NCBI GenBank assembly: GCA_028694995.1
Contig: JAQVJU010000004.1
Coordinates: 1 to 36,067, forward strand
Source: Minisyncoccota bacterium
Lineage (GTDB): Bacteria > Patescibacteriota > Minisyncoccia > UBA6257
DNA: 36,067 bases
Direction: 5' to 3'
Below the pieces are notes generated by a model. The model was not told where the DNA came from and did not search any database. It saw only the letters and a list, made by a program, of their open reading frames with translations. Positions 1-36,067 of the stretch are shown piece after piece (within the stretch, counting starts at the first letter, position 1; every line of letters starts with the position of its first letter). Position numbers and translations under genes: made by a program.

Positions 1-1052
1 TCGGCTTATCAGGTGGCATAGATTCTGCTATTGCTTTAATTTTATTAAAACAACAAGGCTGGCAACCTATTGGTGTTTTTTTAAAATTACCTCTTTGGCA
101 AAACAACACTAATGCTTTTTCAAAAAATATTTATCAATCAGAACAATCTTTTAAAACAGCCATTGATATTTGTAAAAAATTAGATGTTCCTTTTTATACT
201 ATTGATGCTAAAAAAGAATTTGAAAAAGAAGTTGTTGAATACTTTATAAAAGAATGGAAAAACCTAAGAACGCCTAATCCTTGTGTTGTTTGCAATCCTA
301 ATTTTAAATTCAAACAATTAATCAATTGGGCTAAAAAACATAAAATTCAATATATTGCTACTGGCCATTATGCTAAATTAAAATTAAATCCCAAAACTAA
401 ATTATATGAATTATTTAGAGCCAAAGATAGAACCAAAGACCAAACCTATGATCTTTGCCTTTTGCCTCAAAAATGGCTTAAACAAATCATTTTTCCTTTA
501 GGTGATTATTCTAAACAACAAGTTTATCAAATAGCTAAAAAACAAGGATTAAAAACCTTTTCTCAAAAAAAAGAAAGTCAGGATTTCTGTTTTATTGCTG
601 GACAATCCCTTTGTCCTTTTCTTAAAGAAAAAATAGGGGAAAAACAAGGATTAATCACTAATTTGGAAAACAATGTTTTATCCCAACATCAAGGATTGCA
701 TTTTTATACCTTGGGTCAAAGAAAAGGCATTAAGCTTTCTAATGGACCATATTTTGTCTCTGGTTTTGATAAAAAAAGAAATGTTCTTTTAGTAACTAAA
801 AATAAAAAAGACCTCTTAAAAAAAGAAATCTTCATTTATCCTTATCAATTAATTTCTGGACAAAAAATTCAAAAACCTATCAAAGCCCAGGTTCAAATCC
901 GTTATCAACAAAAACCTTGTTCTGCTAAGTTAATTCCTCAAAAAAACAAATTAAAGATAATATTCTCAAAACCCATTCTTGCTCCTTGTCCAGGTCAATT
1001 TGCTGTTTTCTATGAAAAAAACAAATGTCTTGGTGGTGGCAGAATAATTTGA
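1..1052 (+). CDS. mnmA: tRNA-specific 2-thiouridylase MnmA, 5'-truncated by window edge
   Basis: Frame 3 is open from base 3: GLSGGIDSAIALILLKQQGW (PP-loop SGGxDS), NPCVVCNPNFKF (catalytic Cys region), ATGHYAKL, KDQTYDLCLLPQ, ESQDFCFI (second catalytic Cys). Stop TGA at 1050-1052. The ORF-track start at 462 (TTG) is internal. Confidence 0.95.
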   Translation, partial: GLSGGIDSAIALILLKQQGWQPIGVFLKLPLWQNNTNAFSKNIYQSEQSFKTAIDICKKLDVPFYTIDAKKEFEKEVVEYFIKEWKNLRTPNPCVVCNPNFKFKQLINWAKKHKIQYIATGHYAKLKLNPKTKLYELFRAKDRTKDQTYDLCLLPQKWLKQIIFPLGDYSKQQVYQIAKKQGLKTFSQKKESQDFCFIAGQSLCPFLKEKIGEKQGLITNLENNVLSQHQGLHFYTLGQRKGIKLSNGPYFVSGFDKKRNVLLVTKNKKDLLKKEIFIYPYQLISGQKIQKPIKAQVQIRYQQKPCSAKLIPQKNKLKIIFSKPILAPCPGQFAVFYEKNKCLGGGRII

Positions 1053-1056
1053 GCAT

Positions 1057-1158
1057 CTATACGACCAGATCCAAACCTATTTTGAACGAATTTGACTGAA
1101 TGCCGCATCGCAGGCAGACAGGAACTCCGTCAAAAATTACGGCAGGTTCGCCCGTCAT
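1057..1158 (-). other. GC-rich 33-codon mini-ORF (MTGEPAVIFDGVPVCLRCGIQSNSFKIGLDLVV*) in the intergenic region; possible repeat or insertion remnant
   Basis: ATG (1156-1158) to TAG (1057-1059) read directly. The 1102-1157 part is about 59% G+C against an AT-rich background. Contains a CLRC (CxxC) motif. Confidence 0.4.
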
Positions 1159-1189
1159 TTTAAATATTAAAAAATTATTTTTTGCTTGA

Positions 1190-1771
1190 TTACTCTATTT
1201 TCTCTTCAACTTCTCCTTCAATTTCCTCTATTTCTTTAGGGATTACATAAACATATTGCAAAAATTTTTCTGTAAAATCAATCGCTACTTTAGCATCTTT
1301 TTCCTCAATTTTTTCGCCAAGTAAAATATCTGGATGCGCCCCTTTATTACCCCAGTATCTTAATTTATGGGCTAGTTTTTTTAAATTATCATCTATTTTT
1401 AATTCCTCTATTTGGCCAAATAAATTTTCCTTTTTTGCTCCTTTTTCTATACAACTTTGCTGAATGACACGACGGGACATTATTACTGAAGAAGTATAAC
1501 AACCATTGCTGTAATTCTCTAAACTCTCTAAATAATCATTTCTTATATTATCTGGTAATTTATCAGTTTTTATTTTTGGTTTTATTTTTACTAAAGGAAA
1601 AATTTGAGCATCACGTATATCTTGCTCACGAGTAAACCTTGAAACTATAACTCCATTACAATTTGAACAAACCCAAGCTTGCTGATATGAATTATCAGAT
1701 TGGCAGTAACATTGATTTACTAATTTAGAAAATTGACACTTGGCCTTACAATATGGACACTCAAATAACAT
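1190..1771 (-). CDS. DUF4145-like protein with N-terminal zinc-ribbon-like cysteines
   Basis: 193 aa; CPYCKAKC...CSNC at the N-terminus; DYLESLENYSNGCYTSSVIMSRRVIQQSC...LRYWGNKGAHPD is typical of DUF4145. Confidence 0.75.
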   Translation of the reverse strand: MLFECPYCKAKCQFSKLVNQCYCQSDNSYQQAWVCSNCNGVIVSRFTREQDIRDAQIFPLVKIKPKIKTDKLPDNIRNDYLESLENYSNGCYTSSVIMSRRVIQQSCIEKGAKKENLFGQIEELKIDDNLKKLAHKLRYWGNKGAHPDILLGEKIEEKDAKVAIDFTEKFLQYVYVIPKEIEEIEGEVEEKIE

Positions 1772-1780
1772 ACTTAAATT

Positions 1781-2068
1781 TTATTTTTTTCTAACAACTA
1801 CTTTTTTGCCTTGAATCAATCTTATATTCTTTTTTTTCGCATAATCCTTTGCTGGTTCAGTAAATCCCTCCTTGCTCACAACTTCATTTATACCCTTAAG
1901 AGCAAGTTTATTAAGCGTGCCCTTGTCGACTGGTCGCGCCCATCGTTTAACTTCTCCTTTCCTTCCACCTTTTACATAGTCAGGAGAACCGGGCCCACCT
2001 TTTGGATAACCACGCTGGCGGGCTTTTACTTTTTCGTAATTGTAACCTCTCTTTTGTGATTTTCTCAT
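1781..2068 (-). CDS. Minimal Mrr-like / PD-(D/E)XK restriction endonuclease-like protein
   Basis: 95 aa; GGPGSPDYVKGGRKGEVKRW (PD...ExK) followed by GFTEPAKDYAKKKNIRLIQGKKV, resembling the end of Mrr-cat domains. Confidence 0.6.
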   Translation of the reverse strand: MRKSQKRGYNYEKVKARQRGYPKGGPGSPDYVKGGRKGEVKRWARPVDKGTLNKLALKGINEVVSKEGFTEPAKDYAKKKNIRLIQGKKVVVRKK

Positions 2069-2076
2069 AATATTAT

Positions 2077-2874
2077 CTATTTATATTTCTGCCATTTTAC
2101 TTTTGTGGCAGTATTACGGTTATCATTCCCTTCTGGTTTTTTTGCCAGAATTAAATACTTAAATCCTCGCAAAAAGAAATTGAATTTTTGGGCCCGATAA
2201 TGCCAAATTCTAGTATTTGAACTTTGATTTCTCCTTGTTACGCAAATTAAATCAATCGGTTCAAATTTTACATTATCAATTAACATCTGGTAAATTTTAA
2301 ATCCAACGGGCGTAAATTTTCTTTTTACCCACTGATCACCAATCAACCAACCTAATACTTTACCGGGTTTCAAAATTCTGTAAATTTCTTGAGCAACTTT
2401 TTCCATTTCCTCATAAAATTTAGGGTCTTCAGCAGAAATTTTTCCAATATCTGCAGCTTCATCAGAATAACTAACATTATCACCATAAGGGGAATCTATA
2501 AAAACCATATCTACAGAATTATCAGCAAGGCGAATTTTACGCGAATCATTTTTTTTGATTTTTGGATGCTGAGGGTTTATATCATAACCGATTACTTTTC
2601 TCCCCTCTTCTTCACAAACGTCAATTGTTGTCCCACTTCCGCACATTGGATCAACCACCAAATCACCTGGCTTTGTATATCTCTGTATCATATTCCATAC
2701 AATAAAAGCCGGCGTGACACCTTGAAACTTGTTATTTCCTTTTGGTTTTTTACCATAACTTTGCCTTGGAAAATCCCAAAGGGTAGTTGTTTCAAAAGGC
2801 GGCTTTTCTTCCTCCGGTTGATTTGCTGCTATTAGCGGAACTACTTTTTTATTATTTATTGCTTCTTTTGGCAT
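2077..2874 (-). CDS. Site-specific DNA methyltransferase (N6-adenine/N4-cytosine amino-MTase)
   Basis: DLVVDPMCGSGTT (SAM motif I), VIGYDINP, and motif IV-like VFIDSPYGDNVSYSD. Start overlaps the end of the upstream REase gene by 23 bp. Confidence 0.9.
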   Translation of the reverse strand: MPKEAINNKKVVPLIAANQPEEEKPPFETTTLWDFPRQSYGKKPKGNNKFQGVTPAFIVWNMIQRYTKPGDLVVDPMCGSGTTIDVCEEEGRKVIGYDINPQHPKIKKNDSRKIRLADNSVDMVFIDSPYGDNVSYSDEAADIGKISAEDPKFYEEMEKVAQEIYRILKPGKVLGWLIGDQWVKRKFTPVGFKIYQMLIDNVKFEPIDLICVTRRNQSSNTRIWHYRAQKFNFFLRGFKYLILAKKPEGNDNRNTATKVKWQKYK

Positions 2875-3553
2875 AGACTAAATTCTTTAAATCAACTAAA
2901 AATTTATCAAATTTTTTAACTTTATTGCTTTCCTCTATTTCTTCCTCACTCATAACATAACTTCCATCAGTGTCTACTTCAACTATTGCTCTACCTTTCT
3001 TAGCTGGCTTTCTAATGCTTAAAGTTTTATCTTCATCAGGCGTTACAAAAAAAACCTTAATATGCTTTGTAATTTTATCTTGGCTTAACTTAATTTTCCA
3101 ATACCCGGTTTGTGCAATTCTTTCTCGTAACGTCACTTTGCTAGAAAGAACAGCAATAACTTCACGGCTTTTCGGTTCGTAAATAATTATATCAACATCA
3201 GGTAAATGAGAGCCAAATTCTCCATAATCTATTAAAAGATTTCTTTTTACACGATTTAATTCTTCTGATAAGTTATTGCTATTTTTTCTCTCTAAAGTAT
3301 TGCCTTCAATAATTCTCAGACCCAAACTTTCTACTTCGTCTTTGATAATGTAAACAACAAGTTTTTCTAAATTTTTACCCTTAAATGCTCGCCAAGATTG
3401 CTCGTGATCTTTATTAGGTGTTGGAGATTTTTGCCAATCTTTTTTGTGTAATTCTTTTGCCTCTCTTAATAATTCCGAAATATATCTAAAAGCATCTGTT
3501 TTATATTGCTTTTTCTTTTCTTCGTAAAGTTTTATTAAGTCTTCAAATTTCAT
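2852..3553 (-). CDS. Type II restriction endonuclease, BsaWI/CCGG-family-like
   Basis: PDVDIIIY...VLSSKVTLRERIAQTGYWKIKL matches the PD...SxKxTxRx(D/E)R layout of the NgoMIV/Cfr10I/BsaWI group. Flanked by C-protein and MTase genes. Confidence 0.75.
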   Translation of the reverse strand: MKFEDLIKLYEEKKKQYKTDAFRYISELLREAKELHKKDWQKSPTPNKDHEQSWRAFKGKNLEKLVVYIIKDEVESLGLRIIEGNTLERKNSNNLSEELNRVKRNLLIDYGEFGSHLPDVDIIIYEPKSREVIAVLSSKVTLRERIAQTGYWKIKLSQDKITKHIKVFFVTPDEDKTLSIRKPAKKGRAIVEVDTDGSYVMSEEEIEESNKVKKFDKFLVDLKNLVYAKRSNK

Positions 3554-3558
3554 AATTG

Positions 3559-3777
3559 TTATTTGGCTAATTTATCTAAAGAAACATCAAGAGCTCTTGC
3601 TATTTTTAGAACAGTTTCAATCGTAGGGTTTTGAATAGCCCCCGATTCAATCTTAATAATTGTATTATAAGCAACTTCAGCTAGTTTCGAGAGTTTATCT
3701 TGCGAAATATCCTTTTTCTTTCTTATTTTTTTGATGTTTTTTGCTATTTTGGGAATTTCGTTTAACCTTGTAGCCAT
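3559..3777 (-). CDS. XRE-family HTH regulator, probable R-M controller (C) protein
   Basis: 72 aa; IRKKKDISQDKLSKLAEVAYNTIIKIESGAIQNPTIETVLKIARALDVSLDKL; located immediately upstream of the REase gene. Confidence 0.85.
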   Translation of the reverse strand: MATRLNEIPKIAKNIKKIRKKKDISQDKLSKLAEVAYNTIIKIESGAIQNPTIETVLKIARALDVSLDKLAK

Positions 3778-3798
3778 AAAATACTATTATTAATATAA

Positions 3799-3814
3799 GG
3801 TTATGTTACTAACC
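3799..3814. promoter_or_regulatory. Candidate C-protein operator (inverted repeat GGTTATGTTACTAACC)
   Basis: GGTTA-n6-TAACC type inverted repeat lying between the predicted promoter and the HTH gene start. Confidence 0.4.
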
Positions 3815-3837
3815 AACTTATCTATTTATCTATAATA

Positions 3838-3866
3838 ATGATACACAATTAATTTAGAATAGTCAA
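3838..3866 (-). promoter_or_regulatory. Sigma70-type promoter of the R-M cluster
   Basis: Minus strand TTGACT-17 nt-TATCAT upstream of the HTH gene. Confidence 0.65.
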
Positions 3867-3966
3867 TAATAATCAGGAAGTAAAAATTTTAAAAATTTCT
3901 TAAATTCAGCGGCTCGTCCGCAAAAAGGACAAAGAATATCGAGTAAAAAACAAAATTTGATACCAG

Positions 3967-4037
3967 AGCGGGATACGAGAATCGAACTCGCGCCTCAACC
4001 TTGGGAAGGTTGCATACTACCATTATACGAATCCCGC
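3967..4037 (-). tRNA. tRNA-Gly (anticodon CCC)
   Basis: Minus strand GCGGGATTCGTATAATGGTAGTATGCAACCTTCCCAAGGTTGAGGCGCGAGTTCGATTCTCGTATCCCGCT: 7-bp acceptor GCGGGAT/ATCCCGC, anticodon arm CAACC-TTCCCAA-GGTTG, T arm GCGAG-TTCGATT-CTCGT, U73 discriminator, no encoded CCA. Confidence 0.95.
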
Positions 4038-4429
4038 TATTTCTTTATTTTCTCTATTAAATTATGCCAAAATTGAGAGAATTTTGAAATTATATCATTG
4101 CCTAAACTCATAGAAGCTGATAATTCTCTTTCACTAGTTGTCGCTATTTCTTCTGTGTTATTAGTTGAAGGAATAACTAAAACTACTTGCTCTCCTTCTT
4201 TTTTATACCCTAACATTAAACGCGCTTCTCTTTCTAAAATCTCTTCTTGAGTTCCAGTTTCTAATACTTGTCCCAACCTTTCTTCTTCTTCTAACAAACC
4301 CTGTTTTTTCATCTCTAAGTTTTCCACCTCACTGGTTAATAGACGATGTCGTTGCCATTCTTCAGGAATGCGTTTAGCAAGAAAAAAAATGACAAAAACA
4401 CTAATTAAAATTAAGAGGAATTTTTTCAT
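4037..4429 (-). CDS. Septum formation initiator family protein (FtsB/DivIC-like)
   Basis: 130 aa; N-terminal TM segment then coiled coil; ILEREARLMLGYKKEGEQVVLV C-terminal signature. Confidence 0.8.
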   Translation of the reverse strand: MKKFLLILISVFVIFFLAKRIPEEWQRHRLLTSEVENLEMKKQGLLEEEERLGQVLETGTQEEILEREARLMLGYKKEGEQVVLVIPSTNNTEEIATTSERELSASMSLGNDIISKFSQFWHNLIEKIKK

Positions 4430-4440
4430 TGTTTTTTGTA

Positions 4441-6237
4441 TTAATGAGAGGAAGGAAATATTTTGAAAAAAACCTCAGAAGGAATTTGCAAATCAGCTTG
4501 CTCTAATAATCTCTTTTTCCCTTTTTGCTGTTTTTTCCAAAGCTTCATTTTCCTTGTTCTGTCACCCCCATAAAGATTACCGGTAACGTCTTTTTTCAAA
4601 GCAGGTATTGTTTCTCTGGCAATAATTCTCCCCAAGCCCCTGATCTGAATAGCAATCGGATAGTTCTGACGCGGTAAAAGTTTTTTTAATTTCAAAGCCA
4701 AACCCCTAGCCTCTCTTTCCATTTTATCCTTAAATACTATTCTCGACAAGCTTTCAAATGTTTTCCCTGCCAAATCAACTTCTAATTTTTCCAATTCTGT
4801 CTGTTCATATCCAATAACTTCATAACTCATTGAAGCATAACCTGAAGAAACAGATTTTAAATTATCATAAAAATCCTTAATGGTTTCTTCTAAAGGAATC
4901 TCACATTTAATAATCAATCTCTCAGAAAAAGTAAAAGTTTCAATGTTTTTTCCTCGGGAATCATTAATTAACTTCATCACGGCAGATAAATAATGAGGAA
5001 TAATAATAATTTCCATTTTTACCCAAGGTTCTTCAAAACCAATGATTTCACTTGAATCAGGCCATTCACTAGGATTGGTAATCATCTTTTCTTTCTTGTT
5101 TCTTAACAAGATTTTATAAGGCACCGTGGGTTGAGTGATAATTAAATCCAAACCATATTCTTTTTTTAATCTTTCCTGGGTAATTTGCAAATGCAACATG
5201 CCTAAAAAGCCCAAACGATAACCTCGACCCAAAGCCTCAGAACTTTCTGGGGTAAAAAACAAAGCCGAATCATTTAATTTCAATTGGGATAAAGAATAAC
5301 GAAAATACTCAAAATCCTGCTCTCCTTTTCCTAAAGTTAAATCTTTTCTTCCTTTAGCCATATAAAAACCAGCAAAGACCATTGGTTTTGGTTCTTCATA
5401 TCCAGGCAAAGGCTCAGCTTTTGATTTAGCCACTGTATCCCCAACCCTAACTAAATTCAAATCTTTTAATCCAGTTGCTATCCAACCTATTTCTCCTGAT
5501 TTTAATTTTTCTTTTGATTCTAATTGAGGGGCAAAATATCCTAAATCTAATACCTCACCTTTAACCTGACTGGCTACAAAGTAAAGCTTATCATTTTTAG
5601 AAATCTCTCCTTCAACCACTCTTAAATAAGCAATAATGCCCTTATATGGATCATAATGAGAATCAAATATCAAAGCCCGAAAAGGTTTTTCATCTTTAAT
5701 CTTAGGACTTGGAATTTCAGAAATTATCTTTTGAAGCAAAAATTCAACATTTTCCCCAGTTTTAGCTGATAATAAAACAATTTCTTTTTCATCAATTTTT
5801 AATAAATCAGCCAATTCCTTTTTCTTCACATCTAAATCAAAGATATCAATATCAATTTTATTGATAGCGCCAATAATTTTAAGTCCTTGTTGTTGTGCTA
5901 GGGCAAGATTAGAAAGCGTTTGCGCTTGAATGCCTTGAGTGCCATCTACTAAAAGAACTGCTCCTTCTACAGCAGCCAAAGCCCGAGAAACCTCATAAGT
6001 AAAATCTACATGCCCTGGCGTATCAATTAAATTCAGAATACAATCTTGATATTTCATCTGCACTGGCTGCATTTTAATTGTAATCCCATGTTCTTTTTCC
6101 AAATCCATTCTATCTAAATATTGAGGAACTAATTTATGCTCAGAAACAGTTTTTGTTAATTCTAAAAACCTATCAGCTAAAGTAGATTTACCATGGTCAA
6201 TATGAGCAATAATGACAAAATTGCGAATATTATTCAT
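4441..6237 (-). CDS. lepA: Elongation factor 4 (LepA)
   Basis: 598 aa; NNIRNFVIIAHIDHGKSTLADRFLE; C-terminal GGDRTRKMKLWKKQQKGKKRL typical of LepA. Confidence 0.98.
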   Translation of the reverse strand: MNNIRNFVIIAHIDHGKSTLADRFLELTKTVSEHKLVPQYLDRMDLEKEHGITIKMQPVQMKYQDCILNLIDTPGHVDFTYEVSRALAAVEGAVLLVDGTQGIQAQTLSNLALAQQQGLKIIGAINKIDIDIFDLDVKKKELADLLKIDEKEIVLLSAKTGENVEFLLQKIISEIPSPKIKDEKPFRALIFDSHYDPYKGIIAYLRVVEGEISKNDKLYFVASQVKGEVLDLGYFAPQLESKEKLKSGEIGWIATGLKDLNLVRVGDTVAKSKAEPLPGYEEPKPMVFAGFYMAKGRKDLTLGKGEQDFEYFRYSLSQLKLNDSALFFTPESSEALGRGYRLGFLGMLHLQITQERLKKEYGLDLIITQPTVPYKILLRNKKEKMITNPSEWPDSSEIIGFEEPWVKMEIIIIPHYLSAVMKLINDSRGKNIETFTFSERLIIKCEIPLEETIKDFYDNLKSVSSGYASMSYEVIGYEQTELEKLEVDLAGKTFESLSRIVFKDKMEREARGLALKLKKLLPRQNYPIAIQIRGLGRIIARETIPALKKDVTGNLYGGDRTRKMKLWKKQQKGKKRLLEQADLQIPSEVFFKIFPSSH

Positions 6238-7839
6238 TTATCCTTTGTTTCTATTTAACACTTTTTGAACAAGAATATTTCTTACCTCAGTTATCTCTTT
6301 AATCTTTAATTTATAACTAAGAGAGAAAAAACAAATCAAAGAAACAACAAAAGCAATTCCAGCATTAATCACTAAATTAACAACTTTTTCCATAGAAAGA
6401 TATTGTCCTAAGAAACTAAATAACAAAGAAGCAACCAAACCACTAATCAAAGAAACAAACAATATCTTTAATAAAGAAATGTAAAAATCTTTTAATAATT
6501 CTGAATTAAGGCCTGGTTTTAATAAAATTCCTAATATTAGAAAATACAAGAAATAGGTCAAAGTAACTGCCAGAGCTAATCCCTCAACCCCAAAAACCAA
6601 ACCAAACTTATAACATAATAAAAACCCTAGGACATATGAAACAATTGCCGCAATAAAAGGCTTTAAAGTATTTTTTTGAGCAAAAAAGATTCTTAATAAT
6701 AAAGCATTAACTCCTTGAAAAATCATTCCAAAAGATAAAATTGAAAAAACTTTAATTGTCTGACTGGTAGAATACCAATCAAATTTTCCATAACCTAATA
6801 ACAAACGAATAATTGGTTCCCGAAAAACTATAAACCAAATCGCAATCGGAATCAAAAAGAAAAATATCTGCGTCAATGTTTCCAAAGAAGTTTTAGTAAA
6901 TTCTTTTTCTTTTTTCTCAATCTTCAATTTTGACAAAACAGGAAAAGCAGCCACAGCAAAAGACAAGGCAAATACAGTCTGAGGCAAATTTTGAATATCA
7001 TTGGCAAAATTAAAAACCGACAAACTTCCTTCTCTTAACATTGTGGCCACAATAGTCACTCCTAAAAGAAAAACCTGATTGGCAATAATGCTCAAAGAGC
7101 GAGGGATCATTAAAAAAACCATATTCTTAAGACTAGACATTTTTTCTTTCAAAACCAGAAAATCAAACTTAATTTTATACCCAGTAGTTAATAAAGCTGG
7201 AATTTGAATAGCCAAATGCAAACAAGAGCCTAAAACCACTCCATAAGCCAAACCTTTTAATCCCATTCTAGGACTAAAAACAAGAATACCAATAATAATC
7301 CCTGTATTATACAATAAAGGAGCTAAGGCGCAGGATAAAAACAATTTAAATACTTTTAAAACACTAGAAACCACAGAAGAAATACCCATAAATATGGGTT
7401 GAATCATCATAATTCTAGTTAAGATAATAGCCAAATTCAATTGTTCAGCATTAAATCCAATTAAAAGCCGAGAAAGAAAAGGCCGAGCAAATATTGCTAC
7501 TAATATAGCAATAATTCCAATAAAAACACCAATGCACATTACAATCGCATTAGCAAACTCCCAAGCCTCTTCTTTATTTTTAGCCCAATATTCAGTAAAG
7601 AGAGGAATAAAAGCCACTGAAACAGCACCCATAATAAAAATATTATAAATCAAATCTGGCAATCTAAAAGAAGCATAATAAATATCTAAATATCCAGAAG
7701 CGCCAAAATAACTAGCTAAAAAAGCATTTCTTAAAAGACCTAAGAAACTACCTAATAAAGTCAACCCACTGGTTAACATTGCGGCCCCAAAGATTGTTTC
7801 TGATTTATGATTTAATATTTTATGAAAACGGGCAATCAT
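6238..7839 (-). CDS. murJ: Lipid II flippase MurJ / MviN family
   Basis: 533 aa polytopic membrane protein; LLRNAFLASYFGASGYLDIYYASFRLPD, AVSVAFIPLFTEY, GEGxLSVFNFAND-type region. Confidence 0.92.
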   Translation of the reverse strand: MIARFHKILNHKSETIFGAAMLTSGLTLLGSFLGLLRNAFLASYFGASGYLDIYYASFRLPDLIYNIFIMGAVSVAFIPLFTEYWAKNKEEAWEFANAIVMCIGVFIGIIAILVAIFARPFLSRLLIGFNAEQLNLAIILTRIMMIQPIFMGISSVVSSVLKVFKLFLSCALAPLLYNTGIIIGILVFSPRMGLKGLAYGVVLGSCLHLAIQIPALLTTGYKIKFDFLVLKEKMSSLKNMVFLMIPRSLSIIANQVFLLGVTIVATMLREGSLSVFNFANDIQNLPQTVFALSFAVAAFPVLSKLKIEKKEKEFTKTSLETLTQIFFFLIPIAIWFIVFREPIIRLLLGYGKFDWYSTSQTIKVFSILSFGMIFQGVNALLLRIFFAQKNTLKPFIAAIVSYVLGFLLCYKFGLVFGVEGLALAVTLTYFLYFLILGILLKPGLNSELLKDFYISLLKILFVSLISGLVASLLFSFLGQYLSMEKVVNLVINAGIAFVVSLICFFSLSYKLKIKEITEVRNILVQKVLNRNKG

Positions 7840-7856
7840 TGTATTAATTAACTCTT

Positions 7857-9593
7857 TTAAAATTCAAATTTAAAATCCAATACCAAATCAGTATCTAAAA
7901 GAATAAATTCATCAAAAGAGAAAAGAGATATGGGAATCTTTTCTTGTTCAGGCATAATCAAATCCAAAGAAAATTTAGTTTTCTGTCCACTTTGTTTTTG
8001 AACTACAATTTCCCAATCAGATAATTGTCCCCAATTCTTAGGCAATTTATAAACCAAAGAAAAAGGCTTTGAAGACAATTGAGCCCAAGAACTAACCACT
8101 GTCTTTCCTCCTTCTTCATATATCTCAATTCCATTCTTTTTATCTAAAATCTTGTTTTGTTCTAATAACAATAAATCTTTATCTTTTTGATAATCTAATT
8201 TTTCATAAACATCATCTGATTTAGCTTTTTTTATTTCCTTTAAAAATCCACCTTTAGCTTCAATGATTTGTATTCCTTTAGGTAAATAAATCTTCAAATA
8301 ATTTTCCAATAACCTATCTGCTGGTAAAAAATCAGGAGCATCAATCAAAAGTGTATTTATTATCTCACCACTAATATCAAATTCTGTTTTCAATTCAATT
8401 CTTTTTTCTCTTTTATCTTCTGTAAAATCATTTTTTAAAAGACTAATATTAACCCCTAGATAATCATCCTTACTCTCCTTAACTTTTCCTGTCCAGTTAT
8501 AAGCATCAAAAAAATACTGCAAATTATCATCAATCAAATAAATCTGCATTTCCTTCTCTTTAAGATTCTTCTTTAAAACATCCAATACCTTAGCTAATGT
8601 TTCTAAAGAAGATTCTGCTAATTGTTCTTGTAGTTTTTCAAAAAACAATGGCAAAACATTCTTTTCCAAACGCAAAGGAGCTGGTTTAGCTGCTTCTTGA
8701 ACTTGTGTTTTGTAAAAAGAAAGGAAATTATCATCATCCAAATACAAACCATTAATTAATCCTAAAGAACCAGTAGCTTCTAAAACTGATTCTATTGTTT
8801 GAATATTGACAACAATCACACCATCTAAATCAGGTTTTTTTCCTGTTTTTGAATAAAGAGAAAGGATTTTTTGACCAGTTAAAGGAAAGTCAAAAAACCA
8901 ATTAGAATCATGAAAAAACCACCGATCTTCAATATTTAAAAAAGGATCAGGAGGTATAATTTTATCTAAAAATACTTCTTCTAAAGAAAATATGTCATCA
9001 CCTAAAAGAGTTATCTTACCATCATTAAATGTTAAATAGGCATAAGCGCCAATAAAACCTCCAGCTGGTCTAGGAATATCTGGATCTTGAAACAAAATCA
9101 GATAATTCTTTTCTTTTTGTTTACCTAAAAAAGATAACCAATTCTCTGTTTCATGTTTCTTTTCTGCAACCAAAGATAAATCATATTTTTCTAATTTAAG
9201 AAAATAACTATCTAAATCATTTAATAAAGACAAAGCATTTTCTTTTTCCTGAGCCATAACTTTTAAAAGCTCTCCTTCTTGTATTTTCTCCAAAGATTCT
9301 TTAATAGATATCAATTCTTGTTGTAATTGTATCTTTTCTTTTACAAAAGGAAAAAAAGAAAATTTTTGTACAAACTGATAATCCTTATTCTTTTGAGCCA
9401 AAGCTGTTGTTTCTATCAAATCATTTGCTTCTTGTAAATTTTCTTCCCTAATCAAAGAAAGAATTTGTTCATTTGTTTCTTGAATTTGAAAAGCCTTCAA
9501 AGCAATATAAAAGAACAAACTTATTAATAACAATATTAATCCTCCAAAGAGGATATTAACAAACAAAGAAAGATTTTTATTAAACAATTTCAT
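7857..9593 (-). CDS. DUF4012 domain-containing protein
   Basis: 578 aa; N-terminal TM; YLILFQDPDIPRPAGGFIGAYAYLTFNDGKI is the DUF4012 signature. Confidence 0.85.
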   Translation of the reverse strand: MKLFNKNLSLFVNILFGGLILLLISLFFYIALKAFQIQETNEQILSLIREENLQEANDLIETTALAQKNKDYQFVQKFSFFPFVKEKIQLQQELISIKESLEKIQEGELLKVMAQEKENALSLLNDLDSYFLKLEKYDLSLVAEKKHETENWLSFLGKQKEKNYLILFQDPDIPRPAGGFIGAYAYLTFNDGKITLLGDDIFSLEEVFLDKIIPPDPFLNIEDRWFFHDSNWFFDFPLTGQKILSLYSKTGKKPDLDGVIVVNIQTIESVLEATGSLGLINGLYLDDDNFLSFYKTQVQEAAKPAPLRLEKNVLPLFFEKLQEQLAESSLETLAKVLDVLKKNLKEKEMQIYLIDDNLQYFFDAYNWTGKVKESKDDYLGVNISLLKNDFTEDKREKRIELKTEFDISGEIINTLLIDAPDFLPADRLLENYLKIYLPKGIQIIEAKGGFLKEIKKAKSDDVYEKLDYQKDKDLLLLEQNKILDKKNGIEIYEEGGKTVVSSWAQLSSKPFSLVYKLPKNWGQLSDWEIVVQKQSGQKTKFSLDLIMPEQEKIPISLFSFDEFILLDTDLVLDFKFEF

Positions 9594-9623
9594 CTTTATA
9601 TTATTAAATTTTACTATAAAAAC

Positions 9624-9652
9624 TTGAAATAATCAAAAAAAGAGGTTATAAT
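9624..9652 (+). promoter_or_regulatory. rnpB promoter
   Basis: TTGAAA-17 nt-TATAAT; predicted start about 7-8 nt downstream coincides with the P1 5' strand at 9660. Confidence 0.8.
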
Positions 9653-9659
9653 ATAAAAG

Positions 9660-10004
9660 ATTGAACCGGGCAGCTACTGGAATATAATTTCCAGAGGAAA
9701 GTCCGAACACCAACAATTACCTAGTTGTTAAAAGGTAGCAGCTAACAGCTGTCGTTAAGCGTTTAACGCTTAATAGAGGTGCGAACAGAGACGTTGTGTT
9801 TTGAAAAAAATACAACCTCCTTATAGGAGGAGTCCTAAAAGCAATTTTAGGAGTGAAACGGCTAAACCCTTGCTGGGTGCAAGGTCCGGGCCAAGCATTA
9901 TGCTTGGAGTGACCGCTTGACCTTAATGGTGACATTAAGGCTAGATAAATGGCTGCCGCCCAATCCTTAAGGAATGGGTACAGAATTCGGCTTATAAGTT
10001 CAAT
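9660..10004 (+). ncRNA. rnpB: RNase P RNA (class A-like)
   Basis: GAGGAAAGTCCGAACACC, AGAGGTGCGAACAGAGACG, GTGAAACGGCTAAACCC, CTAGATAAATGGCTGCC, ACAGAATTCGGCTTATAAG. P1 pairs ATTGAAC (9660-9666) with GTTCAAT (9998-10004). P4 pairs AG(U)CCGAA (9700-9707) with TTCGGCT (9986-9992). Confidence 0.95.
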
Positions 10005-10010
10005 TAATAG

Positions 10011-10046
10011 ATGAAAACTGCCTCGTTAAACGAGGCGGTTTTCATA
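10011..10046. terminator. Bidirectional intrinsic terminator between rnpB and the RNase HI gene
   Basis: atgaaaactgcctcgt-taa-acgaggcggttttcat, near-perfect hairpin between convergent genes. Confidence 0.8.
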
Positions 10047-10464
10047 TGTTTAAAGTATTTTGTTGTTTATTAATAGCTTGATTTACCAAATAATCAGCTC
10101 GTTGATTCTTTTCCCGACGAATATGCTTGAATTGTAAATTTGGAAAATCAAATTTTAAATTCCAAATCTCCAAAAAAAGAGGTTGTAAATCTTTTTCTAA
10201 AATCTTAAATTTTCCATTTAATTGATTTACTGCTAATTCTGAATCAGAATTAACGATCACTTCAGTATCTTTCAATTTTGATTTTCCTAATAAATGTCTT
10301 GTTTTTTTTAGAGCAAAAATAATCGCCTTGTATTCAGCAACATTGTTTGTGGTTTCCCCTATATATTCTCCATATTCTTTATCACCAATAACCACCCCAA
10401 TGCCAGCTGGACCAGGATTATTCCTAGCGCCTCCATCAGTATATATCTCTAATTTTGTTTTCAT
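10042..10464 (-). CDS. Ribonuclease HI family protein
   Basis: MKTKLEIYTDGGARNNPGPAGIGVVI...NNVAEYKAIIFALK...VNSDSELAVNQLNG...HIRREKNQRADYLVNQA. The ATG at 10464 is more plausible than the upstream TTG at 10488. Confidence 0.92.
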   Translation of the reverse strand: MKTKLEIYTDGGARNNPGPAGIGVVIGDKEYGEYIGETTNNVAEYKAIIFALKKTRHLLGKSKLKDTEVIVNSDSELAVNQLNGKFKILEKDLQPLFLEIWNLKFDFPNLQFKHIRREKNQRADYLVNQAINKQQNTLNI

Positions 10465-10475
10465 TATTAATAAAA

Positions 10476-11303
10476 TTAAGTTTTCCAAGGTAAAGGTTTT
10501 TTGTTTTTCAAAGCAAACCCAGCTGCTCTTTTATGGCCACCACCTCCATATTTTTCTGCTATCTTCGCAACATCAACCTTGCCATTAGATCTTAAAGAAA
10601 CTCTTTTATCTTCACCGGCCTCAAACCAAACAATAGCCATTGGTGGCTTTTTTTTAATCAAAGCATGACCTAATTCAGATATTAAAATTGAAGAATTGAC
10701 TGCTAAAGTCTTATGTTTTTCAAATTTTACTTCTTTGGCTTCTTGCATTATCTCTTTGATTACATTATCTTGATATTCAATGATTTTCTTACCAATTTGA
10801 ATGTATTTATTCCTTCCCTTTCTATCTTCTAATTCTTTGGCAATCTTATCCCATTTTTTAAAATCCATATCATTTAGATTAATTGTGGCTAAAACTTCTC
10901 GGGTATAAGGTATTTTGAATTTCCATAAATCCATATCTTCTACATAGAGCAATAGTTTTGGAATTCTTTTTTTTGGAAAAAAATACTGCCAAACCAAAAC
11001 TGAAGCTGAACGCCTCATATTAAGATTTATTTCCACATTTTCAAATTTCTTAAGATCTAATATGTTTTTAGCACTCTGATGATGATCAATGATAATAATC
11101 TTGTTGTCTTTTTTAATCAAATCTTCTAAGATTTTCCTTTCTGGCACAATATCAACAAAATAAACTGTATCTTTTTCTATTAAATGATGAAAAGGGCTTT
11201 GATAATTCAAAGAGAAATACTGAGCTTTGTTCTTGAATTTCTTCCAAACTGCCCAAGCACTACCAAACCCATCATGACAATTTTGATGATAAAAAACAAT
11301 CAT
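10476..11303 (-). CDS. DHH/DHHA1 family phosphoesterase
   Basis: FYHQNCHDGFGSAWA, IIIDHHQSAKNI (DHH), KYGGGGHKRAAGF (DHHA1). Confidence 0.9.
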   Translation of the reverse strand: MIVFYHQNCHDGFGSAWAVWKKFKNKAQYFSLNYQSPFHHLIEKDTVYFVDIVPERKILEDLIKKDNKIIIIDHHQSAKNILDLKKFENVEINLNMRRSASVLVWQYFFPKKRIPKLLLYVEDMDLWKFKIPYTREVLATINLNDMDFKKWDKIAKELEDRKGRNKYIQIGKKIIEYQDNVIKEIMQEAKEVKFEKHKTLAVNSSILISELGHALIKKKPPMAIVWFEAGEDKRVSLRSNGKVDVAKIAEKYGGGGHKRAAGFALKNKKPLPWKT

Positions 11304-12484
11304 TATTTATTATTACTTAAAGCTTTTAACCCTGGTAATGATTTTCCAGCTAGATATTCTAAACTAGCACCACCTCCAGTAGAAAAGAATATTTGTGATG
11401 TTGTTTCTAAAGTTTTAATATTTGGCTCAACTTCTTTAAAACTAGCCATTGTTTCCCCACCCCCAATTACTGAAAAAGCATTTTTGTTTTTAATTATAGC
11501 CTTTATTATCTCATTGGTCCCATCTCTAAATCTTTTATCTTCAAATTTACCCATCGGACCATTCCAAAAAATAGTTTTTGCCTTTGAGATAATCTTACTA
11601 AAAGTATGACTCGCAATAGGCCCAATATCTAAAATCTTATCTTTTTCCAATACTTTTCCTAATTCTCTTTTCTGTTTTTTCCCAGCCTTGTCTAAAACTA
11701 CAAAATCACCAGGTAAAATTAATTCAGCTCCTTGAAAACCTGATAAGTTTATTTCTTCTGTGATTTCCTCAAACAAAGACTGGCCAATAGAAAAATCAAG
11801 GCTTTTTAATATTGTATTAGCCATCACTCCTCCTAAGAGAATATAATCTGCCTTAACTAAAAACTTTTCAATCAAAGGTAATTTATCTTTAATTTTAGCT
11901 CCACCTAAAATCACCACTAAAGGCTTAGCTGGATTTTTACTAACCCTATCTAAATTAGATATTTCCTTTTCTAATAATTTACCAGGATAAAAAGGTAAAA
12001 ATTCAGTAATCGCACATAAAGAAGCTACCTGACGATGAGAAACAGAAAAAGCTTCATTTATAAAACAATCTGCCATTTTAGCCAAATCTTTAGCAAAATT
12101 CTTATCATTTTCTTGCTCTTCTTTATAAAAACGAATATTTTCCAAAAGAATGACAGAACCAAAAGGTAATTTATCTATTTCTTTTAAAAGCTCATTGCCA
12201 ATAGGTAATGTTAAGAAATAAACTTTTTCCTTCATGGTTTTTTCCAAATAATCAGCTACTGGTTTTAAACTGTATTTTAAATCCTTGCCATTGGGCTGAC
12301 CAAGATGAGAAACTAAAATGATTTTAGCTGCCTTTTTTTCTTTTAACCATTTAATCGTTGGCAAAACATTAAGAATACGAAAATCATCTAAGATTTTACC
12401 TTTATCAAAAGGAACATTAAAATCCACTCTTAATAAAACTTTTTTCTGATCTATTTTAGCAGAATCTAAAGACCTTAAAAACAT
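11303..12484 (-). CDS. pgk: Phosphoglycerate kinase
   Basis: VLLRVDFNVPFDKG...VILLENIRFYKEE...VVILGGAKIKDKLPLI...FWNGPMGKFE...VIGGGETMASF...STGGGASLEYLAG. Confidence 0.99.
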   Translation of the reverse strand: MFLRSLDSAKIDQKKVLLRVDFNVPFDKGKILDDFRILNVLPTIKWLKEKKAAKIILVSHLGQPNGKDLKYSLKPVADYLEKTMKEKVYFLTLPIGNELLKEIDKLPFGSVILLENIRFYKEEQENDKNFAKDLAKMADCFINEAFSVSHRQVASLCAITEFLPFYPGKLLEKEISNLDRVSKNPAKPLVVILGGAKIKDKLPLIEKFLVKADYILLGGVMANTILKSLDFSIGQSLFEEITEEINLSGFQGAELILPGDFVVLDKAGKKQKRELGKVLEKDKILDIGPIASHTFSKIISKAKTIFWNGPMGKFEDKRFRDGTNEIIKAIIKNKNAFSVIGGGETMASFKEVEPNIKTLETTSQIFFSTGGGASLEYLAGKSLPGLKALSNNK

Positions 12485-12494
12485 AAAGACTATT

Positions 12495-13280
12495 TTACTT
12501 TATTTCGTAAGTGACGTTTAAATTAATTACTACCTCTTTGGTTCCTATTTCTATTGGTGCTTCCATCTCTCTACCTTCTTCCATTGCTCCACTCATCGCT
12601 TTTACATCTAAACTAAATGCAGGATATATAGGTTGTCCCTCTATAATATTAACAATTTTACCTAAACGAAGATTGGTTTTTTCACTTAAAACCTTAGCCC
12701 TTTCTTCTATCTTGTTTAAAGCTTGAATCCTTGCTTCATTTTTATAAGATTCAGGCTCATCAATTTCAAAACTGACATTGGAAATCCTATTAACTCCTTT
12801 TTCTGTTAAGCCACCAATAATTGTATTAATCTTATCAAAATCTCTAATTTTAGTGCTAATGCTTTGATTTAATTCATAACCTACTATTTTTGGCGGACAA
12901 GAATAAGAAATCAATGGATTCTCCCGACGACACCAATCATAATCATATTGAGGAGTTAAATTATAGCTGGAAGTTTGGATATCTTCTGAGACAATTCCCT
13001 GCTCCTTGATAAAAGCAATAGCCTCAGTCATTTTCTTATTGTTTTCCTCTTGAACAGTTTCTGCTTTTGTTCCTTGAGTGATAACACTAATCACTATCTT
13101 CGCAATATCTGGTTTGGCTAGAATCTTACCCTCAGCAGAAAATGAAATTGTTCTCTCAGGATTAATAATATTCTGAGCCAAGCGATAATTATAATAACCC
13201 CAAGTTAAAACACTCAAACTAAGAATTATTATAAAAACTGTTAAAACAGTTATTAATTTTTCGTATTTTTTTGATTCCAT
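12495..13280 (-). CDS. SIMPL (DUF541) domain-containing protein
   Basis: N-terminal TM; ISFSAEGKILAKPDIAKIVISVITQ...SSYNLTPQYDYD...A(L)NKIEERAKVLSEKTNLRLGKIVNI. Confidence 0.88.
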   Translation of the reverse strand: MESKKYEKLITVLTVFIIILSLSVLTWGYYNYRLAQNIINPERTISFSAEGKILAKPDIAKIVISVITQGTKAETVQEENNKKMTEAIAFIKEQGIVSEDIQTSSYNLTPQYDYDWCRRENPLISYSCPPKIVGYELNQSISTKIRDFDKINTIIGGLTEKGVNRISNVSFEIDEPESYKNEARIQALNKIEERAKVLSEKTNLRLGKIVNIIEGQPIYPAFSLDVKAMSGAMEEGREMEAPIEIGTKEVVINLNVTYEIK

Positions 13281-13284
13281 ATTT

Positions 13285-14052
13285 TTATTTTATTAATTTA
13301 TTAAGAATTTTTGTTAATTCATTTTTTTTAGTACTGGCGCCACCGACCAAAACACCGGCGCTTTCTTTTAATTTCAAAAAAGAAACAATATTCTGAGCAT
13401 TAACTGAACCTCCATAAATAATTGGCAGATTTTTCGCTATATCCTCTGAAAACCGACGCGCTAGCCAAAAACGGATTAAATCAATCATCTTTTGAACCTC
13501 TACCAAATCTTGTTGTTTTCCTGTGCCAATAGCCCAAACAGGCTCATAAGCAATAACTAAATCTGAAGATTTTTCAATTTGAATTCCCTGAAAGATATTA
13601 TTCAATTGTTCAAAAAGAATTTTTTTAACAGAAAACGAAGCTGCTGAATCATTGTTTTTTCTCTCTTTCTCCCCAATACAAACTATAGGTTTTAAACCAT
13701 CTTGTAAACAAGCTTTTACCTTAGCATTAATCATTTCTTCTGTTTCTTTTAAATGTTCTCGACGTTCAGAATGACCCAAAATAACATATTGTGATTTTAA
13801 TGATTTTAACATCTTTGGTGAAATCTCTCCAGTAATCACATAACGATTAAACCAAAAAGCGTCTTGAGCGCCTAAATAACACTTAGAGCCTATTCTTTCC
13901 TTAGCTTCAGCTAAATAGATATAAGGTGGCGTTACTATTAATTTAATATTTTTTATTTTTTTTGAATATTTATTAAAGATATTAAATAATTCCTTAGCTT
14001 CCATAATTGAAGCTGGTGCCATTTTAAAATTAAAAACAATTAATTTAGCCAT
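13285..14052 (-). CDS. tpiA: Triosephosphate isomerase
   Basis: NFKMAPAS, YVILGHSERREHLKET, VIAYEPVWAIGTGK, IIYGGSVNAQNI, GVLVGGAS. Confidence 0.98.
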   Translation of the reverse strand: MAKLIVFNFKMAPASIMEAKELFNIFNKYSKKIKNIKLIVTPPYIYLAEAKERIGSKCYLGAQDAFWFNRYVITGEISPKMLKSLKSQYVILGHSERREHLKETEEMINAKVKACLQDGLKPIVCIGEKERKNNDSAASFSVKKILFEQLNNIFQGIQIEKSSDLVIAYEPVWAIGTGKQQDLVEVQKMIDLIRFWLARRFSEDIAKNLPIIYGGSVNAQNIVSFLKLKESAGVLVGGASTKKNELTKILNKLIK

Positions 14053-14060
14053 ATTAAGAT

Positions 14061-14519
14061 TTAAAATAAAAAGTTAATACCTAATGAAGTTAATATTGTC
14101 ACTATTATTCCAGCTAAAGCAGCACCCAAACTAATTAAACAAAAAGCTTGTTTGTATTCTACTCCAAAAAGAAATGCTGCTGCTGAGCCAGTCCAAACTC
14201 CAGTAAAAGGCAAAGGAATAGCCACAAAAATAATCAAAGCCCATTTGCCCCAACGATTAAAACTATTAGTTGTTTTCTCTCTAGTTCTTGTAAACAACCA
14301 AGTAAAGAATTTATTAAAAAAAACAAATCGTTCGCTTAAATAACCTGATAACTTATCTAAAAACCATAATAAAGGAATAATAGGTAAAAGATTACCCATT
14401 AAGCTTAAAAACAATGCTTTTGACCAAGAAAAATTAAAAATTCCCATTGCCATAGGAATTGCTCCTCTTAATTCTACTATTGGAGAAGCTGCTATAATAA
14501 TAGTCCAAAGTTCATTCAT
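14061..14519 (-). CDS. Small multi-drug export family protein
   Basis: 152 aa membrane protein; SPIVELRGAIPMAMG...NLLPIIPLLWFLDKLS...ALIIFVAIPLPFTGVWTGSAAAFLFG. Confidence 0.8.
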   Translation of the reverse strand: MNELWTIIIAASPIVELRGAIPMAMGIFNFSWSKALFLSLMGNLLPIIPLLWFLDKLSGYLSERFVFFNKFFTWLFTRTREKTTNSFNRWGKWALIIFVAIPLPFTGVWTGSAAAFLFGVEYKQAFCLISLGAALAGIIVTILTSLGINFLF

Positions 14520-14551
14520 TATCCATTATTATACCAAAAATCTAATCAAAT

Positions 14552-14583
14552 AAAAAACCCTAACAAATTATTGCTAGGGTTTT
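14552..14583 (-). terminator. Intrinsic terminator of the small-protein cassette
   Basis: Minus strand AAAACCCTA-loop-TAGGGTTTT followed by T-rich TTTTTA. Confidence 0.75.
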
Positions 14584-14589
14584 ATTGAG

Positions 14590-14880
14590 TTAAATCTCTT
14601 TATTGTTCATTTCTTGTATTACTTCTTCTTGCTCCCTTCCACTCCTTTCTTCTTCACTTTCAGCTCTAAGGATCCACCAAATTAAAACAAGCATGATAAA
14701 TAGAATCAAAACTCCATATAGGATATTTTGCTGAATAAGATTTAATAAAGTATCTACTAATTGTTCATAAAGAGAAACAACAGAAAAAATTACTTTATTC
14801 CAGGCTTTATACAAAACTGGCAAGAAAAAAAATAAAATGACAGCTACAGAAGACATTTTCATAAAAATCCTCTTAATCAT
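14590..14880 (-). CDS. Uncharacterised small membrane protein (two predicted TM segments)
   Basis: 96 aa; VAVILFFFLPVLYKAW and ILYGVLILFIMLVLIWWIL hydrophobic stretches, acidic C-terminus. Strong SD AAAGGAGGT upstream of the ATG. Confidence 0.75.
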   Translation of the reverse strand: MIKRIFMKMSSVAVILFFFLPVLYKAWNKVIFSVVSLYEQLVDTLLNLIQQNILYGVLILFIMLVLIWWILRAESEEERSGREQEEVIQEMNNKEI

Positions 14881-14900
14881 TATATCTACCTCCTTTCTAA

Positions 14901-15074
14901 TTATTTATTATTTAACAAACACAAACTAACTCTTACTTCTTTCTTGTTACCATCACACACAGACTGAAGACCTATCTTTTCTGCCAATCTCTGCGCTTCT
15001 CCTAAGGTAACACCTCCATACTTTGTTCTTTTGTAGATTATTTCTTTAATTTCATTTCTTTCTTTATCTATCAT
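14901..15074 (-). CDS. Uncharacterised 57-aa protein (ORF track starts at 15146; ATG at 15074 preferred)
   Basis: MIDKERNEIKEIIYKRTKYGGVTLGEAQRLAEKIGLQSVCDGNKKEVRVSLCLLNNK; GAGGT SD 7 nt before the ATG at 15074. The longer ORF start overlaps the predicted promoter. Confidence 0.6.
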   Translation of the reverse strand: MIDKERNEIKEIIYKRTKYGGVTLGEAQRLAEKIGLQSVCDGNKKEVRVSLCLLNNK

Positions 15075-15117
15075 TTCATTTACCTCTTTTTTAAAATTTT
15101 CAAAGTTCAATACATAT

Positions 15118-15146
15118 ATACTACCACTTTCTAAATAAAATGTCAA
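15118..15146 (-). promoter_or_regulatory. Promoter for the two-gene small-protein cassette
   Basis: Minus strand TTGACA-17 nt-TAGTAT with extended -10 TGG, starting 4 bp after the map stop codon. Confidence 0.7.
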
Positions 15147-15149
15147 TGA

Positions 15150-15902
15150 TTATTGTGTAATCACCAATGGTCCTTTTTTAGTAATTGCTATTGTATGTTC
15201 AAAATGACAAGCTACTTGTCCATTAACAGTTACAAAACTACCATCTTTTAATTCTTTTATCTCTCCGCTTTTAAAAGTTACCATGGGCTCTAAAGCAATA
15301 ACCAATCCTTGTTCTAATTTAAAACCCTGTCCTGGATAGCCAAAATTAAAAACTGATGGATCTTCATGAGGTAAATACCCTACTCCATGACCAACCAGGT
15401 TTTTAATAACTGCCAAACCTTTTTTTTCAATATGTGATTGGATTGCATAGCCAATATCCCCTAGGGTATTGCCTAATTTTGCCGCTTTAATACCTTTATC
15501 CAGAGCTTCTTTAGTTACTTGTATAAGTTTGCGATATTGAGGCTCTATCTTGCCTATGCCTATGGTTATTGCCATATCAGTAAATAATCCTTTGTATTCC
15601 ATGCCCAAATCAAGAGACACAATATCTCCTTGTTTTAATATTATATTCTCTGTTGGAATACCATGAACAATAGTTTCATTAACAGAAACACATAAACTAT
15701 TAGGAAAAGGCTTTTCAGCAAATTCTGGTTGATAATTTAAAAAAGAGGGCTTGCCCCCTATCTTCATAATAGAATCATAGGCTATTTTATCCAATTCTTT
15801 TGCGCTTACACCTTGCTTAGCAGCCTTAGCCACTTTATTCAAGATATTAGACAATTTGCTACCCCCTTCACGCAAAATCCTTATCTCTGAGGCTTTTTTC
15901 AT
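15150..15902 (-). CDS. map: Methionine aminopeptidase, type I
   Basis: VNETIVHGIPTENIILKQGDIVSLDLGMEYKGLFTDMAITIGIG...GHGVGYLPHEDPSVFNFG...LEQGLVIALEPMV...FEHTIAIT. Confidence 0.98.
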   Translation of the reverse strand: MKKASEIRILREGGSKLSNILNKVAKAAKQGVSAKELDKIAYDSIMKIGGKPSFLNYQPEFAEKPFPNSLCVSVNETIVHGIPTENIILKQGDIVSLDLGMEYKGLFTDMAITIGIGKIEPQYRKLIQVTKEALDKGIKAAKLGNTLGDIGYAIQSHIEKKGLAVIKNLVGHGVGYLPHEDPSVFNFGYPGQGFKLEQGLVIALEPMVTFKSGEIKELKDGSFVTVNGQVACHFEHTIAITKKGPLVITQ

Positions 15903-16555
15903 TTTAAATGCTTTTTTATCTTAGAAACAATTTCCTCATGAATATCCATTATTAGTCCTTCTCCTTCAACCTCAATCAACATCTTTTTCTTTTTAAAGTA
16001 ATTAATAACTGGAATAATATTTTTTTTAAAAAAATCCATTCTGTTTTTTATTGCCTGAGGATAATCATCACGACGACGAATTAATTTAGCTCCACAATGA
16101 GAGCATTTTTTTAAACCAGGATTTAGTGCTAAAGAAAATTCCCGATGACATTTAGAACAAATTCTTCGATTTAACAATCTATTTGTTACCTCTTTTTCAG
16201 AAGTTCTTAAATAGATAACTAATAATTTCCGTTTACTAAACCAAGATAAAGTTTCTTCTAATATTTTGGCTTCTTCTAAAACCCGAGGGCTGCCTTCAAA
16301 GATAACTCCTTTATCAGAAGGCAAGCTGAGCATTTTATTCAACCAACAATAGGTTACTAACCACAAAGGAACTAATTTACCCTTAATAATTGTCTTAGAA
16401 ATATTTTCTCCAAATAGATCTTTTCTCTTAGCTAAAGCCCTAAGAATATCACCTGTATCAATATTAATTAAAGAATATTTATCTTGCAATAACTCTGCCT
16501 GAGTGCCTTTGCCGCTACCTGAGCGCCCTAATAAGATAATATTAAGAGATTTCAT
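15899..16555 (-). CDS. adk: Adenylate kinase (zinc-LID form, somewhat divergent)
   Basis: LLGRSGSGKGTQAELL P-loop; INIDTGDILRAL; CSKCHREF...CSHCGAKLIRRRDD zinc LID; secY-adk-map gene order. Confidence 0.93.
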   Translation of the reverse strand: MKSLNIILLGRSGSGKGTQAELLQDKYSLINIDTGDILRALAKRKDLFGENISKTIIKGKLVPLWLVTYCWLNKMLSLPSDKGVIFEGSPRVLEEAKILEETLSWFSKRKLLVIYLRTSEKEVTNRLLNRRICSKCHREFSLALNPGLKKCSHCGAKLIRRRDDYPQAIKNRMDFFKKNIIPVINYFKKKKMLIEVEGEGLIMDIHEEIVSKIKKHLK

Positions 16556-17813
16556 ATTCTCTCATTATTAATTGTGCTTCCATTGTATCCATGGTTTCCA
16601 TAGCCACAGACACTAAGATTAGAAGTGAAGTCCCGCCTATGGCAAATGTTGTAATCCCAGTAAATTGCTGCATTAATATTGGCAAAATAGCAATAATGCC
16701 TAGAAAAACAGCGCCAAACAAAGTAATCTTATTACTCGTATTCATCAAAAACTGAGTTGTGGTTTTCCCAGGACGATAACCAGGAACAAAGCCGCCTCTT
16801 TTCTGAAGATTCTCTGCTATAGATTCTGGATTAAAAGAAACCATTGTATAGAAAAAAGTAAAAAGAAAAACCAATCCAAAGTAAAGCAATAAATACACCC
16901 ATGACCCTTGATTGAAATTCTTAAAAAGCAAAGCAATTTTCAACAACCAAGGATTTTGAGAACCTGACAGAAATTGACTTATCATTTGAGGAAACATCAA
17001 TATGGAAAGGGCAAAAATAATTGGAATCACTCCAGCCTGATTAATTTTCAAAGGCAAATAGGTTGAAGCCCCGCCATATATCTTTGTGCCCCTAACCTGT
17101 TTAGCATAACTCACTGGAATCCTTCTTTCACCACCAGAAATAAAAACAACACCGATAATAATCATCAAAGCCACGGCAAAAAAAGCAATCATATTTGGCA
17201 TTCGAGAAGGATCAACAGTCACAATAGTTTGTAAAATCTCCCTGGGAAAATCTATCACAATCCCAGAAAAGATTATCAAAGAAATACCATTACCTAATTT
17301 TTGTTCGGTTATCAATTCCCCTATCCACATCAAAAACACTGAAGCGGTAATAATAATAACCAAGCTCCTTATCAAATCCAAAGGACTAGCGATAATAATA
17401 ACTCCCTGCCTATTTAATAAATTTAAAAACCCAAATCCCTGAACAGCTGCCAGAGGAATGGTTAACAAACGAGAATATTGCATATATTTGGCCCTTTCTT
17501 TTTCTGTGCCTTCATAAAACAATTCTTTTAAACTCGGAAAAATCATTGTCAATAATTGCATGATAATTGAAGCGGTAATAAAAGGACTAATACCTAATAA
17601 AGCTATGGAAATATTTTTAAAAGCGCCTCCGGTAAAAACATTAAAAAGACCAAATATTTGATTTGAACTTAAGAAAAGTTGTAATTGATTTACATCTACA
17701 TTAGGCAAAGGAATTGTTGCCATAATTCTAAAAACCACTAATAAAAGAAAAATATTTAATATTTTTTTTCTTAAATCAGGCGAGCGCAATAAAGATAAGA
17801 ATAATTTAAACAT
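16542..17813 (-). CDS. secY: Preprotein translocase subunit SecY
   Basis: 423 aa; ALGISPFITASIIMQLLT, GGERRIPVSYAKQVRGTKIYGG, YLPLKINQAGVIPIIFA, ENLQKRGGFVPGYRPGK. Confidence 0.99.
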   Translation of the reverse strand: MFKLFLSLLRSPDLRKKILNIFLLLVVFRIMATIPLPNVDVNQLQLFLSSNQIFGLFNVFTGGAFKNISIALLGISPFITASIIMQLLTMIFPSLKELFYEGTEKERAKYMQYSRLLTIPLAAVQGFGFLNLLNRQGVIIIASPLDLIRSLVIIITASVFLMWIGELITEQKLGNGISLIIFSGIVIDFPREILQTIVTVDPSRMPNMIAFFAVALMIIIGVVFISGGERRIPVSYAKQVRGTKIYGGASTYLPLKINQAGVIPIIFALSILMFPQMISQFLSGSQNPWLLKIALLFKNFNQGSWVYLLLYFGLVFLFTFFYTMVSFNPESIAENLQKRGGFVPGYRPGKTTTQFLMNTSNKITLFGAVFLGIIAILPILMQQFTGITTFAIGGTSLLILVSVAMETMDTMEAQLIMREYEIS

Positions 17814-17818
17814 TGTAT

Positions 17819-18262
17819 TTATTTTTGAATTTTCCCTCCAGCCTTTTCTATGGCTTCTTTGGCTTTTTGGGAAACTAAAAGATTTTTAATTGTATAGCTT
17901 TGAGTTAAAGGCATACTGCCTAATATTTTAACCAATTGTTGTTTGCTTTTCATTCTTAAAAGCAATCCTGCCTTTTCTAATTTTGCCGGAGTAATTATTC
18001 CTCCTTGAGGAAAATGAGTCACTATACTTTCTAATTTTACAATAACTGGAGATTCTTTTAAAGGGCTAAAATGAACCCCTCTTTTTTTAGGAAATTTTAA
18101 TATCATCTCTCTTATCTGAGGTTTTATCTTAGCGCCAGCTCTGGATTTTTGTCCTTTTTGCCCTTTGCCTGAATAACCTCCTCTTTTACCACCACGACCA
18201 ACTCTTCTTTTCTTTTTCTGAGAAGATTTAGTATTTATTCTACTAAGCTGGTGTATTTGCAT
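17819..18262 (-). CDS. rplO: 50S ribosomal protein L15
   Basis: KKKRRVGRGGKRGGYSGKGQKGQKSRAG; spc operon position. Confidence 0.96.
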   Translation of the reverse strand: MQIHQLSRINTKSSQKKKRRVGRGGKRGGYSGKGQKGQKSRAGAKIKPQIREMILKFPKKRGVHFSPLKESPVIVKLESIVTHFPQGGIITPAKLEKAGLLLRMKSKQQLVKILGSMPLTQSYTIKNLLVSQKAKEAIEKAGGKIQK

Positions 18263-18767
18263 GGTTTTTATCTGATTTTACTATTGGTTTTTTCTCTTTT
18301 TCCAGATTCTTTAATTTAGACAAGGCTAAAATAGTAGCCCGAGCATTATTAATCGCATTACTAGTATTGCCTAAAATCTTAGCAATCGCATTAGGCACAT
18401 TAGCCAGTTTTAATACAGTTCTCGCTGCTCCACCAGCAATAATCCCTTTTCCTTCCCTAGCTGGTTTAATAATCACCTTTGCTGCCTTGTATTTGGCTGT
18501 AATCTCATGAGGAATAGTTTCATTAACTATCGGTACTGTAATCAAGTTTTTTTTAGCTTTAGTACTTGCTTTTTGTATTGCCTGAGAAACATCTTTGCCT
18601 TTATCAACGCCAACCCCAACTTGGTTTTTTTCTTTATCACCCACTACAACTGTAGCTCGAAAACTCAAACGTTTACCCCCAGCCACAACCCGGGTCACCC
18701 GAGCAATATCCAAAACAACCTCTTCCATCTTGTTTTTATCAAATTGTCTTTTTTTTACAAATGCCAT
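18243..18767 (-). CDS. rpsE: 30S ribosomal protein S5
   Basis: RVTRVVAGGKRLSFRATVVVGDKEKNQVGVGVDKGKDV...IIKPAREGKGIIAGGAARTVLKLA. Confidence 0.98.
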   Translation of the reverse strand: MAFVKKRQFDKNKMEEVVLDIARVTRVVAGGKRLSFRATVVVGDKEKNQVGVGVDKGKDVSQAIQKASTKAKKNLITVPIVNETIPHEITAKYKAAKVIIKPAREGKGIIAGGAARTVLKLANVPNAIAKILGNTSNAINNARATILALSKLKNLEKEKKPIVKSDKNHANTPA

Positions 18768-18777
18768 AATGTGTAAT

Positions 18778-19134
18778 TTAAAATATTAAACCTCCTTTTC
18801 TGGCTTTTTCTGCCAAAGCCTTTACTCTACCTTGATATCTATACCCTGCTCTATCAAAAACAACTTTTTGTATTTTTTTTGCCTTGGCTTTTTCCGCTAT
18901 CAATTCACCTAATTTTTCTGCTATTTCTGTTTTTTTACTTTTATCCTTGGTTTTAATTTCAGAATCAATCACTGAAACAAGAGTTTGTCTTTTTTCATCA
19001 TCAATAATCTGCGCTGAAATATGCCTATTTGATTTAAAAACACAAAGACGAGGTCTTTCTTTTGTCCCTTTAATCTTTGCTCTGACTTTTTTATGTCTTT
19101 GTTGTCTTTGTTTTTGTTTAATCTTTGTTGTCAT
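18778..19134 (-). CDS. rplR: 50S ribosomal protein L18
   Basis: [35 protein letters not shown]...[26 protein letters not shown]. Confidence 0.97.
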
Positions 19135-19148
19135 TTTATTTTAAAAAA

Positions 19149-19694
19149 TTATTCTCCAGAACCAACAACTTTCTTACCAGCTTTTCTCAAGATTTTCTCT
19201 CCAACATAATAAATACCCTTACCTTTATACGGCTCTACTGGTCTTTTTGATTTAATCAAAGCGGCTAATTGACCTACCTTTTCTCTAGATATTCCACTAA
19301 TGGTAATGATGTTTTTTTCCACTTTAACTTCTAAATCTTCAGGTAAAGGAATGATAATTGGATGACTATAACCTAACTTTAAATTCAAATCTTTGCCTTC
19401 TATATTTGCCTGATAACCAACACCATTAATTTCTAATTGTTTGGTAAATCCTTCTTCTACCCCTTTGATTAAATTATCAATCCTTGATCTTAAAGTACCC
19501 CATCTTATAGCTGTATCTTTTTGCTGTTTAATCGGAGTGATATAAACCATATTTTCTTTTATTTCTGTATTAAAATCACCATTAAGACTTATTGAATCTT
19601 CGCCTTTTGGTCCCTTAGCTTTCATTTCTTTGTTTTCCAAACTCAGAGAAACAGTTTCTGGAACAATAATTGGTTTTTTACCTATTCTAGACAT
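19149..19694 (-). CDS. rplF: 50S ribosomal protein L6
   Basis: MSRIGKKPIIVPE...GVEEGFTKQLEINGVGYQA...KRPVEPYKGKGIYYVGEKILRKAGKK. Confidence 0.98.
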   Translation of the reverse strand: MSRIGKKPIIVPETVSLSLENKEMKAKGPKGEDSISLNGDFNTEIKENMVYITPIKQQKDTAIRWGTLRSRIDNLIKGVEEGFTKQLEINGVGYQANIEGKDLNLKLGYSHPIIIPLPEDLEVKVEKNIITISGISREKVGQLAALIKSKRPVEPYKGKGIYYVGEKILRKAGKKVVGSGE

Positions 19695-19721
19695 AATTGT
19701 TTTAAATTCAATTAAATAAAA

Positions 19722-20138
19722 TTACCATATTTCTAATAAAACTTCGCCTCCCATTTTTAATTTCTTTGCTTCCAAATCAGCTAAAACTCCTTTAGAAGTT
19801 GATAAAATCCTAATCCCCAGTCCTTTTTTAAAAGGCCAAATCTCTTTTGATTTCAAATATACCCTCTTAGAAGGCTTGGAAATTCTTTTTATTTCTGAGA
19901 TTTTAGGTTGACCATCTTTATCATACTTAATTTGAATTTCAATAAATTTCTTATCCATTCCTGATTGAGAGTTTTTTGTTTTTTTCTTTACTTGCTCAAT
20001 TCCTTGAATATATCCATGCTTTAGCAAAGCCTTAAGAATCTCCATCTTTATCTCAGAATAAGGAACCAGAACGGTTGTTTTTTTAACCGCTTGGGCATTG
20101 CGAATCCTTGTTAACATATCAGCTATTGGATCTGTCAT
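19722..20138 (-). CDS. rpsH: 30S ribosomal protein S8
   Basis: MTDPIADMLTRIRNAQ; ISKPSKRVYLKSKEI; GLGIRILSTSKGVLAD. Confidence 0.97.
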   Translation of the reverse strand: MTDPIADMLTRIRNAQAVKKTTVLVPYSEIKMEILKALLKHGYIQGIEQVKKKTKNSQSGMDKKFIEIQIKYDKDGQPKISEIKRISKPSKRVYLKSKEIWPFKKGLGIRILSTSKGVLADLEAKKLKMGGEVLLEIW

Positions 20139-20170
20139 ATATATTAGTGAATTAAGATATTAAAATAAAT

Positions 20171-20356
20171 TTACCAACTGGATTTTTTAACTCCAGGAAT
20201 CTTTCCCTGAGTGGCTAACTCTCTAAAGCAAATGCGACAAAGACCAAAATCTCTCATATAGGCTCTGGTCCTTCCGCAACGCCAACATCGCCTCACCTTA
20301 CGTGAAGAATATTTGGGTTTTTTTCTTGATCTTGCGATTACTGATTTTTTGGCCAT
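20171..20356 (-). CDS. rpsN: 30S ribosomal protein S14, zinc-binding form
   Basis: 61 aa; [25 protein letters not shown] with 2x CxxC; overlaps the L5 gene end. Confidence 0.96.
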
Positions 20357-20904
20357 AATAAAGGAAATCCTAATAATTTATATAATTCTATTGCTTGCTC
20401 TTTATTTTTTGCATTAGTGACAAAAGTCACTTCCAAACCAAATATTGGAACATTTTGTATTTGCCCTGTTTCTGGGAAAACGCTAAATTCTCTAATACCA
20501 TAACTTAAATTCCCTTGTCCATCAATGTTTTTTAAAGGAATACCCCAGAAATCTCTTGTTCTTGGCAAAACCAAATTAATAAATCTGAATATAAAATCTT
20601 CCATTCTTTGTCCTCTTAAGGTGACTTTTAAACCTATGGGCATACCTTCTCTAAGTTTAAAACTGGCAATTGATTTTCTAGCTGGTCTTATTGATGGTTT
20701 TTGTCCAGTAATCATTGCCATTACTTCAGAAATTTTTTCAACTAACCCCTTATTATCTTTAGAGGCAATTGTTAAACGACCAATGCCAACATTAACCACA
20801 ACCTTGGTAATCTTAGGTACGGCTAAATCACTAGCCAGATTAAACTTCTTTTTCATTTCTGGCACTACTGTTTTATTAAATTGGTTTTTATAATCAAATT
20901 TCAT
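20338..20904 (-). CDS. rplE: 50S ribosomal protein L5
   Basis: KVVVNVGIG...[34 protein letters not shown]...[10 protein letters not shown]. Confidence 0.98.
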
Positions 20905-20909
20905 AAAAT

Positions 20910-21218
20910 TTATGCTATTTTAGAATTGCATTTTTTACAAATCCTATACTTATTCTTGCCGTCTTTTATAAAATTAACCCGGGTTGGTTTTTTACAATGA
21001 GGACAAATCAACATCACATTAGCTCGGGCAATCGGACGAGGCACAGATATAATTTCACCTTTTTCTCCTGTTTTTTTTGCCCTTTGAATTTTTTTTACCA
21101 AATTCAAAGACTCAACAACAACCTTATCTTCAGAAGGCAAGGTTTTTATAATCTTTCCTGTTTTTCCCCTATCTTTACCTTTTTTTATTATTACTAAATC
21201 TCCTTTTTTAATATTCAT
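20910..21218 (-). CDS. rplX: 50S ribosomal protein L24
   Basis: KKGDLVIIKKGKDRGKTGKIIKTLP; C-terminal CPHCKKPTR...CKKC zinc ribbon. Confidence 0.96.
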   Translation of the reverse strand: MNIKKGDLVIIKKGKDRGKTGKIIKTLPSEDKVVVESLNLVKKIQRAKKTGEKGEIISVPRPIARANVMLICPHCKKPTRVNFIKDGKNKYRICKKCNSKIA

Positions 21219-21224
21219 AATTTT

Positions 21225-21593
21225 CTATACTAATTCTGGGGCTAAAGCCGCTACTTTGGTAAATCCTTTTTCTCTTATTTCTCTTGGAATTGGTCCAAAA
21301 ATACGATTACCTACTGGCTCTTTCTTGTCATTAACAATAACTGCTGCATTTTCATCAAAGCGGATATAGCTTCCATCTTTTCTACGAAAAGCTTTTTTTT
21401 GTCGCACAATTAAAGCCTTGACCACTGCTTTTTTCTTTATCTCTTTTCGAGGTTCAGCAACCCGGACCGAAGCCACTACAATATCACCTATCTGAGCATA
21501 TCTTCTCTTGCTACCTCCTAAAACTTTAAAACAGCGAACTATCTTAGCGCCACTATTATCAATAACCTTTAAAATTGTTTGCGGTTGAATCAT
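21225..21593 (-). CDS. rplN: 50S ribosomal protein L14
   Basis: [27 protein letters not shown]...[44 protein letters not shown]. Confidence 0.99.
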
Positions 21594-21600
21594 TTTGACT

Positions 21601-21861
21601 TTATAAAATATTGATGACTTTCCATCTTTTATCTTTAGAGATCGGCCTTGTTTCTTCTATAATTACCTTATCACCTATTTGACATTGTTTTTTCTCATCA
21701 TGAGCTTTAAAATTCTTAAAAACCTGAAAGTGTTTTTTATACTTAGGATGCAATTTCAATCTTGAAACTTTAACCACTACAGTCTTTTCCATTTTATTTG
21801 AAACAACCTCTCCTTTTAGAGTTCTCTTCTTGCTTTTAGGTTTATTTGTATTTTTCTCCAT
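21601..21861 (-). CDS. rpsQ: 30S ribosomal protein S17
   Basis: [31 protein letters not shown]...[23 protein letters not shown]. Confidence 0.97.
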
Positions 21862-21865
21862 AAAA

Positions 21866-22066
21866 TTAATCTATAATTTGAGATTTTTCATTTAGAATAG
21901 TTAAAATACGAGCAATGTCTTTTTTTAAAACACGCACTAGACGCACATTCTTTACCTTACCGCTAGCTAAATTAAATCTCAACTCTCTTAATTTCTTTTG
22001 AGATTCAGAGAGTAATAGATTTAACTCTTCGTTTGATTTCTGACGTAAGTCTTTAGTTTTAACCAT
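21866..22066 (-). CDS. rpmC: 50S ribosomal protein L29
   Basis: [40 protein letters not shown]...IARILTIL. Confidence 0.95.
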
Positions 22067-22084
22067 TGTTTGTTTTAAAATTCA

Positions 22085-22495
22085 TTACTTCTTAACAATA
22101 GATGTTTTTATAGGTAACTTGGAATTAGCCAAACGAAAAGCCTCTTTAGCTTTAGCAAAAGAAACTCCATCTATTTCAAAAAGAATCCTTCCTGGTTTTA
22201 CTGGACAAACATAAAATTCCACTGCTCCTTTGCCCCCGCCCATAGGCACTTCAGGAGATTTCCTAGTTATCGGCTTATCTGGAAACACTCTCATCCAAAC
22301 CTTACCTTCTTTTTGCAAAGACCTAGCAATGGCCCTTCGTGCTGATTCTATTTGCTGTGAAGAAAGCCAAGTTTCTTCTAAAGCCTTTAAACCAAAACTG
22401 CCAAAGGTAATATGAATCCCTCGAGTATCTCTTTGACGGAATCTGCCTCGTCCTTTGTGCGTCTTTCGATGTTTTACTTTTTTTGGCATTAACAT
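22085..22495 (-). CDS. rplP: 50S ribosomal protein L16
   Basis: MLMPKKVKHRKTHKGR...FGSFGLKALEETWLSSQQIESARRAI...VWMRVFPDKPITRK...GGGKGAVEFYVCPVKPGRILFEIDGV. Confidence 0.98.
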   Translation of the reverse strand: MLMPKKVKHRKTHKGRGRFRQRDTRGIHITFGSFGLKALEETWLSSQQIESARRAIARSLQKEGKVWMRVFPDKPITRKSPEVPMGGGKGAVEFYVCPVKPGRILFEIDGVSFAKAKEAFRLANSKLPIKTSIVKK

Positions 22496-22508
22496 AGCAT
22501 TTCAATAA

Positions 22509-23165
22509 TTAAATCTTATTATCTTCTGACTGAGAAAACTTTTCTCCCTTATTAATCCAAACCTTAATTCCAATCGTACCATAAGTGCAATGAGCCTCAG
22601 CTTTTCCATAATCAATATCTGCTCTTAAAGTAGAAAGAGGCAATGTGCCTTGTTTTAACCATTCATTACGAGCTATTTCTATTCCATCTAATCTACCAGA
22701 AACCATAATCTTAGCTCCAAAAACTTTTTTATGCTGCATTATCTTGCTTAATTGTTGCTTTAACACTCGCCGATAAGGCATTCTCTTTTCTATATCTTCA
22801 GCAATATTTTGAGCCACCACTTGAGCTGAAATTTCCGGGTGTCTCACTTCTTCTACGGAAATATTAATATTCAAATCAGTTTTCAAAATCTTTTTAAGAC
22901 CTTTTTGCAAAGCTTCAATGCCTTGTCCTTGACGCCCTATTAAAAGACCTGGTCGGGCAGTGGCAATAATAATTTTAATATCCTTAGTTTTCCTTTCTAT
23001 GATAATAGACTCAATTCGGCTAGCCTTTGCTTTTTTAAAAATAAATTCTCTGATTTTATGATCTTCTTCTAATAATCTGGCTGCGTCTTTCAAATTAAAC
23101 CATCGGGATTCCCATCCTTTATTCAAGCCTAACCTATAAAACTTTGGATTAATTTTCTTTCCCAT
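22509..23165 (-). CDS. rpsC: 30S ribosomal protein S3
   Basis: MGKKINPKFYRLGLNKGWESRWF...IATARPGLLIGRQGQGIEAL...MVSGRLDGIEIARNEWLKQGTLPLSTLRADIDYG. Confidence 0.98.
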   Translation of the reverse strand: MGKKINPKFYRLGLNKGWESRWFNLKDAARLLEEDHKIREFIFKKAKASRIESIIIERKTKDIKIIIATARPGLLIGRQGQGIEALQKGLKKILKTDLNINISVEEVRHPEISAQVVAQNIAEDIEKRMPYRRVLKQQLSKIMQHKKVFGAKIMVSGRLDGIEIARNEWLKQGTLPLSTLRADIDYGKAEAHCTYGTIGIKVWINKGEKFSQSEDNKI

Positions 23166-23186
23166 AACTAAATGTTAAATTCTTTT

Positions 23187-23729
23187 TTAAATTGCTTTAC
23201 GACGAAAAACTTTTTTCTTTGCTATTGCTCCCTCAGATGCTTTTTTCTCTATTCTTTTTTCTGCTTTTTTAAACTGAGATTTTTTGATTTTAGATTCTTT
23301 AATTTCTTTTGTTCCCTTTGTTTCTTTTTCTTGATCTTTAATAATCTTTTTATCTTTTTCTGCTTTATCTATTCCTTTCTTTGTTAAAGTCTTGCCTTTA
23401 ATTTCATCTAAGACAATATGGACATGAGAGGTTCTTTTTTTAATTGTATAAGCTGCGCCTCGAGCTCGAGGACGCCATCTTTTCAAAGACGGACCTTCAT
23501 CCACTCTGGCTATCTTTACATAAAGATCGTCTTTATTCAACTGAAAATTATTCTCTGCATTAGCAATTGCTGATTTTAACAATTCTAAAACAGGTTGACT
23601 GCTTCTTTTAGGAAGGTGAATCAACTGTTGTTCAGCGTCTTTAGCTGACAATCCTTTTATCAACTCAGTGACTAAACGAGTTTTCCTAGGACTAATTCTC
23701 AAATATTTTAAAGAAGCTTTTACTTCCAT
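23187..23729 (-). CDS. rplV: 50S ribosomal protein L22 with long Lys/Glu-rich C-terminal extension
   Basis: LKYLRISPRKTRLVTELIKG...VDEGPSLKRWRPRARGAAYTIKKRTSHVHIVL, then about 65 aa of charged low-complexity sequence. Confidence 0.96.
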   Translation of the reverse strand: MEVKASLKYLRISPRKTRLVTELIKGLSAKDAEQQLIHLPKRSSQPVLELLKSAIANAENNFQLNKDDLYVKIARVDEGPSLKRWRPRARGAAYTIKKRTSHVHIVLDEIKGKTLTKKGIDKAEKDKKIIKDQEKETKGTKEIKESKIKKSQFKKAEKRIEKKASEGAIAKKKVFRRKAI

Positions 23730-23754
23730 ATCTCTTTGTTTTTAAAAAGTTTTA

Positions 23755-24087
23755 TCATTTTTTATCTGTCTTGGTTTTATCTGTTGTGGCCCCAGTTGGT
23801 GTTCTTGCTTTCATTTCTAATTCTTTCTGCATTCTGCCACCATGTCGAACAAACTTACGAGTCGGAGCAAATTCACCTAAACGATGACCAACCATTTCTT
23901 CTCTGGCCTCAACATCAATAAAAGTCCTTCCATTATGAACTTGGAAAACAAAGCCAACCATCTCTGGAGTAATCATTGAATCTCTAGACCAAGTTTTAAT
24001 TGGAGTCTTATCTCCAGATTTTATCTTGGATAATTTTTTTAATAATTTTGGATGAACGTAAGGACCTTTTTTTAATGAACGCGCCAT
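23755..24087 (-). CDS. rpsS: 30S ribosomal protein S19
   Basis: [18 protein letters not shown]...[54 protein letters not shown]. Confidence 0.98.
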
Positions 24088-24102
24088 AATATTAAAAATT
24101 TA

Positions 24103-24930
24103 TTATTTTTTCTTTCTTCGGCTTACTATAAATTTATCAGAATATCTTTTCTTTTTCCTTGTTTTCTTTCCTCCAGTTACTTTACCATAAATATTCTTTG
24201 GTCTTCTAGTGCCTCTTTGAGTTCTTCCTTCTCCACCACCATATGGATGATCAACTGGATTCATCGCTGTGCCTCTAACTTTAGGCCTTCTGCCTAAATG
24301 ACGAGAACGCCCCGCTTTACCAAGACTTACCATCTTACGCTCCACATTAGAAAGTTGACCTAAAGAAGCATAATATTGGTTTGAAATTTTCCTTATCTCT
24401 GAAGAAGGCATTTTAAAATGCGTATGAACACCATCTTGAGCAACCACTTGAGCAAAAGAACCAGCAGATCTGGCTAATTTACCACCAGCACCTGATTTAG
24501 TCTCTATATTATGCACAAAAGCGCCAACAGGAATATTTTTCAACATCATCCGATTACCTTTTTTTAAAGGAGTTTTTTCATCACAGATAATCTTACTACC
24601 TTCTTTTAATCCTTGAGGAGATAAGATATAACCCCAAGCCCCATCAGCATATGAAATCAAAGAAATAAAAGCCGAACGATTAGGATCATATTCTATACTC
24701 TTTACTGTGCCTGGAATTCCTTTTTTTTCTTGTCCAAAAAAAATCTCGCGGTAAAGTTTTTTACTTCCGCCTCCTTTATGACGCACTGTTATCTGTCCTT
24801 TAGATCTGCCAACATCTTTCTTTAAAGACTTGGTCAACTTTTTAAAAGGCTTTTCTGCTGTTAATACAGAATAATCACTAACTGAATAATGGCGTCTACC
24901 TGGTGTTTTTGGTTTATGTTTTTTAATCAT
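24103..24930 (-). CDS. rplB: 50S ribosomal protein L2
   Basis: KSKGQITVRHKGGGSKKLYREI-type region; GTAMNPVDHPYGGGEGRTQRGTRRPKNIYGKVTGGKKTRKKKRYSDKFIVSRRKKK. Confidence 0.99.
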   Translation of the reverse strand: MIKKHKPKTPGRRHYSVSDYSVLTAEKPFKKLTKSLKKDVGRSKGQITVRHKGGGSKKLYREIFFGQEKKGIPGTVKSIEYDPNRSAFISLISYADGAWGYILSPQGLKEGSKIICDEKTPLKKGNRMMLKNIPVGAFVHNIETKSGAGGKLARSAGSFAQVVAQDGVHTHFKMPSSEIRKISNQYYASLGQLSNVERKMVSLGKAGRSRHLGRRPKVRGTAMNPVDHPYGGGEGRTQRGTRRPKNIYGKVTGGKKTRKKKRYSDKFIVSRRKKK

Positions 24931-25343
24931 ATTCCTAATTCTATTTTTTGCCCCTCTTTTAAGGTTACAATCATTTTTTTATTGCCTTTCTGAATACTTT
25001 TTTGAGTTCTCCATCTTTTTGTTTTCTGGGGCGCTTTTAATGTGTTTATTTTTAAAACTTTTACTTTATAAATACTTTCTATTGACTTTTTAACTTCATT
25101 TTTAGTGGCTCTTTCTTTAACTTCAAAAACATATTTATTCTCTTCTTGACCTAATAAAGTGAATTTCTCACTAAAATGAGGTTTAATTAAAATCTTGTGT
25201 TCTTTTGAATAACCTTTTGAAACCACAGGAGCACTTGTTTCTTTTTGAACATCAGAAGCCTTTGGAGAATCTTTCTTTTCCTGTTTTGGTTCTTTAGAAA
25301 CCTTTTTTGCTTGTTTTTTTGAAAAAATATTTAGAATAGCCAT
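24927..25343 (-). CDS. rplW: 50S ribosomal protein L23 with N-terminal charged extension
   Basis: LIKPHFSEKFTLLGQEENKYVFEVKERATKNEVKKSIESIYKVKVLKINTLKAPQKTKRW; about 45 aa low-complexity N-terminus. Confidence 0.95.
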   Translation of the reverse strand: MAILNIFSKKQAKKVSKEPKQEKKDSPKASDVQKETSAPVVSKGYSKEHKILIKPHFSEKFTLLGQEENKYVFEVKERATKNEVKKSIESIYKVKVLKINTLKAPQKTKRWRTQKSIQKGNKKMIVTLKEGQKIELGI

Positions 25344-25346
25344 TTT

Positions 25347-25991
25347 TTAATATTTTTTTTCTAATTCCATTAATCCTTTTGTTGAAAACAAAAGATATTT
25401 ATAATTCAAAAGATCTATTAAATTCATATTCTCTGTATTTATCACCTTAAGGTAAGGCAAATTTTGCGCTGACCTGAATAAATCTTTTTCTTGTGAATGA
25501 ATTACAAATAAAATACTGGGTATTTTCTTTTTTTCTCCAATAATATTCTTGCAAAGACTGTCTATCATATTTGTCTGTGGTTTTTCCATTTCTACACTTT
25601 CTATAACCTTAATCTCTTTATCTCTTAATTTCTGAGACAAAACCATTTTAAATGCTTTTTCTTTGACTTTCTTATTAATCTTTTTCTTACCTCTTTCTTC
25701 TTTAGTCCTAGGCCCAAAAGTAACTCCTCCTCCTTTCCAGAGAGGTGAACGAATAGAACCATGACGAGCCCTGCCAGTTCCTTTTTGAGCCCAAGGTTTT
25801 CTGCCACCACCTCTAATTTCTGAACGGTTTTTTGCAAAAGCCAAAGGCTCTCTCTGATTGCTAACCAAATCCTTATACACTTGTAAAACAAGAGGTTTAT
25901 TAAGTTGTTCATTAAAAACCTTTGAAGACAATTCTATTTCTTCCTTGGTCTCTCCTTTTAAATTATAAACTGGCGCTTTCATTTTAACCAA
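25347..25991 (-). CDS. rplD: 50S ribosomal protein L4
   Basis: [40 protein letters not shown]. Confidence 0.98.
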
Positions 25992-26568
25992 TAATTTTTA
26001 ATAATGAATTTCTTCTACCAGGAATAGCTCCTTTTAAATAGAGAAGATTTTTTTCTGGAATAACTTTTATCACTTTAACATCTCTTAAAGTTATCTGTTC
26101 AAAGCCCATCCTGCCTGGCATTTTTTTACCTTTGGCCACTCGTTGAATTCCAGTTTGCCCAATTGAACCTGGTGTCCTTAACTGATCTTTTGTTCCATGA
26201 CTGGCTGAAGCCCCTTTAAAACCATGCCTTTTGACCACTCCTTGAAAACCTTTTCCTTTGCTTTTCCCTGTTACCCTTACCTTATCGCCTTCTTGAAAAA
26301 CATCAACTTTAATTTCATCACCTATCTTTAAATTATTCACCTCCGCTTCATTTAATTTATTCTTTTCTAAATTAAATTCTTCCAGCCATGAAAATCTATT
26401 ATTTTTTTTATTAAAACCCACTTGAATAGCTTGATAGCCATCTTTCTCTTTGGTTTTTAATTGAGTAATTTCAACCGGACCCGCTTGGATAATTGTTACC
26501 GGAACAACATTGCCCTGCTCATTAAAAACCTGGGACATTTCCAATTTTTTAGCTAAAATGATCTTCAT
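25984..26568 (-). CDS. rplC: 50S ribosomal protein L3
   Basis: [28 protein letters not shown]...[35 protein letters not shown]...GKKMPGRMG. Confidence 0.98.
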
Positions 26569-26598
26569 CTCTGTTTGTTAATTTAAATTCTTCATAGA

Positions 26599-26622
26599 AA
26601 AACTGGGCCCTAGCCCAGTTTT
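26599..26622. terminator. Hairpin between rpsJ and rplC (attenuator/terminator-like or processing site)
   Basis: AAAACTGGGC-CCTA-GCCCAGTTTT, perfect 10-bp stem, U-rich 3' side, in the 86-bp rpsJ-rplC gap. Confidence 0.6.
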
Positions 26623-26654
26623 CTTGACTTCATTCCAGACTAGATATTCCGGGC

Positions 26655-26981
26655 TTACATCTTAATCTCTATATCTATTCCCGCTGGCAAATCTAAATTA
26701 GTAAGTGCTTCTATTGTTCTTTGATTTGCATTGGGAATTTCTATCAATCTTTTATGGATTCTTATCTCAAACTGTTCTCGTGCGTCTTTTTTAACAAAAG
26801 TCGCTTTATTGACCGTATAGCGATGAATTTCTGTGGGTAAAGGAATAGGTCCGATAATCTCATTGCCATATCTCATTACTGTTTCAATTATTTGCTTGCA
26901 AGAATTATCTAGAATCCGATAATCATAACCTTTGATTTTTATCCTAATCCTTTGTTGAATTTCTGTTTTCGTAGTGGCCAC
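26655..26981 (-). CDS. rpsJ: 30S ribosomal protein S10 (GTG start)
   Basis: QRIRIKIKGYDYRILDNSCKQIIETVMRYGNEIIGPIPLPTEIHRYTVNKATFVKKDAREQFEIRIHKRLIEI. Confidence 0.98.
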   Translation of the reverse strand: MATTKTEIQQRIRIKIKGYDYRILDNSCKQIIETVMRYGNEIIGPIPLPTEIHRYTVNKATFVKKDAREQFEIRIHKRLIEIPNANQRTIEALTNLDLPAGIDIEIKM

Positions 26982-26989
26982 AATAATAA

Positions 26990-28192
26990 TTACTTTTGAA
27001 TGATTTTTGTTACTATACCTGCGCCAACAGTTTTTCCTCCTTCTCTAATAGCAAATCTAGAACCTTCATCTAAGGCTACTGGAACAATTAATTTCACATT
27101 GAATTTTACATTATCGCCTGGCATTACCATCTCTACTCCTTCAGGTAAGGTAACTTCTCCAGTCACATCTGCTGTTCTAATAAAGAATTGGGGCTTATAA
27201 CCAGTAAAGAATGGTGTATGTCTGCCTCCTTCTTCTTTAGCCAAGATGTAAACTTCAGCTTCAAAATCTGTATGAGGAGTAATTGAACCTGGTTTAGCCA
27301 ATACCTGACCTCTTCTGATTTCTTCTTTCTTTAATCCTCTTAATAAGATACCAACATTATCTCCAGCCTGACTTTCTTCTAAAGATTTATTAAACATCTC
27401 CAAACCAGTAACTGTTGTCTTAGCTGTTGGTAAATAACCAACAATTTCTACTTCTTCATTTAATTTAATTTGACCTCTTTCCACTCTTCCAGTGGCTACA
27501 GTGCCCCTGCCTTCAATAGAGAAAATATCTTCTATAGGCATTAAGAAAGGCTTGTCAATATCTCTTTTAGGCTCTGGAAAATATGAATCAATAGCATCTA
27601 AGAGATCAAAGATTGGTTTGTTTGCTGGATCATCAGCAGTTTTAGATTCAAGGGCTTTTAAAGCTGAGCCTCTGATAATGGGAACATCTTTTCCATTAAA
27701 TTCATGTTTGGTTAATAGCTCTCTAATTTCTGTTTCAACCAAATCTATTAATTCTTCATCTTGAACCATATCCACTTTATTCAAGAAAACAACCATTGCT
27801 GGCACCCCAACCTGACGTGCTAAAAGAATATGCTCAAATGTTTGAGGCATGGGTCCATCAGGAGCAGAAACCACTAAGATAGCCCCATCCATCTGCGCTG
27901 AACCAGTAATCATATTTTTGATATAGTCAATATGGCCTGGACAATCAATATGCGCATAATGTCTTTTATCTGTTTCATATTCAGAGTGATGAACATTAAT
28001 AGTAATCCCTCTGGCTTTTTCTTCTGGTGCCTTGTCTATTTCAGACACATCACCGTCTTTTTTTGCAGATCCTTTTAAGTGAAGAGCATGCAAAATAGCA
28101 GCGGTTAAAGTGGTTTTTCCATGATCAATATGACCAATGGTTCCCACATTCATGTGAGTTTTACCACGAACAAATTTTTCTTTTTCTGCCAT
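26990..28192 (-). CDS. tuf: Elongation factor Tu
   Basis: [26 protein letters not shown]...[36 protein letters not shown]...NKVDMV. Confidence 0.99.
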
Positions 28193-28217
28193 AATTTTTA
28201 TTTATTATTTATTTTAT

Positions 28218-28254
28218 TTATTTTGACCTATTTTATATTTTTTTATTTTGACCT
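28218..28254 (-). repeat. Two direct repeats AGGTCAAAATAA in the tuf 5' leader, 25 bp apart
   Basis: TTATTTTGACCT on + strand at 28218-28229 and 28243-28254. Confidence 0.6.
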
Positions 28255-28291
28255 TTTAAGCTCTAATTTATCCCTAAGCCTTTAAGTATCT

Positions 28292-28323
28292 ATTATATTA
28301 AGGCATAACCTTTTTAATGTCAA
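28292..28323 (-). promoter_or_regulatory. tuf promoter in the fusA-tuf gap
   Basis: Minus strand consensus TTGACA (28318-28323), 17 nt, TAATAT (28295-28300), or TATAAT (28292-28297) with a 20-nt spacer. Confidence 0.75.
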
Positions 28324-28329
28324 CCCTGA

Positions 28330-30438
28330 TTAAGCAACTTCTTTGCCAATTATCTCCTGAGTGATATTATCTGGCACTTCTTGATAATGATCAAATTCCA
28401 TAGTGAAAACTCCTCTGCCTTCAGTTAATGAACGTAGCTTTGTAGCAAAGCCAAACATTTCTGCTAAAGGCACTTTAGCTAAAATAATCTTCATCATGGT
28501 TCGTTCACCAATGCTCTCAATCATTCCTCTTTTAGAGCTGATATCACCAGTAACATCACCTAGGTTTTGTTCTGGAATAACAACTTCTAATTTCATTATT
28601 GGCTCTAAGAGAACTGGACTGGCTCTCTTGGCTCCATCTTGAAAAGCCATTGAGCCAGCTATCTTAAAAGCAAAATCTGAAGAATCCACTTCGTGAAAAG
28701 ATCCATCATAAAGAGTTACTCTAATATCAGAAATTGGATAACCAGCTAAAATTCCTTTTTCCAAAGCTTCTTTGATTCCCTTTTCTACCGCTGGAATATA
28801 TTCCTTAGGAATAACACCACCTTTAATAATGTCAACAAATTCAAATCCTTTGCCTCTTTCCAAAGGCTCTAATCTTAATAAAACATGACCATATTGTCCT
28901 CTACCTCCTGACTGTCTGATGTATTTTCCTTCACTCTCCACTGTTTTTCTAATAGTTTCTTTATAAGCTACCTGAGGTCTTCCTGTTTTAACATTCAAAT
29001 TAAATTCTCTTTTCATTCTATCAACTAATATTTCCAAATGAAATTCACCCATACCTGAAATAATAGTTTCTGAAGTTTCCTGGTCGCTTTTTGCTGTAAA
29101 AGTAGGATCTTCTTCAGAAAGCTTTTTTAAAACCAAAGACATTTTTTCTTGGTCAGCCTTTGTTTGCGGCTCTACTTTAATTGAAATTACTGGCTCTGGA
29201 AACTCTATCTTTTCTAAGATTACTGGATGATTAGGATCACATAAAGTATCACCAGTATTTGTATTTTTCAAACCAACAGTTGCCGCAATATCTCCAGCTC
29301 TGATTTCTTCCAATTCTTCTCTTTTATTAGAATGCATTTGTAACAATCTGCCAATTCTTTCCTGACTGGATTTACTTGCATTTAAAAGATAATTTCCTTT
29401 TTTAAAAACCCCTGAATAAACCCTGAAATAATTTAAAGTTCCTACATAAGGATCATTAGCCACTTTAAACACTAAAGCAGCAAAAGGCGCCTTATCATCT
29501 GGAGGACAAACTATAGCCTCTCCTGTTTTTGGGTGAATACCCTGAACAGGAGGTAAATCCAATGGTGAAGGCATGTATTCTATAATTCCATCTAATAATG
29601 GCTGAATGCCTTTGTTTTTAAATGAACTACCGCAAAACACTGGAATTATTATTCCAGCTATTGTTGCTTTACGTAATATTTCCCTAATTTTATCTTCAGA
29701 AGGTTCAATTTCTTTTTCTAAATAATCTGTTAAAACTTCTACATCTTGCTCTGCTATTTTCTCAATGAAAACTTTTCTGTATTCCTTAGCCTTATCCATT
29801 AAATCAGCAGGAATTTCTTTTACACTTATTATTTCCCCTTGCTCTCCTTCAAAGTAAATTGCTTTCATGGTTATTAAATCTATCACTCCTTCAAACTTAC
29901 TTTCAGCCCCTATAGGAATATTAACTGCCAGAGCATTAGGGGTTAATCTTTCTAAAATAGATTTAAATGCTTTTTCATAATCAACGCCTAAACGATCCAT
30001 TTTATTAATAAAACACATTCGAGGAACTTTGTATTTGTCAGCCTGACGCCAAACTGTCTCTGATTGAGATTCAACGCCAGCCACTCCGTCAAAAATTACC
30101 ACGGCTCCATCTAAAACTCTTAATGATCTCTGGACCTCTGCGGTAAAATCAATATGTCCGGGCGTGTCAATAATGTTAATTCGGTATTCATTTTGAGAAT
30201 CTTTTTCTCTATGCGTTGGCGTCCAAAAACAAGTGGTGGCTGCTGAGGTAATCGTCACGCCTCTTTCTTTTTCCTGAGCCATCCAATCCATAATTGTTGT
30301 CCCTTCATCAATAATACCTATCTTATGAGTAATACCCGTGTAAAACAAAACCCGCTCAGTCGTGGTTGTTTTCCCAGCGTCAATATGAGCAATAAAACCA
30401 ATGTCCCTTATCTTTTCAATAGGATATATTTTTTCCAT
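28330..30438 (-). CDS. fusA: Elongation factor G
   Basis: 702 aa; [26 protein letters not shown]...[46 protein letters not shown]. Confidence 0.99.
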
Positions 30439-30447
30439 AATATTAAT

Positions 30448-30915
30448 TTAAAAACTAAAATGAGCAAAAGCCCTATTTGCTTCTGCAATACGATGAGTGT
30501 CTAATTTCTTTTTAATTGCTGCCCCTTCGTTTTTAGAAGCTAGGATTAATTCTTCAGCTAACCTTTCTGCCATTGACTTACCTTTTTTAGCTCGAGAAGC
30601 GCCAATTAACCAACGACAAGCTAAAGTAGTTTTTCGATATTCAGGCACTACTTGAGGCACTTGATAATTAGCCCCTCCAATTCTTCTTGTTTTTACTTCT
30701 AGTTCAGGAGACACATTCTTAACTGCTAAATTAAAAACCGCAATTGGTTCTTGTTTGGCTGTTTTTTCAATAATGTCCATTGTATTGTAAAAAACTCTCT
30801 GGGCTGTAGATTTCTTTCCGTCTTTCATTAAATAGTTAATAAAGCGTGTGGCCAAAGCGCTCTTGTATTTTAAATCTGGTTCGTATTGTTTTTCTTTTTT
30901 ATGCTCTCCTCTCAT
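30448..30915 (-). CDS. rpsG: 30S ribosomal protein S7
   Basis: [20 protein letters not shown]-type start; [48 protein letters not shown]. Confidence 0.98.
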
Positions 30916-31328
30916 GATTTTTTCTCTTTTTTAGTTCCATATTTACTTCTTTTTTGCTTCCTTCCTTCAACTCCCATTGTGTCATATTTACCTCGCACTA
31001 TATGATATCTTACTCCAGGCAAATCCTTAACCCTACCTCCACGCACTAAAACAATTGAGTGTTCTTGCAAATTATGACCTTCCCCAGGGATATAAGCCGT
31101 CACTTCCATTCCATTGCTTAACTTAACCCGAGCGACTTTTCTTAAAGCTGAGTTTGGTTTCTTAGGTGTAGTGGTAAAAACTTTCAAGCAAACTCCTTTT
31201 TTAAGAGGCGAGAAATGATGGGTTGGTCTATTCTTAATAGCATTAAAAGAAAAAGATAGAGCAACTGATTTGCTCTTTTTAGCTATTGGCTTTCTCCCTT
31301 TTTTAATTAATTGACCTAGAGTCGGCAT
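30912..31328 (-). CDS. rpsL: 30S ribosomal protein S12
   Basis: [21 protein letters not shown]...[62 protein letters not shown]. Confidence 0.99.
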
Positions 31329-31370
31329 AATTAAAATAAAATAATTTTGCTTTTAAAGCAATCGGCATTA

Positions 31371-31399
31371 AGTTTATCAAAGAATAAGGTTTCCGTCAA
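31371..31399 (-). promoter_or_regulatory. str operon (rpsL) promoter
   Basis: Minus strand TTGACG-17 nt-TAAACT about 43 bp upstream of the rpsL ATG. Confidence 0.6.
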
Positions 31400-31417
31400 C
31401 TCTATTTATAGGTTTCT

Positions 31418-32038
31418 TTAACCCAAAGGAATACCTGTAAATAAGGAAAAAAACACAGAAACCAATGACAAAATTACATCACCAGCAAAAAGAATAAAAA
31501 AGAAAAAAATAATCAACCCATATTGAGAAAGAAACATTTCTAATTTAGAAGAAGGGAAAAAATAAAACAATATTTTTGAACCATCCAAGGGCGGAATCGG
31601 CATTAAATTAAACACCCCTAAAATTAAATTAACTTGAACAATAATTATTAAAAAAGGCAATAAAGAAACAAAAGATGAAGTTATCATTATTGTTCTAATA
31701 ATCAAACCAAAAATCAAGGCCACGCTAAAATTAGCCAAAGGTCCGGCAAAAGCCAATAAAGCAGTATCCCGACGAGGATTTTTAAGTTTTAATGGGTTAT
31801 AAGGTACTGGCTTAGCCCAACCAAAAACAAATCCTGATTTCATGAGAATCAATAACAAAGGCAAAACAACTGAACCAATTGGATCCAAATGTTTTAATGG
31901 ATTTAAACTCAAACGCCCTAATCTTTCTGCTGTATCATCACCACAACGCAAAGCTGCCAAACCATGAGAAACTTCATGAATAGCCACAGAAAACAACAAA
32001 ACTAAAATTTGAAAAATTAATAATAACTCAGCACTCAT
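31418..32038 (-). CDS. Site-2 protease (M50) family protein
   Basis: VAIHEVSHGLAALRCGD (HExxH), GPLANFSVALI, NLMPIPPLDGSKIL. Confidence 0.9.
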   Translation of the reverse strand: MSAELLLIFQILVLLFSVAIHEVSHGLAALRCGDDTAERLGRLSLNPLKHLDPIGSVVLPLLLILMKSGFVFGWAKPVPYNPLKLKNPRRDTALLAFAGPLANFSVALIFGLIIRTIMITSSFVSLLPFLIIIVQVNLILGVFNLMPIPPLDGSKILFYFFPSSKLEMFLSQYGLIIFFFFILFAGDVILSLVSVFFSLFTGIPLG

Positions 32039-32094
32039 AAATAACTTTATTTTTGTTTTAACTTTAAATATTATTATAGCATTTTAAAAAAATA

Positions 32095-32129
32095 TTAAAA
32101 ACAGCGCAATCTACATACGCTGTTTTTAA
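32095..32129 (-). terminator. Intrinsic terminator-like hairpin
   Basis: TTAAAAACAGCG-caatctacata-CGCTGTTTTTAA perfect 12-bp stem with T-rich flank on the minus strand. Confidence 0.65.
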
Positions 32130-32146
32130 CAAAACTCATCTTAAAT

Positions 32147-32515
32147 CTAAAGCAAAATCTGATAAAGATAATAAACCAACAAAAGTATCAAAGCCCCATA
32201 AACTCTGTAGATAAGATCTGACATTCTTAATAAAGAGTTTTGCATCTTCTCCGTTGTGCTTTTGGGCATGATAATAAGAACCAATCCTTTAATAATTGCA
32301 AGCGCTGCCAAAACCTGCATTACCCAAGGAACACTGATTAAACCCACAGATTGCCAAAACAAATAACCTATTATCAATCCTAGTATTCCCCAAAGCCAAT
32401 AAGGACATGCTGAGGTAAATTTCAACATAAACTTCTTAAATGTTTTTGGTACTAATAGAGATAAAACCCCACAAATGCCCCAAACAACAATGAAAAAATA
32501 AATTACCCAAATCAT
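32147..32515 (-). CDS. Uncharacterised small polytopic membrane protein
   Basis: 122 aa with about four hydrophobic segments; no family recognised. Confidence 0.7.
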   Translation of the reverse strand: MIWVIYFFIVVWGICGVLSLLVPKTFKKFMLKFTSACPYWLWGILGLIIGYLFWQSVGLISVPWVMQVLAALAIIKGLVLIIMPKSTTEKMQNSLLRMSDLIYRVYGALILLLVYYLYQILL

Positions 32516-32608
32516 ATTTTTATTTTTTTTAAAATTAACCCAGAATTTTTTAAAATACTGGTAATTAGCCCGACCCGCTATTAATATTATACCATTAATA
32601 TTGTCAAA

Positions 32609-34129
32609 TTACTTAATGAGATATATGTCTAATTTTCTTAAAGCATGCTTAGCTAAGGTCAGTCTTTGATGACTATTAGTATACAAAGAGCACAACGCTT
32701 CATTCTTTTTCACCTTTTCTCCCAAAGCTTTGTGCAGATAAATCCCCGCTTCTTTAGTTGTTGGCGCTCCTAGTAATCTGCAAATCTTGTTAATGTTTTT
32801 GTTATGAATTTTCTTAATAACTCCAGAATTAGATGATTTTAATTTCCATGAAACTTTTCCAATTTTAATCTTTTCAGAATCAATATTAGAATCCCCTCCT
32901 TGAGCTTGTATTATTTCCTGCATTTTTTTAAAAGCCCTACCTGATTGTAAAGATTCCAAAGCCATTTTTTGACCTTGTCCTTTTTTAGCTTTTCCTACTA
33001 ACTCTAATAAATTACCAGCAAACAAAACTGATTTTTTTTCTAAATCCATTGGCCGCTCTGGTTTTTGCTGTAAAACTCTCATTACATCTCTTGCTTCTAA
33101 GCTAGGCCCAATACCATAACCAATTGGACCTAAGGTTTCAGTAATAATAATTTTGGTCTTAATCTTAAAACGTTTTGATAAATAAAGAAATAGATTCTTA
33201 ACAAAAAGAATATCTTTTTTATCATGAAGTTTTGCTGTTGGTCCGATTGGCATATCAATTACTAAATGAGTCACTCCAGTTGCTACCTGTTTAGACATAA
33301 TACTCACTACCATTTTTGAATAAGGTTCTCTGCCCAAACAACGAGTGATTTCAATAAAACGATCATCTGCTGGCGCCAATCTTAAAGCGCCACCCCAAAT
33401 CAAACAAGCATTTGTTTTTTGTACAATTTTTTTTATCTCTTTTGAAGCAAATCCAACTGGAGCCAAGACCTCCATGGTATCAGCTGTGCCTGAAGCTGAA
33501 GTTACTGCCCGAGAAGAAGTTTTTGGAATCACGATTCCATTACTAGCAACAATCGCCACTATTATTGGCGTAATCCTATTCCCAGGAATCCCCCCTATTG
33601 AATGTTTATCAGCAACTACTTTTCCAAACTTAAGCATCTCTCCAGTTTCACTAATTGCCTTAGTAAGATAATAAATTTCTTCTTTGGAAAAATTCTTTTC
33701 ATCAAAAGCTGAGGCAATAAAAAAAGCTAATTCTAAATCACTAATCCTGTATTTAACAATATCTGAAACTAAATCATAAATTTCTTGATTAGAAATCTTT
33801 TGATTTTCTAATTTTTTATGAATGGTTTTCAAAGAAATTGGTTGTCCAGTTAGTTTTAACTCTAACATCTCTCCTTTTCTAATCTTGTACCTATTAGTAA
33901 TATCACTAAATAAACCTACTTCTCCTGGCTTAACTAAGCTTTTAGTAGTGTCTACTGTGATTTCAGTTTTTTTCTCTTGCCATTTTAAAACTAATTTATC
34001 CCCAGCTCTAATACCAAAACTTTCTCCATCCTTTTCATGAATAATGGCAATCCAAGGATAACCAGTTTTAATATCTAAATATTTTACTTTTAAAAAAAAC
34101 GTATGATTAGTTTTTGAGTTTTTTTTCAT
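32609..34129 (-). CDS. AMP phosphorylase (archaeal-type; thymidine phosphorylase superfamily)
   Basis: 506 aa with N-terminal extension; DKHSIGGIPGNRITPIIVAIVASNGIVIPKTSSRAVTSASGTADTMEVLAPV resembles archaeal AMPpase rather than bacterial DeoA. Confidence 0.88.
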   Translation of the reverse strand: MKKNSKTNHTFFLKVKYLDIKTGYPWIAIIHEKDGESFGIRAGDKLVLKWQEKKTEITVDTTKSLVKPGEVGLFSDITNRYKIRKGEMLELKLTGQPISLKTIHKKLENQKISNQEIYDLVSDIVKYRISDLELAFFIASAFDEKNFSKEEIYYLTKAISETGEMLKFGKVVADKHSIGGIPGNRITPIIVAIVASNGIVIPKTSSRAVTSASGTADTMEVLAPVGFASKEIKKIVQKTNACLIWGGALRLAPADDRFIEITRCLGREPYSKMVVSIMSKQVATGVTHLVIDMPIGPTAKLHDKKDILFVKNLFLYLSKRFKIKTKIIITETLGPIGYGIGPSLEARDVMRVLQQKPERPMDLEKKSVLFAGNLLELVGKAKKGQGQKMALESLQSGRAFKKMQEIIQAQGGDSNIDSEKIKIGKVSWKLKSSNSGVIKKIHNKNINKICRLLGAPTTKEAGIYLHKALGEKVKKNEALCSLYTNSHQRLTLAKHALRKLDIYLIK

Positions 34130-34150
34130 TCTGATTATTGTTTAATTTAT

Positions 34151-35044
34151 TTAAATAATTTTCTTTTCTAAAAGATTCCTGGCTATTGGCTTAACTATAT
34201 CAACCGTATAATGAGAATTCTCTAAGGTATTAGTGAAAACAATTCTTTTAGGATTAACAACAGCTAGTTGATCCATGACCACATCACCAAAAATAGAATG
34301 AACAATAGCAAAACTAATTGTCCTTGGCTCAAACTCTTTTATTGCTAGAGCTGTTTCTAAAATAGTATTACCTGTTGAGATAATATCATCAACAATAATA
34401 ACATCTTTTCCTTTTAATCTCTCTGCCATATTTTCTGGATAAATAAAACTTACCTTTCCTGTTTTAAAATCCCTGTTTTTCCTAATTACTATTTTAGTGG
34501 CTAGAAAATCTTCACAAAAATCATCAACAAATAATTTAGCTTCTTCATCAGGCCCTATAACCACAGAATCTACTGAAGAATAATCTTTAAACCTTTCAGC
34601 CAAATCTTTAAAAACAAAAACATTGTAGACTGGAATCTTAAATAAATCACCTATCTTTTTTCTATGTTCATGCATATTACAAGTAATAAATATATCAGCA
34701 TTTTTCTCTATTAATTCAGCTATATACAGAGAAGAAAGAGGTTCGCCTTCTTGAAACACATCATCCTGCCTGGCATAAGGAAAATAAGGCATAATGGCAA
34801 TTGTTTGTTCTGATAAATCCTTAATCTTTCTTAATAATAATAAATACTTAATTAAATAAGCATTAATATCTTCTTTTTGTTTTTTCTGAATAATTAAAAT
34901 TGCTTGAGCAAACTTACCTTCTTTTTCCAAACGAGGCTGAAGTTCTCCATCAGCAAAAACTCTGTCAACCACAGATATAAATGGCAAATTAAGTTCTTGA
35001 CTTAAAGCCTTTCCTAAATTATCCCCAATGATTACTTTGTCCAT
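34151..35044 (-). CDS. prs: Ribose-phosphate pyrophosphokinase (PRPP synthetase)
   Basis: IMPYFPYARQDDVFQEGEPLSS, ITCNMHEHRKK, VIIVDDIISTGNTILETA (PRPP-binding loop). Confidence 0.93.
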   Translation of the reverse strand: MDKVIIGDNLGKALSQELNLPFISVVDRVFADGELQPRLEKEGKFAQAILIIQKKQKEDINAYLIKYLLLLRKIKDLSEQTIAIMPYFPYARQDDVFQEGEPLSSLYIAELIEKNADIFITCNMHEHRKKIGDLFKIPVYNVFVFKDLAERFKDYSSVDSVVIGPDEEAKLFVDDFCEDFLATKIVIRKNRDFKTGKVSFIYPENMAERLKGKDVIIVDDIISTGNTILETALAIKEFEPRTISFAIVHSIFGDVVMDQLAVVNPKRIVFTNTLENSHYTVDIVKPIARNLLEKKII

Positions 35045-35048
35045 AATA

Positions 35049-35744
35049 TTATTTCTTAAGATAAATTACTACTGTAAACTCTCCTTTTATTTTATCATTT
35101 TTTATCTTTTCTATCACCTTTTTTATTGTTCCTCGATAGATTGTTTCAAATTTCTTAGTTAATTCACGACAAACTACAATTTCATAATTTAAACCTTCTG
35201 CTTTGTTATAAATTTCTTCTAAGGTTTTAATAATCCGATGAGAAGATTCATAAAAAATTACTGGGTGTCTAAAACTCTGTAATTGATAAAATAATCCTTT
35301 GAAAAATTGATTTCTTTTATTCTTACTTGGCGGAAATCCCAAAAAAACAAATTTATCCATTGGAAAACCAGAAATACTAGCCGCAGTTATCAAAGCTGAA
35401 CAACCAGGTATTGGTATAATCTCAAAGCCCTCAAACACATTGATTAAAAAACTTATCAATTTATTACCAGGATCTGATATACCAGGAGTGCCAGAATCAG
35501 AAACCAAAGCCAAATCCTTACCTTGTTCAAGTAAAGATTTTATCTGATTCATTTTTTTAATAGTTGAGTGCTGATGATAACTCAGAACTGAGGTTTTAAT
35601 TTTAAAATGAGATAATAACTTCCTTGTTTTTCTTGTATCTTCACATAAAATCAAATCTACTTCTTGTAAAACTCGTTTTGCCCTTAAAGAAATATCTTCC
35701 AGATTCCCAATTGGTGTGGCCACAATAAATAATTTTCCTATCAT
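35049..35744 (-). CDS. rsmI: 16S rRNA (cytidine-2'-O)-methyltransferase RsmI
   Basis: LFIVATPIGNLEDISLRAKRVLQEVDLILCEDTRKTRKLLSHF...LALVSDSGTPGISDPGNKLI...FLGFPPSKNKRN. Confidence 0.96.
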   Translation of the reverse strand: MIGKLFIVATPIGNLEDISLRAKRVLQEVDLILCEDTRKTRKLLSHFKIKTSVLSYHQHSTIKKMNQIKSLLEQGKDLALVSDSGTPGISDPGNKLISFLINVFEGFEIIPIPGCSALITAASISGFPMDKFVFLGFPPSKNKRNQFFKGLFYQLQSFRHPVIFYESSHRIIKTLEEIYNKAEGLNYEIVVCRELTKKFETIYRGTIKKVIEKIKNDKIKGEFTVVIYLKK

Positions 35745-35836
35745 TACAATATTCTTTAATTAATATTTTTATACCCTTAACATCATATCAAAAAGAACAC
35801 AAACTTTCTATTAACTGATCAATCCCATCAACAAAA

Positions 35837-35874
35837 AATGCTGTTGTCTTTAATAAGCCAAAAACAACAGCATT
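35837..35874 (-). terminator. Intrinsic terminator of the upstream (beyond-window) transcript
   Basis: AATGCTGTTGT...ACAACAGCATT perfect 11-bp stem followed on the minus strand by TTTTT. Confidence 0.8.
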
Positions 35875-35902
35875 AATGATATTAACAAGGTTGGATTAAT
35901 TG

Positions 35903-36067
35903 TTAAGAGATTAATCCTCTTAAGAATCCTTGAAGTTTATCAGGTAAAACCGGGATAATTTCCCACCAAGAAGGAAGCTCGATTCCTAAGAGAAAATCTC
36001 CTTCAGATTTAAGAGTTTTACAAGACCTAGGTTCATTAGCTAATCGGCAAGCAGTTAAAGTATAGTC
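35903..36067 (-). CDS. C-terminal 54 aa of an unidentified protein, truncated by window edge
   Basis: Minus-strand reading: DYTLTACRLANEPRSCKTLKSEGDFLLGIELPSWWEIIPVLPDKLQGFLRGLIS*, followed by a terminator. Confidence 0.6.
   Translation of the reverse strand, partial: DYTLTACRLANEPRSCKTLKSEGDFLLGIELPSWWEIIPVLPDKLQGFLRGLIS

Follow-up and report, generated by a model that had tools for sequence, protein, structure and literature searches.

A one-base overlap between the divIC stop codon and tRNA-Gly(CCC) in a Paceibacterota genome

The locus analysed here raises the question of whether a tRNA that lends a base to the stop codon of the preceding gene also influences, through its own maturation, how much of that protein is made. 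The original prediction proposed that RNase P would cut within the stop codon of a division gene on a shared transcript, thereby linking tRNA processing to expression of that gene and to ribosome rescue. We investigated the locus within a 36,067-nucleotide stretch of DNA (the window) from a groundwater bacterium of the Paceibacterota with a genome of about 504 kb and a completeness estimate of 100%, the named relatives of which are Candidatus Paceibacterota/Patescibacteria metagenome-assembled genomes (MAGs). We consider it probable that the overlap is a recent, tolerated outcome of the tight packing of divIC and tRNA-Gly(CCC), and not a conserved switch. It shows the extent of packing in reduced bacterial genomes, in which a tRNA can lend either a single base or its conserved U8-A9-G10 to end an upstream gene.

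The junction between divIC and tRNA-Gly(CCC)

On the minus strand, the junction reads ...AAG AAA TAG CGGGATTCG..., and G1 of the tRNA is exactly the G of the divIC TAG, as originally predicted. The two same-strand genes thus share precisely one base and form an overlapping pair of the selB-selC type. The upstream ORF belongs to the DivIC/FtsB family according to its match to Pfam DivIC (PF04977, E 3.2e-7, 30.5 bits against a cut-off of 28.9). The downstream gene folds into a cloverleaf with a CCC anticodon, identifying it as tRNA-Gly(CCC), and its acceptor stem GCGGGAT/ATCCCGC pairs at 7/7 positions, in agreement with the perfect pairing claimed earlier. ARAGORN called the tRNA at 4037-3966 and Rfam RF00005 at 4037-3967 (61.1 bits). 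From the tRNA 5' end, the RNase P cut is predicted to fall between 4038 and 4037. No RNA structure other than the tRNA was found at the junction (fold z -0.30). The murJ, lepA, and divIC genes are closely spaced on one strand and therefore look like an operon with tRNA-Gly at its end (Table 1).

The 3' end of tRNA-Gly borders a BsaWI-type restriction-modification island (window 1054-3966), which separates it from mnmA (about 3-1052, plus strand). The island comprises genes for an HTH regulator, the BsaWI endonuclease, and an N4/N6 methylase, a 95-residue ORF with a weak Mrr-catalytic match, and a DUF4145 gene. GAGC is present at both of its junctions, and a search of the window and the genome for a second copy of the tRNA-Gly 3' end, as an attachment-site repeat, found none. 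The island is absent from a sister genome, in which mnmA directly abuts tRNA-Gly. In the sister species, the convergent mnmA gene has a TGA stop (L002:1422-1424) that shares bases with the 3' end of this tRNA-Gly, leaving the tRNA hemmed in by a stop codon on either side.

Table 1. Coordinates of the features discussed (window positions unless a locus or contig handle is given)
Feature	Position	Strand	Remarks
murJ	6238..7839	-	upstream member of presumed operon with lepA and divIC
lepA	4441..6237	-	11 nt ahead of divIC; presumed operon member
divIC/FtsB-like septum formation initiator ORF	4037..4429	-	130 aa; stop TAG 4039-4037; Pfam match
Candidate extended -10 promoter	4061..4088	-	TTCAAA-N16-CATAAT, TGG before it; inside divIC 3' end
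Shared base	4037..4037	-	third base of divIC TAG stop and tRNA-Gly G1
tRNA-Gly(CCC)	3967..4037	-	G1 at 4037; discriminator U73 at 3967; CCA not encoded
RNase P RNA, class A	9658..10010	+	RF00010, 109.3 bits
cca / tRNA-Pro(CGG) overlap	L045:5838-7337 / L045:7328-7401		own genome C4:49537-51099

Origin and distribution of the overlap

Among 11 genomes of the family, tRNA-Gly(CCC) lies right behind divIC in nine and is not found there in two. The distances from the stop end to G1 are -1 (own), +3 (closest relative), +5, +5, +5, +14, +74, +11, and -10. Conservation of the overlap, proposed as a check of the original prediction, accordingly failed: stop and tRNA are 3 nt apart in the closest relative, others range from +5 to +74, and one carries a different overlap. 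In the closest relative, whose protein is 93% identical, the junction is TAAATAG, with TAAATAGCGGG in place of the TAGCGGG of the window, and the alignment reduces the difference to one AAAT unit. The gaps in the rest of the genus are positive as well, which marks the overlap as the derived state. By comparison with relatives, loss of an AAAT unit (AAATAAATAG to AAATAG) created it, removing an earlier TAA stop.

As a single-genome indel in a MAG, this difference could reflect an assembly or strain-level error. We regard it as very improbable, however, that the unit was lost through MAG sequencing or assembly and that the junction really reads TAAATAG, like that of the closest relative, instead of AAATAGCGGG. 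The site of the difference is a short tandem repeat known from a single sequence, but the flanks of the junction read cleanly, the ORF and the tRNA are intact with or without the AAAT unit, and independent genomes carry overlaps of their own at other loci. A 4-nt unit of a two-copy repeat is rarely lost in short-read assemblies.

We extended the comparison to the order, where tRNA-Gly(CCC) was found near divIC, within the stretch read, at 90 of 126 divIC loci; the two genes are an old neighbour pair within this order of the Paceibacterota. Spacers could be scored at 79 of the 90 loci. The gaps cluster between 0 and 15 nt, with seven loci at exactly 0, and the divIC stop precedes the tRNA by 0-5 nt in 26 of the 79 scored pairs. 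Similarly, most tRNAs with a nearby upstream gene in the host genome sit 2-15 nt after that gene. Genuine overlaps of any kind number four, comprising the -1 state of the window, seen once in 79 pairs, and three cases at -10 (L011, L097, and L113), in which a genuine DivIC ORF enters the tRNA and terminates at its U8-A9-G10. Overlap as a state is not beyond chance and forms the tail of the tight spacer distribution. The -1 overlap, confined to one genome among the 79 scored pairs, was rejected as a conserved functional trait. Two further apparent overlaps, L090 (-21) and L161 (-10), were taken to be chance ORFs, their tails not being DivIC-like, and were left out. The order divIC, tRNA-Gly(CCC), tRNA-Thr(CGT) recurs in many families of the order (loci L022-L169), and at some loci an extra ORF of about 190-200 residues separates divIC from the tRNA.

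This second class of overlap, with the stop at U8-A9-G10, also occurs in the host genome itself. The gene for the CCA-adding enzyme (499 residues; PF01743, PF12627) extends ten bases into tRNA-Pro(CGG), where its stop consists of U8-A9-G10 of the tRNA. This overlap is common to the host and its sister species (L171) and is thus kept in two species, as the divIC/tRNA-Gly overlap is not in close relatives; elsewhere in the family, the gaps between cca and tRNA-Pro are 0, 0, 1, 2, 4, 6, 32, and 114 nt. Every genuine overlap seen lies in the frame in which U8-A9-G10 gives an early stop, suggesting that the tRNA serves as a fallback stop once the native stop has been lost. One might propose that stops built partly or wholly of tRNA bases (TA|G1 or U8-A9-G10) are a recurrent Paceibacterota arrangement in which 5' maturation of the tRNA leaves the upstream message without a stop. 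We consider this broader proposal very unlikely. If it were true, tRNA processing at the cca/tRNA-Pro locus would hold back the very enzyme that adds CCA.

Transcription and the fate of the divIC message

The search for an intrinsic terminator separating divIC from tRNA-Gly found none; if transcription reads through, cleavage at TA|G would therefore leave a non-stop message. In the host genome, the upstream regions of free-standing tRNAs have a mean promoter score of 11.38 against 8.41 for the null, whereas those of tightly packed tRNAs score 8.05 against 7.38, no more than shuffled sequence (difference between the classes, Mann-Whitney p = 2e-4). The missing promoter signal favours co-transcription for the packed class. 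At the level of the order, the promoter signal does not differ between close and distant tRNA-Gly genes, and with this flat result co-transcription is not proven. Taken together, the evidence leans towards at least partial read-through from divIC into tRNA-Gly.

The tRNA may alternatively have its own extended -10 promoter in the 3' end of divIC, in which case the transcripts would mostly be separate and the shared base of little consequence to divIC. We see this as a possible, though not the probable, arrangement. The candidate, TTCAAA-N16-CATAAT with a TG extension, matches 9 of 12 positions, is the sole TG-extended site among 28, and its -10 element ends 23 nt upstream of G1. Its score of 10.3 (p 0.13) falls between the packed and free-standing classes, among the better sites of packed tRNAs. 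Members of the own family have TGGTATAAT or TGGTATGAT at the same place (mean z 1.9), near-consensus in two of six (p 0.007 each). However, the hexamer falls on a W-Y/H-N-L protein motif, a looser form of which is also seen in two relatives without the tRNA. Synonymous-codon shuffles gave no sign of codon choice for an internal promoter (p 0.145 for the full promoter at this locus; mean p 0.48 over the order), and codon-level selection for it was rejected. Even with such a promoter, read-through from the operon would persist, as no terminator intervenes. Of the two observations named beforehand as speaking against the original prediction, separation of the stop and the tRNA was found in relatives, and an internal promoter only as this TG-extended -10 candidate.

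Besides the RNase P RNA, the host genome encodes the RNase P protein (RnpA), tmRNA (tag ANLKPAYAYA), and SmpB. The suggested look for ssrA and smpB thus succeeded, and rescue of non-stop mRNA by trans-translation is available to the host. In the general model, ribosomes stalled at non-stop ends recruit tmRNA-SmpB (PMC3985003).

Under the preferred reading of a tolerated packing outcome, the divIC ORF, after the AAAT loss, now ends at a TAG that borrows G1 from the tRNA, and tRNA-Gly would probably come, at least in part, from the end of a murJ-lepA-divIC transcript, with a weak promoter within divIC perhaps as an additional source. The RNase P cut at TA|G would leave an mRNA ending in ...AAA UA. 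Ribosomes at the stop before the cut would terminate normally at UAG, and those arriving after cleavage would, going by established pathways, find no stop and depend on tmRNA-SmpB for rescue, which would lower DivIC output somewhat. The overlap may thus yield some non-stop divIC mRNA. If the genes are co-transcribed, each RNase P cut would produce such a message, providing a natural test of the need for rescue in such bacteria.

It is a further step to suppose that RNase P maturation removes the divIC stop by design, and that together with tmRNA tagging it determines how much of the division protein is made. All the components exist in the genome, and overlaps recur at divIC loci of other order members and at cca/tRNA-Pro. 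Yet the -1 overlap occurs in this genome only, a whole stop lies upstream of the tRNA in the closest relative and most others, and a conserved control device should not disappear between 93%-identical genes. The missing conservation argues against a dedicated switch and leaves the divIC overlap alone with little regulatory weight; we therefore consider a regulatory link very improbable. Of the proposed connection between processing and expression, the overlap, RNase P, tmRNA, SmpB, and the lack of a terminator were borne out, whereas conservation of the overlap was not.

Comparison with known mRNA-tRNA overlaps

A partial literature search found no report of such overlaps for Patescibacteria. 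The closest bacterial precedent is the overlap of selB with selC (tRNA-Sec) in Alphaproteobacteria, Gammaproteobacteria, and Nitrospirae, for which the author proposed that processing of the tRNA would limit production of full-length SelB (PMC8124441). As in that system, a bacterial protein gene here shares bases with a downstream same-strand tRNA; in some lineages the selB stop also lies within the tRNA, and the overlap comes and goes among relatives. However, the selB-selC overlap usually covers the entire tRNA-Sec, in contrast to the one base of the window or the ten of cca/tRNA-Pro and three divIC loci. Moreover, selB and selC are functionally linked, whereas divIC is without a known functional tie to tRNA-Gly.

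In E. coli, RNase P cuts polycistronic tRNA transcripts apart (Mohanty, Agrawal and Kushner, cited in PMC9433436), and it would likewise free tRNA-Gly from a longer upstream transcript. The E. coli cases, as cited there, concern the splitting of multi-tRNA transcripts and do not describe a shared stop codon.

The tRNA punctuation of animal mitochondria, where annotated TAG stops overlap the tRNA that follows (PMC4624183), offers another parallel. There, too, a tRNA abuts or overlaps the stop, and its excision sets the mRNA 3' end. In mitochondria, stops left as T or TA are filled in by polyadenylation, but no completion of UA to UAA is claimed for divIC; bacterial RNA tails chiefly mark RNA for decay. 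The divIC/tRNA-Gly(CCC) junction is a minimal further example of mRNA-tRNA overlap as in selB-selC and mitochondrial punctuation.
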